Shown: piece by piece, positions 1-64,000 of the stretch
How positions within the stretch are numbered: position 1 is the first letter of the stretch
Layout of the letters: each line of letters begins with the position of its first letter
DNA from: Azospirillum sp. TSH100
Lineage (GTDB): Bacteria; Pseudomonadota; Alphaproteobacteria; Azospirillales; Azospirillaceae
DNA: 64,000 nucleotides
Reading direction: 5' to 3'
NCBI RefSeq assembly: GCF_004923295.1
Contig: NZ_CP039635.1
Location: 950,501 to 1,014,500 of the forward strand
Notes under the pieces: generated by a model
Database searches by the model: none
The model's input: only the letters and a program-made list of their open reading frames with translations
Told to the model about the DNA's origin: nothing
Program-made: the position numbers and the translations under genes

Positions 1-365
1 CAGATGTCGACATGGCTGCGGATCGCCAGCAAGCCGCGCCCGACCGCCCAGTCGCAGTAGGCGAGCGCCCGCTCGACGATGGCGTCCTGGGTCAGCTGCG
101 GCTTCAGCTCGCCCCACAGCGCGATGCCTTCCAGCAGGGTGCCGCTCCGGTTCACCCGCGGCAGGCCGTAGCTGAGCGTGCTGTCCATATGGAAATGGGC
201 ATCGACGAAGGGGGGGCTGACCAGCCGGCCGGTGGCGTCGATCTCGGTGCCCGCCTCGCCGGCCAGAGTGGCTTCGACCGCGGCGATGCGCCCGTCCTTG
301 ATGCCGATGTCGATACCGGTGCGGCCATCCGGCAGGGTGGCGCGGCGCAGGATCAGGTCGAACAT
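1..365 (-). CDS. Cytosine deaminase-like amidohydrolase (partial, N-terminal 121 residues)
   Basis: Metal-dependent hydrolase of the cytosine deaminase (CodA) group, expected to deaminate a nucleobase or related cyclic amidine in the cytoplasm. The visible residues show the N-terminal beta-strand region, then FVDAHFHMDS with the metal-binding HxH at residues 57-59, then SGTLLEGIALW and the RSHVD strand, all typical of CodA. The gene runs off the left edge, so the remaining metal and catalytic residues are not seen. Its ATG overlaps the TGA of the upstream permease (ATGA), so it is probably translationally coupled to the BMP-type transporter, which supports a nucleobase substrate. The exact substrate (cytosine, isocytosine, creatinine-like) is not determined. 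Confidence 0.82.
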   Translation of the reverse strand, partial: MFDLILRRATLPDGRTGIDIGIKDGRIAAVEATLAGEAGTEIDATGRLVSPPFVDAHFHMDSTLSYGLPRVNRSGTLLEGIALWGELKPQLTQDAIVERALAYCDWAVGRGLLAIRSHVDI

Positions 366-1288
366 CAGCGTTCTCCTTTGCGGTACGGAATCATCAGGGC
401 GCGCGGGTAGGAGGCCCGGCGGGCCACCAGAACCAGCGCCAGGATGCTCAACAGATAGGGCATCATCAGGAACAGCTGGTAGGGCAGGACGCCGCCGCTG
501 GCCTGCTGCAGCCGCAGCTGCAGCGCGTCGAACACCGCGAACAGCAGGGCGCCCAGCATCGCCTTGCCCGGCCGCCAGGAGGCGAAGACCACCAGCGCGA
601 TGCAGATCCAGCCGCGCCCGTTGACCATGTTGAAGAAGAAGGCGTTGAAGGCCGACAGCGTCAGGAAGGCGCCGGCCAGCGCCATCAGCGCGCTGCCCGC
701 CACCACGGCACCGATGCGGATGGCGGTGACGTTCAGCCCCTGCGCCTCGGCGGCGGCCGGATTCTCGCCGACCATCCGCACGGCCAGCCCGACCGGCGTG
801 CGGTAGAGGACATAGGCGACCACCGCGACCAGCAGGAACGCAAGGTAGGTCAGCGGCGTCTGGGCCAGGGCGCCGGGCAGGGCCAGCGGCTGGAACGGCT
901 CGACGGTCGGCGGGGTGCTGGCCTGCGGCAGGACGAGACGGTAGACGAAATAGGACAGGCTGGTGCCCAGCAGGGTCACGCCGATGCCGGTCACATGCTG
1001 CGACAGACCGAGCGGCACGGTCAGCGCCGCATGCAGCAGGCCGAGCAGCGCACCGCAGCATGCCGCGACCAGCACGCCGGTCCACAGGTCGGCCCCCTGG
1101 TAGACCGCCATCCAGCCGGCCATGGCGCCCAGCGTCATGATGCCTTCGATGCCGAGATTGAGAACTCCGGCCCGCTCGCACACCAGCTCGCCCAGCGTGC
1201 CCAGCACATAGGGGGTGGCGATGCGCAGCACCGCGGTCCAGAAGGCGGCCGACAGCAGGATGTCGAGGAGGATCGACAGGAAATCCAT
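365..1288 (-). CDS. Nucleoside/nucleobase ABC transporter permease (YufQ/NupQ type)
   Basis: Inner-membrane permease of the BMP-family nucleoside importer, 307 aa with about eight to ten hydrophobic segments. It belongs to the BPD_transp_2 family: family-typical stretches include LGELVCERAGVLNLGIEGIM near residue 35 and VGENPAAAEAQG near residue 175. It pairs with the permease at 1295-2344, six bases upstream in the operon. It resembles the permease at 25331-26305 in the second nucleoside cluster. Together with the ATPase and BMP protein it should import nucleosides or free bases for the deaminase that follows. Substrate specificity is inferred from neighbours. Confidence 0.88.
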   Translation of the reverse strand: MDFLSILLDILLSAAFWTAVLRIATPYVLGTLGELVCERAGVLNLGIEGIMTLGAMAGWMAVYQGADLWTGVLVAACCGALLGLLHAALTVPLGLSQHVTGIGVTLLGTSLSYFVYRLVLPQASTPPTVEPFQPLALPGALAQTPLTYLAFLLVAVVAYVLYRTPVGLAVRMVGENPAAAEAQGLNVTAIRIGAVVAGSALMALAGAFLTLSAFNAFFFNMVNGRGWICIALVVFASWRPGKAMLGALLFAVFDALQLRLQQASGGVLPYQLFLMMPYLLSILALVLVARRASYPRALMIPYRKGER

Positions 1289-1294
1289 AACCCC

Positions 1295-2344
1295 TTACCC
1301 CCGCCGCAGCCGGTAGCGCGCCAGCAGCCCGGCGACCAGCATGCACAAGAGGCTGGCGGCGACCAGGACATCGGCGATGTAGTTGGGAACCGGCATGGCC
1401 CGGCTCATGGCGTCGGCGCCGACGAAGATGCCGGCGATGAACAGCGCGGCCCCCACCACCCCGATCGGGTGCAGCTGCGCCAGCATGGCGACGACGATGC
1501 CGCTGTAGCCGAAGCCCGGCGACAGGTCGAGCGTCAGGTAGCCTTTCAGCCCGCAGACTTCCGCCGCCCCGGCCAGCCCGGCAAGACCGCCCGACAGCAG
1601 GGCGGTGCGCAGCATGACCCGCGTCACCGGCATGCCGGCGAAGGCGGCGGCGCGCGGGTTGGCGCCGACCGCGCGGTTCTCGTAGCCCCAGATGGTCCGG
1701 GTGTCGACCAGCCACAGCAGCAGCGACAGGCCGAGCGCGATGGCGAGCCCGGCATGCAGCCGGGTGCGGGCCACCAGCTTGGGCAGCTCCGCCGCCTCGA
1801 CCACCGGCGCCGATTGCGGCCAGCCCATGCCCATCGGGTCCTTCAAGGCGCCTTCCAGCAGCAGCGACACCAGCAGCAGGACGACGAAGTTCAGCAGCAG
1901 GGTGGTCACCACCTCGTCGACGCCGAAGCGGACCTTCAGCACGGCGGGGCCGAGCAGGGTGACGCCGCCCGCCGCCATGCCGGCGATCATCACAACCGGG
2001 ATCAGCGCCCAGGCCGGCAGGTCGAGCATGCCGCCGCCGACCACCACGGCGGCCAGCGCGCCCATGTAGAGCTGGCCCTCCGCCCCGATGTTCCACAGCT
2101 TGGCGCGGAAGGCGACGGCGGCGGCAAGGCCGGTCAGGATCAGCGGGGTGGCGCGGGTCAGCGTTTCGGTCAGGGCGAAGCGGGAACCGACGGCGCCTTC
2201 GAACAGCAGTCCATAGGCGCGCAGCACCGGCGCGCCGGTCCAGGCGACCAGCAGGGCGCAGAGAGCAAGCGCCGCGACCACGGCGCCCACGGGCGCCAGC
2301 AGCCGCAGGGCGAGCGGGGTATCGGTGCGCGGTTCAAGCCGCAT
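1295..2344 (-). CDS. Nucleoside/nucleobase ABC transporter permease (YufP/NupP type)
   Basis: Second membrane subunit of the importer, 349 aa. It has an N-terminal membrane segment (LLAPVGAVVAALALCALLV) and the family feature KLWNIGAEGQLYMGALAA near residue 85, followed by LLLNFVVLLLVSLLLEGALKDP with the periplasmic loop typical of YufP/BmpC permeases. The start overlaps the 3' end of the ATPase gene by 11 bases, so the four transporter genes are one transcription unit read leftward. It is the counterpart of the permease at 26309-27451. Confidence 0.88.
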   Translation of the reverse strand: MRLEPRTDTPLALRLLAPVGAVVAALALCALLVAWTGAPVLRAYGLLFEGAVGSRFALTETLTRATPLILTGLAAAVAFRAKLWNIGAEGQLYMGALAAVVVGGGMLDLPAWALIPVVMIAGMAAGGVTLLGPAVLKVRFGVDEVVTTLLLNFVVLLLVSLLLEGALKDPMGMGWPQSAPVVEAAELPKLVARTRLHAGLAIALGLSLLLWLVDTRTIWGYENRAVGANPRAAAFAGMPVTRVMLRTALLSGGLAGLAGAAEVCGLKGYLTLDLSPGFGYSGIVVAMLAQLHPIGVVGAALFIAGIFVGADAMSRAMPVPNYIADVLVAASLLCMLVAGLLARYRLRRG

Positions 2345-3923
2345 GAACGGTCTCCGGCAGAATGTCGCGCAAAACGTCCCAATGCCCGGCCATCAGCAGG
2401 CCGAGCTGGCTGACCAACACCCGGTCATGCGGCAGCAGCGGGGTGAGGCGCCCGTGATAGGCGACGGTGACGCAGTCGGCCAGCGCCAGGATCTCGTCCA
2501 GATCCTCGGAGATCAGCAGCACGCCGGCCCCGGCGGCGCGGGCATCGAGCAGACGGCTGTGGACGTAGGACACCGCGCCGATGTCGAGCCCGCGCGTCGG
2601 CTGGCTCGCCAGGATCAGGTCCGGCCCATGGGCCAGCGTGCGGCCCAGGATCAGCTTCTGCATGTTGCCACCCGACAGCAGCTGTGTCCGGGCATCGGGG
2701 CCGGGGCAGCGGACGTCGAACTCCTCGATCACCTTGCGGGCGTAGGTGCGTGCTGCCCCGCGCCGCAGCACGCCCAAGCGCGAGAAGGCGGAGTCGTGAT
2801 AGCGCTCGGCGATCAGGTTTTCCCACACCGCCATGGCACCGACCAGACCGGCGCTGTGCCGGTCCTCCGGGATGCGGGCGACGCCGCGCCGCACCATGTC
2901 GGCGGGATCGCCATGCTCGACCGCGCTGCCCTTCAAGGACAGCCGGCCGGAGTCGGGGCGGATCAGGCCGCTGACCAGTTCGGCCAGCGCTGTCTGGCCG
3001 TTGCCGGACACGCCGGCGATGCCGACCACCTGATGGCGGCGCACCGTCAGATCGACCCCGTCCAGCAGCGGACGGCCATGGCCGGAGGCCACCGTGACGC
3101 CCGCCAACTCCAGCACCGGCTCGCCGGGGCTGAGCGGGGCTGGGGCCGGCGGCTTGACGCTGCGGCCGACCATCAACTCGGCCAGCTTGGCGCGGTCGGT
3201 CGAGGCGGTCGCGTGGGTGGCGACCAGCTTGCCGGCGCGCAGGACGGCGACGGTGTCGCTGGCGGCGAAAACCTCGTTCATCTTGTGGCTGATGAAGACG
3301 ACGGCCAGCCCGTCGGCGGTCAGCCGGCGCAGCGTCTCGAACAGTCCTGCCGATTCCTGCGGCGTCAGCACCGCGGTCGGCTCGTCCAGGATCAGGATGC
3401 GGGCGTCGCGGTAGAGCGCCTTGAGGATCTCCGCCCGCTGGCGCTCGCCGACCGACAGCTCGCCGACCAGCGCGTCCGGCCGCACCTCCAGCCCGAAGCG
3501 CTGGGAGAGGTCGAGCAGCCGGCGGCGGGCCGCACTCCGGTCGGAGCGCCAGCGCCACAGCGATTCGGTGCCGACGGCGATGTTGTCCAGCACCGACAGA
3601 TTGTCCGCTAGGGTGAAATGCTGGTGGACCATGCCGATGCCGGCCTTCAGCGCCGCGCGGGGAGAACCCGGCGGCAGTGGGCGGCCGAATGCCTCGATGG
3701 TCCCCTCGTCGGCGACGTAATGGCCGAAGAGGATGTTCATCAGGGTGGTCTTGCCGGCGCCGTTCTCGCCCAACAAAGCCAACACCTCGCCAGCGCGAAG
3801 CGTCAGCGAGATGCCGTCGTTGGCGAGCAGCGGGCCGAACCGTTTGGAAATGCCGGCGAGCCGGAGGACGACCTCCGGCCCGCCTTTCACGGGTGATGAC
3901 ATTGCGGATACGCCGGGCGTCAC
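2334..3923 (-). CDS. Nucleoside/sugar-type ABC transporter ATP-binding protein (tandem ABC domains)
   Basis: Cytoplasmic energising subunit, 529 aa, with two fused ABC domains as in RbsA/MglA and YufO. Domain 1 has Walker A GENGAGKTT at residues 52-60, a signature region around LSVGERQRAEILKAL and Walker B LILDEPTAV. Domain 2 has a degenerate Walker A (GVSGNGQTALAEL) but an intact signature LSGGNMQKLILGR. One weak and one full site is normal in this family. The GTG start at 3923 overlaps the TGA of the BMP gene (GTGA). An ATG at 3902 is the alternative, and neither has a strong ribosome-binding site. Confidence 0.92.
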   Translation of the reverse strand: MTPGVSAMSSPVKGGPEVVLRLAGISKRFGPLLANDGISLTLRAGEVLALLGENGAGKTTLMNILFGHYVADEGTIEAFGRPLPPGSPRAALKAGIGMVHQHFTLADNLSVLDNIAVGTESLWRWRSDRSAARRRLLDLSQRFGLEVRPDALVGELSVGERQRAEILKALYRDARILILDEPTAVLTPQESAGLFETLRRLTADGLAVVFISHKMNEVFAASDTVAVLRAGKLVATHATASTDRAKLAELMVGRSVKPPAPAPLSPGEPVLELAGVTVASGHGRPLLDGVDLTVRRHQVVGIAGVSGNGQTALAELVSGLIRPDSGRLSLKGSAVEHGDPADMVRRGVARIPEDRHSAGLVGAMAVWENLIAERYHDSAFSRLGVLRRGAARTYARKVIEEFDVRCPGPDARTQLLSGGNMQKLILGRTLAHGPDLILASQPTRGLDIGAVSYVHSRLLDARAAGAGVLLISEDLDEILALADCVTVAYHGRLTPLLPHDRVLVSQLGLLMAGHWDVLRDILPETVHAA

Positions 3924-4975
3924 ATCGTCGACTTCGGCTCGGCGTCGTTGACCTTCACGGTGAACTTGCCGTCGCGGATCTGCTGCTCGCGCTCCGTCAC
4001 CTTCGCCTTGATGGCATCGGGAACCTTCGACTCGAAGGTGCCGAGCGGCGCCAGGCTGGAGCCCTTGTGCGCCATCATGCTATAGGGGCCGTAATCCTCG
4101 GCCTTGTAGCTGCCGGCCTTTACCGCGGCGATGGCGCGCTCCACCGACGGCTCCATGTGCCAGAGGGCGCTGGCGACGACGGTGTCGGGATATTGCGGCT
4201 GGGTGTCGATGACGTTGCCGATGGCGAGCACCTTGCGCTCCTTGGCGGCGTCGGACACGCCGAAGCGCTCGGCGTACATCACGTCTGCGCCGCGGTCGAT
4301 CATGGCAAAGGCGGCTTCCTTGGCCTTCGGCGGATCGAACCAGGAGCCGATGAAGCTGACGGAGAACTTGACCTGCGGGTTGACCTCCTTGGCGCCTTCC
4401 ATGAAGGCGTTCATCAGGCGGTTGACCTCGGGGATCGGATAGCCGCCGACCATGCCGATCATGTTCGACTTGGTCATGCCGCCGGCGACCATGCCGGACA
4501 GGTAGGCCGGCTCCTGGATGTAATTGTCGAAGACCGAGAAGTTCGGCTCCTGCGGCTTGAAGCTGGAGCCCATGACGAAGGCGGTCTTCGGATAATCCTT
4601 GGCGACGGCGCGGGCGGCGCGCTCCACCCCGAACACCTCGCCGAAGACCAGCTGCTGCCCGGCCTCGGCATACTGGCGCATCACGCGCTCATAGTCGGTG
4701 TTGGCGACCGACTCGGCCCAGACATACTCGATGTCGCCGCGGTCGGCGGCGGCCTTCAGCGCGACATGGATGCGGCTGACCCACTGCTGCTCGATCGGCA
4801 CGGTGTAGATGCCGGCGACCTTCAGCTTGCCCTGCGCGAAGGCCGGCAGCGAGCCGCCAGCCACCGCCGCGAAGGCCACCGCCCCAAAGGCCGCGGTGGC
4901 GATGCCGCACAGCATCGCACGGCGCGTCATTCCCAGAGCGGTCTTCGCCCGATCCCCCATCCCCCGAACCGACAT
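3920..4975 (-). CDS. BMP-family ABC transporter substrate-binding protein
   Basis: Periplasmic binding protein of the basic membrane lipoprotein (BMP/PnrA) family, which binds purine or pyrimidine nucleosides or bases. The ATG at 4975 is chosen because AGGGGG lies about seven bases upstream, giving 351 aa. The N-terminus has a twin-arginine-like stretch (TRRAMLCG) and a hydrophobic segment ending near LPAFAQGK. The mature part has family strands such as KVAGIYTVPIEQQWVSRIH, YPKTAFVMGSSF and GMVGGYPIPEVNR. There is no clear lipobox; export could be Sec or Tat. As first gene of the operon it leads the transporter and deaminase genes. Longer in-frame starts upstream lack the export signal at the terminus. 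Confidence 0.9.
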   Translation of the reverse strand: MSVRGMGDRAKTALGMTRRAMLCGIATAAFGAVAFAAVAGGSLPAFAQGKLKVAGIYTVPIEQQWVSRIHVALKAAADRGDIEYVWAESVANTDYERVMRQYAEAGQQLVFGEVFGVERAARAVAKDYPKTAFVMGSSFKPQEPNFSVFDNYIQEPAYLSGMVAGGMTKSNMIGMVGGYPIPEVNRLMNAFMEGAKEVNPQVKFSVSFIGSWFDPPKAKEAAFAMIDRGADVMYAERFGVSDAAKERKVLAIGNVIDTQPQYPDTVVASALWHMEPSVERAIAAVKAGSYKAEDYGPYSMMAHKGSSLAPLGTFESKVPDAIKAKVTEREQQIRDGKFTVKVNDAEPKSTM

Positions 4976-5219
4976 CGTGAGCCCCCTTTGTCGCTGAGTG
5001 TCATTGGCTGCATCTGTTGGCAGCAGTGCGGCTGAGCCGCATGGAACATGAATACCCGGGAATGCTCCCGCGATCCATGGCCCCCACCGGGGCCGCACAT
5101 GCAAATGCAACGGAAATGCCATCGACCGGAACCGCCGCCCGCCTTGCGGACGCGGTAATCCGGCCGGTCAGAATGCTGGCATGTGACCGAAAAAAGGGCA
5201 ACTCGTCTTGACGACTTGG

Positions 5220-5399
5220 TCAGGATCGCGGCGTGCCGTCCTCCTGACGGTCTCCGCATTTCCGGGCATCGCCGCGGCAGCGGTCGGAGCAGTATTTCAC
5301 CTCGTCCCACACTCGCTCCCATTTTTTCCGCCAGGTGAAAGGGCGGTTGCAGACGGGGCAGGTCTTGGTCGGCAGGTCGGCCTTCCTGACGCCCCTCAC
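5220..5399 (-). CDS. DUF2256 zinc-ribbon-like small protein
   Basis: A 59-residue basic protein with the DUF2256 signature: [14 protein letters not shown] at about residues 14-27, then [11 protein letters not shown]. The CxxC and the later Cys pair probably bind one zinc ion. The function of the family is unknown; the fold suggests nucleic acid or protein binding. The GTG start at 5399 overlaps the TGA of the IclR gene (GTGA), so translation is probably coupled. The identity is clear from the motif; the role is not. Confidence 0.85.
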
Positions 5400-6289
5400 G
5401 CCGGGCCGCCTCCCAGCACCGCGGCGGGGCGGCGCAGCACAGGGTCGAAGGGGTTCAACTGGCGGCTGATCGCCGCGGACTCGCGTTTCAGGATGTCGAC
5501 CACCACCGGCAGCCGTTCCTCGTTCAGCCGTTCGCTGATCGTGCCGACGCTGAGCGCCGCCACCGCATGGCCGTCGCGGTCCAGAACCGGCACCGCGACA
5601 CCCGACATGCCGGGCAGCAGGCCGGTGGAACGACTGGCATAGCCGAGATCGCGCACCCGGGCGATCTCCGTGCGCAGATAGACCTCGTCGATGATGCCGA
5701 CCCCCTGCATGCGCGGCAGGTTGAAGCGGATGACCTCCTCCCGCTCCTCCGCATGCAGGAAGGCCATGATGGCGAGGCTGCCCTGACCGACGCCGAGCGT
5801 CACCCGGCCGCCGATGTCGCCGGTGAAGGAGCGGATGGGGAAGGGGCCCTCGCTGCGGTCCAGGCACACCGCGTCGAAGCCGCTGCGCACCAGCAGGAAA
5901 ATGGTGTCGCGCAGGGTCGCCGACAGGCGCAGCAGGATCGGCCGGCAGATGTCGCGCAGGTTGTTGGGATTGCCGGCCTGGGCGGCCAGCCCGAACAGGT
6001 CGATGCCCAGCCGGTATCGCTTGGTCGCCTTGTCCGCCTCCGCCATCCCTTCCTCCACCAGGATCTTCAGCAGGCGGTGGACGGTCGGTGGGGTGAGGTC
6101 GAGCGCGCGGGCGATGTCGGTCAGCCTTGCGCCGGTTTCGTTGGACGAGGCCAGCAGGCGCAGGATCGCCAGCCCGCGCTGGAGGCTGGACTTGCCGCCC
6201 GCCTCGCCGCCCGCTTCATCCCCACCCGAACCGTCATTGGCGCCCTTATTGGCGCCCTTGTTGGCCATGCTGCGGATGTCGGCACTCAT
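5396..6289 (-). CDS. IclR-family transcriptional regulator
   Basis: DNA-binding regulator, 297 aa from the chosen ATG at 6289 (an in-frame ATG at 6331 is also open). After a low-complexity N-terminus (repeated NKGAN, then Gly/Glu) comes the winged helix: [43 protein letters not shown]. The C-terminal IclR effector domain includes [34 protein letters not shown] and [16 protein letters not shown]. It is divergent from the operon starting at 6478, with a short palindrome in between, so it most likely controls that operon and itself. The effector is unknown but should be the imported or oxidised amine. Confidence 0.9.
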
Positions 6290-6334
6290 ATTCAGGTCCG
6301 TTCTGAAAATTGGTGATGTTCGCTGCCCCATCTA

Positions 6335-6349
6335 TTCCGCATATCGGAA
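6335..6349. promoter_or_regulatory. Candidate IclR operator in divergent promoter region
   Basis: An inverted repeat, TTCCG-catat-CGGAA, lies between the divergent IclR gene and the potA-like gene. IclR-family operators are often short palindromes of this TTCCG/CGGAA type. The surrounding 6290-6477 stretch is AT-richer than its flanks and must hold both promoters. No convincing sigma-70 boxes were fixed; a TTGACG at about 6388 has no good -10 partner. Confidence 0.45.
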
Positions 6350-6477
6350 GCTTTTGCAAAATCTTTTCTTCCTATGGAAAAAGCGGATTGACGCCAACGG
6401 TCAGGAAACGGAACCATCGGGATAACAGGTGGGGCCCGGAGACCGGTGCCAAGTGTCGCAAGAGGGAGAATTCCCCC

Positions 6478-7572
6478 GTGTCGTTCCTCGAATTGAAAAA
6501 CATCACCAAGCGTTACGGTCCGCTGACCGCGGTCGGCGACGTTTCGCTGTCGGTGGAAAAGGGCGAGTTCGTCTCCCTGCTCGGCCCGTCCGGCTGCGGC
6601 AAGACCACGACTTTGCAGATGATCGCCGGTTTCGTCGAACCGTCGGCCGGCACCATCCGGCTGGATGGCCGCGACATCACGCGGGCCAAGGCGAACAGCC
6701 GCGGGCTGGGCATCGTGTTCCAGAGCTATGCGCTGTTCCCGCACATGACCGTGTTCGACAATGTCAGCTTCGGCCTGGAGATGCAGCGCGTGCCCAAGGG
6801 CGAGCGCAAGCCGCGGGTGGAAGAGGCGTTGTCGCTGGTCCACCTCTCCCCCTATGCCAAACGCTATCCGCGCGAATTGTCGGGCGGCCAGCGGCAGCGC
6901 GTGGCGCTTGCCCGCGCCCTGGTGATCTGCCCGCCGGTCCTGCTGCTGGACGAACCGCTGTCGAACCTGGACGCCAAGCTGCGCGAGGCGATGCAGTTCG
7001 AGTTGCGCGAGATTCAGCGCAAGGTCGGCACCACCACCGTGATGGTCACCCACGATCAGGCGGAAGCCTTCTCAATCAGCGACCGCGTCGTGGTGATGGA
7101 GGCCGGGCGCATCACCCAGATCGACCAGCCCTATCGCATCTACGAGCATCCGGAGACGGAGTTCATTTCCCGCTTCGTTGGTAAGACCAACCTGCTGCCG
7201 GGCAAGGTCGCCAGCGCGACCGGCGCTGGCGCCACGGTGTCGCTGGCCGGCATCGCCGTGCCGGTGGAAACCGCCGGCCTGTCGGTGGGCGATACGGTGA
7301 CCCTGTGCATCCGGCCGGAGAAGCTGCACCTGACAGCACCGTCGAACGGGCTGCTGACCGGCCGCGTCGCCGACCGCTTCTTCCTGGGCAGCCAGTGGCT
7401 CTATCACATCGACGGGCCGCTCGGCACGCTGATGGTGGTGACGCCGAACGACGGCTCCACCCCGGCCGAGCAGGGCGCCCCGGTCGGGCTGGAGTGGTCC
7501 CCGTCGGTGGTGCGCGTCCATCGCGGCGCCATGGCGGAGGCGCCGGATGTCGCCCTTGAGGTGACGGGATGA
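6478..7572 (+). CDS. Spermidine/putrescine (opine)-type ABC transporter ATP-binding protein
   Basis: ATPase of a PotA-like importer, 364 aa. The GTG at 6478 is chosen because AGAGGGAGA lies eight bases upstream and the protein then begins directly with the ABC fold (SFLELKNITKRYG). Walker A GPSGCGKTT is at about 36-44, the Q-loop FQSYALFPHM follows, the signature is LSGGQRQRVALARAL, Walker B LLLDEPLSNLDAKLR and the switch His VTHDQAEAFSISD. A C-terminal TOBE domain follows (ISRFVGKTNLLPG, LCIRPEKLHL). It overlaps the next gene by four bases (ATGA). The substrate is inferred as an amine or opine from the oxidase genes in the operon. Confidence 0.93.
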   Translation: MSFLELKNITKRYGPLTAVGDVSLSVEKGEFVSLLGPSGCGKTTTLQMIAGFVEPSAGTIRLDGRDITRAKANSRGLGIVFQSYALFPHMTVFDNVSFGLEMQRVPKGERKPRVEEALSLVHLSPYAKRYPRELSGGQRQRVALARALVICPPVLLLDEPLSNLDAKLREAMQFELREIQRKVGTTTVMVTHDQAEAFSISDRVVVMEAGRITQIDQPYRIYEHPETEFISRFVGKTNLLPGKVASATGAGATVSLAGIAVPVETAGLSVGDTVTLCIRPEKLHLTAPSNGLLTGRVADRFFLGSQWLYHIDGPLGTLMVVTPNDGSTPAEQGAPVGLEWSPSVVRVHRGAMAEAPDVALEVTG

Positions 7573-8474
7573 GCGCCACCCTGCCCAACACCGCCCCGGC
7601 ATCGCCGGGCGACGAGACGCCGGTCCGCCGGTTCCCGACCGCTCCGCTGTTCCTGTCGGGACCGGCAGCCCTGCTGTTCGCGGCACTGGTGCTGACGCCG
7701 CTGTTCCTGACGGCGCTGCTGTCCTTCAATCAGTTCGACTATGCGACCGGGCGCACCGGCGGCTTCACGCTGGAGCATTACCTGTCGGTGGTGACCGACG
7801 AGTATTACCTGGAAATCTTCCTGCGCACCTTCCGCATCTCGGCGCTGGCGACCGCCATCTGCGTGGTGATCGGGGTGCCGGAGGCCTACATTCTCAGCCG
7901 GATGAGCAACCCCTGGCGGTCGATCTTCCTGCTGGTGATCCTGGCGCCGCTGCTGGTGTCCGTCGTCGTCCGCGCCTTCGGCTGGAGCATGCTGCTGGGG
8001 CCGGAAGGGCCGGTGAACGGGGCGCTGATCGCGCTTGGCATCGGCCGGATGAAGCTGCTCTACAGCGAGGGCACGGTGGTGGTGGCGCTGGTCCACGTCA
8101 TGCTGCCCTTCATGGTCATCCCGGTCTGGACCTCCTTGCAGAAGCTCGATCCGGCGGTGGAGCAGGCGGCGCTGTCCTTCGGCGCCTCGCGCGCCACGGC
8201 CATCGTCCGGGTGGTGGCGCCGCAGATCCTGCCCGGCATCCTGTCGGGAAGCCTGATCGTCTTCGGCCTCAGCGCCAGCGCCTTCGCCATCCCAGGATTG
8301 CTCGGCGGGCGGCGGCTGAAGATGGTCGCCACCGTGGTCTACGACCAGTATCTCAGCGACCTCAACTGGCCGATGGGGGCGGCGGTCGCCGTCATCCTGC
8401 TGGCCGCCAACCTGATCATCATGCTGACCTACCACCGCATGGTGGAAGGCCACTACCGCCGCCGGCTGGGGTGA
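7569..8474 (+). CDS. ABC transporter permease (PotB type)
   Basis: Inner-membrane permease, 301 aa, six predicted membrane helices. The N-terminal helix covers PAALLFAALVLTPLFLTALLS. The cytoplasmic EAA loop that contacts the ATPase is EQAALSFGASRATAIVRVVAPQILPG at about residues 197-222. ATGA overlap with the ATPase gene and seven bases to the PotC-type gene place it in one operon. It matches the polyamine/opine permease group in length and motif. Confidence 0.93.
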   Translation: MSATLPNTAPASPGDETPVRRFPTAPLFLSGPAALLFAALVLTPLFLTALLSFNQFDYATGRTGGFTLEHYLSVVTDEYYLEIFLRTFRISALATAICVVIGVPEAYILSRMSNPWRSIFLLVILAPLLVSVVVRAFGWSMLLGPEGPVNGALIALGIGRMKLLYSEGTVVVALVHVMLPFMVIPVWTSLQKLDPAVEQAALSFGASRATAIVRVVAPQILPGILSGSLIVFGLSASAFAIPGLLGGRRLKMVATVVYDQYLSDLNWPMGAAVAVILLAANLIIMLTYHRMVEGHYRRRLG

Positions 8475-8481
8475 GGACGCC

Positions 8482-9276
8482 ATGACCCGCAACGGACCCG
8501 TTGCCCTGATCTTCCACACACTGGTCGTCATCTTCATGCTGGCGCCGCTGGTGATCGTCTGCCTCGTCGCCTTCACGCCGGAAAACACCCTGTCGCTGCC
8601 GACCAGGGGCTTTTCGCTGCGCTGGTTCCAGGCGGTGTTCCACCACCCGGACTTCGTCCAGTCCTTCTGGAACAGCCTGTGGCTCGCCGTGCTGTCGGCG
8701 ACGCTGGCGGTGGCGCTGGCGGTGCCCGCCTCGCTGGCCATCACCCGCTGGGAGTTTCCCGGCCGCGGCTTCCTCAACGCGCTGTTCCTGTCGCCGCTGA
8801 TCATCCCGCATCTGGTGCTGGGTGTCGCCATGCTGCGGCTGTTCGCCGTCGTCGGCGCCGCGGGCAGCTTCGGCTGGCTGGTGGCGGCGCACATGGTGAT
8901 CGTCACCCCCTATGTGATGCGCCTGCTGATCGCCGCCATCTCCGGCTTCGATCGCAGCGTGGAGCAGGCCGCCTATTCGCTGGGCGCCAGCGAGGCCACC
9001 GTGTTCCGCCGCGTCACCCTGCCGATGATTCTGCCCGGCGTCACCGGCGGCTGGCTGATCGCCTTCATCAACAGCTTCGACGAACTGACCATGTCCATCT
9101 TCATCACCTCGCCGTCCACGGTGACGCTGCCGGTGCGGATGTACATGTACGCCACCGAATCCATCGACCCGATGATGGCGGCGGTGTCGGCGCTCATCAT
9201 CGGCATCACCGCGGTCGCAGTTCTGCTGCTCGACCGCGTCTATGGGTTGGACCGCATCCTGGTCGGTCAGCACTGA
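8482..9276 (+). CDS. ABC transporter permease (PotC type)
   Basis: Second inner-membrane permease, 264 aa, six helices beginning with VALIFHTLVVIFMLAPLVIV. The EAA loop is EQAAYSLGASEATVFRRVTLPMILPG at about 159-184. It completes the heterodimeric channel with the preceding gene. The binding protein of the same importer is not adjacent: three oxidase genes (9317-12245) lie between it and the binding protein at 12278. Confidence 0.93.
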   Translation: MTRNGPVALIFHTLVVIFMLAPLVIVCLVAFTPENTLSLPTRGFSLRWFQAVFHHPDFVQSFWNSLWLAVLSATLAVALAVPASLAITRWEFPGRGFLNALFLSPLIIPHLVLGVAMLRLFAVVGAAGSFGWLVAAHMVIVTPYVMRLLIAAISGFDRSVEQAAYSLGASEATVFRRVTLPMILPGVTGGWLIAFINSFDELTMSIFITSPSTVTLPVRMYMYATESIDPMMAAVSALIIGITAVAVLLLDRVYGLDRILVGQH

Positions 9277-9316
9277 GCATCCGCTCCGGCCGTCCTCTCT
9301 TCGGAGACCAGTCATC

Positions 9317-9607
9317 ATGGCTTTGTTGCAGCGTGTGGCCGAACAGGGCCGGCGCGTGGTCCGCTTCACCCTCGACGGGCGCCCGGTGGAGGCGCTGGAG
9401 GGCGACACCGTCATGACCGCCATGCTCACCAATGGGGAGCGGCTGCGTCGGACCGAGTTCGCCGACAGCCCGCGCGCCGGCTTCTGCATGATGGGCGCCT
9501 GCCAGGATTGCTGGGTGCGGACGGAGGAGGGCGAGCGCCTGCGCGCCTGCGGCACCTTCATTGCCGACGGCATGCGCCTGCTGAGCGGCGGGGAGTGGAC
9601 GTCGTGA
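9317..9607 (+). CDS. [2Fe-2S]-binding small subunit of amine/opine oxidase (HcnA/OoxA-gamma-like)
   Basis: A 96-aa ferredoxin-like subunit. Cysteines C57, C62, C65 (FCMMGACQDC) and C78 (RAC) form the plant-type [2Fe-2S] site seen in the small subunits of HCN synthase, opine oxidases and D-hydroxyproline dehydrogenase. The ATG at 9317 has GGAGA ten bases upstream. The downstream FAD gene begins at a GTG overlapping this stop (GTGA). It should pass electrons between the two flavoproteins or to the respiratory chain. Which amine is oxidised cannot be told from this subunit. Confidence 0.85.
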   Translation: MALLQRVAEQGRRVVRFTLDGRPVEALEGDTVMTAMLTNGERLRRTEFADSPRAGFCMMGACQDCWVRTEEGERLRACGTFIADGMRLLSGGEWTS

Positions 9608-11127
9608 GCGAACCGCTCCCCCCCGTCATCGTCGGTGCCGGTCCGGCCGGCATCCGCGCGGCGGAACGGCTGGTCGCCGCCGGCCTGCGTCCGGTGGTGG
9701 TGGACGAGGCGGCGCGCTGGGGCGGCCAGATCTATCGCCAGCCGCCGGACGGCGGTTTCGTCCGCCCGAAGACCGCGCTTTATGGGTTCGAGGCCGGCAA
9801 GGCCGATGCGGTCCACCGCGCCATGGCGGCAATCCGCGACCGCGTCGACTACCGCCCGCGCACGCTGGTGTGGAACTGCGAGGCTGGCGCTCTCGACCTG
9901 CTGAGTGACGGGGCGAGCGAGACCTTGCCTTTCAGCCATCTGATCCTGGCGACAGGCGCCACCGACCGCGTGCTGCCCTTCCCCGGCTGGACCCTGCCCG
10001 GCGTCTTCACGCTCGGCGGATCGCAGGTGGCGCTGAAGTTCCAGGGCTGCGCCGTCGGCCGGCGGGTGGCCTTCCTCGGCACCGGGCCGCTGCTCTATCT
10101 GGTCGCCTACCAGTATCTGAAGGCCGGGGTCGAGGTGGCGGGGGTGTTCGACACCACGCCCTTCATTGCCCAGGCCCGCGCCACCGCCGGCATGCTGCGG
10201 GATCCGGCGACTCTGGCGAAGGGGCTGCTGTTCGTCGGCTGGCTGCGCGCCCATGGTGTGCCGATCCACAATGGCGTCCGCCCGGTGCGTGCCGAAGGAG
10301 CGGAACGGGTCGAGGCGCTGGTCTGGCGCGATGCGCGCGGGCAGGAGCGGCGCACGGTCTGCGACTCTATCGCTTTCGGGCTGGGCTTGCGGTCGGAAAC
10401 CCAACTCGCCGATCTCGCCGGCTGCCGTTTCCGCTTCGACGAGGCCGACCGGGCGTGGCTGCCGGAGCGGGACGGGGCAGGACGCAGCTCGGTTGCCGGC
10501 GTCTATCTGGCCGGTGACGGCAGCGGCATTGCCGGTGCCGATGCGGCGGAACTGGCGGGGGAGCGCGCGGCGCTGACCCTGCTGGAGGATCGCGGGCTGC
10601 CGGTGGACGGAAAGCGGATGAATGAGCTGGACGGTCGGCTCGCCCGCATCGCCGCCTTCCGCCGGGCCCTGAACGCGGCCTTCCCCTTCCCAACGGACTG
10701 GGCCGACGCGATTGCCGACGACACCATGATCTGCCGCTGCGAGGGCATCACCGCCGGTGCGGTGCGCGAGGTCGCCCGCAGCGGACAGGCCCGCGAGATG
10801 AACCGCGCCAAGGCATTGACCCGCGCCGGCATGGGCCGCTGCCAGGGCCGCATGTGCAGCGCCACCACGGCGGAACTGCTGTCCCGTACGCTCGGCACCG
10901 GCCCGGATGGGGTGGGGCGCCTGCGGGCGCAGCCGCCAATCAAACCCCTCCCCATCGCGACGATTATCCCCTCTCCCCCCCGGGGAGAGGGTGAGGGGGA
11001 TGCATTGCGAGGATCTGGTCGGTCGGACGCACCGTTCCAACCTGCCATAAGCGCTCTGCCGCGCGTCCCCCTCACCCAACCCTCTCCCCGGGGGGGAGAG
11101 GGCTCCAGCGGCAGGGAGGTCGCGTGA
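9604..11127 (+). CDS. FAD/NAD(P)-binding oxidoreductase, alpha subunit of amine/opine oxidase (HcnB-like)
   Basis: Flavoprotein subunit, 507 aa from a GTG overlapping the previous stop. The first Rossmann motif is VIVGAGPAGIRAAERL at about residue 9, a second nucleotide-binding region is RRVAFLGTGPLL, and an FAD motif YLAGDGSGIAGAD lies near 305. A BFD-like [2Fe-2S] domain has ICRCEG at about 376-381 and MGRCQGRMC at about 411-419. Residues from about 455 to the end are unlike the family: they are encoded by an inverted-repeat element (10968-11106) and read as Pro/Gly/Arg-rich tail. The natural family C-terminus probably ended near SRTLG. Confidence 0.85.
   Translation: MSEPLPPVIVGAGPAGIRAAERLVAAGLRPVVVDEAARWGGQIYRQPPDGGFVRPKTALYGFEAGKADAVHRAMAAIRDRVDYRPRTLVWNCEAGALDLLSDGASETLPFSHLILATGATDRVLPFPGWTLPGVFTLGGSQVALKFQGCAVGRRVAFLGTGPLLYLVAYQYLKAGVEVAGVFDTTPFIAQARATAGMLRDPATLAKGLLFVGWLRAHGVPIHNGVRPVRAEGAERVEALVWRDARGQERRTVCDSIAFGLGLRSETQLADLAGCRFRFDEADRAWLPERDGAGRSSVAGVYLAGDGSGIAGADAAELAGERAALTLLEDRGLPVDGKRMNELDGRLARIAAFRRALNAAFPFPTDWADAIADDTMICRCEGITAGAVREVARSGQAREMNRAKALTRAGMGRCQGRMCSATTAELLSRTLGTGPDGVGRLRAQPPIKPLPIATIIPSPPRGEGEGDALRGSGRSDAPFQPAISALPRVPLTQPSPRGGEGSSGREVA
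10968..11106. repeat. Paired inverted GC-rich repeat (REP/BIME-like) inside a coding 3' end
   Basis: Two copies of an approximately 36-44 base element, at 10968-11003 and 11063-11106, face each other about 59 bases apart. Each holds its own palindrome (CCCTCTCCCC ... GGGGAGAGGG) plus a GTGAGGGGGA arm, and the second copy is the reverse complement of the first. Together they can fold as a long cruciform. The element is read in frame as the last 50 or so codons of the HcnB-like gene and ends just before the ribosome-binding site of the next gene. A related CCCTCTCCC hairpin lies at 21872-21906. Confidence 0.8.
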
Positions 11128-12245
11128 TGCGGGAACGGATCGACTGCGACGTCGCCATCGTCGGCGGCGGAATCGTCGGCGGGTCTGCGGCGCTGTTCCT
11201 GCGGCAGGCCGGCCTGTCGGTCACGCTGCTGGAGCGCGACTGGTGCGGCGCCAAGGCGAGCGGCGTCAATTTCGGCGGCGTGCGCCGGCAGGGCCGCCCG
11301 CTGGAGCAGCTGCCGCTGTCCCAGCGCGCCCACGCCATCTGGGGCCGGTTGCCGGAGCTGCTGGGCACCGATGCGGAATACATCCGCTCCGGCCATCTGA
11401 AGCTGGCGCGGAGCGAGCCCGACCTTGCGTCCCTGATCGACTACCGGGAACGCACCCAGGGCTTCGGCCTCGGGCTGGAGATCATTGTCGGCGAGGAGTT
11501 CCGACGGCGCTGGCCGGCGCTGGGCGACCGGGCCATCGGCGGATCGCTCTGCCCGGAGGACGGCCATGCCAACCCCCGTTTGGTCTCCCCCGCCTTCGCC
11601 CGTGCCGCGGCGAAGCTTGGCGCGGTGGTGCGCGAACAGACGCCGGTCGACCGGGTGGAGAAGGACGGCGACCGCTTCGTCCTGCTCAGCGGCGACGCTT
11701 TGGAGGTCCGCGCCCGCTTCCTGCTGAACACCGCCGGGGCGTGGTCCTGGCGGGTGGCGGAAGCCTTCGGCGAGCCGGTGCCGCTGGAATCGCTCCACCC
11801 CAACATGGCGGTGACGGAGCCGCTGCCCCGCTTCCTCGACGTCAACATCGGGGTGGAGGGCGGCGGCGTCTATGGCCGGCAGGTGCCGCGCGGCAACATG
11901 GTGGTCGGCGGCGGGCGCGGCTTCGCGCTGGACGCCGACCGCGCCCGACCGCAGCGCGACGCCGTGCTGACGCTGATGCGCGACGCGGCGGAGCTGTTTC
12001 CGCAACTGCGCCACGCCCACGTCATCCGCTGCTGGACCGGGGTGGAGGGCTACACGCCCGACCGCAATCCGATCATCGGCCCCAGCCGCACCACGCCCGG
12101 CCTGTTCCACGCCTTCGGCTTCTCCGGCGCCGGCTTCCAGATCGGCCCCGGTGTCGGCCAGACGCTGGCCGAACTGGTGGTCACCGGCGAGACGCCGATG
12201 CCGCTGGAGCCCTTCCGCATCGACCGCTTCACACCGACCGCTTAA
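11127..12245 (+). CDS. FAD-dependent amine/D-amino-acid dehydrogenase, beta subunit (HcnC/DadA-like)
   Basis: DAO-family flavoprotein, 372 aa from the ATG at 11127, which overlaps the upstream TGA (TGATG); GGGAGG lies seven bases upstream, and a GTG at 11124 is also possible. The N-terminal FAD motif is DVAIVGGGIVGGSAALFLRQAG, and the C-terminal FAD-binding stretch is GLFHAFGFSGAGFQIGPGVG. This subunit should carry the amine-oxidising site. With the two preceding genes it forms the hetero-oligomer found in opine oxidases, HCN synthase and hydroxyproline dehydrogenase. Sequence alone does not separate these activities. Confidence 0.87.
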   Translation: MRERIDCDVAIVGGGIVGGSAALFLRQAGLSVTLLERDWCGAKASGVNFGGVRRQGRPLEQLPLSQRAHAIWGRLPELLGTDAEYIRSGHLKLARSEPDLASLIDYRERTQGFGLGLEIIVGEEFRRRWPALGDRAIGGSLCPEDGHANPRLVSPAFARAAAKLGAVVREQTPVDRVEKDGDRFVLLSGDALEVRARFLLNTAGAWSWRVAEAFGEPVPLESLHPNMAVTEPLPRFLDVNIGVEGGGVYGRQVPRGNMVVGGGRGFALDADRARPQRDAVLTLMRDAAELFPQLRHAHVIRCWTGVEGYTPDRNPIIGPSRTTPGLFHAFGFSGAGFQIGPGVGQTLAELVVTGETPMPLEPFRIDRFTPTA

Positions 12246-12277
12246 GAACCCACCCCTTGGCCCCTTGGAGGACGTGC

Positions 12278-13339
12278 ATGCCCACCTTGCGTTCCCTGTC
12301 GCTCACCGGTCTCGCCACGGTTGCCATCACGGCCGCCGCGGCGCTGTCCACCCCCGCCGCCGCCCAGACCAAGACGGTCTATATCGGCATGAATGGCGGC
12401 ACGATGGAGAAGACCTACACCGAGAACGTCTTCCCCGCCTTCGAGAAGGCGACCGGCATCAAGGTGGTGGTGGTCCCCGGCACCTCGTCCGACATCCTGG
12501 CCAAGCTGCAGGCGCAGAAGGACAATCCGCAGATGCACGTCGTCTTCCTGGACGACGGGCTGATGTACCGCGCCATCGGCATGGGCCTGTGCCAGAAGAT
12601 GGACAGCTCGCCGGTGTTGAACGACGTCTATCAGTCCGCGCGGCTGAAGGGCGACATGGCGGTCGGCGTCAACATGGGCATGACCGGTCTCGCCTATAAC
12701 AAGGCGATGTTCGACGAGAAGGGCTGGGCGCCGCCGACCAGCTGGATGGATCTGGCCGACCCCAAGTACAAGGGCAAGATCGTCGTCCAGTCGGCCGCCA
12801 GCAGCTCCTTCGGCCTGCATGCCTTCCTGATGTACAACCGCATCAAGGGCGGCACCGAGGCCAACGTCGATCCGGGCTTCACCACCTGGCGCAAGACCAT
12901 CGGCCCGAACGTGCTGGAATACATCCCCAGCTCCGCGAAGATCGCAGAGATGGTGCAGACCAACGAGGCGGCCATCTTCCCGCTGACCCCGACCGGCGTC
13001 GGCAGCCTGAAGGCCAAGGGCATCCCGGTGGAATACGCCCAGCCCAAGGAAGGCTCGGTCGTGCTGATGGTCGGCGAATGCGTCGTCGCCAAGAACCCGG
13101 ACAACGAGGCCGCCCAGAAGCTCGCCGCCTATCTGCTCGGGCCGGAGGCGCAGCTCGCCGCCCTGCAATATGGCGCGCAGATCCCGTCCAACACCAAGGT
13201 CACCCCGCCGGCCGAGGTCGCCGACGACATGAACAAGTTCCAGGGCTACATGAAGAACGCCGTGACGGTGGACTGGGACGTCATCAACGAGAAGCGCCCG
13301 GACTGGAACCAGCGCTGGAACAAGGAAATCGAGCGGTAA
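12278..13339 (+). CDS. ABC transporter substrate-binding protein (PotD-like)
   Basis: Periplasmic binding protein, 353 aa, for the importer encoded at 6478-9276. The ATG at 12278 follows TTGGAGGA by six bases. A signal peptide runs through TGLATVAITAAAALSTPAAAQ, with cleavage likely after AAAQ. The mature part begins TKTVYIGMNGGTMEKTYTENVFPAFEKATG, typical of extracellular solute-binding protein family 1/PotD-like proteins. It is the last gene of the operon and is followed by a strong terminator. Its distance from the permeases suggests that the oxidase genes were inserted into, or kept within, the transporter operon. Confidence 0.92.
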   Translation: MPTLRSLSLTGLATVAITAAAALSTPAAAQTKTVYIGMNGGTMEKTYTENVFPAFEKATGIKVVVVPGTSSDILAKLQAQKDNPQMHVVFLDDGLMYRAIGMGLCQKMDSSPVLNDVYQSARLKGDMAVGVNMGMTGLAYNKAMFDEKGWAPPTSWMDLADPKYKGKIVVQSAASSSFGLHAFLMYNRIKGGTEANVDPGFTTWRKTIGPNVLEYIPSSAKIAEMVQTNEAAIFPLTPTGVGSLKAKGIPVEYAQPKEGSVVLMVGECVVAKNPDNEAAQKLAAYLLGPEAQLAALQYGAQIPSNTKVTPPAEVADDMNKFQGYMKNAVTVDWDVINEKRPDWNQRWNKEIER

Positions 13340-13350
13340 TCAGGACATGA

Positions 13351-13375
13351 AAAAGGGGGCGGGAACGCCCCCTTT
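13351..13375. terminator. Bidirectional rho-independent terminator
   Basis: AAAAGGGGGCG and CGCCCCCTTTT form an 11-bp stem around a four-base loop, with A- and T-runs on both sides. It lies between the converging binding-protein and DAHP synthase genes and can serve both. Confidence 0.85.
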
Positions 13376-13417
13376 TCTCTCTGTCGGACCTTTTCGCCGG
13401 ACCTTTTCGGTGGGGGC

Positions 13418-14809
13418 TTACTCCGCCGCCACCGCGGCGCGGCGCTGGGCGTCGCGGGACTGGCGGCCCGCCTTCAGCTTCTCCGACAGCAGGAAGGCCA
13501 GCTCCAGCGACTGGCTGGCGTTCAGGCGCGGATCACAGGCTGTGTGGTAGCGCAGAGCCAGATTGTGATCGGTGATCGCCTGGGCGCCGCCCGTGCATTC
13601 CGTCACATCCTGGCCGGTCAGCTCGAAATGCACGCCGCCAGCATGGGTGCCCTCGGCCTGATGCACCTCGAAGAAGCCGCGCGCCTCGGCCAGCACCCGC
13701 TCGACGGGGCGGGTCTTGTAGCCGGTGGTCGACTTGATCGTGTTGCCGTGCATCGGGTCGCAGGACCACACCACCGTGCGGCCTTCGCGCTGGACCTTGC
13801 GCAGCAGCGGCGGGAACTTCTCCGCCACCTTGTCGGAGCCCATGCGCACGATCAGCGTCAGACGCCCGGCCTCGTTGGTCGGGTTCAGGATGTCGATCAG
13901 GCGGATCAGCTCGTCCGGGTCGGTGGTCGGGCCGCACTTCAGGCCGATCGGGTTCTTCACGCCGCGCAGGAACTCGACATGGGCGCCGTCGGGCTGGCGG
14001 GTGCGGTCGCCGATCCACAGCATGTGGGCCGACACGTCGTACCAGTCGCCGGTGGTGCTGTCGACGCGGGTCAGCGCCTGCTCGAACGGCAGCAGCAGCG
14101 CCTCGTGGCTGGTGAAGAAGTCGGTCTCGCGGATCTGCGGCGTGGTTTCCGCAGTGATGCCGCAGGCGGCCATGAAGGCCAGCGTCTCGTCCAGTCGGGT
14201 GGCCAGCTCCTGGAAATGCTCGCCGGCCGGCGACTTCTCGACAAAGCTCAGCGTCCACTGATGGACCTTGTGCAGGTCGGCATAGCCGCCCTGGGCGAAG
14301 GCGCGCAGCAGGTTCAGCGTCGCGGCGGCCTGGGTGTAGGCCTGCATCATGCGTTCCGGGTCGGGAACGCGGGCGTCGCTGGTGAAGTCGAAGCCGTTGA
14401 TGATGTCGCCGCGGTAGGACGGCAGCTCCACCCCGTCGATCGCCTCCATGTCGGCCGAGCGCGGCTTGGCGAACTGGCCGGCCATGCGGCCGACCTTGAT
14501 GACCGGGATCGAGGCGCCGAAGGTCAGCACCACGGCCATCTGCAGCAGGACGCGGAAGGTATCGCGGATGTTGTTGGGGTGGAACTCGGCGAAGCTCTCG
14601 GCGCAGTCGCCGCCCTGCAGCAGGAAGGCCTGGCCGGCGGCGGCCTCGGCCAGCTTGGCCTTCAGCCGGCGGGCCTCGCCGGCGAAGACGAGCGGCGGAT
14701 AGGAGGACAGACGCTGTTCGACCGCCTCGACCTTGGACTGGTCGGGATAAGTCGGCATCTGCTTCGCCGGTTTCGTCCTCCAACTGGCGGGTGTCCAACG
14801 CTCGACCAT
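13418..14809 (-). CDS. aroG: 3-deoxy-7-phosphoheptulonate synthase, class II
   Basis: First enzyme of the shikimate pathway, condensing phosphoenolpyruvate and erythrose 4-phosphate; 463 aa, the usual length of the plant/actinobacterial class II type. Family segments include [16 protein letters not shown] at the N-terminus, QGGDCAESF near residue 65, [11 protein letters not shown] near 108 and the [10 protein letters not shown] region near 290. The N-terminal W..SWR..PA.Q motif is conserved in class II enzymes and supports the start at 14809 over the internal ATG at 14758. The gene is monocistronic. The symbol follows common usage; aroF or aroH are also used for class II enzymes. Confidence 0.93.
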
Positions 14810-15101
14810 GACGCGCCTGCTCTTCCTTGACGATTGCGGAACGGGGGCCGGGCGGGCGGCGAACGACCGGCGGCGAAACCCGTGGGGGGTACTCTATAGC
14901 GCGACTCGCGGTAACTTTTCCACAGTTTCGGCCGGCATCCCGGCAATGCTGTGCCGCCGGGATATGCCGCCTGCCACCGGGGGTGATTTCAGATGAAAGG
15001 AACTTCGCGTCGACCTGAAATATATGGGCTGTTGGCGGCAGGCGCGTGCCGCCGCTATACATCGAAGGAGACCGACCAAGCGCCTGAGAGGAGCCTCCCC
15101 G

Positions 15102-16466
15102 GTGAAAGCGACATCCTGGCAGGCGGAACGCCTGTCTTCCTGGGGGCAGGCCCTTGCGGTTTACCGCGACCCGCGCGTGCTGGCGATCCTGTTCCTTGGC
15201 TTTTCCGAAGGGCTGCCGCTGGCGCTGACCGGAGGGACGCTGAATGTCTGGCTGACCGAGCAGGGCGTCAGCCGGACCAACATTGGGCTGTTCGCGCTGG
15301 TCACCATGCCCTATGCGCTGAAATTCCTGTGGGCGCCGCTGATCGACCGGCTGCGGCTGCCGGTGATGACGCGGCTGTTCGGGCGGCGGCGCGGCTGGGC
15401 GCTGACGGCGCAGGCGGCGCTGATGGCGGCGCTGCTGGGGCTGGGCAGCACCAGCCCGGGGCAGGATCTGTGGTGGACGGCGATGTGCGCCGTGCTGGTC
15501 GCCTTCTGCTCCGCCAGCCAGGACATCGTCGTGGACGCCTATCGCGTCGAGGTGCTGGAGGAGCATCAGCAGGCGGCTGGTGCTGCGGTGCTGGTGCTGG
15601 GCTATCGCTTCGGCATGATGGCGGCGGGGGCTGGCGCCCTCTATGTCGCGGAGTTCTGGGGCTGGCGCACGGCCTATGAGGTGATGGCCGGGCTGGTCCT
15701 GGTCGGCATGGCGACCATCCTGCTGTGCCGCGAGCCGAAGGAACCGCCGCCGAACGCCCGCGAAAAGCTGATCGCCGAATGGCTGTCGCATCGGCCCCAC
15801 CTGTCGGGCCGCAGCGCCGTGGTGCTCGCCTGGATTTACGGTGCGGTGGTGGCGCCCTTCGCCCAGTTCATGGAGCGGCGGGGCTGGGTGGTGATCCTCG
15901 CCTTCATCGCCAGCTACAAGTTGGGGGAGGTGCTGGCCGGCCAGATGTCCTCGACCTTCTACATCAGCCTGGGCTTCACCAAGGCGGAGATCGCCACGGT
16001 CAGCAAGCTGTTTGGCCTGTGGGCGACGATTGCCGGCGGCCTGCTGGGCGGCTTGCTGGTGGGGAAGGTCGGGATGCTGCGCGGCCTGATGGTTGGCGGC
16101 ATCCTGCAGATGGTGTCGAACTTCGGCTATGTCGTGCTGGCCTGGAGCGGCAACGACGTGTCGATGCTGGCGGTCACCGTGGCGGTGGAGAATGTCTGCG
16201 CCGGCATCGCCACCTCGGCCTTCGTCGCCTATCTGTCCAGCCTGTGCAACGTCGCTTACACCGCGACCCAGTATGCGCTGCTCTCCAGCCTGTACAAGCT
16301 GGGCGGCGACCTGTTCGGCGCCTCCTCCGGCTGGCTGGCGGAGCGGATGGACTGGGTCAGCTTCTTCCTGCTGTCGATGGCCGGCGCCGTCCCGGCGCTC
16401 TGCCTGCTGGTCTGGCTGATGGGCCTGCACCGGCGCGAGGAAGAGGCCGCCGTCCCCGCGCAGTGA
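15102..16466 (+). CDS. AmpG-like MFS muropeptide permease
   Basis: Major facilitator protein, 454 aa with about 12 membrane segments, of the AmpG/PAT group that imports anhydro-muropeptides for cell-wall recycling. The GTG at 15102 is chosen for GAGAGGAG eight bases upstream. The N-terminus reads LFLGFSEGLPLALTGGTLNVWLTEQGVS, a characteristic AmpG start, and VTMPYALKFLWAPLIDRL follows. The nagZ-like gene at 60723 would act in the same recycling pathway. The substrate is inferred from the family. Confidence 0.86.
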   Translation: MKATSWQAERLSSWGQALAVYRDPRVLAILFLGFSEGLPLALTGGTLNVWLTEQGVSRTNIGLFALVTMPYALKFLWAPLIDRLRLPVMTRLFGRRRGWALTAQAALMAALLGLGSTSPGQDLWWTAMCAVLVAFCSASQDIVVDAYRVEVLEEHQQAAGAAVLVLGYRFGMMAAGAGALYVAEFWGWRTAYEVMAGLVLVGMATILLCREPKEPPPNAREKLIAEWLSHRPHLSGRSAVVLAWIYGAVVAPFAQFMERRGWVVILAFIASYKLGEVLAGQMSSTFYISLGFTKAEIATVSKLFGLWATIAGGLLGGLLVGKVGMLRGLMVGGILQMVSNFGYVVLAWSGNDVSMLAVTVAVENVCAGIATSAFVAYLSSLCNVAYTATQYALLSSLYKLGGDLFGASSGWLAERMDWVSFFLLSMAGAVPALCLLVWLMGLHRREEEAAVPAQ

Positions 16467-16493
16467 CGGGGACGGCTTTGCCGGAACAGCCTG

Positions 16494-17396
16494 TCAGCCC
16501 CCGGTGGTGGACTTGGTCTTGCCGGCGCCCGGCCCGGCGCCCAGGTCGGCGCCGGTCAGAGGATCGGCGTCCGGCTTCGACATGGTGCGGGCGGCCACGG
16601 CATTGACCGCCGCCAGTTCCGACGCGGCGAGCTTCACCGTCGGATTGCCGTCGCCGCCGTTGACCGGGGCGTCGCCCATCTTGACGTCGACGAATTCCCA
16701 CTGGGCGCCCTGGTTCCAGGGGCCGCGCATGTCGCCCTCGCCCTGGCTCATGTTGTAATACTTGTCGGTGTATTCCGGCTTGCCTGGCAGCTTGCCCGGC
16801 GGGAAGTTGTTGTCGATGGCGTAAAGCGCCTTCTCGAAACTCTTCTGGTGTGCGATTTCTCGGGTCATCAGGAAGCCCAGCGCATCCTTCACGCCGGGAT
16901 CGTCGGTGACGTTGATCAGGCGCTCATAGATGATCTTGGCGCGCGCCTCCGCGGCGACGTTGGAGCGCAGATCGGCCGTCGGCTCGCCGATGCTGTCGAT
17001 GTAGCCGCCGGTCCACAGCTGCCCGGCGGAGTTCACCAGGGCCGGACCGCCGCCATAGAGCAGCGACAGAGTGTGGCTGCCGTTGCCCTGCGTGATGTTG
17101 GCATAGAGGTCGGCGGTCGCCTCCGCCCCCTCGGCCAGCTTGCCCTTGGCGCCCTTGGTCAGCATGGCGACGATGGAGCCGATCACCTCAAGGTGGCTCA
17201 GTTCCTCGGTCGCGATGTCGATCAGCATGTCCTTGCGGCCCGGATCCTCATCGGCCAGACCCTGGGTGAAATAGCGCATGGCCGCGGCCAGTTCGCCCTG
17301 CGGGCCGCCGAACTGCTCAAGCATCAGGCTGGCGAGCACCGGATTCGGCTCAGACACGCGGACCGTGTACATGAGCTTTTTGTTGTGCATGAACAT
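16494..17396 (-). CDS. Manganese-containing catalase
   Basis: Non-haem dimanganese catalase, 300 aa, which disproportionates hydrogen peroxide. The four-helix bundle ligands are visible: E35 (GELAAAMRYF), E65-x2-H68 (EELSHLEV), a Glu in AEARAKIIYERL near 150 and ExxH in TREIAHQKSF near 180. The C-terminal tail is Gly/Pro/Lys-rich. AGGAGGAA lies ten bases upstream of the ATG. The gene converges with the AmpG-like gene and stands alone. Glutathione reductase lies nearby on the same strand but in a separate unit. Confidence 0.93.
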   Translation of the reverse strand: MFMHNKKLMYTVRVSEPNPVLASLMLEQFGGPQGELAAAMRYFTQGLADEDPGRKDMLIDIATEELSHLEVIGSIVAMLTKGAKGKLAEGAEATADLYANITQGNGSHTLSLLYGGGPALVNSAGQLWTGGYIDSIGEPTADLRSNVAAEARAKIIYERLINVTDDPGVKDALGFLMTREIAHQKSFEKALYAIDNNFPPGKLPGKPEYTDKYYNMSQGEGDMRGPWNQGAQWEFVDVKMGDAPVNGGDGNPTVKLAASELAAVNAVAARTMSKPDADPLTGADLGAGPGAGKTKSTTGG

Positions 17397-17587
17397 GCGA
17401 GGGATTCCTCCTGCGTCAGATGGCCCGCTTTGCAGGGGCCGCGGATCGGTGCGACCGGGTCCGGACCGGATCGCTCCCTGCCCTCAACCGAGGATCTTTA
17501 GAAGCGTTCCAGGAGAAATGCCTGTATCGGAGTGTTTGACGGATTGATCCTAACGGTGGCCGCACCCATTGCCTTCCGTGCGGATTT

Positions 17588-17638
17588 GGCAAGGCCAGCG
17601 GGGCGCCCGCAGATGTCGGACGCCCCGCTGGCCTTGCC
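17588..17638 (-). terminator. Rho-independent-like terminator after the 17646 gene
   Basis: An 18-bp perfect stem (GGCAAGGCCAGCGGGGCG and its complement) with a 15-base loop lies just downstream of the minus-strand gene ending at 17646. There is only a short AAA after it on the minus strand. Confidence 0.65.
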
Positions 17639-17645
17639 GTTTCGG

Positions 17646-18128
17646 TTACTGTGCCTGGGCGCGGCAGGCTTCCAGGGCGGAAATCGCCTTGCGGGTGTCG
17701 TCGAGGTAATAGGTGTAGGCGTAATCGTCACTCTTGCCGTCGATTTCCATGTAAAGTTCACGGCCGTTCATCAAGGCGTCGACCACCTTGGAGGTTGCCG
17801 GGATGCCGACCACGGCCATCGTCTTGTCGATGGCGGCACCCGGAATCTTGTCGCTCCACTTCTTGTCGACCGACAGGGAGATGGTGAGGTCTTCCTTCTC
17901 CTTCAGCTTCCAGGCGGAATCGCCGAAAATCAGCACCATCGCCTGCCCCTTGTTCGTGTAGGCGAGGGCGATGGTGGCGGTATCCTTCGTTTCGGTCTTC
18001 CATTCCTGGCTGATGGCGCAGTCCTTGTCGATCTTGACGTCCCACACGCCGATCTTGGTCTGGGCCTGAGCCGCACCGACAGAGGCGAACGCCGCAATGC
18101 AGGCAGCCGCTGCAAAAATTCCGCGCAT
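17646..18128 (-). CDS. Small periplasmic protein, IalB-like fold (hypothetical)
   Basis: A 160-aa exported protein. The signal peptide is MRGIFAAAACIAAFASVGAAQA, cleaved before QTKIGVWDV. The start at 18128 is preferred because AGGGA lies 12 bases upstream; the ATG at 18140 would abut that sequence. The mature protein has one early Cys (KDCAIS), a central LTISLSVDKKW, then VVDALMNGRELYMEIDG and a final ALEAC. The same arrangement occurs in the protein at 33759, so the two share a domain that resembles invasion-associated locus B proteins. Function unknown; the likely site is the periplasm. Confidence 0.7.
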   Translation of the reverse strand: MRGIFAAAACIAAFASVGAAQAQTKIGVWDVKIDKDCAISQEWKTETKDTATIALAYTNKGQAMVLIFGDSAWKLKEKEDLTISLSVDKKWSDKIPGAAIDKTMAVVGIPATSKVVDALMNGRELYMEIDGKSDDYAYTYYLDDTRKAISALEACRAQAQ

Positions 18129-18229
18129 GTTTCGAACCATTCCCTGGGAAAATTATATGTACCACTATGGTAGGTATTACAATCGGGATAGGTCCAGGGC
18201 TTTTTCTGACTCTTCACGGTGAAAAGCAA

Positions 18230-18265
18230 TGGAACCATGAGCGGGGAGCTCCGCCCATGGTTCCA
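18230..18265 (-). terminator. Terminator hairpin after glutathione reductase
   Basis: TGGAACCATG and CATGGTTCCA pair around a GC-rich inner stem (GCGG/CCGC) with a single mismatch, directly downstream of the minus-strand gene ending at 18284. On the minus strand the hairpin is followed by TTGCTTTTC. Confidence 0.7.
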
Positions 18266-18283
18266 CGCGGTGCAACCACCCGT

Positions 18284-19651
18284 TCAGATCTTCTTTTCCG
18301 GCTCCGCCTTCTCGCGCATCAGGACGAATTCCTCCGCCGTGGAGGGATGCAGGGCGATGGTTCGGTCGAAATCGCGCTTGGTGGCGCCGCAGTTCAGCGC
18401 GATGGCCAGCGCCTGCATCATCTCCGGCGCGTCCATGCCCATCATGTGGCAGCCCAGCACGCGCTGGCTTTCGCCATCCACCACCAGCTTCATCAGCACC
18501 CGCTCGTCCCGACCGGACAAGGTGTGCTTCATCGGGCGGAAGCCCGCCTTGTAGATGTCGATCTGAGGGTATTTGGCGCGGGCCTGCATCTCGGTCAGGC
18601 CGACGGTGCCAAGCGGCGGCAGCGAGAACACGGCGGTCGGCACGTTGTCGTAACCGATGCGCATCGGGTTGTCGTTGAACAGCGTCTCGGCCAGTGCCCG
18701 ACCCTCGGCGATGGCGATCGGGGTCAGCGCCATGCGGTCGGTCACATCGCCGATGGCATAGATGTTGTCGATGGCGGTGCGCGACCATTCGTCGACCGGA
18801 ACCGCGCCGGCCTCGTTCGGCGTGATGCCGACCTCCTCCAGGCCCAGATTCTTCGTGTTCGGGCGGCGGCCGGTGGCGGCCATCACCAAGCCGGCCGAAT
18901 GCTCGCGGCCCATATGGTCGGTCAGGGTATAGCCGCCGGGACCCTTTTCCAGCTTCGCCGGCTTGCAGCGCGAGATGATGTTGACGCCGCGCTTGCGCAT
19001 TTCCTGTGCCAGGGCGACGCGGATGTCGTCGTCGAAGCCGTTCAGCAGATCGTCGCCGCGGATCATCAGCGTCACTTCGGCACCCAGGCCGCGGAAGATG
19101 CTGGCGAACTCCACCGCGATGTAGCCGCCGCCGATGATCAGGACGGAGTGGGGCAGCTTTTCCAGATGCAGCGCCTCGTTGGAGGTCACGGCATGCTCGA
19201 TCCCTTCGACCGGCGGCAGCGACGGCCAGCCGCCGGTGGCGATCAGGATGTTGCGGGCGGTGTAGCGTTTGCCGTCGACCTCCACCGTGTGGCGGTCGAC
19301 GATCCGGCCGAACCCCTCATACAGGGTGACGCCGGAATTCTTCAGCATGTTGATGTAGATGCCGTTCAGCCGGTCGATCTCGCGATCCTTGCGCGCGATC
19401 AGCGTCTCCCAGTCGAAGGACGCCATCGGCGCGCTCCAGCCATAGCCGGCGGAATCCTCGAAGCCATCGCGGAACTGTGCGGCGTAGACCAGCAGTTTCT
19501 TCGGCACGCAGCCGCGGATCACGCAGGTGCCGCCGACGCGGCTGCCCTCGCAGATCGCCACCTTGGCGCCATAGGACGCCGCGCGCCGGCTGGCGGCGAC
19601 ACCGCCTGACCCCGCCCCGATGGTGAAGAGGTCGAAATCGAACTCGGCCAC
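18284..19651 (-). CDS. gor: Glutathione-disulfide reductase (plant type)
   Basis: NADPH-dependent flavoprotein that reduces glutathione disulfide, 455 aa. The GTG at 19651 has GGAAGGAG six bases upstream and puts the FAD motif (FDLFTIGAGSGGVAASRRAA) at the N-terminus. The redox pair is C43 and C48 (GGTCVIRGCVPKK). The NADPH site is IGGGYIAVEFASIF near residue 172, the second FAD motif IYAIGDVTDRMALTPIA near 300, and the C-terminal active-site His is in LHPSTAEEF. GGGYIAVEF and the MIRGDDLLNGFD stretch are typical of the plant/alphaproteobacterial subgroup. Confidence 0.94.
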   Translation of the reverse strand: MAEFDFDLFTIGAGSGGVAASRRAASYGAKVAICEGSRVGGTCVIRGCVPKKLLVYAAQFRDGFEDSAGYGWSAPMASFDWETLIARKDREIDRLNGIYINMLKNSGVTLYEGFGRIVDRHTVEVDGKRYTARNILIATGGWPSLPPVEGIEHAVTSNEALHLEKLPHSVLIIGGGYIAVEFASIFRGLGAEVTLMIRGDDLLNGFDDDIRVALAQEMRKRGVNIISRCKPAKLEKGPGGYTLTDHMGREHSAGLVMAATGRRPNTKNLGLEEVGITPNEAGAVPVDEWSRTAIDNIYAIGDVTDRMALTPIAIAEGRALAETLFNDNPMRIGYDNVPTAVFSLPPLGTVGLTEMQARAKYPQIDIYKAGFRPMKHTLSGRDERVLMKLVVDGESQRVLGCHMMGMDAPEMMQALAIALNCGATKRDFDRTIALHPSTAEEFVLMREKAEPEKKI

Positions 19652-19755
19652 GGCCGTCTCCTTCCGCAACTGGACCCATATCCCACGAATGGTTCCCACG
19701 AGCTATCGTGGTCCGGCAGGATATGGGGTGGCAAGGTCCGTTGGGAAGCGCGCCC

Positions 19756-20265
19756 TCAGCGCAGCAGCATGTCCTGGATCAGCACTTGTCGAAGCTTCAG
19801 TGGCCGCATGGTCTTGTTGGCAAGATAGCGCAGCGCGTCCTTGACGTAGACCTGTCCGTCGGCACCGCGCAGTTCAGCCGGGTCGACCTCCAGCAGGCGT
19901 CGGCCAATGGCGTCTGCGATGCGCGGCAGGTGCGGCGTGACCGCCTCCATCGGGGTTGCCGGATCGAACTCCAAGACGGCGCGCAGCCGCAGTTCCTGCA
20001 GGCGGCGGCCGTCGTTCAGCGTGACGGTCAGGGTGGGCAAGGCGGCATAAACGGCCTGCGACGCCTCGATCCGTGCGGGAGGATGGGCGCCCTGGGCGGG
20101 CATCGGACGCAGCAGCAGCGCACCACCGGCTCCGGCACCGGCAAAGGCCAGCATCAATCCCAGCAACGCCAGAATGATGCGGTTTCCGGTTCCCTCGAAC
20201 GAGGGCAGGGTGCCCTGAATGGGTTCGGCGAACTCCGCTTCGGCGGACATCGCTGCCTTGGTCAT
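19756..20265 (-). CDS. FliL-like flagellar basal-body-associated protein
   Basis: A 169-aa single-pass protein. One membrane helix (RIILALLGLMLAFAGAGAGGALLL) at about residues 28-51 is followed by a periplasmic domain with LPTLTVTLNDGR, LRLRAVLEF and the FliL-like end LRQVLIQDMLLR. FliL sits around the flagellar stator. No other flagellar gene is present in the window, so this is either a stray FliL paralogue or a related stator-associated protein. Identification rests on layout and the C-terminal motif. Confidence 0.65.
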   Translation of the reverse strand: MTKAAMSAEAEFAEPIQGTLPSFEGTGNRIILALLGLMLAFAGAGAGGALLLRPMPAQGAHPPARIEASQAVYAALPTLTVTLNDGRRLQELRLRAVLEFDPATPMEAVTPHLPRIADAIGRRLLEVDPAELRGADGQVYVKDALRYLANKTMRPLKLRQVLIQDMLLR

Positions 20266-20671
20266 TCCGCCCTGCCTGATTGTTGCCGATGAGATGCTGT
20301 TGTTACTCTAAAAGCGCGGAAGTGGTAGGTCAAATAAAGGTATTTTATCTGGTTTTTGCTTGGATTGCCGGGGAGAGCGTGGTGTTGAACTTTGGGGCTA
20401 TGAAGTATTTTTTACCGGTATTTGATCTACTCGACGGATGCGGCCGCCCGCTTTTCCGCATGAAAAATGCAACCCAGCCATCCGCCGCCGGTTGACAGAG
20501 TGGGAAGCCTCTTCCCCCGCCCGCCCGGGGCGTATAATGCTGGGATTCCAACACAACCGGCCGGCTGCCCAGTCCGGGGGCCGGACCATCGACGACGAAG
20601 CACTGAAACGTCCTGCGCACACATAGGCGCGGATACGTGCAGACACGGGGCGAAAGGCGAGGGTGACGGGT
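20266..20671. promoter_or_regulatory. AT-richer intergenic region with a perfect -10 box before the NAPRT gene
   Basis: This 406-base stretch holds no credible gene. The left half (about 20290-20430) is markedly AT-richer than the window. A perfect TATAAT occurs at about 20533-20538. A TTGACA at about 20492-20497 is 35 bases away, too far to be its partner, so the -35 is weak or absent. Transcription from here would give a leader of about 130 bases before the ATG at 20672. The left part must also carry the promoter of the divergent FliL-like gene. Confidence 0.45.
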
Positions 20672-21865
20672 ATGAGCGACACCGATAACCGATCAGCTGG
20701 CAATCAATCAGCTGGCAGCCGGAAAGCCGGAAATGGGCCGACGGCTCTTCTCCCGCCCTCCGCCGCGGTTCCCGACTGGACGGACACCTATTTCCGCCGC
20801 ACCAAGGAAGCGGTGGGCAAGTTCGGCGACAAGACCGTCACCTACGCCATCTTCATGCGGCGCCCGGTGGTCTGCGCCCCGCGTCTGGCGGTGGAATGGC
20901 TGGAGTCGGTGGCGCGCGAGCGCAACACGACCTTCCAGATCGAGCTGAACTATCCCGAGGGCAAATGGGTCGGCGCCGGCGAGCCGATCATGTACATCAC
21001 CGGCTCCTTCTACCATCTGGTCGATTGCGAGACGATCCTGCTGCAGAAGCTGGGGCCGGCCAGCGTCGCCGCCTACAACGCCTTCACCATGTGCGCCGAC
21101 CTGCCGAAGGTCGCATTCCTCGCCATGGATGCCCGCCACTGTGCGGGGACGGAAATGGCGGAGATGATGGCCTATGCCGCCTCCGTCGGCTCCGACCGGG
21201 CCAAGCGCAAGGTCGGCGCCAAGGGCTTCGTCGGCAACGCCACCGACGCCACCGCCCCCTATTTCGGGCAGGAGCGCGGCATGGGCACCATGCCGCACGC
21301 CCTGATCGGCTATGCCGGCTCGACCGTGCGCGCGGCGGAGATGTTCCACGAGACCTTCCCCGACCTGCCGCTGACCGTATTGGTCGATTATTTCGGCCGC
21401 GAGATCACGGATGGGCTGGAGGTCTGCCGCCGCTTCCCGCAGCTGGCCGCCCAGGGCAAGCTCTCGTTGCGGCTCGATACCCCCGGCGGCCGTTTCGTCG
21501 AGGGACTGGACCCGCCCGGCTCCTACGCTGTGCTGGAACGCCATGCGCCGCACGCCATCCGCGGCTATCGCGACGAGACGCAGCTGCGCTATCTGATCGG
21601 CACCGGCGTGTCGGCCGCCGCGATCCATTACGTCCGCGAACGGCTGGACGAGGCCGGTTTCCCGGCGGTGAAGATCGTCGCCAGCAGCGGCTTCGGCCCG
21701 GCCAAATGCCGCCTGATGGCGGAGGCCAACGCCCCGGTGGACGTCATCGGCACCGGCAGCTACCTGCCCGAGCGCTGGACCGAAACCTACGCGACCGCCG
21801 ACATCATCGAGTATGACGGCGAACGCCGCGTGAAGGTCGGCCGCGAGTTCCTGTTCCGGCGGTAA
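20672..21865 (+). CDS. Nicotinate phosphoribosyltransferase family protein
   Basis: 397-aa member of the NAPRTase family, which joins nicotinate to phosphoribosyl pyrophosphate in NAD salvage. Recognisable parts are the N-terminal TDTYFRRTKEAV, FYHLVDCETILLQKLG, FVGNATDATAPYFGQERGMGTMPHAL, and the phosphate-site region ASSGFGPAKCRLM followed by DVIGTGSYLPE. The ATG at 20672 has AGGG eight bases upstream; a GTG at 20663 is less well placed. The N-terminus carries two AGNQSAGS-like repeats. It converges with deoA across a terminator. It fits the nucleoside/nucleobase salvage theme of the neighbourhood. Confidence 0.82.
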   Translation: MSDTDNRSAGNQSAGSRKAGNGPTALLPPSAAVPDWTDTYFRRTKEAVGKFGDKTVTYAIFMRRPVVCAPRLAVEWLESVARERNTTFQIELNYPEGKWVGAGEPIMYITGSFYHLVDCETILLQKLGPASVAAYNAFTMCADLPKVAFLAMDARHCAGTEMAEMMAYAASVGSDRAKRKVGAKGFVGNATDATAPYFGQERGMGTMPHALIGYAGSTVRAAEMFHETFPDLPLTVLVDYFGREITDGLEVCRRFPQLAAQGKLSLRLDTPGGRFVEGLDPPGSYAVLERHAPHAIRGYRDETQLRYLIGTGVSAAAIHYVRERLDEAGFPAVKIVASSGFGPAKCRLMAEANAPVDVIGTGSYLPERWTETYATADIIEYDGERRVKVGREFLFRR

Positions 21866-21871
21866 GCCGCG

Positions 21872-21906
21872 GTCGCTCCCTCTCCCACCTTGGGAGAGGG
21901 AGCGAC
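21872..21906. terminator. Bidirectional terminator hairpin between convergent genes
   Basis: A perfect 16-bp stem (GTCGCTCCCTCTCCCA and its complement) with a three-base loop fills the gap between the NAPRT and deoA stops. The CCCTCTCCC core resembles the repeat units at 10968-11106, so it may be a member of the same repeat family used as a terminator. Confidence 0.8.
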
Positions 21907-21910
21907 AGGC

Positions 21911-23230
21911 TCACCCCAAACGCTTGGCGATCAGCGGCCCGCGCACCGGTGCCGTGTCCGTCACCCTGACCGACGCGCGCAGGCGGCGTTCCGCCTCGTC
22001 GGCCTGTGCCTCGGTGCGGGCGTGCAGGATCGCCAGCGGGCGCTCGTCCGGCCCCACCGCGTCGCCCAGCCCGGCCACCTCGTCGAAGCCGACGGCGAAG
22101 TCGATGGCGTCGGTCGTCCTGGTCCGCCCGCCGCCCAGCGCCACCACCGCCATGCCGACCCCACGGGTGTCGATGGTTCCGACGAGGCCGGCCCGCTCGG
22201 CGAAGACCGGGCGAACGATGGGCGCGCTCTCCAGATGGCGGTCCGGCTGTTCCAGCAGGTCGGCTGGCCCGCCGAGCGCTTCCACCATGCGGGCGAAGCG
22301 CTCCGCCGCCGCGCCGCTGGCGATCGAGCGGTCGGCCATGGCCCGCCCGGCCGCGGCATCCGGCGCCAGTCCGGCCAGCGCCAACAGTTCCGCCGCCAGC
22401 GCCGCCGTCACCTCATAGAGCCGCGGTTCGGCCGGCTCACCGCGCAGGATGGCGAGGCATTCGCGCATCTCCAGCGCGTTGCCGGCGCTGCGGCCCAGCA
22501 CCTCGTTCATGTCGGTGAGCAGGGCGACTGCCGGCAGGCCGGCGCCCTTCGACACGGTGACGATGCTGTCGGCCAGCGCCTCCGCGTCCTCAAAGCGCTG
22601 CATGAAGGCGCCGCTGCCGAACTTTACATCCATCACCAGCGCATCCAGCCCGGCGGCGAGCTTCTTCGACAGGATCGACGCAGTGATGAGGTCGAGCGAC
22701 TCCACCGTCGCCGTCACGTCGCGGATGGCGTAGAGCCGCTTGTCGGCCGGAGCGATGTCGTCGGTGGCGCCGATCACTGCGCAGCCGACCTCCTTCACCA
22801 CCCGGCGCAGCAACTCATTGTCGGGTTTGGCGCGATAGCCGGGGATGCTCTCGAACTTGTCGAGCGTGCCGCCGGTGTGACCGAGGCCGCGGCCGGACAC
22901 CATCGGCACGAAACCGCCGCAGGCGGCCAGCATCGGCGCCAGGATCAGGCTGACCTTGTCGCCGACGCCGCCGGTGGAATGCTTGTCGATCACCGGACCG
23001 GGCAGGTCCAGCGACCGCCACTCCATCACCGTGCCCGAATCGCGCATGGCGCGGGTCAGCGCCACCCGCTCGTCCAGGCTCATGCCCCGGAAGAAGACGG
23101 CCATGGCAAAGGCCGACGCCTGGGACTCCGACACCCGGCCATCGGTGATGCCACGGACGAAGTCCTGGATGGTGGCGGCGTCAAGCGGCTGGCCGTCGCG
23201 CTTGGCGCGGACGATTTCCTGCGGAAGCAT
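21911..23230 (-). CDS. deoA: Thymidine phosphorylase
   Basis: Pyrimidine nucleoside phosphorylase, 439 aa, releasing thymine or uracil and (deoxy)ribose 1-phosphate. Typical segments are LPQEIVRAKRDGQPLD at the N-terminus, VDKHSTGGVGDKVS-like DKHSTGGVGDKVSLILAPM near residue 83 (phosphate site), and MVSGRGLGHTGGTLDKFESIPG. It is the last gene of the nucleoside salvage operon, three bases after deoC. Products feed into DeoC via phosphopentomutase, which is not in the window. Confidence 0.95.
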   Translation of the reverse strand: MLPQEIVRAKRDGQPLDAATIQDFVRGITDGRVSESQASAFAMAVFFRGMSLDERVALTRAMRDSGTVMEWRSLDLPGPVIDKHSTGGVGDKVSLILAPMLAACGGFVPMVSGRGLGHTGGTLDKFESIPGYRAKPDNELLRRVVKEVGCAVIGATDDIAPADKRLYAIRDVTATVESLDLITASILSKKLAAGLDALVMDVKFGSGAFMQRFEDAEALADSIVTVSKGAGLPAVALLTDMNEVLGRSAGNALEMRECLAILRGEPAEPRLYEVTAALAAELLALAGLAPDAAAGRAMADRSIASGAAAERFARMVEALGGPADLLEQPDRHLESAPIVRPVFAERAGLVGTIDTRGVGMAVVALGGGRTRTTDAIDFAVGFDEVAGLGDAVGPDERPLAILHARTEAQADEAERRLRASVRVTDTAPVRGPLIAKRLG

Positions 23231-23233
23231 GGT

Positions 23234-24061
23234 TCAGTACCCTCCCGCCGGAGCCGGTTCACGTTCGCCTTCCTGCTCTCCATGCCCGGCTGCCGCCAGC
23301 AGCGAATCGAGCAGGCTGGAGGCACCGAACCGGAAAGTGTTCGGCGTCGCCCAGCCATCGCCCAGGATGCGGTCGGCCAGCGCCAGATAGCGTGCCGCCT
23401 CGGCCGTGTCGCGGATGCCGCCGGACGCCTTGAAGCCGACCTGCTTGCCCGATTCATAGATGCTGTCCAGCATCACCGCCGCCGCCGGCAGGGTGGCAGC
23501 CGGCTGGGTCTTGCCGGTGGAGGTCTTCAGGAAATCGGCGCCGGCGGCGATGGCGTCGCGCGCCGCCCAGGCCAGCAGGTCGGCGTCGGGGAAGGCCCCC
23601 GATTCCAGGATCACCTTCATCAGGGCCTTGTCGCCGCAGGCCTCGCGGCAGGCTTTCACCACATTGATCGGCTGGGTGCGGGCGCCGTCGATGAAGGCCT
23701 TATAAGGCAACACCACGTCAATCTCGTCCGCGCCATCGGCGATGGCGCGCCGCGTCTCGGCAGCCACGGCCGCGGCGTCGGCCTCGCCGGTCGGGAAATT
23801 GACCACGGTGGCAATCTTGACGGGCGTGCCGTCGAGTGCCTTGCGCGCGGTGGGGACGAAGCGTGCCCAGACACAGACGGCGGCGACCGGCCCCACGGGC
23901 GTGACGGCGCGGGCGCAGAGGTCCTGCACCACCCGGTCGCTGTCATCGCCGTTAAGGCTGGTGAGGTCGAGCATGCCCACGGCCCGGCGCGCCAGATCGG
24001 CGTTGGACGGGGCGTTGGCGCTGGCGTCGAGCGCGCTTTGCAGGTCGGCAGACAGTTTCAT
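23234..24061 (-). CDS. deoC: Deoxyribose-phosphate aldolase
   Basis: Class I aldolase, 275 aa, cleaving 2-deoxyribose 5-phosphate to acetaldehyde and glyceraldehyde 3-phosphate. The beta-strands EIDVVLPYKAFIDG, KVILESGAF and the Schiff-base Lys in ADFLKTSTGK (about residue 183) are present, as is the second Lys in VGFKASGGIRD. The ATG overlaps the punA stop (ATGA). This is typical of the long DeoC subgroup. It completes degradation of the sugar released by the two phosphorylases of the operon. Confidence 0.95.
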   Translation of the reverse strand: MKLSADLQSALDASANAPSNADLARRAVGMLDLTSLNGDDSDRVVQDLCARAVTPVGPVAAVCVWARFVPTARKALDGTPVKIATVVNFPTGEADAAAVAAETRRAIADGADEIDVVLPYKAFIDGARTQPINVVKACREACGDKALMKVILESGAFPDADLLAWAARDAIAAGADFLKTSTGKTQPAATLPAAAVMLDSIYESGKQVGFKASGGIRDTAEAARYLALADRILGDGWATPNTFRFGASSLLDSLLAAAGHGEQEGEREPAPAGGY

Positions 24062-24891
24062 GACCGGGACCCGTCCTTCTCATGCAGGCGTTCGAGGAAG
24101 CCGACCAGCAGGCGCTCCAGGTCGGCGGCTGCCGCCGAGGCGGCGGTCAGGGTCTGATGATGGTCAACCGGCCCATCGCCGAGCCCGACGCCCAGATTGG
24201 TGACGACGGCGCAGCCGACGACCCGCAGGCCGCAATGACGTGCGATGATGCATTCCGGTACGGTGGACATGCCGACCGCGTCGGCGCCCAGCATCTTCAT
24301 CATCCGCACCTCGGCCGGCGTCTCGAAGGACGGACCGGGATAGGCTGCGTAAACGCCTTCCGACAGATCGATCGACAGGCCGGCGGCGACATCCTTCAGC
24401 AGGGTGCGCAGTTCCGGATCCCAGGCGTCGGTCATGCTGGGGAAACGCTCGCCGAAGACCTCGTCGTTCGGGCCGGTCAGCGGGTTGGCGCCCAGCAGGT
24501 TCAGATGGTCGCTGATCGCCATCAGCCGGCCGGGGCCGACCTCCAGCCGGAGCGAGCCGACGGCGGCGGTCAGCACCAGCGTGTCGCAACCGGCCAGCTT
24601 CAGCGCCCGCACCGCGGTCTTCAGCGCATCGAAGCCGTTGCCCTCATAGGCATGGACGCGGCCCTGCATGCAGGCGACCTCGACGCCGCCGAGTTGTCCC
24701 ACCATCAGTCGTCCGGCATGGCCGGAGACGCTGGGGATGGGGAAGCCGGCGATGTCGGTGTAGGGGATGGCGACCGCATCGCCGATGCGGTCGGCGATGC
24801 CGCCCAGGCCGGAGCCCAGCACGATCCCGACCCGCGGCCGATGGCCGGGGGCATGGTGAAGGATGTCCGCGGCGGCGCGGGCTGCGGTCAT
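24058..24891 (-). CDS. punA: Purine-nucleoside phosphorylase
   Basis: Trimeric-type purine nucleoside phosphorylase, 277 aa. Phosphate-binding GIVLGSGLGG near residue 22 and the His in VSGHAGRL, the LVLTAAVGSL strand, and the purine-site segment YAAYPGPSFETPAEVRMMKMLGADAVGMSTVPE near 190 identify it. GGAG stands nine bases before the ATG. In the typical family motif TNAAGG the stretch here reads LTAAVGSL, a mild difference. It sits between cdd and deoC in the operon. Confidence 0.93.
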   Translation of the reverse strand: MTAARAAADILHHAPGHRPRVGIVLGSGLGGIADRIGDAVAIPYTDIAGFPIPSVSGHAGRLMVGQLGGVEVACMQGRVHAYEGNGFDALKTAVRALKLAGCDTLVLTAAVGSLRLEVGPGRLMAISDHLNLLGANPLTGPNDEVFGERFPSMTDAWDPELRTLLKDVAAGLSIDLSEGVYAAYPGPSFETPAEVRMMKMLGADAVGMSTVPECIIARHCGLRVVGCAVVTNLGVGLGDGPVDHHQTLTAASAAAADLERLLVGFLERLHEKDGSRS

Positions 24892-24906
24892 GTCGGGAAA
24901 CTCCGC

Positions 24907-25326
24907 TCAGAAGGCTAAATTGGTGGGGCCGAAGGATTCGGGCAACAGGGCTTCCAGTGAGAACGTCCGGCGCAGGCCGGCCGGGTCGCAGATGTGGATC
25001 GGCGTTTCCGGTGTCGCGAACTCGCGGATGCGCTGGCGGCAGCCGCCGCACGGTGTGCAGATCTCCTCCGCCCCGGCGTCGCCGCCCATCACGACGATGG
25101 CGCGGATGCGGCGGTCGCCGGCGGTGACCATGGCGCCGATGGCGCTCGATTCCGCGCATTGCCCCTGCGGATAGGCCGCGTTCTCCACATTGCAGCCGGC
25201 GAAGACGCGGCCCGAGTCGCCTAGGATGGCCGCGCCCACCTTGAATTTGGAATAGGGAGCGTGGGCGTTCTCGCGCGCGGCGCGGGCCGCTTCGATCAGC
25301 CGCGACAGCTCTGCCGGCTCGGCCAT
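24907..25326 (-). CDS. cdd: Cytidine deaminase
   Basis: Homotetrameric-type zinc cytidine deaminase, 139 aa, converting (deoxy)cytidine to (deoxy)uridine. The zinc ligands and catalytic Glu are NVENAAYPQGQCAES (C and E) and the PCGGCRQ pair of Cys. The ATG at 25326 is preferred over one at 25347 because AAGGAG lies about ten bases upstream. It follows the permease stop by four bases, so import and deamination are co-expressed. Confidence 0.94.
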   Translation of the reverse strand: MAEPAELSRLIEAARAARENAHAPYSKFKVGAAILGDSGRVFAGCNVENAAYPQGQCAESSAIGAMVTAGDRRIRAIVVMGGDAGAEEICTPCGGCRQRIREFATPETPIHICDPAGLRRTFSLEALLPESFGPTNLAF

Positions 25327-25330
25327 GGGC

Positions 25331-26305
25331 TCAGCGCTCCTTGACATAGGGGATGCCGCTCGCCTTCGGGGCGATGGCCTTGCCGACGAAGCCGGCCAGC
25401 AGCAGGACGGTCAGCACATAGGGCAGCATCTGGATGAACTGCACCGGGATGACGCCGATGCCCGGCAGGACCACGCCCTGGAGGCGGACCTGCACCGCGT
25501 CGGTGAAGGCGAACAGCAGGCAGGCGAACAGGGTCGGACCCGGCCGCCATTTGCCGAAGATCAGCGCCGCCAGCGCCAGATAGCCCTTGCCGGCGGTCAT
25601 GTCGCGGACGAAACCGGCGCCATGGCCGGTGGACAGGTAGGATCCTGCCATGCCGGTCAGCACGCCGGTGACCAGCAGCGCCTGATACCGCAGCCTCGCC
25701 ACCGAAAGGCCGGCGGTGTCGACCGCCGCCGGATTCTCGCCCACCGCGCGCAGCCGCAGGCCGAAGCGGGTGCGGTAGAGCACCCACTGGGTGGCGATCA
25801 CCAGCACCAGCGTCACCCAGATCAGCACATTGTTGCCGTTGAACAGCTCGCGATAGACCGGCCCCAGGAACGGGACGCCGGACAGCGCCTCGACCCCCGG
25901 CAGCTCCACCGCGGGGAGACGTGCCTGGTTGGGCAGCAGCGGGGTCTGGCCGCCCTGCTGGAACCAGGCATAGGCCAAGGTCGGGGCCAGCCCGGCGACC
26001 AGGATGTTGATCGCCATCCCCGACACCACCTGATTGCCGTTGTGGGTGATGCAGGCGAAGCCATGGACCATCGCCAGCGCCATGCCGGCGGCGATGCCGG
26101 CCAGCAGCCCGAGCCAGGGGTTCAGCGTGGTGGAGGCGACGGCGGCGGAGAAGAAGGCGCCGGCCAGCATCTTGCCTTCCAGCCCGATGTCGACCACGCC
26201 GGCCCGCTCGCAATACATGCCGGCGAAGGCGGCCAGCACCAGCGGCGTCGCCACCCGGATGGTGGCGCCCAGCAGCTGCAAGGCCAGAAGCAGCGCGTCT
26301 TCCAT
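25331..26305 (-). CDS. Nucleoside ABC transporter permease (YufQ type), second system
   Basis: 324-aa permease with about ten membrane segments. The family stretch GMYCERAGVVDIGLEGKMLAGAF lies near residue 30 and VGENPAAVDTAGLSVARLRYQAL near 188. It corresponds to the protein at 365-1288. It is second gene of the salvage operon, three bases after its partner permease. No ATPase or BMP gene accompanies the pair in this operon, so the energy and binding subunits must be encoded elsewhere, possibly at 2334-4975. Confidence 0.88.
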   Translation of the reverse strand: MEDALLLALQLLGATIRVATPLVLAAFAGMYCERAGVVDIGLEGKMLAGAFFSAAVASTTLNPWLGLLAGIAAGMALAMVHGFACITHNGNQVVSGMAINILVAGLAPTLAYAWFQQGGQTPLLPNQARLPAVELPGVEALSGVPFLGPVYRELFNGNNVLIWVTLVLVIATQWVLYRTRFGLRLRAVGENPAAVDTAGLSVARLRYQALLVTGVLTGMAGSYLSTGHGAGFVRDMTAGKGYLALAALIFGKWRPGPTLFACLLFAFTDAVQVRLQGVVLPGIGVIPVQFIQMLPYVLTVLLLAGFVGKAIAPKASGIPYVKER

Positions 26306-26308
26306 CGC

Positions 26309-27451
26309 TCAACCCCTTCCCGTCTCGGCGGCGGCAGTGCCGCCGCGGCGGCGGAACAGCGCCTCGACCTGCGGTTTGAACAGGTTTTCCATCGCGCCGG
26401 CGAACAGGATGACCAGACCCTGGATGACCATCACCAACTCGCGGTTGATCGTGGGGTATTCGAAGGACAGCTGGCCGCCGCCCTGCGCCAGAACCCCGAA
26501 CAGCAGTGCCGCCAGAATGATCCCGACCGGGTGGTTGCGCCCCATCAGCGCCACGGCGATGCCGACGAAGCCGACGCCGCCGGTGAAGTTCAGGATCACC
26601 CGGTGCTGCACGCCCAGGATCTCGTTCACGCCGACGAAGCCTGCCAAGGCACCCGAGATCAGCATGGCGATGATGATGTTGCGTGCCGGCGAGATGCCGG
26701 CATAGACCGCCGCCCGCTCGTTGCGGCCGACTGTGCGCAGTTCGTAGCCCCAGCGGGTTCGGCGCAGGAAGATGTGGAACAGAGCGCAGCAGGCCAGCGC
26801 CCACAGGAAGGACAGGTTAAGCGGTGACGCGGGAATCGCGATGCCGAACCAGCCGAGCGCCCGGTCCATCGACGGCAGCCAGACGCCGGGATCGAACTCG
26901 CGCGTTTCCGGCGACTGGCTGCCGGGGCGGATCAGCACGTCCACCAGCAGCCAGGTCATGATCGAGGCGGCGATGAAGTTGAACATGATCGTCGTGATGA
27001 CGATGTGGCTGCCGCGCTTGGCCTGAAGCCAGGCCGGGATGAAGGCCCAGGCGGCACCGAACAGAGCGGACGCCAGCACCGCCAGCAGCGCCACCACCGG
27101 CCAGGGCCAGCCGGTCAGCGCCAGCGCCACCAGCCCGGCGCCGAGCCCGCCCAGATAGGCCTGTCCCTCGCCGCCGATGTTGAACAGGCCGCAATGGAAG
27201 GCGATGGCGACCGCCAGCCCGGTGAATATGTAGTCGGTGGTGTAATAGAGGGTGTAGCCGATGGCCTCCGGATAGCCCAGAGCCTCCGACAGCAGCAGCG
27301 ACAGAACGTCCACCGGGTTCTCGCCGATCACCAGGATCACCAGACCCGACAGCACGAAGGCCGCGACGAGGTTGAGAACCGGCAACAGCGCATACCCGAC
27401 CCAGCCCGGCACGGCGCCCGGCTGACCCTTCCCCGACCCGCTCAGCAGCAC
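26309..27451 (-). CDS. Nucleoside ABC transporter permease (YufP type), second system
   Basis: 380-aa permease, partner of the preceding entry and counterpart of 1295-2344. The GTG at 27451 is chosen because AGGAG lies six bases upstream; the reading frame stays open further up but that part is not protein-like. Hydrophobic segments begin at ALLPVLNLVAAFVLSGLVILVIGENPVDVL, and the conserved HCGLFNIGGEGQAYLGGLGAGL lies near residue 90. It is first gene of the salvage operon; the 185 bases up to the divergent ferredoxin gene must contain the promoter. Confidence 0.87.
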   Translation of the reverse strand: MLLSGSGKGQPGAVPGWVGYALLPVLNLVAAFVLSGLVILVIGENPVDVLSLLLSEALGYPEAIGYTLYYTTDYIFTGLAVAIAFHCGLFNIGGEGQAYLGGLGAGLVALALTGWPWPVVALLAVLASALFGAAWAFIPAWLQAKRGSHIVITTIMFNFIAASIMTWLLVDVLIRPGSQSPETREFDPGVWLPSMDRALGWFGIAIPASPLNLSFLWALACCALFHIFLRRTRWGYELRTVGRNERAAVYAGISPARNIIIAMLISGALAGFVGVNEILGVQHRVILNFTGGVGFVGIAVALMGRNHPVGIILAALLFGVLAQGGGQLSFEYPTINRELVMVIQGLVILFAGAMENLFKPQVEALFRRRGGTAAAETGRG

Positions 27452-27636
27452 CGGCGTCTCCTGGATTGCCCCTTGCCGGCGATTCTTAACCGCCAATGCT
27501 CTGCCGACCAAGCGTTTCGTGATGTGGGAAAGCCAGCGGACATCGGGACTTGGAAGCGTCACAAAAGTCTTGCCGCATCGCAGCATTCTGGCATGCTTCT
27601 TACCCATAGAAATTTTATGGCTATGGAGCATGCCCG

Positions 27637-27969
27637 ATGCCGCTCGACATTCCGCGGACCTTCCGCCACCATGTCTTCTGCTGCGCCCAGCAGCGCCCGC
27701 CCGGCCATCCGCGCGGCAGCTGCGCCGCCAAGGGCGCACATCCGCTGTGGCAGCGGCTCGATCAGAAAATCCAGGGCAAGGGTCTCACCGATGTCGGCAT
27801 GGCGATGACCGGCTGCCTCGGCTTCTGCTCCGCCGGGCCGCTGATGGTGGTGTATCCGGAAGGCATCTGGTACCGACCGGAAACGCCGGAGGACATCGAC
27901 GAGATCGTCGACTCGCATCTGGTCAACGATGTGCCGGTGGAGCGGCTGGTGATGGTGCTGACTCGGTGA
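27637..27969 (+). CDS. Thioredoxin-like (2Fe-2S) ferredoxin
   Basis: 110-aa protein of the thioredoxin-fold [2Fe-2S] ferredoxin group. The first Cys region is HHVFCCAQQRPPGHPRGSC and the second GCLGFCSAGPLMVVYPEGIWY, which match the four-Cys pattern of these proteins. GGAG lies eight bases before the ATG. The gene is alone between divergent nucleoside permeases and the EamA gene. Its redox partner is not evident. The family assignment is good; the physiological role is unknown. Confidence 0.82.
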   Translation: MPLDIPRTFRHHVFCCAQQRPPGHPRGSCAAKGAHPLWQRLDQKIQGKGLTDVGMAMTGCLGFCSAGPLMVVYPEGIWYRPETPEDIDEIVDSHLVNDVPVERLVMVLTR

Positions 27970-28075
27970 GGTGAGGGAGGTTACGCCTACCAGGCCTGCG
28001 GTTGCGGCATTGGGACGCCGGTGCATTTGCCCATAATGTGGGCAGTCCCCGCCATTGCCGTACCGAACATCTCCC

Positions 28076-28990
28076 ATGACCGACGCCGAAACCGCCGACC
28101 TGCTGCCCGCCGAGGCCGATTCGGTTCCCTATGCCGTCGGCTGCTTCCTGGGCGCGATCCTGCTGTTCGCGGCGATGGACACGCTCATCAAATTCCTGAC
28201 CGCCGATTACCCGGTGCCGCAGCTGATGTTCGTGCGCTCGCTGGTCGCCCTCCTGCTGGTGGGCGGCTATACGCTTTGGCGTGGCGGCGGGATTGCGGCA
28301 ATGCGGACGCAACGGCCGTGGGGGCATGTCTGGCGGGCCTTTGCCGGGCTGATCTCGATGGGCTGCTTCTTCTATGCCTTCCGCGAGCTGCCGCTGGCCG
28401 ACGTTTATGTCCTGAGCTTTGCAGGACCGCTGTTCATCACCGCACTGTCCGCTCCGCTGCTGGGGGAGCCGGTGGGCTGGCGCCGTTGGGCCGCTGTCGT
28501 GGTCGGTTTCGGCGGCGTGGTCGTGATGGCGCAGCCCTCGGCCGGGGCCCCGCTGGTGCCGGTGCTGGTCGGGCTGTGCGCCGCCCTGTTCTATGCACTG
28601 GCGGCACTCGCCGTGCGCGGCCTGTCGCGGACGGAGACCAGCGCATCGATCGTGCTCTATCTGCTGCTCACGACGACGGTGGTCAGCGGTGCGCTCGCGG
28701 TCCCGGTCTGGACGGCGCCGACGGTCTTCGCCCTCGGGCTGATGGCGCTGGTCGGTGCGATCGGCGCCGGAGCGCAGGTTCTGCTGACCCAGGCCTTCCG
28801 CCGCGCGCCGCCGGCGGCGGTGGCGCCCTTCGAATATACCGGCATGGTCTGGGCCAGTCTGTTCGGCTGGCTGGTGTTCGGCGATCTGCCGACCGTGCCG
28901 GTGATCGCCGGCGCCATGGTCATCATCGGCAGCGGGCTCTACATCCTGCATCGTGAAACGGTGGTGGCGCGCCGCCGGCTGGGTGCTTGA
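28076..28990 (+). CDS. DMT-family (EamA) transporter
   Basis: 304-aa inner-membrane protein with ten predicted helices in two EamA repeats, from the drug/metabolite transporter superfamily. It begins cytoplasmic (MTDAETADLLPAEAD), then FLGAILLFAAMDTLIKFL, and the repeat signature ALNPPLF-like FAGPLFITALSAPLLGEPVGWRRW ends the first half. The ATG at 28076 lacks a clear Shine-Dalgarno; a TTG at 28055 is open. A hairpin at 29003-29023 follows it. The substrate is not known. Whether it is linked to the thiamin-regulated genes downstream is doubtful because of that hairpin. Confidence 0.85.
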   Translation: MTDAETADLLPAEADSVPYAVGCFLGAILLFAAMDTLIKFLTADYPVPQLMFVRSLVALLLVGGYTLWRGGGIAAMRTQRPWGHVWRAFAGLISMGCFFYAFRELPLADVYVLSFAGPLFITALSAPLLGEPVGWRRWAAVVVGFGGVVVMAQPSAGAPLVPVLVGLCAALFYALAALAVRGLSRTETSASIVLYLLLTTTVVSGALAVPVWTAPTVFALGLMALVGAIGAGAQVLLTQAFRRAPPAAVAPFEYTGMVWASLFGWLVFGDLPTVPVIAGAMVIIGSGLYILHRETVVARRRLGA

Positions 28991-29002
28991 CAGGACAGGG
29001 CC

Positions 29003-29023
29003 GGCGGCGACACTCTCGCCGCC
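29003..29023 (+). terminator. Hairpin between the EamA gene and the TPP riboswitch
   Basis: GGCGGCGA and TCGCCGCC pair around CACTC, 12 bases after the EamA stop and just before the riboswitch. It may terminate the EamA transcript and so separate it from the riboswitch operon. There is no long T-run, so its strength is uncertain. Confidence 0.5.
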
Positions 29024-29029
29024 TGTTCA

Positions 29030-29125
29030 AGGCTGGGGTGCCTGTGCAAAGACCGGATCGGCGGCTGTGCGGGCTGAGACAACACCCATCGAACCTGATC
29101 CGGGTCATGCCGGCGAAGGGAGCCG
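29030..29125 (+). ncRNA. TPP riboswitch (THI element)
   Basis: The conserved THI-box parts occur in order. GGGGTGCC lies at 29035-29042, GGGCTGAGAC at 29071-29080, ACACCC at about 29082-29087, and the long conserved block GAACCTGATCCGGGT through GCCGGCGAAGGGA at 29091-29121. The outer P1 stem can form from GGCT (29031-29034) and AGCC (29121-29124). This block is the classic pyrophosphate and pyrimidine sensing core. About 85 bases separate it from the start of the binding-protein gene at 29210, whose TTGAGGAG could be sequestered. Thiamin pyrophosphate should repress the downstream ABC transporter. The expression platform was not resolved. Confidence 0.93.
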
Positions 29126-29209
29126 ACCGGAACCCGACGGATCGCCTGCAAAACGTCCCGTCTCATCCGCGTCGCCCCGGTGCCGGCGCGTGTTGAGGAG
29201 TTTTCGGTC

Positions 29210-30346
29210 ATGCGGCGCGCGCTTTCCCTTCTGATCGGCCTGCTGGCGGCATCGACCTGCCTGTCCCCGGCGGCACGGGCCGACGACACGCTGTCCTTCC
29301 CGGTGCTGGTGCCGCTGACCGGATTCCTGTCGCTGGAGGGCACCAGCCAGCGCAACGGCGCCGTCCTGGCACTGAAGCAGACCCCTGCCGGCGTGGCCAT
29401 CGCATCCGAGATCGTCGACACCGGCACCTCGCCAGAAGCGGCGGTGACGGCGCTGGAACGCGCGGCCGGCGGCGGCACGGTCGGCGCGGTCGCCGCCAGC
29501 ATGCTCGGCACCCAGATGCTGGCGATGCTGCCGCTGGCGAATGAGCTGAAACTGCCGCTGGTCACCGTGTCGGGCACCGCCTCGATCACCGAGCAGGGCA
29601 ATCCCTGGGTCTTCCGCTTCTTCCCCGGTGACGCCGTGACCAAGGCCGCCCATGCCCGCTATGTGGTGGAGGAACTGGGCAAGCGCCAGCCGGCGGTCAT
29701 CTACCAGACCACCGCCTATGGCCAGAGCGGCAAGGCCCATCTCGACGCCGCCTTCAAGGCGCTGGGCGTCACGCCCGTCTTCGAGGAGGGGGTGGACCCG
29801 GCGGCCAAGGATCTGCTGCCGGTGCTGACCAAGGCGCTGGCCGCCAACCCCGACGTGCTGGTGCTGCATCTGCATTCCGGCCCGACCGCGCTGCTGCTGC
29901 GGCAGGCGGCGTCCGGCGGTGTGACCCTGCCGATCGTCGCCGGTTCCGCCATGCATCAGCCGAGCACCGCCGCCCTGCTGGAACCGGCCGAACTCAAGGG
30001 CGTCTGTGCCGAGACCGCGGCCTCGCCGATCTCGGGCGGCACGCCTGAGGTCAAGGCCTTCACCGACGCCTACCGCGCCGCCTTCGGCAAGGAGCCGGAC
30101 GCCTTCGCGCTCGGCCAGTATGACGGCATGACCATGGTGCTGGAGGCGGTGAAGGCCGGCGCCCGCACGCCCGACGCCATCCGCAAAGCCCTGTCGTCCG
30201 AGACCTTCAAGGGCCTCGCCATGACCTACAAGTCCGATGGCAAGGGCAACATGGCCCATTCCGCCGTCATCGTCTGCTATGACGGGACCAGCCGCGTGCC
30301 GGCGCTGGTGAAACGGTACGACGACCCGACGCTTGCGGCGAAGTGA
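29210..30346 (+). CDS. LivK-type (Peripla_BP_6) substrate-binding protein under TPP riboswitch
   Basis: Periplasmic binding protein of the branched-chain amino acid/amide (HAAT) class, 378 aa. The ATG at 29210 follows TTGAGGAG by nine bases. The signal peptide is RRALSLLIGLLAASTCLSPAARA, cleaved before DDTLSF. Family segments are VLVPLTGFLSLEGTSQRNGAVLAL, VAASMLGTQMLAMLPLANELKLPLVTVSGTAS and TTAYGQSGKAHLDAAFKALG. LivK relatives bind amino acids, amides, urea and aromatic compounds. Control by a TPP riboswitch predicts instead thiamin, a thiamin degradation product or a precursor such as HMP. The binding pocket cannot be judged by eye. Confidence 0.88.
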   Translation: MRRALSLLIGLLAASTCLSPAARADDTLSFPVLVPLTGFLSLEGTSQRNGAVLALKQTPAGVAIASEIVDTGTSPEAAVTALERAAGGGTVGAVAASMLGTQMLAMLPLANELKLPLVTVSGTASITEQGNPWVFRFFPGDAVTKAAHARYVVEELGKRQPAVIYQTTAYGQSGKAHLDAAFKALGVTPVFEEGVDPAAKDLLPVLTKALAANPDVLVLHLHSGPTALLLRQAASGGVTLPIVAGSAMHQPSTAALLEPAELKGVCAETAASPISGGTPEVKAFTDAYRAAFGKEPDAFALGQYDGMTMVLEAVKAGARTPDAIRKALSSETFKGLAMTYKSDGKGNMAHSAVIVCYDGTSRVPALVKRYDDPTLAAK

Positions 30347-30350
30347 GCGG

Positions 30351-31223
30351 ATGGCGGCGCTTCAACTGCTGGTCAACGGGGTGGCGCTGGGTGCCGCCTA
30401 TGCCCTGGTGGCGCTGGGCTTCGTGCTGGTGCTGAACGCCACCTCGGCGGTGAATTTCGCCCAGGGCGATCTGGTCATGGCCGGCGGGCTGCTGGCGGTG
30501 GCGCTGGCGCCGCTGATCCCGCTGCCGGGCATCGCCCTGCTGCCAGCGGTGCTGGTCCTGATGGCGGCGCTCGGACTTGTGCTGGCGCTGGCGGCCTATC
30601 TGCCGCTGCGCAGCCGGCCGCCGGTGTCGGTCTTCATCAGCACCATCGCAGTCGGCATCATCCTGCAGAACGGCGCCGCCATCCTGTTCGGGCCGGAGCC
30701 GCGCGCCGCACCGCCGCTGTTCGGCGACGACACTCTCCATATCGCCGGGCTTGCGGTTCCCGAGCAGTCGCTCGCCATCGTCGCGGTGGCGGGGCTGCTG
30801 ATCGGGGTGCAGCAATGGGTGTTCGCCCGCACCCAGTTGGGCCGCCGGCTGCGCGCCACGGCGCAGGACCCGGAGATGGCGCGGGCCTGCGGCGTGCCGG
30901 TCACCGCGATGATCCTGGTGACCTTCGCCATCGGGGCCGCCTGCGCCGGAGCGGCCGGGCTGCTGCTGGCCAACCGCTATTTCGTCACGCCGACTTCGGG
31001 CGGCGATCTGATTTTGAAAGCCTACATCGCGGTGACGGTCGGGGGCTGGGGCTCCGTGCCGGGGGCGGTGGTCGGGGCTCTGCTGATCGCGCTGTTCGAG
31101 GTGGGGGTGTCGTCGGTGCTCTCATATCCGGTGGCGCTGGGGGCCCTGTACCTGACGCTGCTGGCGATTCTGGTGCTGCGCCCGCAAGGTCTGTTCGGCG
31201 AAGCGGTGCGACGTCGTGGGTGA
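30351..31223 (+). CDS. LivH-type ABC transporter permease under TPP riboswitch
   Basis: 290-aa inner-membrane permease with about eight helices, beginning LQLLVNGVALGAAYALVALGFVLVLNATSAVNFAQGDLVMAGGL, a hallmark of LivH. The QDPEMARACGVPVTAMILVTFAIGAACAGAAG loop is the ATPase contact region. It starts four bases after the binding-protein stop. A weak GAAGTGAGCGG precedes the ATG. It works with the permease half of the next gene as the heterodimeric channel. Confidence 0.9.
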   Translation: MAALQLLVNGVALGAAYALVALGFVLVLNATSAVNFAQGDLVMAGGLLAVALAPLIPLPGIALLPAVLVLMAALGLVLALAAYLPLRSRPPVSVFISTIAVGIILQNGAAILFGPEPRAAPPLFGDDTLHIAGLAVPEQSLAIVAVAGLLIGVQQWVFARTQLGRRLRATAQDPEMARACGVPVTAMILVTFAIGAACAGAAGLLLANRYFVTPTSGGDLILKAYIAVTVGGWGSVPGAVVGALLIALFEVGVSSVLSYPVALGALYLTLLAILVLRPQGLFGEAVRRRG

Positions 31224-32934
31224 GCGATCCCCGTTGCGCATCCCCTTGATAGCAGGCGCCCTCGCCATGCTGGTGTACGCGCTCGCCTTCGCCTCCCCCT
31301 ACGGCCTGCGCGTTCTGACCGTCGCCGGTGTCTATGCGCTGGCGACCTTCGGCTTCCAGATCGTCTTTGGCCTGGGCGGAGCACTGTCGCTGGCACAGGG
31401 GGCCTTTTTCGGTATCGGCGCCTATGTCACCGGCATCCTCGGCAGCCGCTATGGTCTCGGTTTCGAGGCGACCTTCCCGCTGTCGATGCTGGTGCCGCTG
31501 CTGCTGGCCCTGCCGGTCGGGCTGGCGGTGCTGCGGCTGGAGTCGCATTACTTCGCGCTGGCGACCCTCGGCATCGCCCAGGTGCTTCATCTGCTGGCGG
31601 TCAACCTGCCGGAGCTGACCGGCGGCTCCAACGGGCTGGCCGGGGTGCCGGCGGCGGTGTTGTTCGGCTGGACGGTGCCGCGCGGGCTGCCGATGGCCGG
31701 GCTGGTCTGGGGGCTTGTCGCGCTCGGCGGACTGATCGGCTGGCGGCTGGCGCGCGGGCGGCTCGGCCGGTCGCTGACCATGCTGCGCGACGATCCGCTG
31801 GCGGCGGCAACGTTGGGGCTGGACGTCGGGCGTCTGCGGCTGGCCGCCTTCGGCATCAGCGCGCTGTTCGCCGGAGCGGCCGGCGCATTGGCCGTGCATA
31901 CCCAGCGCGTCGTCTCGCCGGAGGTGCTGGAGTTTCCAGTGATGGTCTCCATCCTCACCATCGCCATCGTCGGAGGGCGGGGGCGGATGGCCGGGGCGGT
32001 GTTGGGCGCCGTGCTGCTGCTGCATCTGCCGGAATGGTTCCGCTTCCTGGAGCGCGGCTATCTCGTCGTCTATGGCGTCGCCCTGCTGGCGACCGTCGTG
32101 CTGGCGCCGGCCGGGCTGACCGGGGTGCTCGACCGTATCGCGGCGCGCCTGTTCGGCCGCAAGCCGCATCCAATCCCGGATGCGCAGGAACCGCCCAGGT
32201 CGTCCGATCCGTCGGCTGGTTTGACGGTGGAGGGCTTGCGGAAGTCGTTCGGCGGCGTGGTCGCGGTGGATGGGGTGTCGTTGGACCTGCGGCCGGGCAC
32301 CATCACCGGGCTGATCGGCCCTAACGGCTCCGGCAAATCCACCGTCATCAACCTGCTGTCAGGGCTGGAGCGGCCGGATGCCGGGCGGGTGCGGCTCGGC
32401 GGGCGGGAGGTCACCGGCGCCCGCGCCGACCGGCTGGCCCGCGCCGGGCTGGCCCGCAGCTTCCAGGCCGCGGCACTGCCGACAGGGTCGGGCGTGCTGG
32501 AGGCGGTGGCCGCTGCCCGCCTCGCCACCGATCCCGATGCTGCGATGGCCGAGGCGCATGCCCTCTGGGCGCTTGACCGGCTGGGCGTCGGCGGGCTTGC
32601 CGGACAGTCCTGCGACGGGCTGCCGGCGGCGGTTCGGCGCCGGGTGGAACTCGCCCGTGCCCTGGTCCGCCGGCCGGCGGTGCTGCTGCTGGACGAACCT
32701 GCCGCCGGTCTGACCGACGGCGAAAAGGCTGAATTGGCGTCCCTGCTCCGCAACCTGGCGGGGGAGGGGATGGCGATCCTGCTGGTGGAACATGACATGG
32801 GGTTCCTGCTGCCGCTCTCCGGCCGGGTGCTGTGCCTCGACCGTGGGCGAGCGATTTATGACGGTCCGGCCGGCTGCGTGCGCCACGATCCGGCGGTGGC
32901 CGCCGCTTACATGGGGCGGGTGGCATCAGCATGA
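31216..32934 (+). CDS. Fused LivM-type permease and LivG-type ATPase
   Basis: One 572-aa polypeptide joins two normally separate subunits. Residues about 1-300 are a LivM permease (ATFGFQIVFGLGGALSLAQGAFFGIGAYVTG; LPELTGGSNGLAGVP; TMLRDDPLAAATLGLDV). Residues about 335-572 are a LivG ATPase with Walker A GPNGSGKST near 368, Q-loop LARSFQAAALP, Walker B LLLDEPAAGL near 490 and the switch His LLVEHDMGF. The ABC signature, normally LSYGQ, reads LPAAV here. The GTG start overlaps the LivH gene by eight bases, and livF starts within this stop (ATGA). Fusions of this kind are known in the LIV family but are uncommon. Confidence 0.88.
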   Translation: MGERSPLRIPLIAGALAMLVYALAFASPYGLRVLTVAGVYALATFGFQIVFGLGGALSLAQGAFFGIGAYVTGILGSRYGLGFEATFPLSMLVPLLLALPVGLAVLRLESHYFALATLGIAQVLHLLAVNLPELTGGSNGLAGVPAAVLFGWTVPRGLPMAGLVWGLVALGGLIGWRLARGRLGRSLTMLRDDPLAAATLGLDVGRLRLAAFGISALFAGAAGALAVHTQRVVSPEVLEFPVMVSILTIAIVGGRGRMAGAVLGAVLLLHLPEWFRFLERGYLVVYGVALLATVVLAPAGLTGVLDRIAARLFGRKPHPIPDAQEPPRSSDPSAGLTVEGLRKSFGGVVAVDGVSLDLRPGTITGLIGPNGSGKSTVINLLSGLERPDAGRVRLGGREVTGARADRLARAGLARSFQAAALPTGSGVLEAVAAARLATDPDAAMAEAHALWALDRLGVGGLAGQSCDGLPAAVRRRVELARALVRRPAVLLLDEPAAGLTDGEKAELASLLRNLAGEGMAILLVEHDMGFLLPLSGRVLCLDRGRAIYDGPAGCVRHDPAVAAAYMGRVASA

Positions 32935-33632
32935 GCGCGCTGCTGTCCATCAGAAACCTGACCGCCGGCTATGGCGGCGCCACGGCGCTCGACGATGTTG
33001 CGCTGAGCATCGCGGCCGGTGAGACGGTGGCGCTGCTCGGCGCCAACGGGGCGGGGAAATCGACGCTGCTGAAGGCTCTGCTCGGGCTGGTGCCGGCACA
33101 AGGAGAGTTGCGGTTCGACGGTGCCGACCTCGGCGGGCTGGCGACGGAGGCGCGGGTGCGGCGCGGCATCGGCTATGTGCCGGAAGGGCGGCGGGTCTTT
33201 CCCGGCATGAGCGTCCGCGACAATCTGGAGGTCGCCGGCCTGCCTGCCGCCCGCGACCGCGCGCAGGATGTCGAGCGCGTCTTCGCCCTGTTCCCTGACC
33301 TTGTGGGCAAGAGCGGGGAAAGTGCGTGGCGGCTGTCCGGCGGCCAGCAGCAGATGCTGAGCCTTGGGCGCGCGCTGATGGGCCGGCCGCGTCTGCTTCT
33401 TCTGGATGAGCCGTCGCTCGGCCTGTCGCCCAGGCTGTCCGACGAGCTGTTCGCAGCCGTCCGCCGCATCGCCGCCACCGGCACCGCCGTGCTGCTGGCG
33501 GAGCAGAGTGCCGCCCGCGCCCTGGCGGTTGCCCCGCGCGCCGTGCTGTTGCGGCTCGGCCGTGTCATCGGCGATGGGCCGGTGGAGTCACTGTCTGAGC
33601 AGGCGCTGCGCGAAGCATTCTTCGGTGGTTAG
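32931..33632 (+). CDS. LivF-type ABC transporter ATP-binding protein
   Basis: 233-aa ATPase, second nucleotide-binding subunit of the TPP-controlled importer. Walker A GANGAGKST at about 33-41, the LivF stretch GIGYVPEGRRVFPGMSVRDNLEVAG, signature LSGGQQQMLSLGRALMGRP and Walker B LLLLDEPSLGLSPRL are intact. The D-loop and a Gln (AEQSA) in place of the usual switch His environment are typical for LivF. The ATG overlaps the previous stop by four bases. Because the LivG half has a weak signature motif, this subunit probably supplies the working signature opposite the LivG Walker A. Confidence 0.9.
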   Translation: MSALLSIRNLTAGYGGATALDDVALSIAAGETVALLGANGAGKSTLLKALLGLVPAQGELRFDGADLGGLATEARVRRGIGYVPEGRRVFPGMSVRDNLEVAGLPAARDRAQDVERVFALFPDLVGKSGESAWRLSGGQQQMLSLGRALMGRPRLLLLDEPSLGLSPRLSDELFAAVRRIAATGTAVLLAEQSAARALAVAPRAVLLRLGRVIGDGPVESLSEQALREAFFGG

Positions 33633-33758
33633 CACAAATCCCCTGCGTGTCCTGTGCAACAGGTGTCGGCCTCCTGCAACAGGACGGGCGGTTGGGCTTG
33701 CGGACGGGGGCAGGCGCGGATAGCTTCGCCGCCACAACCATCTATGGACTACCTCGTC

Positions 33759-35120
33759 ATGACCGCCCGCTTCGCCGCATCGCTGTCCGCGCTTCTCCTG
33801 CTGGGGGTGGCGTCGGCTCCGGCGATGGCCGAACTGGTGCCGGTGCAGCCGACGATTCCTCCCGCCGCCTATTACGGCCTGCCCGAACCGGAGGCCGAGA
33901 TCGTCGTTCCCGGCGGTCCGGTGCAGGACGCGAAACCTGGCAATACGCCGGCCAATCCGTCCGCATCCGCCCCCGCTCCCGCCAAGCCCGACGGGCCGGG
34001 CGAACTGATCGAGAGCTGGGACGGCGGAGCCGCCAAGAAGAAGGACGGCAGCTTCGCCTATTGCGTGGTGGAGGGGGAATTCACCTCCGGACATGTGCTT
34101 ATGTTCGCCCGCAGCCCGAAGGGCGAGACCAACATCGGTATCGGCATTCCCGGCGCCGACCTGCCCAAGGGCGGCGAATGGCCGGTGACCATCGAGGTCG
34201 ACAAGAAGCTGAAGCGGGAACGCACCGCCGTCGCCTCCCAGCCTGACATGCTGGTGGTCTCCAACGGCAAGGACGAGGATCTGGTCAACGCCCTGATGGC
34301 CGGTAACGAACTGGTGGTGTCGTCGGCCAGCGACCGCATCGTCTTCAAGCTGGCCGGCACCAAGAAGGTGCTGGCCGACCTGCGGACATGCGTCGACAAG
34401 GGCGGCAACGTCCCGCCGATCAAGGTCGCCGCCGGCCGCCCGGCGGAGAAGGACAGAAAGAACCGCCTGCCGGAAGGGCTGGACAGCCTGCTGACCGCCG
34501 CCGGTGTCCATGACGCTGAACTGGTGCCGATGGACAATGTCCCGCAGGACCGCCGCCCGGCCGATGTCGCCTGGCGTTTCGGCCCCATCGTCGGCGGCAT
34601 CCGCGAACGCGCGGTGGGCGAGGGCGCCAAGATCGACGAGCTGTCCGACAGCTTCGCCGATGCGATGAAGCAGCGCTGCGAAGGCACGCCGACCGTCACG
34701 CTGAACCAGCCCGAGCAGGCGGGTTCGGTCTGGCTGCGCACGGGATCGGTCGATTGCGCGATGTCGCAGGGCAAGCTGCACGTCACACTCAATTTCCTGC
34801 TGTCGCAGCGTCGGCTGTTCACCGTGATCTTCCACGAGGCCGGCGAACAGGATGTTGTGCTGGCCGACAAGGTGCGTGACAACCTCGCCCAGGTGCTGCG
34901 CCGTGCCGGTGTCGCTCCGGCACCCGCCGCCACGGATGTGGCCCCTGCCCAGCCGGCTCCTGCTCAGTCTGCACCCACGCCGGCTGCTCCGGGGCCAGCC
35001 GCACAGACCCCGGCCGCCCAGGCGCCTGCACCGGCCCCCGCCGCGCCGCCGGCAACCCCGGCCGCACCTCCTCCGGCGACGGTGAAGCCGCAATCGAAGC
35101 CGCAGCCGTCGAAGCCCTGA
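33759..35120 (+). CDS. Exported protein with IalB-like domain and Pro/Ala-rich tail (hypothetical)
   Basis: 453-aa secreted protein. The signal peptide is MTARFAASLSALLLLGVASAPAMA. ATG 33759 is chosen with GGA about ten bases upstream; ATG 33744 is also in frame. After a Pro-rich linker comes a domain with FAYCVVEGEF, WPVTIEVDKKLKRE, LVNALMAGNELVVSSASD and VLADLRTCVDKGG. That domain has the same plan as the small protein at 17646-18128. Residues about 200-375 form a second, unrecognised domain with several Cys. The last 75 residues are Pro/Ala repeats, as in cell-envelope spanning linkers. It lies 126 bases after livF and is probably a separate unit. Confidence 0.6.
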   Translation: MTARFAASLSALLLLGVASAPAMAELVPVQPTIPPAAYYGLPEPEAEIVVPGGPVQDAKPGNTPANPSASAPAPAKPDGPGELIESWDGGAAKKKDGSFAYCVVEGEFTSGHVLMFARSPKGETNIGIGIPGADLPKGGEWPVTIEVDKKLKRERTAVASQPDMLVVSNGKDEDLVNALMAGNELVVSSASDRIVFKLAGTKKVLADLRTCVDKGGNVPPIKVAAGRPAEKDRKNRLPEGLDSLLTAAGVHDAELVPMDNVPQDRRPADVAWRFGPIVGGIRERAVGEGAKIDELSDSFADAMKQRCEGTPTVTLNQPEQAGSVWLRTGSVDCAMSQGKLHVTLNFLLSQRRLFTVIFHEAGEQDVVLADKVRDNLAQVLRRAGVAPAPAATDVAPAQPAPAQSAPTPAAPGPAAQTPAAQAPAPAPAAPPATPAAPPPATVKPQSKPQPSKP

Positions 35121-35181
35121 CGGAACTCACGCTCTTCCGGCCCATTGTCCCTAGACGGAAGAGCCATCAATCAGCGTGATC

Positions 35182-37023
35182 ATGCCTGACAATTCCGCCT
35201 CCATCGACGGCGTGGGCGACAACGCCCGCGCCGGAAGCGATCCCTATGCGGCGCTCGATGCGTCCGCCGCCACCACCCTCTCCGAGCGCTGGAGCGTGCG
35301 CAACAGCGCGCTTGCCGTGGTTGCGCTCGCAGCACTGGTCGGTGGCATGGTCGGGCTGGTGGTCGGGCTCCTGCATGAATCGGTGCTGCTGATGCAGGCG
35401 CTGGCCTTCGATCTGCCTGACGGCGAGCGGCTGGGGCAGGGCGTGCCCGACCTGCTGCGGACGCTTGCCGTACCGATGGTCGGCGGGCTGCTGCTGGGTA
35501 TCCTGTCGGTGCTGGTGCGGCGCTGGCGCCCCAACGCCATCGTCGACGCGGTGGAGGCGAATGCGCTCTACGGCGGCAAGATGTCTTTGATCGACAGCCT
35601 GCGGCTGACGGTGACGACCGCCCTGTCCAACGCCTCAGGGGCTTCGGTCGGCATGGAGGCGGCCTATACCCAGGCCGGCGCCGGGCTCGCTTCCACGCTG
35701 GGGCAGCGTTTGCGGCTGCGCCGGGCCGATCTGCGCACCTTGGTCGGTTGCGGGGCGGCGGCGGCCATCGCCGCCGCCTACCATGCGCCGCTGGCCGGGG
35801 CCTTCTATGCCTTTGAACTGGTTCTCGGCGGCTACACGCTGGCGGTGCTGGCCCCGGTCGGGGCGGCGGCGGCGCTGGGGGTGGCGGCCTCGGCCCTGCT
35901 GACCGGCGGCGAGGTGCCGCTGGCGCTCGGCCGGCCGGTGGAGATCGCCGGTTGGGATTATGCCGCCTGCGGCGTCGTCGGCTTCCTGGCCGGCTGGCTC
36001 AGCATCCTCGCCATGCAGGCGGTGACGGTGGCGGAGCGCGGCTTCAGCCGCCTGCCGGTTCCGCGCTGGATGCGCCCTGCCATCGGCGGGCTGACGGTCG
36101 GTGGACTGGCGCTGGCGGTGCCGGCGGTGATGGGCAGCGGCCCCGGCGCGGTGCCGCCGGAACTGGCCGGTGGTGCTCTGGCGCTGGCCCTGACCCTGGT
36201 GGCGAAGATTCTGGCGTCGGCCCTGTCTCTGGGGTCCGGCTTCCGCGGCGGCCTGTTCAGTGCCTCGCTGTTCATCGGCGGGCTGTTCGGCGGCCTGCTC
36301 GGGCAGATGACCTCCATGGTTCTGCCGGGGCTTGGGGTCGACAGCGGCCTGCTGCTGCTGGTCGGCATGGGGTCTGTCGCCGCCGGCATCGTCGGTGCGC
36401 CGGTGACCATGGTGCTGCTGGTGCTGGAGACAACGCAGGATCTGTGGGCGGCGTCGGGCGTGCTGATCGGGGTCGTTCTGTCGACCACCGTGGTTCGGCA
36501 GGCCTTCGGCTACTCTTTCGCCACCTGGCGTTTCCACCTGCGTGGCGTGCCGATCCGCGGCGCTTACGACATCGGCTGGCTGTCGGAGCTGACGGCTTTC
36601 CGGCTGATGCGCCGCGACGCAAAGACCGTGCCTGCCACCCTGACGGTGGAGGCGCTGCGCCGCCTCTACCCGCTGGGGTCGACCAAGGCGGTCTTCGCCG
36701 TGGACGAGACGGGCCGCTATGCCGGTCTGGTCGACATGTCGCTGATCCACGATCCCGACCAGGACGCCGCCGCGACCGAGACGCGCGTGGGATCGCTTGC
36801 CTGCAAGGCCGACGCGGTGCTGATGCCCGGCGACGATGCCCGCACCGTGCTGAACCGTTTCGGCAGTGAGGAGGTGGAGGCCTTGCCGGTGCTGTCCTCC
36901 CCCACCGATCGCCGGATCATCGGCTATGTGACGGAGTCCTTCGCGCTTCGCCGCTATTCCCAGGCGCTGGAACGCCAGCGTGGCGAGGATCTGGGCGAGC
37001 GGGGGCTCTGGGGCCGGGACTGA
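35182..37023 (+). CDS. ClC-family chloride channel/transporter with CBS domains
   Basis: 613-aa membrane protein. The N-terminus is cytoplasmic; ten or more helices follow. The usual GREGP filter segment reads SGASVGMEAAYTQ near residue 155, keeping a Glu that could act as the gating residue. The GGxFxP region reads GGLFSASLFIGG near 355. The C-terminal 130 residues form a CBS pair (AKTVPATLTVEALRRLYP; DAVLMPGDDARTVLNRF), which binds adenine nucleotides in relatives. GTG 35176 is an alternative start. It may move chloride, fluoride or another anion; the altered filter leaves this open. Confidence 0.85.
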   Translation: MPDNSASIDGVGDNARAGSDPYAALDASAATTLSERWSVRNSALAVVALAALVGGMVGLVVGLLHESVLLMQALAFDLPDGERLGQGVPDLLRTLAVPMVGGLLLGILSVLVRRWRPNAIVDAVEANALYGGKMSLIDSLRLTVTTALSNASGASVGMEAAYTQAGAGLASTLGQRLRLRRADLRTLVGCGAAAAIAAAYHAPLAGAFYAFELVLGGYTLAVLAPVGAAAALGVAASALLTGGEVPLALGRPVEIAGWDYAACGVVGFLAGWLSILAMQAVTVAERGFSRLPVPRWMRPAIGGLTVGGLALAVPAVMGSGPGAVPPELAGGALALALTLVAKILASALSLGSGFRGGLFSASLFIGGLFGGLLGQMTSMVLPGLGVDSGLLLLVGMGSVAAGIVGAPVTMVLLVLETTQDLWAASGVLIGVVLSTTVVRQAFGYSFATWRFHLRGVPIRGAYDIGWLSELTAFRLMRRDAKTVPATLTVEALRRLYPLGSTKAVFAVDETGRYAGLVDMSLIHDPDQDAAATETRVGSLACKADAVLMPGDDARTVLNRFGSEEVEALPVLSSPTDRRIIGYVTESFALRRYSQALERQRGEDLGERGLWGRD

Positions 37024-37037
37024 CCCGGCGGGAAAAA

Positions 37038-37073
37038 GGCGACGCCGGTTCCTGGGCTGGAACCGGCGTCGCC
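37038..37073. terminator. Bidirectional terminator hairpin
   Basis: A 15-bp perfect stem (GGCGACGCCGGTTCC and complement) with a six-base loop lies between the ClC gene and the converging lipoprotein gene, with an A-run on the left. Confidence 0.8.
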
Positions 37074-37093
37074 GTTATCACTTCGCGTTTCGA

Positions 37094-37771
37094 TTACTGC
37101 TGGGTGCCGGTCTGGCCCGTGGTGCCGGTCGTGCCGGCCGGCGTGGTGGTGTCGCCGGGCATCGTGTTGCCGGTCGTCCCGCCGGTCGTGCCCGTGGTAC
37201 CGGTGGTGTTTCCGGTGCGGGTGCTGCCGGAGGTCGCCTGACCGTTGCCGTTGAGGTTCAGGGCGGTCATCGTCTGCTGATCGGCGCGGCCGGTGGCGCG
37301 CAGGCCGTTGTCGCGCTGGAACTTCATCAGGGCGCTACGGGTGCTGGCGCCCCAGACGCCGTCGACGGTGATGTCGCGGCCGTCATTGCGGTCGTTCAGC
37401 GCCTGCTGGAGTTCGCGCACCTGCTCGTGGCTCAGCTTGGTGTTGGAGGCCATGCTGCCGGAATGGTTGGCAGACGACCGGCGCGTGGAGCTGCCCGAGG
37501 TCTCGTCGCGCACTTCGGCGGTGGCGCGGTCGGTCACGCGGTCGGTTTTCTTGCTGAGGCTTTCGTCCATGCTGTTGCCGGCGACCGCGCCGCCGACACC
37601 GCCGACCACCGCACCGACCGGGCCGCCGACGACGGCGCCGGCGACCGCACCCGAACCGGCGCCGGTGGCGGTCCGCGAGGTTTCCGTGCTGCCGCACGCG
37701 CTGAGCGCGAACAGGGCGCCGGCCGCGGTGGCGGTCATGACGATCTTCGAAATCCCACGCATGGTTGCCAT
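37094..37771 (-). CDS. Lipoprotein with glycine zipper and peptidoglycan-binding domain
   Basis: 225-aa predicted lipoprotein: signal and lipobox ALFALSACGS with the lipidated Cys at about residue 26. A Gly-zipper segment (GAVAGAVVGGPVGAVVGGVGGAVAGN) follows, then a PG_binding_1 domain (ELQQALNDRNDGRDITVDGVWGASTRSALMKFQRDNG) at about 123-160. The last 55 residues are Thr/Gly repeats (GTTGTTGGTTGN type) of low complexity. It probably tethers the outer membrane to peptidoglycan. The Thr/Gly tail is prone to length variation. It converges with the ClC gene. Confidence 0.8.
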   Translation of the reverse strand: MATMRGISKIVMTATAAGALFALSACGSTETSRTATGAGSGAVAGAVVGGPVGAVVGGVGGAVAGNSMDESLSKKTDRVTDRATAEVRDETSGSSTRRSSANHSGSMASNTKLSHEQVRELQQALNDRNDGRDITVDGVWGASTRSALMKFQRDNGLRATGRADQQTMTALNLNGNGQATSGSTRTGNTTGTTGTTGGTTGNTMPGDTTTPAGTTGTTGQTGTQQ

Positions 37772-38256
37772 CCTTCTCGATTACGATTCGATGTTGGCGA
37801 CCCGCCGCCCGGTGCGGCCTGTACTGTCCTGCCGCACGGCAAGCGACAGCTGGGTCATGTGATGAACAATCAGCAGCGGGCCCTCTTGTTCCCTGGCATC
37901 GCCCCGGGATTTTCCGCCGGCGCCCTTTACCATGGCGCAAACGGAGCCTCGGCCGGAGTAATACTCGGCCGACGCCCCGCACTGTTCGCCGGACATGTGG
38001 CGGAGTGGGACCGTACCGTCCGGTTGCGGTTGCCGGGACCTTCGATAACGGGTTGGTTCCCACAGCCCTCCCGAGAAGGGCTTAACGCTTTTCCCCTTCT
38101 GCGCCGCGTTGGAAGGATTCTCCCATCGCGTTGGACAGCCGGCCGGCGGAATTGACCATGATCGGGTTACATCCGTCGTGGCTGTGCCGGACCTGCGGTG
38201 GTCCTGCGCTTCCGCGATTCGTCTGCTGACATCAAGGCAGGAGAGGCAAGGGCTGA
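37772..38256. other. Intergenic region without recognised gene
   Basis: 485 bases between the divergent lipoprotein and OpgC-like genes. Open frames here are short and have no protein-like composition or start signals. It contains the two promoters; none was pinned down. Palindromic CGGCCG-type patches near 37950-37980 have no clear meaning. Confidence 0.5.
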
Positions 38257-39420
38257 ATGCAGCACCGTCAGGCACGCGACGCACGGCTCGATCTTTTCAA
38301 GGGCGTGGCCCTTCTCATCATCTTCATCAACCATGTCGGGGGAAATCCGCTGGCCAAGCTGATGCCCGCCCGCTTCGGCCCGTCGGATTCGGCCGAGATC
38401 TTCGTCTTCATCTCCGGCTATGCCATCGCACTGGCCTACGGCCCGGTTCTGGCGGAGCGCGGATTCGTGGCCTGCCAGCGCAAGGCGCTCGACCGCTGCC
38501 GGCAGCTGTGGGTGGCGAATATCCTGACCATGCTGGTCAGCGCGCTGGTGGTGGCCTTCGCGGTCCATATCGGCGACCTGCCGATGGCGGCGTCGAATCG
38601 CCTGCAAAGCTTCGCGCCGCTGTTCGACACGCCGGTCACCGCGATGGCATGGCATCTGGTGCTGCTGTATCTGCCCTTCGCCTTCGATATCCTGGCGCTT
38701 TACATCCTGCTGGTGGCGGCGGCGCCGCTGTTCCTCTGGACCTATGCCCGCTTCGGCTATGCGGCGATCGTGCTGTCGGTCCTGCTCTATCTGGTCGCCC
38801 AGGCGGCCCCGGGGCTGGTGCCGCCCAATTTGTGGGATGAGGACTGGAACTTCAGCCCGCTGGCCTGGCAGTGCGTGTTCTTCCTCGGTACCGGTCTGGC
38901 GCTGGTGGTGCGCGGTGGCCGGGTGCGGCTGCCGCAGTCACGCTGGCTGCTGGCGGTTGCGCTGGCTCTGCTGGGCGGCATGGCGGTGTGGAAGTTCGCG
39001 GCCTCCGACATCGGCCAGGCCCTGGCGCCCGCGGCGTTGCGGGACTGGCTGCCGGAGGAGACAATTCCCTGGGCCGACAAGGACACACTGGGGCCGATGC
39101 GGCTCCTGCATTTCCTGGCGCTGGCCTGTGCGGCGGCGCTGCTGGTGCCGCGCGATGCGGCGTGGCTGCGCTCCGCCCCCGCCCGGCTGCTGGTTGCCTG
39201 CGGCCGGCATTCATTGCCGGTCTTCTGCGTCGGCGTGGTTCTGTCCATCGCCGGTTCCGCCCTGCTGGTGGCGGAGGATGGCGCCCTGATGGTGCTGGCG
39301 GTCAATCTGGCCGGAATCGCCGTCCTGTTGGCCCTGGCTCTGGTTCTGGAGCGGCGCCGGACCCGACGTCAGCCGTCGAAGCCTTCCGTCCCGCCGACGG
39401 CAATGCCTGAAACACCATGA
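38257..39420 (+). CDS. OpgC-domain membrane protein
   Basis: 387-aa integral membrane protein with about ten helices. It opens with RDARLDLFKGVALLIIFINHVGGNPLAKLMP and FGPSDSAEIFVFISGYAIALAYGPVL, the signature of OpgC, which adds succinyl groups to osmoregulated periplasmic glucans and belongs to the acyltransferase 3 superfamily. The His in FINHV is the likely catalytic residue. No opgG or opgH gene is near. The exact acyl group and acceptor are not known here. The C-terminus is a short Arg/Pro-rich cytoplasmic tail. Confidence 0.83.
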   Translation: MQHRQARDARLDLFKGVALLIIFINHVGGNPLAKLMPARFGPSDSAEIFVFISGYAIALAYGPVLAERGFVACQRKALDRCRQLWVANILTMLVSALVVAFAVHIGDLPMAASNRLQSFAPLFDTPVTAMAWHLVLLYLPFAFDILALYILLVAAAPLFLWTYARFGYAAIVLSVLLYLVAQAAPGLVPPNLWDEDWNFSPLAWQCVFFLGTGLALVVRGGRVRLPQSRWLLAVALALLGGMAVWKFAASDIGQALAPAALRDWLPEETIPWADKDTLGPMRLLHFLALACAAALLVPRDAAWLRSAPARLLVACGRHSLPVFCVGVVLSIAGSALLVAEDGALMVLAVNLAGIAVLLALALVLERRRTRRQPSKPSVPPTAMPETP

Positions 39421-39483
39421 GACCTGAGAGCAGCTACGGCCGGGCTTCTTGAATCCTGCGCCGGGTGAGCGCATAATTTGAAG

Positions 39484-39783
39484 ATGCAAGTCAACCCGGC
39501 CATACCGTCGTCCTACCAGACGCTGAAGCCAACCCCGCAGCTGACGCCCGCGGCGCAGATCGCCATGTCCCCGGCGGTACAGGCGGCCCAGCAGACGGCG
39601 CCCGCGGTGCGGACTCAGACGGCCGTGGCCCCGCAGGCAGCCGGCAAATCCGACGAGACCCGGGATGGCCGCACCGCCACCCAGGGCAAACAGTCCATCG
39701 ACACCACCGCCGGCGCGCTTGGTGCCCGGGTGAATGCCCAAGGCTATCAACAGCGCGGTTCCCTGTTGAATCTTTCGGTCTGA
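39484..39783 (+). CDS. Hypothetical small protein
   Basis: A 99-aa Gln/Ala/Pro/Thr-rich protein ending RGSLLNLSV. No signal peptide, membrane helix or known domain is visible. It looks disordered except for the last 30 residues (TTAGALGARVNAQGYQQRGSLLN). The ATG at 39484 is preferred to a TTG two codons before. It is followed by a good terminator, which supports it as a real transcription unit end, with or without the OpgC-like gene 63 bases upstream. Function unknown. Confidence 0.55.
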   Translation: MQVNPAIPSSYQTLKPTPQLTPAAQIAMSPAVQAAQQTAPAVRTQTAVAPQAAGKSDETRDGRTATQGKQSIDTTAGALGARVNAQGYQQRGSLLNLSV

Positions 39784-39840
39784 CTGGGCATCAGCCTGAC
39801 AGTCCGCGCACGGCGCCTTCAAAAACCGGTCTCGAAAGCA

Positions 39841-39874
39841 AAAGGGCCTCTCTCCATCCGGAGAGAGGCCCTTT
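39841..39874. terminator. Bidirectional rho-independent terminator
   Basis: AAAGGGCCTCTCTCC and its complement form a perfect 15-bp stem with a four-base loop, with A- and T-runs, between the hypothetical gene and the converging ClpP-like gene. Confidence 0.9.
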
Positions 39875-39897
39875 TCCCATAAATGCTGTCCGGACCG

Positions 39898-40524
39898 TTA
39901 CTTCAGCTCGTCCATCGTGTCGATGACGTGACTGACGATGCCGTATTCCTTGGCCTCGTCGGCCAGCATCCAATAGTTGCGGTCCGTGTCCTTGGCGACC
40001 TTGTCGAACGGCTGCCCGGTCTCACGCGCGATGATCTTGTTCAGACGCTCGCGCATGCGGATGATTTCCTTCGCCTCGATGGCGATGTCCGTCGCCCGGC
40101 CGCCCGTTCCGCCAAGCGGCTGGTGGATCAGGAATCGGGTGTTGGGCAGGCAGAACCGGTCTTCCTTGTTCGCCGCCAGATAGATGTGGCAGCCGGCGCT
40201 GGCGACCCAGCCGGTACCCAGCATCTTCACCCGCGGCTTGATGAAGCGGATCATGTCGTGGATGGTGTCGCCCGCCTCGACATGCCCGCCCGGCGAGTTG
40301 ACCACGACGGTGATGTCGTCGTCGCTCTCATGCGCGAGCGCCAGCAGCTGGGCCGACACGACCTGTGCCAGCTTCATGTCGATCTGACCGAAGATCAGGA
40401 CCGTGCGCGCCTTGAACAGGCTCTGCTGCACGGCGGCGAATTGCGGCTGGGCGCTTTCCTTCGACTTCTCGTCCGGTTCCTTTTCGGGTTCGTCGTCGAA
40501 CCGGGTGTATCCGACCTGCGCCAT
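39898..40524 (-). CDS. clpP: ATP-dependent Clp protease proteolytic subunit paralogue
   Basis: 208-aa ClpP-family serine protease. The catalytic triad is complete: S109 in GWVASAGC, H134 in LIHQPLGG and D179 in KDTDRN. The N-terminal 30 residues are charged and probably disordered (DDEPEKEPDEKSKES), unlike the short axial-loop start of housekeeping ClpP. The Ser motif differs from the usual AASM. There is no clpX or tig beside it, so it is probably a second ClpP rather than the main one. AGGGAGAAG lies about nine bases before the ATG. Confidence 0.88.
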   Translation of the reverse strand: MAQVGYTRFDDEPEKEPDEKSKESAQPQFAAVQQSLFKARTVLIFGQIDMKLAQVVSAQLLALAHESDDDITVVVNSPGGHVEAGDTIHDMIRFIKPRVKMLGTGWVASAGCHIYLAANKEDRFCLPNTRFLIHQPLGGTGGRATDIAIEAKEIIRMRERLNKIIARETGQPFDKVAKDTDRNYWMLADEAKEYGIVSHVIDTMDELK

Positions 40525-40779
40525 TGATGTTCTTCTCCCTGGTATCGGAAGCGGGGGTATCGGAAGCGGGGTACCGGGACCGGGATGCGATGCCGGAGGA
40601 ATGCCCCGGCCGCCGTCCCGCTGCCGCATGCGCCTTGCCTGCTTCACCACATAGCCCGTCCGGGCTTCATGTTCAACGTCCGGCGGGCCAAAATCGATGG
40701 TGCCGATTGCGCATCGGGGGCCGGACCGCCACACTCCCCCGCCGAACGGCAAAAGCGGCGGGGCAGGGAGTGCGGCGGA

Positions 40780-41655
40780 ATGTCCGAAGGCGGTGTGAAG
40801 CAGGGCGTGTCGGTCATCATCGCTGCCCACCGTGCCCATGACACCATCGTCCGGGCGGTGCGAAGCCTGCTGGATCAGGACTGGATGGCGTGGGAGGCGG
40901 TGATCGTCAGCGATGACGGCACCGATTATCGCCCGACGCTGCTGGCCGCCGGGATCGATGACCCGCGGCTGGTCTTCACCGGCACCGGCCGGGTGGGAGC
41001 CGGGGCGCCCGCCGCGCGCAATGCCGGCTTGGCGGCGGCTCGCCTCGGGCTGGTGGCGCCGCTGGACGCCGACGACCGTTTCCGTCCCGGCCGGCTGTCC
41101 GCGCTTGCGCCGCTGGCGCTGGCCGCTGGCGCCGCCTTCGACAATGTCGCCGTGGTACGCGACGAGGATGATTCGCCCCTGTTGAGGCTCTATCAGGAGG
41201 AACAGGCCCCGGCCCTGCTGGATGGCGAGGGCTTCGTCGCAACCTCGGTGCCGATGTTCCCGGTGGTGCGGCGTGATCTGGTGCCGGGCTGGGACGAGGA
41301 TGTGAATTTCTGTGACGATGTGGTCTTCAATGTCCGGGTGCTCGACGGCACCGGCCCGGTGCCGCTGGTGGCGACGCCCTTCTATGAATACCGCCAGCGC
41401 GCCGGCTCCATCACCTTCTCCGCCGACAGCGGCGAGCGGGCGGAGCGCTGCTACCGCCATGTGCTGGATCGGCTGGCCGGCGACGGGCTCGGCATCCGCG
41501 ACGACTTCTTGCGTGACGCCTTCGCCCGGTCCATCGCTGCCAAGCGCGCCCGCAACGCCGCCTATGAAGAGGCTTTCAAGGCGGGCCGCTGCGCCAATTT
41601 CCAGGAGTTCCTGGCGTTGGAGGGAGCCTTGGACGGGACGTCGGGGGAGGGGTAA
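40780..41655 (+). CDS. Family 2 glycosyltransferase
   Basis: 291-aa GT-A fold enzyme. It starts with the nucleotide-binding strand VSVIIAAHRAHDTIVRAVRSLLDQDW at residue 9, then IVSDDGTDY, ARNAGLAAARLGLVAPLDADDRF with the metal-binding DADD. The C-terminal third includes VPMFPVVRRDLVPGWDEDVNFCDDVVF, resembling the acceptor region of inverting GT2 enzymes. ATG 40780 has AGGGAG nine bases upstream. It is monocistronic and divergent from the ClpP gene. Donor and acceptor unknown. Confidence 0.82.
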   Translation: MSEGGVKQGVSVIIAAHRAHDTIVRAVRSLLDQDWMAWEAVIVSDDGTDYRPTLLAAGIDDPRLVFTGTGRVGAGAPAARNAGLAAARLGLVAPLDADDRFRPGRLSALAPLALAAGAAFDNVAVVRDEDDSPLLRLYQEEQAPALLDGEGFVATSVPMFPVVRRDLVPGWDEDVNFCDDVVFNVRVLDGTGPVPLVATPFYEYRQRAGSITFSADSGERAERCYRHVLDRLAGDGLGIRDDFLRDAFARSIAAKRARNAAYEEAFKAGRCANFQEFLALEGALDGTSGEG

Positions 41656-41752
41656 AACCCGTAAAAGGCCAAGCTCCTGCTGGCTTTGCTTTACCATTCT
41701 GTGTCAGTTTCGATGCGTCGCACATCGCCGGACCGGACACGGGTATCAGTCC

Positions 41753-42106
41753 ATGAACGCCCCGACCTGCTGCCTCGCCCGCATCCCCGCCAATGGAAAG
41801 TTCTGGCTGAAGAACGCGCGCGTTCACGATGGATTATGCGACATCCGGATCGAGAATGGCCGGGTCCGCGCCCTGGTGCCGGCCGGCGAATCGCCGTGCT
41901 GCGCGCCTGGACTGGATCTTGACGGTGGCGAGGTGCGGCGGATGGACGGTGATGTCCCGGTGATGGCCGGCGATCCGGCGGATCTGTTGGTGACGCTGTG
42001 CGGCGGCCGAACGGTGCCGATGCGCGCGGGAAAGCTGGAGACCGTGACGCCGCAGGAGACCGACGGGCGTCGAAATGTGGCAGTATTGGACGGTTCGGGG
42101 CGCTGA
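41753..42106 (+). CDS. Barrel-less amidohydrolase-like small protein (possible internal-deletion remnant)
   Basis: A 117-aa product that reads as two ends of a cytosine-deaminase-type amidohydrolase with the middle missing. Residues 8-64 (LARIPANGKFWLKNARVHDG, DIRIENGRVRALVPAG, LDLDGGEV) match the N-terminal beta-sandwich part. Residues 70-92 (VMAGDPADLLVTLCGGRTV) match the C-terminal closing strands. The metal-binding TIM barrel of about 300 residues, with its HxH, is absent, so it cannot be a hydrolase. It may be a decayed gene or a small protein made from the sandwich domain alone. No strong ribosome-binding site was seen. Confidence 0.5.
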   Translation: MNAPTCCLARIPANGKFWLKNARVHDGLCDIRIENGRVRALVPAGESPCCAPGLDLDGGEVRRMDGDVPVMAGDPADLLVTLCGGRTVPMRAGKLETVTPQETDGRRNVAVLDGSGR

Positions 42107-42127
42107 ACCTTCTCGACTCCGGATGTG

Positions 42128-42149
42128 AACTGAACGATATAGTTCAGTT
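42128..42149. promoter_or_regulatory. 22-bp palindromic operator upstream of RND efflux genes
   Basis: AACTGAAC-gatata-GTTCAGTT is a perfect inverted repeat with 8-base arms, 60 bases before the adaptor gene start. It contains TATAGT, which could be a -10 box. A TetR/AcrR-type repressor binding here would block transcription of the efflux genes. No such regulator gene is adjacent. Confidence 0.65.
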
Positions 42150-42209
42150 TGGCCGCTGCCCCTGTCGGTTGCACTGCGGCAAACCGAAACCCGTCCGGAT
42201 CCCGGTCCC

Positions 42210-43367
42210 ATGCGCCATACGCTCCGCATTGCTGCACTCCTCGTCCTGGCGGCGCTCGCCGGCGGGGCCTACTGGTATTTCGTGAAGCAGGGCGGGACCG
42301 TTGCCGGGCTGACCGCGATGGTGAATGGCCTCCTCTCCGGTGGCGCGCAGGCTCAAGGAGGCGCCTCCGGGGGCGCCAAGCCGCCGGGCGGCGCCCCGCC
42401 GATGCCGGTGGAGGCCGCCCAGGTCCGCGTCGGCACGGTCGAGCGGACGGTGACCGCCGTCGGCTCGCTGCTGTCCAACGAATCGGTGGTCGTCCGGCCC
42501 GAGATCGCCGGCCGCATCAGCGAGATCGCCTTCAAGGAGGGCCAGCGCGTCGCCAAGGGCACGGTGCTGGTCCGACTGGACGACGCCATCGCCCGCGCCA
42601 CCCTGGCCCAGGCGCAGGCGAGCATCGCCTTCTCCCGTGCCGAGCTGTCGCGCGCCGACCAGCTGGTCCGCCAGAACACCGGTCCGTTGCGCAACCGCGA
42701 ACAGGCATCGGCCAAGCTTCTGGCCGACGAGGCGGCGGTGCAGCTGGCCAAGGCGCAGCTCGACAAGCAGGTCATCACCGCCCCCTTCGACGGGGTGCTG
42801 GGCCTGCGCAAGGCGTCGGTCGGCGATTTCGTCCAGGCCGGAAAGGACATCGTCAACCTGGAGGACATCGACACGCTGAAGCTGGACTTCCGCGTACCGG
42901 AGATGTTCCTGCCGGCGGTGAAGGTCGGCCAGACGGTGAAGGTGGCGGTGGACGCCTTCGGCGGGCGCAGTTTCGACGGAACCGTCTATGCCATCGACCC
43001 GCTGGTCGATGTGAACGGCCGTGCTCTGGCGATCCGTGCCCGCGTGCCGAATCCCGACGGCTTGCTGCGCCCCGGCCTGTTCGCCCGCGTGTCGCTGACG
43101 CTGACCACGGTGCCGGACGCGGTGCTGATCCCCGAACAGGCCATCGTCGCCTTCGGCAAGGACCAGTTCGTCTTCAAGGTGGTGGACGGCAAGGTGGCGC
43201 AGACCCGCGTGACGCTCGGTGAACGCCGCAACGCCGAGGTGGAGATCGCCAAGGGCCTCGCCCCCGGCGACATGGTGGTCACCGCCGGCCAGTTGAAGAT
43301 CCGCGACGGCGTGCCGGTGACGGTGCTGCCTGCCAAGCCGGCCCCCAGCCCATCGTCGGGGAGCTGA
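42210..43367 (+). CDS. RND efflux periplasmic adaptor subunit
   Basis: 385-aa membrane fusion protein (HlyD/AcrA class). One N-terminal membrane anchor (LRIAALLVLAALAGGAYWYFV) is followed by a Gly/Pro-rich spacer. The biotinyl-lipoyl half-motif is VVRPEIAGRISEIAFKEGQRVAKGTVLVRLDD, then a short alpha-hairpin (ATLAQAQASIAFSRAELSRADQLV), the second half ITAPFDGVLGLRKASVGDFVQAG and a beta-barrel. It has no lipobox Cys. The gene is followed four bases later by the pump gene. No TolC-like gene is nearby. Confidence 0.93.
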   Translation: MRHTLRIAALLVLAALAGGAYWYFVKQGGTVAGLTAMVNGLLSGGAQAQGGASGGAKPPGGAPPMPVEAAQVRVGTVERTVTAVGSLLSNESVVVRPEIAGRISEIAFKEGQRVAKGTVLVRLDDAIARATLAQAQASIAFSRAELSRADQLVRQNTGPLRNREQASAKLLADEAAVQLAKAQLDKQVITAPFDGVLGLRKASVGDFVQAGKDIVNLEDIDTLKLDFRVPEMFLPAVKVGQTVKVAVDAFGGRSFDGTVYAIDPLVDVNGRALAIRARVPNPDGLLRPGLFARVSLTLTTVPDAVLIPEQAIVAFGKDQFVFKVVDGKVAQTRVTLGERRNAEVEIAKGLAPGDMVVTAGQLKIRDGVPVTVLPAKPAPSPSSGS

Positions 43368-43371
43368 CGCC

Positions 43372-46300
43372 ATGGTCCTGTCCGACATTTCCGTCCGCCG
43401 TCCCGTCCTGGCGACGGTGATGAGCCTCGCCCTGATGCTGATCGGCATCGTGTCGTACCAGCGCCTGTCGGTCCGCGAATATCCCAAGATCGATGAGCCG
43501 GTCGTCACCGTGGAGACGACCTACAAGGGCGCCTCGGCCCAGATCATCGAAAGCCAGGTCACCCAGACGCTGGAGGACAGCCTCGCTGGCATCGAGGGCA
43601 TCGACGTGATGTCCTCGATCAGCCGGGCGGAGAAGTCGCAGATCACCCTGCGCTTCCGGCTGGACCGCAACGTCGATGTGGCGGCCAGCGACGTGCGCGA
43701 CCGGGTGGGTCGCGTCCGCGCACAGCTTCCCAGCGAGATCGACGAGCCGGTGATCGCCAAGGTGGAGGCCGACGCCCAGCCGATCATCTATCTCGCCTTC
43801 TCCTCCGACCGGCATTCGCCGCTGGAGGTGACCGATTTCGCTGACCGCTACGTCAAGGACCGGTTGCAGAACCTGCCCGGCGTCGCCCAGGTCCGCATCT
43901 TCGGCGAGCGGCGCTTCGCCATGCGGCTGTGGCTCGACCCGCAGCGGATGGCCGCCTACCGGGTGACGCCGCAGGATGTCGAGACCGCGCTGCGCCGGCA
44001 GAATGTCGAGATTCCGGCCGGTCGCGTCGAAAGCGTGGCGCGCGAGTTCACCGTGGTGTCGGAAACCGACCTGCGCAGCCCGCCGGAGTTCGAGAACATC
44101 ATCCTGCGCGACGATGCGGGATATCTGGTGCGGCTGCGCGATGTGGGGCGGGCCGAGCTGGGCGCGTTGGACGAGCGGGTCAGCGCCCGCTTCAACGGCC
44201 GCGGCGCCGTCGCCATCGGCGTGGTGAAGCAATCCACCGCCAACCCGCTGGACGTGTCGAAGGCGGTCAATGACGCCCTGCCCAAGATCCGCGCGGCCGT
44301 CCCCGAGGGCATGGGGGTGGATGTCGGTTATGACAGCTCCGTCTTCATCGCCAAGTCGATCGACGCGGTGTTCCACACCATCTTCGAAGCGATCGTCCTG
44401 GTCGTTCTGGTCATCTTCTTCTTCCTGCGCTCGCTGCGGGCGACGCTGGTGCCGCTGGTGACCATTCCTGTGTCGCTGATCGGCGGCTTCGCCCTGATGT
44501 ACGCCTTCGGCTTCTCGATCAACACGCTGACCCTGCTGTCGATGGTGCTGGCGATCGGCCTGGTCGTCGACGACGCCATCGTCATGCTGGAGAACATCTT
44601 CCGCTACGTGGAAGAGGGCATGAGCCCCTTCCAGGCGGCGCTTAAGGGATCGCGGGAGATCGGTTTCGCCGTCATCGCCATGACCATCACCCTGGCGGCG
44701 GTCTATGCGCCGATCGGCTTCATGACCGGCCGCACCGGGCGGCTGTTCACCGAATTCGCGCTGACGCTGGCCGGTGCGGTGATCGTGTCCGGTTTCGTGG
44801 CACTGACCCTGTCGCCGATGATGTGCTCCAAGCTGCTGAAGCACGAGACCAAGCACGGGCTGCTCTACCGCGCCATCGAACGCTTCCTGGAGGGGATGAC
44901 CAACGGCTACCGCCGTCTGCTGCGCCTGTCGCTGCGGGCGCGGCCGCTGGTGCTGCTGATCGGTGTCGGCGTCGCCGCCGCCAGCTATTTCCTGTTCACC
45001 GGCCTGAAGTCGGAGCTGTCGCCGGTCGAGGATCGCGGCACCATCGTCGGCATCGCCATCGCGCCGGAAGGCTCCACGCTCGACTACACCATGGGCTACG
45101 CCCAGCGGATGGAGGCGCTGTTCCGCCAGATTCCGGTGCTGGAGAAGTTCTTCGTCGTCGTCGGCTTCCCGGTGGTGAACCAGGGCATCGCCTTCGTCCG
45201 GCTGATCGACTGGGACGAGCGCGAGGTGAAGCAGCAGGCGATCACCGCCCAGCTGTTCCCCAAGATGTTCGGCATCCCCGGCATCCTCGGCTTCGTCACC
45301 AACCCGCCGTCGCTGGGTCAGAGCCCGATCGACAAGCCGGTGAACTTCGTCATCCAGACCTCTCTGCCCTTCGAGGAATTGCAGGCGATGGTCAACGCCA
45401 TGATGGCGGAGGCGCGCAACTTCCCCGGCCTGACCAACCTCGACACCGACCTGAAGCTGAACAAGCCGGAATTGCGGGTCTCGCTGGACCGCGACAAGGC
45501 AGCCGATCTGGGGGTGGATGTCGACACTGTCGGCCGCACGCTGGAAACCCTGCTGGGCGGCCGGCAGGTGACGCGCTTCAAGAAGGACGGCAAGCAGTAT
45601 GACGTGATCGTCCAGGTCGCCAACGTCGACCGCCGCAATCCCGACGACATCGCCGGCATCTATGTCCGCGGCGGCACCAGCGCCACCGGCGGAGCGGGGC
45701 AGATGATCTCGCTTGCCAATCTGGTGAAGGTCGAGGAGCGGGTGGCGCCGAAGGAGCTGAACCACTTCAACAAGCTGCGCTCCGCCACCATCACCGCGAC
45801 GCTGGCGCCGGGAACCTCGCTGGGCGAGGCGCTGGCGGTGATGCAGGCTGCGGCGAACAAGGTGCTGCCGGCCACCGCCCAGACCGACTATGCCGGGCAG
45901 AGCCGCGAGTTCCGCGAATCGGCCACCGGGCTCTATTTCGTCTTCATCCTGGCGCTGGCCTTCATCTATCTGGTGCTGGCGGCGCAGTTCGAGAGCTTCA
46001 TCGATCCCTTCGTCATCATGCTGACGGTGCCGCTGTCGATGACCGGCGCGCTGGCCGCCCTACAAATGAGCGGCGGGACGATGAACGTCTACAGCCAGAT
46101 CGGCCTCGTCACCCTGGTCGGCCTGATCACCAAGCACGGCATCCTGATCGTGGAGTTCGCCAACCAGCTCCAGCGCGCCGGGACCGACATCCGCAAGGCG
46201 GTGGAGGAGGCGGCCGTGCTGCGCCTGCGCCCGATCCTGATGACCACCGGCGCCATGGTGCTGGGTGCGGTGCCGCTCGCCTACGCCAAGGGGGCGGGGG

Positions 46301-46479
46301 CGGAAAGCCGGCAGGCCATCGGTGCGGTCATCGTCGGAGGCATGACACTGGGCACGTTGCTGACTCTGTTCGTCGTGCCGACGGTTTACAGCTATCTTGC
46401 CCGCAAGAAGCCGATGCAGGATGAGGCCGTGGAGGCGGCCGATGGGCAGGCCCATGGCATGCCCCATCCCGCTGAGTAG
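43372..46479 (+). CDS. RND efflux transporter permease (HAE1/AcrB class)
   Basis: 1035-aa proton-driven pump with 12 helices and two large periplasmic loops. It starts LSDISVRRPVLATVMSLALMLIGIVSYQRLSVREYP, a typical MexW/MexF-group N-terminus. The proton-relay motif in helix 4 is VLAIGLVVDDAIVMLENIFRYVEEG with the DD pair near residue 400, and GLITKHGILIVEFANQLQ gives the helix 10 relay Lys/His region near 920. Substrates could be drugs, solvents or plant phenolics; this is not decided by the sequence. It forms an operon with the adaptor. Confidence 0.94.
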   Translation: MVLSDISVRRPVLATVMSLALMLIGIVSYQRLSVREYPKIDEPVVTVETTYKGASAQIIESQVTQTLEDSLAGIEGIDVMSSISRAEKSQITLRFRLDRNVDVAASDVRDRVGRVRAQLPSEIDEPVIAKVEADAQPIIYLAFSSDRHSPLEVTDFADRYVKDRLQNLPGVAQVRIFGERRFAMRLWLDPQRMAAYRVTPQDVETALRRQNVEIPAGRVESVAREFTVVSETDLRSPPEFENIILRDDAGYLVRLRDVGRAELGALDERVSARFNGRGAVAIGVVKQSTANPLDVSKAVNDALPKIRAAVPEGMGVDVGYDSSVFIAKSIDAVFHTIFEAIVLVVLVIFFFLRSLRATLVPLVTIPVSLIGGFALMYAFGFSINTLTLLSMVLAIGLVVDDAIVMLENIFRYVEEGMSPFQAALKGSREIGFAVIAMTITLAAVYAPIGFMTGRTGRLFTEFALTLAGAVIVSGFVALTLSPMMCSKLLKHETKHGLLYRAIERFLEGMTNGYRRLLRLSLRARPLVLLIGVGVAAASYFLFTGLKSELSPVEDRGTIVGIAIAPEGSTLDYTMGYAQRMEALFRQIPVLEKFFVVVGFPVVNQGIAFVRLIDWDEREVKQQAITAQLFPKMFGIPGILGFVTNPPSLGQSPIDKPVNFVIQTSLPFEELQAMVNAMMAEARNFPGLTNLDTDLKLNKPELRVSLDRDKAADLGVDVDTVGRTLETLLGGRQVTRFKKDGKQYDVIVQVANVDRRNPDDIAGIYVRGGTSATGGAGQMISLANLVKVEERVAPKELNHFNKLRSATITATLAPGTSLGEALAVMQAAANKVLPATAQTDYAGQSREFRESATGLYFVFILALAFIYLVLAAQFESFIDPFVIMLTVPLSMTGALAALQMSGGTMNVYSQIGLVTLVGLITKHGILIVEFANQLQRAGTDIRKAVEEAAVLRLRPILMTTGAMVLGAVPLAYAKGAGAESRQAIGAVIVGGMTLGTLLTLFVVPTVYSYLARKKPMQDEAVEAADGQAHGMPHPAE

Positions 46480-46495
46480 GAGGGGGACCGGCGCC

Positions 46496-46876
46496 ATGGC
46501 AAGCGTGCTGATCATCGATGACGACGATGTCGCCCGTGCGGTTCTGCTGCGCACGCTGACGATGGCCGGCCATGAGGCGGTCGGCGCCCGCGACGGGCTG
46601 GAGGGGATGGAGCGGTTCCGCGACCGCCCGGCCGACAGTCCGCTCGACCTCGTCATCACCGACATCTTCATGCCGAACCAGGAAGGGCTGGCGACGATCA
46701 TGGAACTGCGGCGTGGCGCGCCGTCGCTGAAGATCATTGCGATTTCCGGCGGCGGCGCCCGCGCCTCGCTGGACGTCCTGCCGGTCGCGGAGGCGCTGGG
46801 CGCGCACCGCACGCTGCGCAAACCCTTCACCCCGACCGAGGTGATGGAGGTCGTGCGCTCGGTTCTGGAAGGGTGA
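46496..46876 (+). CDS. Single-domain response regulator (CheY-like)
   Basis: 126-aa receiver domain alone. The acidic pocket is IIDDDD at residues 6-11, the phosphorylatable Asp is D56 in VITDIFMP, the Ser in IAISGGG and the Lys in LRKPF complete the active site. AGGAGGGGGA precedes the ATG by eight bases. It starts 16 bases after the efflux pump stop, so it is probably co-transcribed, although no histidine kinase is close. Output must be through protein contact, since there is no DNA-binding domain. Confidence 0.9.
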   Translation: MASVLIIDDDDVARAVLLRTLTMAGHEAVGARDGLEGMERFRDRPADSPLDLVITDIFMPNQEGLATIMELRRGAPSLKIIAISGGGARASLDVLPVAEALGAHRTLRKPFTPTEVMEVVRSVLEG

Positions 46877-46895
46877 GGCGCCTGTGTCCCAAATC

Positions 46896-46931
46896 GCGAA
46901 GCGCCGCTTTCCAGGGAAAGCGGCGCTTCGC
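46896..46931 (+). terminator. Strong hairpin after the response regulator
   Basis: GCGAAGCGCCGCTTTCC pairs with its complement over about 16-17 bp with a very short loop, about 20 bases after the stop. There is no long T-run. Confidence 0.75.
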
Positions 46932-47021
46932 AGAAAGGGGTTCAGCCGAAGGTTTCTGACCGGGTCTTGTTCGACGCCCGCGTGGGGGTGTCTGCGACGC
47001 CTGGGTCAGTATGGCCGCTGG

Positions 47022-47180
47022 TCAGGCGGCGAGCCGTTCTTCCTGTACTCGGCGGCTCCGGCGCAGGCGCTCGAAAAGCTGCTGGACACTGTCGGGGCTG
47101 ATCCCGTCGCGTGCCATGACGGCGATCACGATCGGATCTTCGAGCAGTTCGGAAAGGGTCGGCGTCGTGTTGCGGTCCAT
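47022..47180 (-). CDS. 52-residue small protein (hypothetical)
   Basis: A short gene on the minus strand with a strong Shine-Dalgarno (AAGGGAGGGA) five to six bases before its ATG. The product starts MDRNTTPTLSELLEDPIVIA and ends RRVQEERLAA. It looks all-helical, with a SELLEDPIVIAVMARDGISPDSV stretch that resembles short alphaproteobacterial proteins of unknown role, and a basic helix QLFERLRRSRR. It lacks Cys and membrane segments. The ribosome-binding site, codon pattern and position before an AT-richer leader support it as real. Function unknown. Confidence 0.65.
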   Translation of the reverse strand: MDRNTTPTLSELLEDPIVIAVMARDGISPDSVQQLFERLRRSRRVQEERLAA

Positions 47181-47475
47181 GCGTCCCTCCCTTGGTGTCC
47201 GGCCTCCGGGTGCCGTTGCCGTCCCTGAAGGGGGATCGGCGGACGGTCGAAGCCGGCAATGGCGATTGGCCTAATCCCTGCTGCGCGCTCGTCTCGGCTT
47301 TCGGTGTCCGGATAGCCTCCGGGGATATACCCCCTTCGGTCCGGATTGTGGGTCTGAAATACAATATGGCGACCATAACTCAGACAAGGTGGTATTGTCA
47401 CCCGTCCTTTTGTCAACAGCCGCTATATCTTTGTGTATTGCAGTATTAAGGCGGTCGCGCGTCGCGATCGGGCGT
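47181..47475. promoter_or_regulatory. AT-richer intergenic stretch upstream of the 52-residue gene
   Basis: About 295 bases without a gene. From about 47340 to 47455 the composition is much more AT-rich than the window average, with TATAT and repeated GTATTG words and a GGTG-gtattgt-CACC repeat. It probably contains the promoter of the small minus-strand gene. No precise boxes are claimed. Confidence 0.4.
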
Positions 47476-47886
47476 TCACGCCTGCCCTGGCCGTGCCCGT
47501 GTCAGGCTGGCGCCAATCGAAGGATCGCCCGAGTCGGCAGCGGGAATCGTAACCTCGACCTGCACCTGCCGCACTTTTGCGTGGGAAAGGCAAAGATCCG
47601 CGGCACGGTCTGCCAAATAATCGGCGCCAGATACATTGGATTCGCCGCAAAGACGACGCAAGTCTTCGACAATATCCTCGTAAGACATCACCGCGGCGAT
47701 GTCATCGGGAAAGCCGGGTCCGGGATGGGTGACCGTCAACGTCAGGTCGAAGCGGACCTCCGGCCGGTCGGTGCGGCCGGCGAGCGCCACCGTGGCGGCG
47801 AAACCGCGCACCAGGATGGTGTAGGTGAGCGGTGCGCCGCCCGGCTGGACCAGCATGGTCCTTTTCACGCTATCGTCCGACAACAC
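47476..47886 (-). CDS. FolB-like (dihydroneopterin aldolase family) protein with altered active site
   Basis: 136-aa T-fold protein beside folK. The family core PDDIAAVMSYEDIVEDL matches the FolB stretch SDDVADCLSYADIAETV. The segments TYTILVRGFAATVALAG and VRFDLTLTV match the first strands. The usual catalytic Lys before Pro near the C-terminus is Ile here (VTIPAAD), and the substrate-binding Glu in the LxE helix and the N-terminal Glu are not seen. It may bind a pterin without aldolase activity, or act otherwise. GTG 47886 or the next codon TTG starts it; GGGAGA lies just upstream. Confidence 0.65.
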   Translation of the reverse strand: MLSDDSVKRTMLVQPGGAPLTYTILVRGFAATVALAGRTDRPEVRFDLTLTVTHPGPGFPDDIAAVMSYEDIVEDLRRLCGESNVSGADYLADRAADLCLSHAKVRQVQVEVTIPAADSGDPSIGASLTRARPGQA

Positions 47887-47989
47887 ACTCTCCCGGCCGG
47901 CGCGCGGGCGCCGGCGTTGCGTTCAGGCCGGCACTATAAGCGGTGCGGCGCCCGCATGCCACCGCAAGCCCGATCCCAGCGTTCCGGCT

Positions 47990-48523
47990 TCAAAGCGTCT
48001 CGGCGACGCGGACGACGGTCTCTCGGCCGGGCACCTCGCCGCACAGCGCGTCGATCCGCCGGTTCAGCACCGGGTGGACGATGTCGGCGGCGATGTCGGC
48101 CAGCGGGCAGAGGACGAAGGCGCGCTCGGCCATGCGGGGATGGGGGACTTCCAGTTCCGGCTCCGCCACCACGCGGTCGGCATAGAGCAGGATGTCGACG
48201 TCGATGGGGCGCGGGCCGAAGCGCAGGCCGCCCAGATCGCGGCCCAGCGACTCCTCGATCCCCTTCAGGAAGCGCAGCAGTGCCGCCGGCTCCAGGCGGG
48301 TGGTGCCGCGCACCGCCATGTTCAGGAAGGCCGGCTGGTCGGTCACATACATCGGCGCCGTCTCGTACAGGGCGGACTGCGCGTCGATCTTCACCGCCTC
48401 GCCCAGCCGGCGGATCGCCTCCGCCAGATTGGCGGCACGGTCGCCGAGGTTGCCGCCGAGCGCGAGATAGACCGTCGCGGCTGCCGATGATGAGGGCGAA
48501 GGGGGGGGCGTAAGCTCGGCCAT
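47990..48523 (-). CDS. folK: 2-amino-4-hydroxy-6-hydroxymethyldihydropteridine pyrophosphokinase
   Basis: 177-aa folate enzyme (HPPK). It has the starting strand VYLALGGNLGDRAANLAEAIRRL, ALYETAPMYVTDQPAFLNMAV near residue 57, the catalytic stretch GGLRFGPRPIDVDILLY with the metal-binding DxD, and VPHPRMAERAFVLCPLADI. All HPPK signature residues appear present. The first 15 residues are Pro/Ser-rich. It lies 103 bases upstream of the FolB-like gene on the same strand, a common folate gene pair. Confidence 0.93.
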   Translation of the reverse strand: MAELTPPPSPSSSAAATVYLALGGNLGDRAANLAEAIRRLGEAVKIDAQSALYETAPMYVTDQPAFLNMAVRGTTRLEPAALLRFLKGIEESLGRDLGGLRFGPRPIDVDILLYADRVVAEPELEVPHPRMAERAFVLCPLADIAADIVHPVLNRRIDALCGEVPGRETVVRVAETL

Positions 48524-48735
48524 GGCGTCGGCGGTCCCGATATGCTGGTATGGGTTGGGGACGGAACTCCTAGCAAATCCGGGCCCGCCCGTCATGCAAT
48601 CCGTCCCTGCCTGGCCGCCCTTTCGGACCGTCCCGGCCCCTTCGGGAACGGACGGGCAGCGGTGGGGTTTCAGCACTGTATCAACCGGTTGAGAAGAACC
48701 CGGCGATGACACGATATTCTGGTGGAGGACGAGAG

Positions 48736-49206
48736 ATGGGCCGTGGCAAGGGCAAGGTTCGGACGGTGGTCGCGGTGGCGATCCTTTTCGGCGGCACCGC
48801 CGGCATCCTTGCCGGCTGCGCCACCGGCCCCGACCCGGAGATTGCGCGCAGGGCCCAGACCGCCATGGTGGGCATGCCAAAGGCCGACCTGCTGGCCTGC
48901 GCCGGCGTGCCGGACCGGCAGGCGACGGCGGCGGGGCGCGAATACTACACCTATGTCGCACACCCGGCGGTGGCCTACAGCCCCGGCAGCAGCATCGGCA
49001 TCGGGGCCGGCAGCTTCGGCGGCAGTGGCGGGGTGGGACTCGGTCTCGGCTTCGGCGTGCCGGTCGGCGGCAGCACATCGCCGGGATGCGAGGCGACGAT
49101 GGTGATCGGCCCACGCGGCACGGTGGAGCAGGTCAGCTACCCGGCCGGCGCCTCGCTGTCCGCCTGCACGCCGATCGTCAGCACCTGCATGGCACCGCGC
49201 GGGTGA
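48736..49206 (+). CDS. Lipoprotein with SmpA/BamE-like segment (hypothetical)
   Basis: 156-aa predicted lipoprotein. The signal sequence VRTVVAVAILFGGTAGILAGCAT gives a lipobox LAGC. A segment GMPKADLLACAGVPDRQ resembles the start of SmpA/OmlA (BamE-like) domains. A central Gly/Ser-rich stretch (IGIGAGSFGGSGGVGLGLGFG) is of low complexity, and three later Cys may form disulfides. GGAGG lies seven bases before the ATG. Probably outer-membrane associated; function unknown. Confidence 0.7.
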   Translation: MGRGKGKVRTVVAVAILFGGTAGILAGCATGPDPEIARRAQTAMVGMPKADLLACAGVPDRQATAAGREYYTYVAHPAVAYSPGSSIGIGAGSFGGSGGVGLGLGFGVPVGGSTSPGCEATMVIGPRGTVEQVSYPAGASLSACTPIVSTCMAPRG

Positions 49207-49343
49207 GGATGCCGGCGGAACGGGCTTCGTGCGGATAAGACTTTGAGATGAGGCGGCCGGGGCTGTCGCCGCGCCCGGTTATGCCATATTCTCAACCGCA
49301 ACCCCGGCCGCAAAGCCGGGGAAGCGACGCCCGCCAAGGGCCG

Positions 49344-49379
49344 CATAAGGGTTGCCATAAGGGTTGCCATAAGGGTTGG
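49344..49379. repeat. Three tandem copies of a 12-bp unit before the CoxG-like gene
   Basis: CATAAGGGTTGC is repeated three times in direct order, the last copy ending GG instead of GC and running into the ribosome-binding site GGAGGAA of the gene at 49394. Each copy includes AAGGG, a partial Shine-Dalgarno. Copy number could alter the leader. Confidence 0.85.
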
Positions 49380-49393
49380 AGGAACCACGAACC

Positions 49394-50065
49394 ATGGATA
49401 TGAGCGGAAGCCACCGGATCGAGGCCAGCCGAGAGGCGGTTTGGGCGGCGCTGAACGATCCGGAAATCCTGCGCCAGTGCATTCCCGGCTGCGAGGAGGT
49501 GGTTCGGCAATCCGACACCGAGATGACGGCCCGGGTCGTCGCCAAGGTCGGCCCGGTCAGCGCCAAATTCGCCGGTAAGGTGACCCTGTCGGACCTGGAT
49601 CCGCCCAACGGCTATACCATCACCGGCGAAGGGTCGGGCGGGGCCGCCGGCTTCGGCAAGGGCGGCGCCACCGTGGCGCTGTCCGACGATGGCGGCGCCA
49701 CCCTGCTGACCTACACCGCCAAGGCCCAGGTCGGCGGCAAGCTGGCGCAGATCGGCTCGCGGCTGGTCGACGCCACCGCCCGCAAGATGGCGGAGGAGTT
49801 CTTCGCCCGCTTCACCCAGATCGTCGGCCCGGCCCCCGCTGAAGACGTGTCCGCAGAAGCAACTTCGGCGGAAGCGCCGGTGGCGAGCGGAACAGCCGCC
49901 GTCGCGCCCCGGCCTGCGACCCGTGTTGCGGAGCCGCCGCCGGAGATTCCGTTGCCGCTGCCGGTCGGGCGCGGGACGGGGAGCGGCGGGAGCAATTTCT
50001 ACGTGCCGTGGGCAGCACTTCTTGTGGTTGTGGTTCTGCTCGCATCGCTTGCCTGGATGAATTAG
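49394..50065 (+). CDS. Membrane-anchored CoxG/SRPBCC-family protein
   Basis: 223-aa protein. Residues 1-145 form a CoxG (carbon monoxide dehydrogenase subunit G-like) SRPBCC domain: MSGSHRIEASREAVWAALNDPEILRQCIPGCEEV, YTITGEGSGGAAGFGKGGATV and LTYTAKAQVGGKLAQIGSRLVDATARKMAEEFF. A Pro/Ala linker and a single C-terminal membrane helix (WAALLVVVVLLASLAWMN) follow. CoxG-type proteins help recruit molybdenum hydroxylases to the membrane. No CO dehydrogenase genes are in the window, so its partner is unknown. GGAGGAA precedes the ATG. Confidence 0.87.
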   Translation: MDMSGSHRIEASREAVWAALNDPEILRQCIPGCEEVVRQSDTEMTARVVAKVGPVSAKFAGKVTLSDLDPPNGYTITGEGSGGAAGFGKGGATVALSDDGGATLLTYTAKAQVGGKLAQIGSRLVDATARKMAEEFFARFTQIVGPAPAEDVSAEATSAEAPVASGTAAVAPRPATRVAEPPPEIPLPLPVGRGTGSGGSNFYVPWAALLVVVVLLASLAWMN

Positions 50066-50194
50066 CGTGGCAAATTGTTCATTGGTCGTACGGCTGCATC
50101 AAAGGGATTTGACACCCTTTCGGAATGTGTATGCTGCCGCGCGATTCCGGTCGGCGCCGTCGGCCGGTGGAACCATCGGAAGGGAAGCCGAAGA

Positions 50195-50575
50195 ATGAAG
50201 AAGCTGTTGATGGGCGTTGCCGCCATCGCCGCGGTCGTGATGGGTGCCGGTGCCGCCCAGGCGGCCGATGCCGCCGCCGGCAAGGAAGTCTTCAAGGTCT
50301 GCATGGCCTGCCACACCGCCGAGCAGGGCAAGAACAAGGTCGGTCCGTCGCTGTTCGGCGTCGTCGGCCGTCCGGCCGCCTCGATCGAAGGCTTCAAGTA
50401 TTCCGCCCCGATGAAGGAAAAGGGCGCCGGTGGCTTGGTCTGGACCGCCGAGAACCTGGATGCCTACATCAAGGCGCCGAAGGAAATCGTCCCGGGCGGC
50501 ACGATGGCCTTCGCCGGCCTGAAGGACGACGCCAAGCGCGCCGACCTGATCGCCTTCCTGGCCGAGCAGAAGTAA
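50195..50575 (+). CDS. Class I cytochrome c (c2-like)
   Basis: 126-aa periplasmic electron carrier. The signal peptide is MKKLLMGVAAIAAVVMGAGAAQA. The haem site CMACH is at residues 36-40, and the Met ligand lies in PGGTMAFAG near 105. KVGPSLFGVVGR and FKYSAPMKEKG fit the c2/mitochondrial-type class I fold. GGAAGGGAAG lies seven bases before the ATG. It is monocistronic, with a terminator downstream. Confidence 0.93.
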   Translation: MKKLLMGVAAIAAVVMGAGAAQAADAAAGKEVFKVCMACHTAEQGKNKVGPSLFGVVGRPAASIEGFKYSAPMKEKGAGGLVWTAENLDAYIKAPKEIVPGGTMAFAGLKDDAKRADLIAFLAEQK

Positions 50576-50622
50576 GACCGCTTCCCCTGGTCCGGCGGCC
50601 GGGGGAGACCTTGCGGACGGCG

Positions 50623-50653
50623 AAAGGGCCGGTGGCGATGCCACCGGCCCTTT
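50623..50653. terminator. Rho-independent terminator between cytochrome c and pepN
   Basis: AAAGGGCCGGTGGC and its complement make a 14-bp stem with a three-base loop, followed by TTTGCATTTT. It can serve both converging genes. Confidence 0.9.
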
Positions 50654-50697
50654 GCATTTTCGTCCCCCTTAAGGGCGTAGTCCTTTGGTCCCGAGTC

Positions 50698-53367
50698 TCA
50701 GCCGGCAGCCTCCAGGCTCTTGCTGGCGACCTCGTAAACGTCGGGCGACAGGCCGGCCGTGGCGACGATCCGCTGCAATTCGGCCTTCATCAGCCCCTGG
50801 CGGGCCGCGTCATAGCGCCGCAGACGGGAGAAGGGGCCCATCAGACGAGCCGCAACCTGCGGATTCATAGGGTCCAGGCGCAGGACCTGATCGGCGAGGA
50901 AGCGATAGCCGGCGCCACTCGCGTCATGGAAGCGGACCGGGTTGCCGTTGGCGAAGCCGCCGATCAGCGCATAGACCTTGTTCGGGTTCCGGATCTCGAA
51001 GGCCGGATGGCCGAGCAGGGCGGTGACGCGGGCCAGTGTGTCGGCGCGGGGCGACATCGCCTGCACGCTGAACCATTTGTCGACCACCAGCGCCTCGCCC
51101 TTCCAGCGCTCGTAGAAGTCGGCCAGCGCCGTTTCCCCCTCCGGCGAGGCGGCGTTGGACAGGAATTGCAACGCCGCGATCTCATCGGTCATGCCCTGGG
51201 CGGTGCGGTACTGCGTCAGGCAGAGGTCGAGCGCCTCCGCATCCTCCAGCGCCATCAGATAGGCGAGGCAGAGATTCTTCAGCGACCGCTTGCCGATGGC
51301 CTCGGCATCGACGGAGAAGGGCTCCTGGCTGCTGTTGCGGCGGTAAAGGTCGAGGAACTGCGCCCGCAGCCGCCCGGCCAGCGTTTTGCGGGCGAATTCC
51401 CGTGCGGCGTGGATGGCATTGGGATCGACCACCGGCATCTGGGTGCCGAGATAGGCCTCCGTCGGCAGCACCAGCGCCTGGGCGGCGAAGGCGCGATCGC
51501 GCTCCGCATCCTTCAGGATCATGGCGAAGGCGTCGGCATAGCCCTCCGGCAGCACCAGTTCGCGGCCGGCCTGCTGGTCGGCGACGAGGCCGAGCAGGAT
51601 GCGGGTGCCGAGGATTTGCCCGGCCTCCCACCGGTTGAAGGCGTCGCTGTCATGCGCCATCAGGAAGGTGAGGTCGGCGTCGGTCAGGTCGGTCTTCAGC
51701 TTCACCGGGGCGGAGAAGCCGCGCAGCAGTGACGGTACCGGCCGGGCGGCGATGTCGCGGAAGGTGAAGCTCTGGCTTTCCGCCGTGACATGCAGGATGC
51801 GGCTGGTGCCGACGGCGGCATCCTCGCCGTCGCCTTCACTCTCCAAGCGCAGCGGCAGGTCCTTCCCGTCGGGGCCGAGCAGGCCGACCACCAGCGGGAT
51901 GTGCATCGGCAGCTTGGTCGGCTGGCCCGGCGTCGGCGGCACCGTCTGTTTGACCGTCAGGGTGAAGGTCTTGGCCGCCGGGTCGTGGCTGCCGGTGATG
52001 TCGAGTTCCGGCGTGCCGGACTGGCGATACCACAGCTGGAACTGGGTCAGGTCGACGCCGCTGGCATCGGCCATGGCGGCGACGAAATCGTCGCAGGTGA
52101 CCGCCTGCCCGTCATGGCGCTGGAAGTAGAGATCGGTGCCCTTGCGGTACTTTTCCGGCCCCAGGAGGGTGTGGATCATGCGGATGACTTCCGCACCCTT
52201 GTTGTAGACGGTTGGGGTGTAGAAGTTGTTGATCTCGACATAGCTGTCCGGGCGCACCGGATGGGCCATGGCGCCGGCATCCTCCTGGAACTGCACGGTG
52301 CGCAGCCCCTGGACGTCGCCGATGCGCTTCACCGCGCGGGAATGCATGTCGGACGAGAATTCCTGGTCGCGGAAGACGGTCAGCCCTTCCTTCAGCGACA
52401 GCTGGAACCAGTCGCGGCAGGTGACGCGGTTTCCGGTCCAGTTGTGGAAATACTCGTGCGCGACCACCGCCTCGATGTTGAGGAAGTCGGTGTCGGTCGC
52501 GGTTTCCGGCTTGGCCAGGATGTATTTGGTGTTGAAGACGTTGAGCGACTTGTTTTCCATCGCCCCCATGTTGAAGTCGCCGACCGCGACGATGTTGAAG
52601 ATGTCGAGGTCGTATTCCAGCCCATAGACTTCCTCGTCCCAGCGCATCGACTTGATCAGCGAGCGCATGGCGTGGTCGATCTTGTCCTCGTTCCCCGGCT
52701 CGACATAGATGCGCAGGGTGACGTCGCGGCCGGACGCGGTGCGGAAGCGGTCCTCGCCATGGACGAGGCTGCCGGCGACCAGCGCGAACAGGTAGCAGGG
52801 CTTGGGGAAGGGGTCTTCCCAGCGCGCCCAGTGGCGCCCGCCCTCCAGATCGCCGGACGCGGCGAGGTTGCCGTTGGACAGCAGCACCGGATAGCGCGCC
52901 TTGTCCGCGGTGATGGTGGTGCTGTAGCGCGCCATCACGTCCGGCCGGTCGGCGAAATAGGTGATCTTGCGGAAGCCTTCGGCTTCGCACTGCGTGCAGA
53001 AATTGCCGGAGGACTTGTAGAGCCCTTCCAGCGCGGTGTTCTCCTGCGGCTTGATGCGGACGATGGTTTCCAGCGTGCAGATGTCCGGCACCTCCGGCAC
53101 GATCAGGTGATCGGGGGTGATGGTGTAGTCGTCCGGCCCTAGCGTCCGGCCGTCCAGAGCGACCGACACCAGATCCAGCCTCTGTCCGTCGAGCGACAGC
53201 GGTTCGGTCGCCGCCTCCGGCCGGCCGGGGTTGCGGCGGATGGCGAGCACCGCGCGGACGGTGGTGACATCCTCGCCCAGGTCGACGAACAGGTCGACCG
53301 TGTCGATCAGATGCGCCGGCGGGCGATAGTCCTGAAGCCGGATGGCTTTCGGCGTGCCTTTGTCCAT
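50698..53367 (-). CDS. pepN: Aminopeptidase N (M1 family)
   Basis: 889-aa zinc aminopeptidase. The substrate-recognition motif GAMEN (MGAMENKSLNVFN) lies near residue 268, and the zinc motif HEYFH with a second Glu 19 residues on (LKEGLTVFRDQEF) near 305. The N-terminal beta-domain (YRPPAHLIDTVDLFVDLGEDVTTV) and the long alpha-helical C-terminal domain have full PepN length. It is a cytoplasmic peptidase for peptide turnover. It is a single gene, divergent from an intergenic stretch of about 400 bases. Confidence 0.95.
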   Translation of the reverse strand: MDKGTPKAIRLQDYRPPAHLIDTVDLFVDLGEDVTTVRAVLAIRRNPGRPEAATEPLSLDGQRLDLVSVALDGRTLGPDDYTITPDHLIVPEVPDICTLETIVRIKPQENTALEGLYKSSGNFCTQCEAEGFRKITYFADRPDVMARYSTTITADKARYPVLLSNGNLAASGDLEGGRHWARWEDPFPKPCYLFALVAGSLVHGEDRFRTASGRDVTLRIYVEPGNEDKIDHAMRSLIKSMRWDEEVYGLEYDLDIFNIVAVGDFNMGAMENKSLNVFNTKYILAKPETATDTDFLNIEAVVAHEYFHNWTGNRVTCRDWFQLSLKEGLTVFRDQEFSSDMHSRAVKRIGDVQGLRTVQFQEDAGAMAHPVRPDSYVEINNFYTPTVYNKGAEVIRMIHTLLGPEKYRKGTDLYFQRHDGQAVTCDDFVAAMADASGVDLTQFQLWYRQSGTPELDITGSHDPAAKTFTLTVKQTVPPTPGQPTKLPMHIPLVVGLLGPDGKDLPLRLESEGDGEDAAVGTSRILHVTAESQSFTFRDIAARPVPSLLRGFSAPVKLKTDLTDADLTFLMAHDSDAFNRWEAGQILGTRILLGLVADQQAGRELVLPEGYADAFAMILKDAERDRAFAAQALVLPTEAYLGTQMPVVDPNAIHAAREFARKTLAGRLRAQFLDLYRRNSSQEPFSVDAEAIGKRSLKNLCLAYLMALEDAEALDLCLTQYRTAQGMTDEIAALQFLSNAASPEGETALADFYERWKGEALVVDKWFSVQAMSPRADTLARVTALLGHPAFEIRNPNKVYALIGGFANGNPVRFHDASGAGYRFLADQVLRLDPMNPQVAARLMGPFSRLRRYDAARQGLMKAELQRIVATAGLSPDVYEVASKSLEAAG

Positions 53368-53776
53368 GTGCCTTGTCTCTGGTCTGTGTCTGTCTTGCGG
53401 ATCAAGCCGTTCGGGACAGGTCCGAGGAACAGGGACTGTAGCAAGGCGGGGGCGGGCTGTCGTGGGTGGGATTGGGGGTGTGCGGGCTGGCGGCGCACCA
53501 TCGGAAACGGCAGAAGCATGGCGGAATGACTACACGAGCAATTGTAGGTCTTACGTCTACTGCACCTTGATTTGTCCTGCCTATTTCAGGGAGAATGCGC
53601 GGGCTCTGCTGTCGCTGTTAAGCTGCATCATGGTGAATTTTTATCACTCTACACGCTAACAAAGCTTTTCATAGACAACCCAATATTGCTCATCTACGGT
53701 CTTATGGTTGCATTGAACGATAGGCGTTCAAGCTCCGATAAGGGGCGGAGCTGTTGCACATCGATTGGGGGTATTT
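53368..53776. promoter_or_regulatory. AT-richer intergenic region
   Basis: 409 bases between pepN and the SHOCT lipoprotein. From about 53520 to 53760 the stretch is far AT-richer than the surrounding genome (for example TTTTTATCACTCTACACG). Frames here are not protein-like. It must contain both divergent promoters. Confidence 0.45.
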
Positions 53777-54346
53777 ATGAAGAATGCGGCTTTTGCGGCC
53801 ATTTTGGGGGCTCTGACTGTTACCGGCTGTGCATCAATTACTGCGGGCACAACACAATCCGTGGCCGTCAACACGCCGTCCAAAGATGGCGCCGAATGCA
53901 AACTGTCGAATGAGAAGGGCAGTTGGACAATTCCGAAGACGCCGGGAGCGACGACCGTCACCAAGGCCTATGGTGACCTGACCGTGGCCTGCGAGCACAG
54001 CGACGGATCGAAGGGATCGACCTCTGTCACGTCGAGCACTGCGGGGGCTGCGTTCGGCAACATCGTTGCCGGCGGGATCATCGGCGCGGCGGTCGATATG
54101 GGGTCCGGTGCAGCCTATGTGTATCCGTCCAGCGTGTCGGTCGTTCTGGCTCCGCCTGCCGGAAACGTCCCTACCGGTGGTGCTTCACAAGGAAGCCCGT
54201 TGGTCATGAGCCCGGCAGCAGCGCCTCGTCTGAGCAAAGAAGATGCAGAGGGAAAATTGAAGGATTTGGCCTCGCTCAAGAAGCAGAAGCTGATTACGGA
54301 AGCGGAATATCGCGACCGGTCGCGCGATATCCTTGGCCAGATGTAA
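53777..54346 (+). CDS. Lipoprotein with C-terminal SHOCT-like domain
   Basis: 189-aa predicted lipoprotein. The lipobox is LTVTGCAS with the Cys at about residue 18. The N-terminal half (ITAGTTQSVAVNTPSKDGAECKLSNEKGSW, TVTKAYGDLTVACEHSDGSKG) is a small beta-domain seen in alphaproteobacterial lipoproteins; a Gly-rich helix pair (FGNIVAGGIIGAAVDMGSG) follows. The end LSKEDAEGKLKDLASLKKQKLITEAEY is SHOCT-like. GGGGG lies six bases before the ATG. Codon use is less GC-extreme than in the neighbours. Function unknown. Confidence 0.72.
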   Translation: MKNAAFAAILGALTVTGCASITAGTTQSVAVNTPSKDGAECKLSNEKGSWTIPKTPGATTVTKAYGDLTVACEHSDGSKGSTSVTSSTAGAAFGNIVAGGIIGAAVDMGSGAAYVYPSSVSVVLAPPAGNVPTGGASQGSPLVMSPAAAPRLSKEDAEGKLKDLASLKKQKLITEAEYRDRSRDILGQM

Positions 54347-54412
54347 AGAAGTTGAGCGCATCCCGTTTCGGGGTGCGCTTACCTTATGCGGCAAAAGTTT
54401 GTTTTCAAATTT

Positions 54413-54502
54413 TGGCGGATGGGGTGGGATTCGAACCCACGGTAGGCTTGCACCTACGCCAGTTTTCAAGACTGGAGCCTTAAACCACTCGGCCACCCAT
54501 CC
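54413..54502 (-). tRNA. tRNA-Ser (anticodon UGA)
   Basis: A 90-base class II tRNA with encoded CCA. The acceptor stem GGATGGG pairs with CCCATCC, the D-loop is GGCCGAGTGG, the anticodon stem-loop CAGTCTTGAAAACTG presents TGA, a long variable arm (GTAGGTGCAAGCCTAC) follows, and the T-loop is GGTTCGAATCC. All features of a bacterial serine tRNA are present. Confidence 0.97.
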
Positions 54503-54573
54503 TTCCGCCCACGGGAGTAGCGAATGCGTCGCGGTGGGTCAAGTGTCGCGCGCGAGCTTCAGCGATTTGCCCC

Positions 54574-55146
54574 TCAGTTGCGGATCGGGCGGCCGAGCGT
54601 CCGCAGGCGGCGGGTCGGCTTCGGCGGGCTCGGGCTGTCGGAGAAGTCGGGCAGGGCGGGGGCGCGGGCGATGGTCTTGCGGATCATCTCGGCCGTCGCG
54701 TCCAGATCGTCCAGAACCTCCGGCGCCACACGGTCGGCATAACGAGGGCTCAGCAACCGGGCGCGGGTCTGGTCGATGCTGCGCAGTTCCGGCTCGAACA
54801 GCTCGCGGGCGCCGATGGGCAGGACCTGATCGTCGCGCATGCTGGAGAAATAATTGCGCATCGTGCGGGCCAGCATGCGGCTCAGCAGCAGATCCATCCG
54901 CTCGAACTCGGCGCGCAGGTCGCTGAGACGCGACTCGTCGACACCTTGCAGATGCTCCTCGGTCAGCGCGAACAGGGCGCGGATTTCCTCCACCTTGCGG
55001 CGGAAGTCGAGGAAGGAGGCGAAGCGGTCGTCGCCCATATCGCGCTGGGCGCGTTCGGCAAGCTGGGAAGCCTCGATCGCCTGACGTTCCAATGCCGCCA
55101 GCAGAGACTTCACCCGTTCCCGGTTGATGTCGCGCCCCCACGCCAT
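54574..55146 (-). CDS. Hypothetical helical (coiled-coil) protein
   Basis: 190-aa charged, all-alpha protein without signal or membrane segment. Heptad-like helices run from RERVKSLLAALERQAIEASQLAERAQRD through FRRKVEEIRALFALTEEHL and DLRAEFERMDLLLSRMLARTMRNYFSSM. The C-terminal 25 residues are Pro/Arg-rich. No known domain is recognised. It lies beside the tRNA and downstream of xthA on the same strand, with hairpins in between. Good codon usage and an AGGGGAG about 12 bases upstream support it as a real gene. Confidence 0.65.
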   Translation of the reverse strand: MAWGRDINRERVKSLLAALERQAIEASQLAERAQRDMGDDRFASFLDFRRKVEEIRALFALTEEHLQGVDESRLSDLRAEFERMDLLLSRMLARTMRNYFSSMRDDQVLPIGARELFEPELRSIDQTRARLLSPRYADRVAPEVLDDLDATAEMIRKTIARAPALPDFSDSPSPPKPTRRLRTLGRPIRN

Positions 55147-55171
55147 GCCCGCTCTACACTCCCCTGGGAAC

Positions 55172-55212
55172 CATGGCCGCCCGGTTGTCGGCCGGGCGGC
55201 GCGGCCATCCTA
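55172..55212 (-). terminator. GC-rich hairpin between xthA and the coiled-coil gene
   Basis: GGCCGCCCGG and CCGGGCGGC...GGCC pair around TTGTCGG with a two-base bulge. It could end the xthA transcript or shape the leader of the gene at 54574-55146. A second small hairpin, CCGGCGC-tccc-GCGCCGG, abuts the xthA stop at 55259-55276. Confidence 0.5.
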
Positions 55213-55276
55213 GAAGCGAAACTTTTAACAAAATGCTTTTATCACAGACTTTCCACGTCCGGCGCTCCCGCGCCGG

Positions 55277-56050
55277 TCAGGCGTCGCGCAGGTCGAGGAT
55301 CACCGGGGTGTGGTCGGACGCCTTTTCCAGCCCGCGCGGACCACGGTCGATGGTGCAGCCGGCCAGACGGTCGGCGGCCTGCGGCGACAGCAGGAAATGG
55401 TCGATGCGCAGGCCGTTGTCGCGCGGCCAGCTGCCGGCCTGATAATCCCAGAAGGTGTAGGCGCGGTCGTCGTCATGCAGGGCCCGGTAGGCCTCGGTCA
55501 GGCCGAGATTCAGCAGGGCGCGGAACTTGGCCTTCGACTCCGGCCGGAACAGCGCATCGCCGGCGAAGGCCTGCGGCGAGAAGACGTCGCGCGCCTCAGG
55601 GATGATGTTGTAGTCGCCGCCCAGCACCACCGGAATTTCCCGGGCCAGCAGGCCGCGGGCGTGGTCGTACAGCCGGTCCATCCAGCGCAGCTTATAGGCG
55701 AACTTCTCGCCCGGCACCGGGTTGCCGTTGGGCAGATAGAGCGAGGCGATCCGCACGCCCGCCACCGTGGCCTCGACATAGCGGGCCTGCTCGTCCTCCG
55801 GCTCGCCCGGCAGGCGGGTCAGCACGTCTTCCGCCGGGGCCTTCGACAGCAATGCGACGCCGTTGTAGGCCTTCTGCCCGACGGCGTTGACGTGATAGCC
55901 CAACTCCTCGAAGGCCGCGACGGGGAAGGCGGCGGTCTCGCATTTGATTTCCTGGAAGAGCACGACGTCGGGGGACGCCGTGCGCAGCCAGTCGGTGATC
56001 AGCGGAAGGCGGGCCTTCGCCGAGTTGACGTTCCATGTGGCGATCTTCAC
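55277..56050 (-). CDS. xthA: Exodeoxyribonuclease III
   Basis: 257-aa DNA-repair AP endonuclease. It starts MKIATWNVNSAKARLPLITDWL with the metal-binding Asn, then VLFQEIKCE with the catalytic Glu near residue 34, and ends with the RIDHFLLSP and SDHTPVILDL motifs containing the catalytic Asp-His pair. The GTG at 56050 has AGG about eight bases upstream. It lies 36 bases after erpA and is probably co-transcribed. Confidence 0.95.
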   Translation of the reverse strand: MKIATWNVNSAKARLPLITDWLRTASPDVVLFQEIKCETAAFPVAAFEELGYHVNAVGQKAYNGVALLSKAPAEDVLTRLPGEPEDEQARYVEATVAGVRIASLYLPNGNPVPGEKFAYKLRWMDRLYDHARGLLAREIPVVLGGDYNIIPEARDVFSPQAFAGDALFRPESKAKFRALLNLGLTEAYRALHDDDRAYTFWDYQAGSWPRDNGLRIDHFLLSPQAADRLAGCTIDRGPRGLEKASDHTPVILDLRDA

Positions 56051-56086
56051 GAAACGGACCTGCCTTCTCTTCTTGTTCTTCCGGTC

Positions 56087-56443
56087 TCAGACCGCAAAGG
56101 AGTTGCCGCAGCCGCAGGACGCGGTGGCGTTCGGGTTCTTGATCTGGAAGGCGGCGCCCATCAGGTCCTCGACATAATCCAGCGTCGCGCCGGCCAGCAG
56201 GTCGAGCGAGGCGTCGTCGGTGACCACCTTCGTGCCGTCCTTCTCGAAGACATGGTCTTCGTCGGTCGCGGTCTCGTCGAAGGTGAAGCCGTACTGGAAG
56301 CCGGAGCAGCCGCCGCCGGACACGGTCAGGCGCAGCATCAGGTTGGGATTGCCCTCCTGTTCGATCAGGAAGGCGACGCGCTTGGCGGCGCTTTCGCTGA
56401 CGCCGAGGATGCGGGCTTCGGTGGGGAGTGCGGTGTCGGGCAT
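56087..56443 (-). CDS. erpA: Iron-sulfur cluster insertion protein ErpA
   Basis: 118-aa A-type Fe-S carrier. The three conserved Cys are in SGGGCSGFQYGF and in SCGCGNSF at the C-terminus. AGAGGGG lies seven bases before the ATG at 56443; a start 13 codons upstream is less likely. Central segments LLAGATLDYVEDLMGAAFQIKNPNATASC are family-typical. It passes [2Fe-2S] or [4Fe-4S] clusters to apoproteins. The pairing with xthA is positional rather than functional. Confidence 0.93.
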   Translation of the reverse strand: MPDTALPTEARILGVSESAAKRVAFLIEQEGNPNLMLRLTVSGGGCSGFQYGFTFDETATDEDHVFEKDGTKVVTDDASLDLLAGATLDYVEDLMGAAFQIKNPNATASCGCGNSFAV

Positions 56444-56650
56444 GGGATGGCCCCTCTGGTGCGGTGCGGGAGTTGGGCACAAATGTAAGGGGGATCGGTG
56501 CCTTCGTCAAAGTGTGGGCCGTCGAAGTAGGGGCGCCGTTTCAGGAAAGCGTTGCGCTTCTGGCACGCTTGTCCGCCGGCTGGCCCGCCGCCTGGGCATA
56601 GCACGCCTTCGCCGTTGCACCTGCCATTCCCCGCCGGTAGTGTCCGCCCC

Positions 56651-57850
56651 ATGACGGCGGACTGTTCCCACGATCGGCTGGCTCCCTATGGCTGCAACCC
56701 GGCGGACACGCGCGGGCGGCTGGTGGCGGAGCCGGAAAGCCCGACGCGCTCGTGCTTCCAGCGCGACCGCGACCGCATCGTGCATTCCGGGGCCTTCCGC
56801 CGGCTGAAGCACAAGACGCAGGTCTTCGTCTATCACGAGGGCGACTATTACCGCACCCGGCTGACCCACAGCCTGGAGGTGGCGCAGATCGCCCGCTCCA
56901 TCAGCCGCACGCTGGGCCTGAACGAGGATCTGGCGGAGGCGGTGGCGCTTGCCCACGATCTCGGCCACACCCCCTTCGGCCATGCCGGGGAAGAGGCGCT
57001 GAACGCCTGCATGGAGCCCTTCGGCGGTTTCGCCCACAACGACCAGACCCTGCGCATCCTGACCCGGCTGGAACGGCGCTATGCCGAGTTCGACGGGCTG
57101 AACCTGACCTGGGAAGCGCTGGAGGGCGTGGTCAAGCACAACGGCCCGCTTCTGCCGCTGCTGCCCGGCCATCGCCTGCCGACGACGATCGCGGCCTTCC
57201 AGGGCGACTGGGATCTGGAACTGCACACCAATCCGGGGGCCGAGGCGCAGGTGGCGGCGCTGGCCGACGACATCGCCTACAACAACCACGACATCGACGA
57301 CGGGCTGCGCGCCGGCCTGTTCACGGTGGACGAGGTGGCGGAACTGCCGCTGGTCGGCCCGCTGGTCCGCGAGGTCTGCGACCGCTATCCGGGGCTGGAG
57401 CGCTCGCGCCTGATCCACGAGACGATCCGGCGGATGATCAACGCCATGGTCGTCGATCTGGTGACGGAGACGCGGCGGCGGCTGGCGGAGCACAGGCCGG
57501 GCAGCGCGGCGGAGCTGCGCGCCCTGCCGCTGGCGATGGTCAGCTTCTCCGACGGGATGCTGGAGGCGCAGCGGCCCTTGCGCGCCTTCCTGCGCCAGCG
57601 CATGTACCGGCACTATCGCGTGAACCGCGAGATGAGCAAGTGCAAGCGCGTCGTGCGCGCCCTGTTCCAGCTGTTCATGGACGAACCCAACACCCTGCCG
57701 ACCGAATGGCAGCGCGATATCGCCAAAAATGGGGGTGACGCCGATCTTGCGGTGCGCGCCCGTCATGTGGCCGATTATATCGCCGGCATGACCGACCGCT
57801 ACGCGCTGGCCGAACATGACCGGCTGTTCGATCTGCATGTGAAGACCTGA
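56651..57850 (+). CDS. dgt: Deoxyguanosinetriphosphate triphosphohydrolase-like protein
   Basis: 399-aa HD-domain dNTPase. The metal site is built from RTRLTHSLEVAQIARSI, LAHDLGHTPFGHAGEEALN (HD motif near residue 110) and the later Asp in LADDIAYNNHDIDDG. The N-terminus CFQRDRDRIVHSGAFRRLKHKTQVF is the nucleotide-binding start of the dGTPase type 2 subgroup. It hydrolyses dNTP to deoxynucleoside and triphosphate. It is divergent from erpA and 58 bases before argS, an arrangement common in alphaproteobacteria. Confidence 0.93.
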   Translation: MTADCSHDRLAPYGCNPADTRGRLVAEPESPTRSCFQRDRDRIVHSGAFRRLKHKTQVFVYHEGDYYRTRLTHSLEVAQIARSISRTLGLNEDLAEAVALAHDLGHTPFGHAGEEALNACMEPFGGFAHNDQTLRILTRLERRYAEFDGLNLTWEALEGVVKHNGPLLPLLPGHRLPTTIAAFQGDWDLELHTNPGAEAQVAALADDIAYNNHDIDDGLRAGLFTVDEVAELPLVGPLVREVCDRYPGLERSRLIHETIRRMINAMVVDLVTETRRRLAEHRPGSAAELRALPLAMVSFSDGMLEAQRPLRAFLRQRMYRHYRVNREMSKCKRVVRALFQLFMDEPNTLPTEWQRDIAKNGGDADLAVRARHVADYIAGMTDRYALAEHDRLFDLHVKT

Positions 57851-57908
57851 CGCCTGAAGACCTGAGCCGCGAGGCTCCTGTGACCTCCTGAAAAGACGAC
57901 CTGAGACG

Positions 57909-59669
57909 ATGAATATTTTCAAGGCCTTCGAGACCGATATTCGCAAGCTGCTGGAAGAGCTGGCCGCCGAGGGTGCCATCCCCGCCGGGCTGGACAGCAG
58001 CCGTCTGACGGTCGAGCCGCCGCGCGAGGCCTCACATGGCGACCTGTCCACCAACGCCGCCATGATCCTGGCGAAGCCGGCGAAGATGGCGCCGCGCGCC
58101 CTGGCGGAGCTGCTGGTGTCCAAGCTGAAGAACCGCGCCGACGTGGCGTCGGTCGAGATCGCCGGTCCGGGCTTTGTCAATTTGCGCCTGACGCCGGACG
58201 TCTGGCGCGACCGCATCCGCGACGTGCTGACCGCCGGCACCGCCTATGGCGACAGCGAGCTGGGGGCCGGGACTCCGGTCAATGTCGAGTATGTGTCGGC
58301 CAACCCGACCGGCCCGCTCCATGCCGCCCATGGCCGCGGCGCCGTGTTCGGCGACGCGCTGGCAGCACTGCTGCAGAAGGCCGGCTATGCGGTCACCCGC
58401 GAATACTACATCAACGATGCCGGCGCGCAGGTCGATGTGCTGGGCCGTTCCACCTTCATCCGCTACCGCGAGGCGCTGGGCGAGCAGGTCGGCGAGATTC
58501 CGGCCGGCCTCTATCCCGGCGAGTATCTGAAGGAGGTCGGCCAGGCCCTGGCCGAGCGCGACGGCAACCGCTGGGTCGGCACCGACGAGTCCGACTGGCT
58601 GCCGGCCTGCCGCGACTTCGCCATCTCCATGATCATGGGCTGGATCCGCGAGGATCTGGGCGCTCTCGGCGTCACCATGGATGTCTACAGCAGCGAGCGC
58701 GCGCTGGTGACGGCGGGTGCGGTCCAGACGGCGCTGGCGGCGCTGGAGGAACGCGGCCTGATCTATACCGGCGTGCTGGAGCCGCCGAAGGGCAAGAAGC
58801 CCGACGATTGGGAGCCGCGCCCGCAGACCCTGTTCAAGTCCAGCGACTTCGGCGACGACGTCGACCGGCCGCTGAAGAAGTCGGACGGCTCCTTCACCTA
58901 TTTCGCCAACGACATCGCCTATCACTACGACAAGTATCGGCGCGGTGCCGCGTCGCTGATCGACGTGCTGGGCGCCGACCATGGCGGCTATGTCAAGCGC
59001 ATGCAGGCGGCGACGCGGGCGATCTCCGGCGGTGCCGCCGAGCTGGACGTGAAGCTGTGCCAGCTGGTCCACCTGATGCAGGACGGCCAGCCGGTGAAGA
59101 TGTCCAAGCGGGCCGGGACCTTCGTGACCTTGCGCGACGTGATCGATCAGGTCGGCAAGGACGTGGTCCGCTTCATCATGCTGACCCGCCGCAACGACCA
59201 GACGCTGGACTTCGACTTCGCCAAGGTGACGGAGCAGTCGAAGGACAACCCTGTCTTCTACGTCCAGTACGCACATGCCCGCTGCCGCTCGGTCCTGCGC
59301 CATGCCGCGACGGCGCTGCCGCAGCTGGACCAGACGCCGGCCGCGCTCGCCGCCGCTGCCAACCTCGCCCGGCTGGATGCCGAGGAGGAGATGGCGCTGG
59401 CCAAGCGCATGGCCACCTGGCCGCGCGTGGTCGAGGCGGCGGCCGAGGCGCATGAACCGCACCGCATCGCCTTCTTCCTCTATGATCTTGCCAGCGATTT
59501 CCACGCGCTGTGGAACCGTGGCCGCGACGATGCCTCGCTGCGCTTCCTGATCGAGGGCGATGCGGAGCTGACGACGGCCCGTCTGGCGCTGATCGCCGCG
59601 GTGGCGACGGTCATCGCCTCGGGCCTGACGGTCATGGGTGTCGAGCCGGTGGAGGAACTGCGTTCATGA
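57909..59669 (+). CDS. argS: Arginine--tRNA ligase
   Basis: 586-aa class I synthetase. The N-terminal Add-1 domain recognises the tRNA D-loop ([19 protein letters not shown]). The ATP site HIGH-like motif is [21 protein letters not shown] near residue 132, and the KMSKS-like motif is [16 protein letters not shown] near 400. The DALR anticodon-binding domain forms the C-terminus, ending [12 protein letters not shown]. The stop overlaps the ATG of the SPOR gene (ATGA). Confidence 0.96.
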
Positions 59670-60736
59670 AGTACGACGGCGACGTCAACTACGCGGCCAA
59701 TCCCTACGGGATGCCGCCCCGACAGTCCGCGAACAAACGCGGGCTGCTGGCGCTCGGCTTCGCCGTGGTCGGCGTCGTGACGTTCGCCGGTGCGGCGGTG
59801 GTCGGGCTTCGCGGCCCGTCGCGCCTGTCCGGTGACGGGCCGCCGTTGCTGACCGCCGACACCGGCCCGTCGAAGGCGCGTCCCGACCAGCCCGGCGGGA
59901 TGGAGGTGCCGCACCAGGACATCCTGGCCTATGAGCGGCTGCGCGATCATGACGGCGGGCGCGGCAATCAGGTGGAGCGGCTCCTGCCGCCGCCGGAGGT
60001 GCCGCTGCCGCGTCCGGTGGTGACGCCGCAGATGCCGGCCGTGGTGCCGCTTCCCTCGGTGCCGTCGGTGGCCCAGTTGCCGCCGGGGTCAACCGCCACC
60101 GTGCCGCGCGACACCGTCGCCGCGGCGGTCGCGGCAGCGGTTCCGCTGGCCGCTCCGGAACCGGCGCCCGGCCTGGCTTCCGGCACGGCGACCGCTCCCA
60201 CGGCAACCGCTCCCACAGCCCCGGCCCCGGTTCAGGCTCCCGCCAGCGCCGCCAAGCCGCAGCAGCCTCCGGCGAAGCCGGCCCCGGCTTCCCAGCAACA
60301 GGTCGCCTCCGTCGCCAAGCCTCCCGCTCCGCCGGCAACGCCGCCGGCGCAGCAGAACGCCGCCCCGTCGATGGGGCAGCTGATCGCCAAGCTGGAAGCT
60401 GCGTCCCTGCCGGCCACTCCGGCCAAGGCGGCACCGCAGCCCGCCAAGCCCGCCCCCACCTCTACATCCGCTCCGGCGGCCGGCGGCAGCGGCGGCTGGC
60501 GCGTACAGCTGGCTTCGGTGCGCAGCGAGAGCGAAGCCGCAGCCGAATGGCGCCGCCTTGCCGGCCGTCATCCCGACGCGCTCGGCGGGCTGTCGATGCA
60601 GGTCGCCAAGGTCGATCTGGGCGAGAAGGGCATCTTCTATCGGGTGCAGGGCGCAGGCGCCGACGAGGCGCGGGCCAAGTCGGCCTGTGCCCAGCTGCGT
60701 GCGCAAAATGTGGGGTGTGTGGTTGTCCGTCCCTGA
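59666..60736 (+). CDS. SPOR-domain cell-envelope protein
   Basis: 356-aa protein with one N-terminal membrane helix ([24 protein letters not shown]) after a short cytoplasmic part, a long periplasmic Pro/Ala/Gln linker and a C-terminal SPOR domain ([55 protein letters not shown]). SPOR domains bind glycan strands stripped of stem peptides at division sites. The linker carries [11 protein letters not shown]-type short repeats. It is translationally coupled to argS and overlaps nagZ. Confidence 0.9.
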
Positions 60737-61808
60737 TTCTGTGGAGTCCGCCACCCCGGTCACCCACCCGCGCGCGGTCGTCTTCGGCTGCGCCGGGCTG
60801 GAGGTGACGGCCGACGAGGCCGCCTTCTTCCGCGATGCCGATCCGCTCGGTTTCATCCTGTTCCGCCGCAACTGCGACAGCCGCGACCAGATGCGCCGGC
60901 TGGTCGACGATCTGCGCGCCAGCGTCGGCCGCGCCGACGCTCCGGTCCTGATCGACCAGGAAGGCGGCCGGGTCGCCCGCATGCGCCCGCCGCACTGGCC
61001 GGCCCACCCGCCGATGGGCGTGTTCGGCAGGCTCGCCGAACGTGATGCCGCCGCCGGACGCGAGGCTGCCCAAGAGGCGGCCCAAGAGGCGGCATGGATC
61101 AATGGCCGCCTGCTCGCCCACATGCTGATCGAGGTCGGCATCACGGTGGATTGCGCGCCGGTCTGCGACGTGCCGGTGGAGGGCGCCCACGACATCATCG
61201 GCGACCGCGCCTTCTCGCGCGATCCCGCTCTGGTGATCGCTCTCGCCCGCGCCACCGCCCACGGGCTGCTGGCCGGCGGTGTGCTGCCGGTGCTCAAGCA
61301 CATCCCCGGCCATGGTCGCGCCTTTGCCGACAGCCATGCCGAGCTGCCGGTCGTGGAGGCCGACCGTGCAGTGCTGGAGGCGACGGATTTCGCCCCCTTC
61401 CGTGCGCTGGCCGACCTGCCGCTGGCGATGGTGGCCCATGTGGTGCTGAAGGCGATCGATCCGACCGCCCCCGCCAGCACCTCGCCCATCGTGGTGCGCG
61501 AGGTGGTGCGCGGCCCCTCGATCGGCTTCGGCGGCCTGCTGTTCAGCGACGACCTGTCGATGAACGCCTTGCAGGGCGACCCGAGGACGCGGGCAGAGGC
61601 GGTGCTGGCGGCGGGCATGGATGTCGTGCTCCACTGCAACGGCGATCTGGCCGAGATGCGGTCGATACTCGACGCCGTTCCGTTGCTGAGCGGACTGGCG
61701 GCGGAGCGCTGGGCGCGGGCGGAGGCGATGCGCCACGCGCCGGAACCGGCGGACATCGCGGCTTTGACCAACCGGCTGGCCGAGCTTCTCGGCACGGCGC
61801 AGACCTGA
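60723..61808 (+). CDS. nagZ: Beta-N-acetylhexosaminidase (glycoside hydrolase 3)
   Basis: About 361 aa, releasing GlcNAc from anhydro-muropeptides in the cytoplasm. Motifs: HPRAVVFGCAGLEVTADEAAFFRDADPLGFILFRRN, the Asp in LIDQEGGRVARM, the catalytic loop KHIPGHGRAFADSH and the nucleophile Asp in LLFSDDLSM. The start is uncertain. A TTG at 60723, with GGGG seven bases upstream, gives MSVPDS at the N-terminus and a 14-base overlap with the SPOR gene; ATG 60708 and GTG 60741 are alternatives. It works with an AmpG-type permease, one of which lies at 15102. Confidence 0.92.
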   Translation: MSVPDSVESATPVTHPRAVVFGCAGLEVTADEAAFFRDADPLGFILFRRNCDSRDQMRRLVDDLRASVGRADAPVLIDQEGGRVARMRPPHWPAHPPMGVFGRLAERDAAAGREAAQEAAQEAAWINGRLLAHMLIEVGITVDCAPVCDVPVEGAHDIIGDRAFSRDPALVIALARATAHGLLAGGVLPVLKHIPGHGRAFADSHAELPVVEADRAVLEATDFAPFRALADLPLAMVAHVVLKAIDPTAPASTSPIVVREVVRGPSIGFGGLLFSDDLSMNALQGDPRTRAEAVLAAGMDVVLHCNGDLAEMRSILDAVPLLSGLAAERWARAEAMRHAPEPADIAALTNRLAELLGTAQT

Positions 61809-61824
61809 CGGACGGGAGCGGACC

Positions 61825-62502
61825 ATGGAAGCATGGATCTTCCAGGTGACGGCCGTGGCCCTGCCGGCCATCCTCGCCATCACCCTGCACGAGGCGGCGC
61901 ATGGCTTCGTCGCCTGGAGGCTGGGCGACGACACCGCCTATCGGCTGGGTCGCGTCACCTTCAACCCGATCCGCCACATCGACCCGTTCGGCACGGTCCT
62001 GCTGCCGGCGCTGATGTATTTCACCACCGGCTTCGTCTTCGGCTGGGCCAAGCCGGTGCCGGTCAATTTCGCCCGGCTCGACCACCCGCGCCGCGACATG
62101 GTGTGGGTCGCGCTGGCCGGGCCGGGCACCAATTTCCTGCTTGCGGTGGCGTCGGCGGTGATCTGGCGGCTGGTCAATCCGGAAAACAGCGTGATTGAGA
62201 TGTGGATCCGCTCCGCCGCCGAGGTCTCGGTTCTGGTCAACGTCATCCTGATGGTGTTCAACCTGATCCCGCTGCCGCCGTTGGACGGTGGCCGGGTCGC
62301 GGTCGGCATCCTGCCGGATGTTCTGGCGGTGCCGCTGGCGAAGCTGGAGCGTTTCGGTTTGCTGATCCTGATGGCCGCCTTCTTCCTGCTGCCGATGCTG
62401 GGGCGCCAGATCGGCATGGACCTCAGCGTCATGCATTGGGTGCTGGGGCCGCCCGTGGACGCGGTGATCGACTTCATCCGCGTCCTGACCGGCAACGACT
62501 GA
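61825..62502 (+). CDS. Site-2 protease family (M50) membrane metalloprotease
   Basis: 225-aa polytopic membrane protein. The zinc motif HEAAH lies at residues 22-26 in AITLHEAAHGFVAW, and the third ligand Asp in LIPLPPLDGGRVAVG near 155. It is of the short M50 group without a PDZ domain. About five or six helices are predicted. Such proteins cut within membranes; the substrate is unknown. It lies 16 bases after nagZ and ten before scpA, so the cluster is co-transcribed. Confidence 0.9.
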   Translation: MEAWIFQVTAVALPAILAITLHEAAHGFVAWRLGDDTAYRLGRVTFNPIRHIDPFGTVLLPALMYFTTGFVFGWAKPVPVNFARLDHPRRDMVWVALAGPGTNFLLAVASAVIWRLVNPENSVIEMWIRSAAEVSVLVNVILMVFNLIPLPPLDGGRVAVGILPDVLAVPLAKLERFGLLILMAAFFLLPMLGRQIGMDLSVMHWVLGPPVDAVIDFIRVLTGND

Positions 62503-62512
62503 AAGCGATCAT

Positions 62513-63343
62513 ATGGCTGATCTGGTGGCCGAGCCTGTGTTCGACACCCCCGCTGCCGCGGAGGCATCGCCGTCCGAACAGCTGTTGCTGGTCCTCGACG
62601 GCTTCGAGGGGCCGCTCGACATGCTGCTGGCGTTGGGGCGCGACCAGAAGGTCGACCTGACGCGCATCTCCATCCTGGAACTGGCCGACCAGTACCTCAG
62701 CTTCGTTGCCGAGGCGCGGAAGGTGCGGCTGGAGTTGGCCGCCGACTATCTGGTGATGGCGGCGTGGCTGGCCTACCTGAAGTCGCGCCTGCTGCTGCCC
62801 GAGCCGGAGGGGGAGGAGCCGTCGGGCGAGGACATGGCGGCAGCGCTCGCCTTCCAGCTCCAGCGGCTGGAGGCGATGAAGGGCGTCGCTGAAAAGCTGT
62901 TCGCCCGTCCGCGGCTGGGCATCGAAATCCACCCGCGCGGTGCGCCGGAGGATTTGGACCTGCGCCGCAAGTCGGTCTACGAGGTCACCCTGTTCGACCT
63001 GCTGCGTGCCTATGGCCAGCAGCGCGCCCGCAAGGAATCCGGCGTCCTGCACATCACCCCGGTCCGCCTCTATTCGATGGAGGAAGCAGTGCAGCGCCTG
63101 TCCTCGCTGCTCGGCCGGATGCCGGACTGGGCAACGCTGGCGAGCTTCCTGCCGGGCGGGGAGGGCGGCGCGCTGCTGACCCGCTCGGCGCTCGCCGCGC
63201 ATTTCGCCGCGACGTTGGAACTTGCCAAGGCGGGCAGGGTGGAACTGCGCCAGGAGGGCGCCTTCGCCCCGCTCTATGTCCGCGGGCGGGCATCCGGTTT
63301 CCAGGACGCCGACAGTTCGGAAGAAGCGCAATCGCATGATTAA
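62513..63343 (+). CDS. scpA: Segregation and condensation protein A
   Basis: 276-aa kleisin of the SMC-ScpAB condensin. The N-terminal SMC-head-binding part is LLLVLDGFEGPLDMLLALGRDQKVDLTRISILELADQYL, followed by DYLVMAAWLAYLKSRLLLPEPE and the ScpB-binding middle region. The C-terminal winged helix is at ALAAHFAATLELAKAGRVELRQEGAFAPLYV. It overlaps scpB by eight bases. Confidence 0.95.
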   Translation: MADLVAEPVFDTPAAAEASPSEQLLLVLDGFEGPLDMLLALGRDQKVDLTRISILELADQYLSFVAEARKVRLELAADYLVMAAWLAYLKSRLLLPEPEGEEPSGEDMAAALAFQLQRLEAMKGVAEKLFARPRLGIEIHPRGAPEDLDLRRKSVYEVTLFDLLRAYGQQRARKESGVLHITPVRLYSMEEAVQRLSSLLGRMPDWATLASFLPGGEGGALLTRSALAAHFAATLELAKAGRVELRQEGAFAPLYVRGRASGFQDADSSEEAQSHD

Positions 63344-63953
63344 GGAAGGCACCGACGCCCAGGAGGCGGAGGCCCGCATCGGCAAGCTGCGCCTGCTGGA
63401 AGCCCTGCTGTTCGCCTCAAGCGAGCCGTTGGACGAGGAGACGCTGGCCGGCCGCATCGGGCCGGAGGTCGGCCTGCTGCTGGAGGAGCTGCGCGCCCAT
63501 TACGCCCCGCGCGGCGTCACCCTGGTGCGCACCGGCGGCGGCTGGGCCTTCCGTACCGCGGTCGATCTGGCGCCGGAGCTGCGGCGCGAGGAGGAGGTGT
63601 CGCGCAAGCTGTCCCGTGCCGCCATCGAGACGCTGGCGATCATCGCCTACCACCAGCCGGTGACGCGCGGCGAGATCGAGTCCATCCGCGGTGTGGCGAC
63701 CAGCAAGGGCACGCTGGATTTGCTGATGGAACATGGCTGGATCCGGCCGGGCAAGCGGCGGGAGACGCCGGGCCGGCCGCTGACCTGGATCACCACCGAC
63801 CATTTCCTCGACCATTTCGGGCTGGAGAGCCTGCGCGACCTGCCCAGCGTCGAAGACCTGCGCGCCGCCGGCCTGCTCGACAGCCGTCCGGTGCTGCTGG
63901 GGTTGGGGGCGACGGCCGACGACAGCGCGCTGGGGAGCGACAACGAGGAGTAG
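63336..63953 (+). CDS. scpB: Segregation and condensation protein B
   Basis: 205-aa partner of ScpA. It has two winged-helix domains: RIGKLRLLEALLFASSEPLDEETLAGRI and LSRAAIETLAIIAYHQPVTRGEIESIRGV, then LDLLMEHGWIRPGKRRETPGRPLTWITTDHFLDHFGLESLRDLP, the ScpB signature. The ATG at 63336 is inside the scpA end. The remaining 47 bases of the window contain no feature. Confidence 0.95.
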   Translation: MIKEGTDAQEAEARIGKLRLLEALLFASSEPLDEETLAGRIGPEVGLLLEELRAHYAPRGVTLVRTGGGWAFRTAVDLAPELRREEEVSRKLSRAAIETLAIIAYHQPVTRGEIESIRGVATSKGTLDLLMEHGWIRPGKRRETPGRPLTWITTDHFLDHFGLESLRDLPSVEDLRAAGLLDSRPVLLGLGATADDSALGSDNEE

Positions 63954-64000
63954 GTTGGGGGCGGAGGCTTGGTTTTTCACCGGAACCTGAGCGAATTCCC

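Follow-up and report, generated by a model that had tools for sequence, protein, structure and literature searches.

The window analyzed here is a 64,000-nucleotide stretch of the genome of Azospirillum sp. TSH100, in which a TPP riboswitch aptamer (THI element; plus strand, positions 29024 to 29138) lies 71 bases upstream of four closely packed genes for an ABC importer of the LIV/HAAT type. The first gene on the plus strand (29210 to 30346) encodes a periplasmic binding protein of 378 amino acids, whose signal peptide was recognized by eye and whose only Pfam matches are PF13458 (168.8 bits) and PF01094. It is followed on the same strand by genes for a LivH-type permease of 290 amino acids (30351 to 31223; PF02653, 117.5 bits), a 572-amino acid fusion of a LivM permease to a LivG ATPase (31216 to 32934; PF02653 at residues 31 to 291 and PF00005 at residues 352 to 496), and a LivF-type ATPase of 233 amino acids (32931 to 33632; PF00005, 113.2 bits). 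The three gene junctions are, in order, a gap of 4 bases and overlaps of 8 and 4 bases. All the parts of a LIV/HAAT importer are present, namely a Peripla_BP_6 binding protein, two BPD_transp_2 permeases and two ABC ATPase domains, and these domain matches bear out the coordinates and gene order (LivK-type protein, LivH, LivM-LivG fusion, LivF) of the original prediction.

That prediction had also described a near-canonical THI element before the LivK-type gene and had proposed a covariance-model search with the Rfam TPP family. The search (cmscan) yields a significant match to RF00059, with 61.2 bits against a gathering score of 54.3 and an E value of 1.5e-9 when all 4227 families are run against the full 64 kb. 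Four TPP elements were found in the 7.17 Mb genome, this aptamer among them; the other three were included in an alignment of 21 aptamer sequences, 20 of them distinct. Changes on both sides of a pair are seen in 5 of the 20 base pairs, and none of 500 shuffles matches the covariation score, a lenient control in that the sequences are related and the structure was taken from the alignment itself. The fraction of paired cells is 96.7%, versus 39.7 to 52.3% when pairing partners are slid by one to three columns, a comparison that this origin of the structure biases toward the true pairing. Score, covariation and conservation rule out a chance aptamer, and the TPP element upstream of the LIV-type importer is confirmed as real. 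Riboswitches of this class typically lower expression when TPP is sufficient.

The leader between the aptamer and the start codon (29139 to 29209, plus strand) carries a Shine-Dalgarno-like GAGGAG close to the start. A terminator-like site was sought in this leader and none was found, and we presume that the expression platform is translational. Thirty-three Azospirillaceae leaders were compared, of which two (L070 and L072) were set aside because the ribosome site was not recognized, along with four repeats, leaving 27. The motif CGCCGGC or its complement occurs upstream of the ribosome site in 19 of these. For the best pairing between leader and aptamer, just 3 of the 27 give a shuffle fraction at or below 0.05, and therefore we claim no switch helix.

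None of the Liv and Urt models shown reaches its cut-off for any of the four importer proteins. The NCBIfam Liv scores are 49 bits versus 477, 97.1 versus 379, 166.9 versus 362 and 191.9 versus 441, and those for the Urt models are 126.8 versus 250.3 (UrtB), 148.2 versus 304.1 (UrtD) and 196 versus 285.8 (UrtE); the LivF-type ATPase is matched by both the UrtE and the LivF equivalog models below their cut-offs. Likewise, the binding protein has no match to the ThiB family (TIGR01254/TIGR01276) at E 0.001 or to the NMT1/THI5-like family PF09084. PADLOC found nothing, and the 69 pattern matches among viral contigs include no relative.

The AlphaFold2 model of the binding protein (pLDDT 91.7) is nearest to the solved structures of LivJ (4gnr; Z 41.7, rmsd 2.6, 340 residues aligned) and LivK (3td9; Z 41.4, rmsd 3.0, 344 aligned), with AmiC and binders of 4-hydroxybenzoate and vanillate just behind as close folds. 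In sequence alignment alone, the LivK Asp in 3td9, which we take to be the contact for the alpha-amino group of the ligand, corresponds to Ser246, and a LivK Tyr corresponds to His222. The fact that both replacements are invariant in 57 of 57 orthologues suggests that an amino acid is unlikely to be the ligand. With the Liv scores below cut-off and the LivK Asp replaced by Ser246, identification as an amino acid importer by name is unsupported.

The wider survey envisaged by the original prediction bears out the pairing of riboswitch and importer. A TPP element is present at all 36 scanned orthologous loci of the genus, at 58 of 80 importer loci from named genomes (two of the misses are without upstream DNA), and at 15 of 23 loci from the class Alphaproteobacteria, some of whose genomes overlap with the 80-locus set. 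The association is thus old. Orthologues without a TPP element have the same conserved residues as the TPP-linked ones, and no clear pocket differences emerged when the two groups were compared; five of them adjoin Fe-ADH, AurF-like or ALDH genes. Fourteen of the 80 loci have a pyrE-like gene downstream. The one tested with NCBIfam scores above cut-off as an ordinary orotate phosphoribosyltransferase, and pyrE was dropped as a pathway clue.

The distribution of the importer tracks that of thiazole synthesis. Among 290 genomes sampled from the class, a TPP-linked importer occurs in 13 of 48 that have the thiamin phosphate synthase ThiE and lack the thiazole synthase ThiG, versus 4 of 159 that have both (Fisher p 1.6e-6). 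By family, a genome with ThiE and without ThiG is found in 7 of the 9 families with a TPP-linked importer versus 24 of the 79 without (p 0.008), and with one genome per family the median p for the link is 0.007. The corresponding counts for orthologues without a TPP element are 2 of 48 and 6 of 159 (p 1). There are exceptions: 35 of the 48 genomes with ThiE and without ThiG have no TPP-linked importer, ThiG is present in 4 of the 17 genomes with one (Azospirillum among them), and families f88 and f104 hold ThiG-lacking genomes both with and without it. Thi4 is ruled out as a hidden thiazole source, since its sole carrier among the 290 genomes (G279) has no importer. The thiazole kinase ThiM is absent from 12 of the 13 importer genomes with ThiE and without ThiG and was not found in 16 of all 17; within the ThiG-lacking group that has ThiE, the importer and ThiM tend not to occur together (p 0.0012).

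A set of 29 labeled genomes with the importer, from which all ThiC counts come, contains full-length ThiG in 2, ThiC in 7 and a ThiE family protein in 27. The ThiE proteins reach the TIGR00693 cut-off in all three ThiG-lacking importer genomes tested, and also in G107 and the window genome. Twenty-nine other TPP loci were read, of which 19 lie upstream of thiXYZ-like genes and 4 upstream of thiC; NMT1 was confirmed in all six thiXYZ-like binding proteins tested, including that of the window genome. In 10 of the 13 importer genomes with ThiE and without ThiG, the remaining TPP operons that were read consist of thiXYZ-like genes or thiC, consistent with pyrimidine supply. In each of G204 and G346, two TPP elements were found, one at the importer and one at thiC; judged by gene content, these genomes make the pyrimidine and are missing a source of thiazole. 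Nisaea (G123, G198) also keeps a TPP-controlled thiC, and Nisaea denitrificans is predicted to produce the pyrimidine and no thiazole. In G181, which is 100% complete, the element at the importer is the only one found, and therefore TPP-controlled pyrimidine supply is lacking there. Except in G117, the ThiE genes examined are without a TPP element, and by eye they are flanked by fba, gap and tkt genes. A TPP-controlled ThiB importer stands beside the LIV-type one in G124 (TIGR01276, 419.5 bits) and, by eye, in G110. One genus has a TPP-controlled LuxE-LuxC-ABC-NMT1-SDR operon.

There is good support for a function of the LIV/HAAT importer in thiamin supply. The original prediction of a candidate LIV-scaffold importer for thiamin, one of its halves or a breakdown product draws support from the conserved TPP element and the link to ThiG absence. 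We narrow it, with moderate confidence, to uptake of a thiazole vitamer (HET, its 2-carboxylate cHET or a related thiazole), because thiazole is the missing half in importer genomes that have ThiE and lack ThiG. The correlation with loss of thiazole synthesis, which is not a transport test, and the 4-hydroxybenzoate and vanillate binders among the close folds of the model both support this assignment. The significant, conserved aptamer implies that sufficient TPP would lower importer expression. When TPP is low, the binding protein would capture the thiazole vitamer in the periplasm and the LivH, LivM-LivG and LivF complex would carry it into the cell, where it would be phosphorylated by a putative kinase and joined by ThiE to a pyrimidine derived from ThiC synthesis or ThiXYZ-type import. 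Because ThiM is absent from 12 of 13 genomes, either a different kinase would have to act on HET or cHET, or the thiazole may be imported as a phosphate. The importer would serve for salvage beside synthesis in Azospirillum, which has ThiG, and as the thiazole supply in Alphaproteobacteria without ThiG.

Several observations count against thiazole uptake, and some of these suit other substrates. The absence of ThiM, the exceptions on both sides of the ThiG correlation, the mixed families and G181 all weigh against it, as do the ThiE genes without a TPP element and the orthologues without one that share the conserved residues, yet in five cases adjoin Fe-ADH, AurF-like or ALDH genes. In addition, the part of PMC10881298 consulted describes thiazole auxotrophs as rare in its coastal genomes, and it reports transcription of thiM by a SAR116-clade cluster. 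The missing ThiM, G181 and the ThiE genes among fba, gap and tkt would fit import of intact thiamin or its phosphates, as would the failure to find ThiC in 22 of the 29 labeled genomes; genomes without ThiG, ThiM and mostly ThiC would then live on the preformed vitamin, with ThiE a leftover. We consider this rather unlikely, since the TPP-controlled thiC of G204, G346 and Nisaea would be useless if the whole vitamin were imported, thiXYZ-like genes stand behind 19 of the 29 other TPP loci, and G124 and, by eye, G110 have a TPP-controlled ThiB importer as well.

Salvage of pyrimidine vitamers under TPP control is common, and this, with the pyrE-like genes downstream, could point to HMP, AmMP, FAMP or a pyrimidine carboxylate as the substrate. 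Such a substrate seems improbable, given that thiXYZ-like genes or thiC are already under TPP control in 10 of the 13 ThiG-lacking genomes, that genomes without ThiG would be left with no thiazole, and that the tested pyrE is a housekeeping neighbor. Family membership and database names favor an ordinary importer of amino acids, amides or urea, whose TPP element would be there by chance or for unrelated tuning, but conservation of that element throughout the genus and at most wider loci, the Liv and Urt scores under cut-off and Ser246 in place of the LivK acidic residue make this very improbable. Extending thiazole uptake further, we tentatively suggest that the system may be the long-missing high-affinity bacterial thiazole importer, built on a LIV/HAAT scaffold and feeding ThiM-independent salvage through another kinase or through uptake of phosphorylated or carboxylated thiazole; the LuxE-LuxC-ABC-NMT1-SDR operon would be a companion that reduces the vitamer carboxylate to the alcohol.

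Known LIV/HAAT importers (LivJ/K-H-M-G-F, UrtABCDE, and systems with aromatic acid or amide binders) share the fold and gene set, whereas the window system differs in its riboswitch, the LivM-LivG fusion, the Liv and Urt scores below cut-off and the invariant Ser. ThiXYZ likewise imports a B1 vitamer as an ABC system under TPP control and coexists with the LIV-type system in many genomes, but it has an unrelated binding protein (NMT1/THI5-like, PF09084) and a permease of family PF00528 and supplies pyrimidine. The thiamin importer ThiBPQ is also a TPP-controlled ABC system with an unrelated binding protein. ThiW, a small integral membrane protein of Firmicutes, is a predicted thiazole transporter under TPP control. 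It is alike in predicted function and regulation, but it is not known to belong to the ABC importers that rely on a periplasmic binding protein. A thiW riboswitch is mentioned in a figure legend within the part of PMC6478431 consulted.

In the literature searched, we recognized no paper that connects LIV importers to TPP elements; a prior listing may exist in Additional file 5 of PMC3766115 (19 transporter groups) or in RegPrecise, both outside the search. The parts of PMC9870897 and PMC12452182 consulted contain the words of both topics and do not make the link. A figure legend in a 2018 paper on carboxythiazole (PMC5899164, consulted in part) states that the transport systems through which cells take up thiazole precursors have no known sequence identity. 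Microbes in sea and soil trade vitamin B1 and its halves, and having a specific operon to study in Azospirillum and Nisaea, which can be cultured, would make the question of the thiazole transporter testable. If the system is a thiazole importer, the "branched-chain amino acid" labels that databases give such proteins would need correcting, and the predicted B1 needs of many Alphaproteobacteria would change.

The putative TPP riboswitch (29024-29138, plus strand) is recognized by the Rfam TPP model, with a score of 61.2 bits versus a gathering score of 54.3. The next gene encodes the LIV-type binding protein (29210-30346) and is followed by genes for the LivH-type permease, the LivM-LivG fusion and the LivF-type ATPase, which end at 33632. 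Thus, both the riboswitch and the gene order put forward in the original prediction hold, and the successive genes are nearly contiguous (a 4-base gap, then an 8-base overlap, then a 4-base overlap). Four TPP elements exceed the cut-off in this genome (7.17 Mb, 8 contigs), wherein the other three precede a thiZ-thiX-thiY-like set, thiC and thiO-thiS-thiG. These genes were assigned by reading; ThiY is also matched by PF09084, and ThiG by its own model. Elsewhere in the window, the minus-strand genes of 21911-27739 look, by eye, like those for thymidine phosphorylase, deoC, purine nucleoside phosphorylase and cytidine deaminase together with two permease genes, which would form a nucleoside uptake and salvage cluster, adjoined by an EamA transporter gene (28055-28990).

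The closest named relatives are from Azospirillum. In two samples of the genus, of 37 and 45 genomes, an orthologue of the binding protein is present in 36 and 44, respectively (the window's own counted in each); the same genome, G012, is the exception in both. At the order level it occurs in 50 of 82 genomes and 3 of 13 genera. The survey proposed with the original prediction reveals such operons behind TPP elements elsewhere: an element lies in front at 36/36 genus loci scanned, out of 43 other genus matches. An aptamer model built from 21 aptamers of the genus and the window genome places one directly ahead of the binding protein in 58 of 80 wider loci, these being the best 80 of 119 relatives from a scan of named genomes. 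Among the 22 misses, the upstream DNA is shorter than 50 bases at loci L088 and L110 and spans 233 bases at L080. Rfam's own model agrees at all nine TPP-positive loci given (L070, L081, L086, L087, L089, L094, L099, L104, L115) and detects no TPP element in the five TPP-negative loci tested (L076, L077, L078, L082, L083).

In a phylogeny of 81 binding proteins, 5 changes suffice to explain the TPP label (3 with the two contig-edge rows left out), versus a shuffled mean of 19.6. The label is present throughout the Azospirillaceae clade (33 rows, support 97). The 20 TPP-less rows comprise 15 near this clade, a mixture of Beta- and Alphaproteobacteria with several weak forks, and 5 in a Reyranella group. 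Five TPP-less orthologues (L078, L080, L082, L083, L091) adjoin genes for an iron-dependent alcohol dehydrogenase, an AurF-like diiron protein or an aldehyde dehydrogenase, as if a ligand the same as or similar to that of the importer were degraded by these enzymes. Two record names are doubtful: the binding protein of a Klebsiella pneumoniae MAG record (L085) is nested within a betaproteobacterial group, and that of a Roseomonas genomospecies 6 record (L062) within the Azospirillum brasilense group. In one MAG (G118), the TPP-linked importer occurs twice (L098, L101). A pyrE-like gene (cluster 13) follows the importer in 14 of 80 loci, many from marine genomes, and in genome G181 it overlaps the LivF gene by one base (L238:8466-9158).

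The AlphaFold2 model of the binding protein (pLDDT 91.7) adopts the LivJ/LivK fold (Z 41.7 and 41.4) and is also close to binders of amides, urea, 4-hydroxybenzoate and vanillate. Because binders of such varied ligands are near in fold, structural similarity by itself does not identify the ligand. In LivK-type proteins, an acidic residue grips the amino group of amino-acid ligands. When aligned with Thermotoga LivK, its GDG aspartate falls opposite Ser246 and a Tyr opposite His222, and both Ser246 and His222 are invariant in 57/57 orthologues.

Thiamin genes were examined in 29 genomes reached via TPP-linked importer loci (including L110, which lacks upstream DNA), many of them metagenome-assembled and of unstated completeness. 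Full-length thiazole synthase, ThiG (about 354 bits), is present in two, both Skermanella. Twelve further genomes have partial matches only (scores from about 19 to about 32 bits); although 10 of these exceed Pfam's low cut-off (23 bits), all 12 were left out of the count. ThiC is found in 7 of the 29 and the ThiE family (thiamin phosphate synthase) in 27. An evenly drawn class sample of 290 genomes (completeness at least 95%) overlaps this set by coordinates (G273/G108, G182/G122, G198/G125, G282/G134, G396/G126). Here the importer occurs in at least 25 genomes, with up to six candidates scored per genome, and a TPP element lies within the available flank in 17 of these (15/23 loci plus the window and L020). 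ThiG is present in 163 (E 1e-40) and the ThiE family in 207 (E 1e-25), including all 25 importer genomes.

Within the ThiE-positive set, 13 of 48 genomes without ThiG carry the TPP-linked importer, versus 4 of 159 genomes with ThiG (p 1.6e-6). Since kinship inflates this value, family-level counts were also computed (7/9 versus 24/79, p 0.008). Drawing one genome per family 2000 times yields a median p of 0.007, with p <0.05 in 95% of draws. Sister genera split as predicted in families f67 (G177, G264 versus G331, G390) and f83 (G273, G338, G396 versus G193), and f88 and f104 each include ThiG-lacking genomes both with and without the importer. TPP-less orthologues exhibit no link to ThiG absence among the ThiE-positive class genomes (2/48 versus 6/159).

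TPP elements were found in all 41 importer-genome handles searched, over the cut-off in 39; this search used stricter filters, so TPP counts may be low, and G108 and G273 probably represent the same genome. Thirty other loci were returned, of which 29 are counted, L212 being a repeat of L211: 19 precede thiXYZ-like genes, 4 thiC, 2 a LuxE-LuxC set, 1 a ThiB-like gene and 1 the importer itself, and 2 are without a gene call (L191, L214). Twenty further stretches, four without a gene call (L232, L233, L234, L237), add thiXYZ-like genes or genes of the THI5-like NMT1 family (G282, G182, G111, G113, G198, G127), thiC (G204, G346), thiBPQ (G124), LuxE-LuxC sets, importer loci and a phnS2-like gene in G109. 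Names at these loci were given by eye, except for NMT1, whose model matches 6/6 tested binding proteins, ThiC of G204 and G346 (1066 and 1070 bits versus a cut-off of 650) and ThiB of G124. The G109 protein (L228:5516-6556, minus; TIGR03261, 447.3 bits, above cut-off) lies behind a TPP element at C180:6642-6770 and is of a type named for 2-aminoethylphosphonate uptake. In G117, a TPP element stands ahead of thiM-thiE (thiazole kinase ThiM by PF02110). ThiE of importer genomes is true ThiE by model in 3/3 tested; its neighbors, by eye, are gap, fba or tkt in most of 20 stretches examined, likewise in Azospirillum (fba), and these stretches yield no significant TPP match.

Ten of the 13 ThiG-lacking class genomes with the importer have TPP-controlled thiXYZ-like genes or thiC, two (G177, G264) have a LuxE-LuxC-NMT1 set, and in G181 no other TPP operon was found. 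Pyrimidine supply is therefore mostly covered and thiazole supply is not, which suggests that the importer may provide thiazole. Import of intact thiamin is a better fit for G181, where the sole TPP element found is that of the importer, but G204, G346 and the two Nisaea genomes are better explained by thiazole.

Phosphorylation is the weak point of the thiazole reading. ThiM is present in 32 of 290 class genomes (E 1e-15), concentrated in those with ThiE but without ThiG (22/48 versus 10/159 with both). Among these 48, ThiM and the TPP-linked importer co-occur in a single genome (G400); 12 carry just the importer, 21 just ThiM and 14 neither (p 0.0012). The last group would draw on a further thiazole or thiamin supply. 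Algae that use the thiazole vitamer cHET require ThiM, according to the available text of PMC5899164. Given that importer genomes mostly lack ThiM, either another kinase acts, the substrate is phosphorylated, or the thiazole reading fails and thiamin itself is imported.

In genus g80 (G177, G264), a second TPP element precedes LuxE-like (PF04443) and LuxC-like (PF05893) genes, followed by an ATPase, a permease, an NMT1-type binding protein (PF09084) and a short-chain dehydrogenase (L219:3968-9774 in G264; L220:489-6300 in G177). Judging from these two genomes of one genus, the LuxE-LuxC set could carry out the carboxylate-to-alcohol conversion required for salvage of oxidized vitamers, and the operon possibly combines uptake and reduction of a vitamer carboxylate under TPP control.

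To our knowledge, the LIV/HAAT scaffold has not been known to serve B1 vitamers. A literature search found no publication linking a TPP element with a LIV-type importer, the supplementary group list of PMC3766115 lying outside its scope; the available text of that study describes 19 orthologue groups of thiamin or precursor transporters in TPP regulons. The transporter genes named in the accessible portion of a recent survey (PMC10881298) are thiB, thiT, thiY, thiV, cytX, ykoF, thiPerm and omr1, a list from which a LIV-type importer is absent. Thiazole transport systems are described as “of unknown sequence identity” in the available text of PMC5899164. The system is read here as a TPP-controlled importer of known kind, built on a scaffold not otherwise known to us for B1 vitamers.
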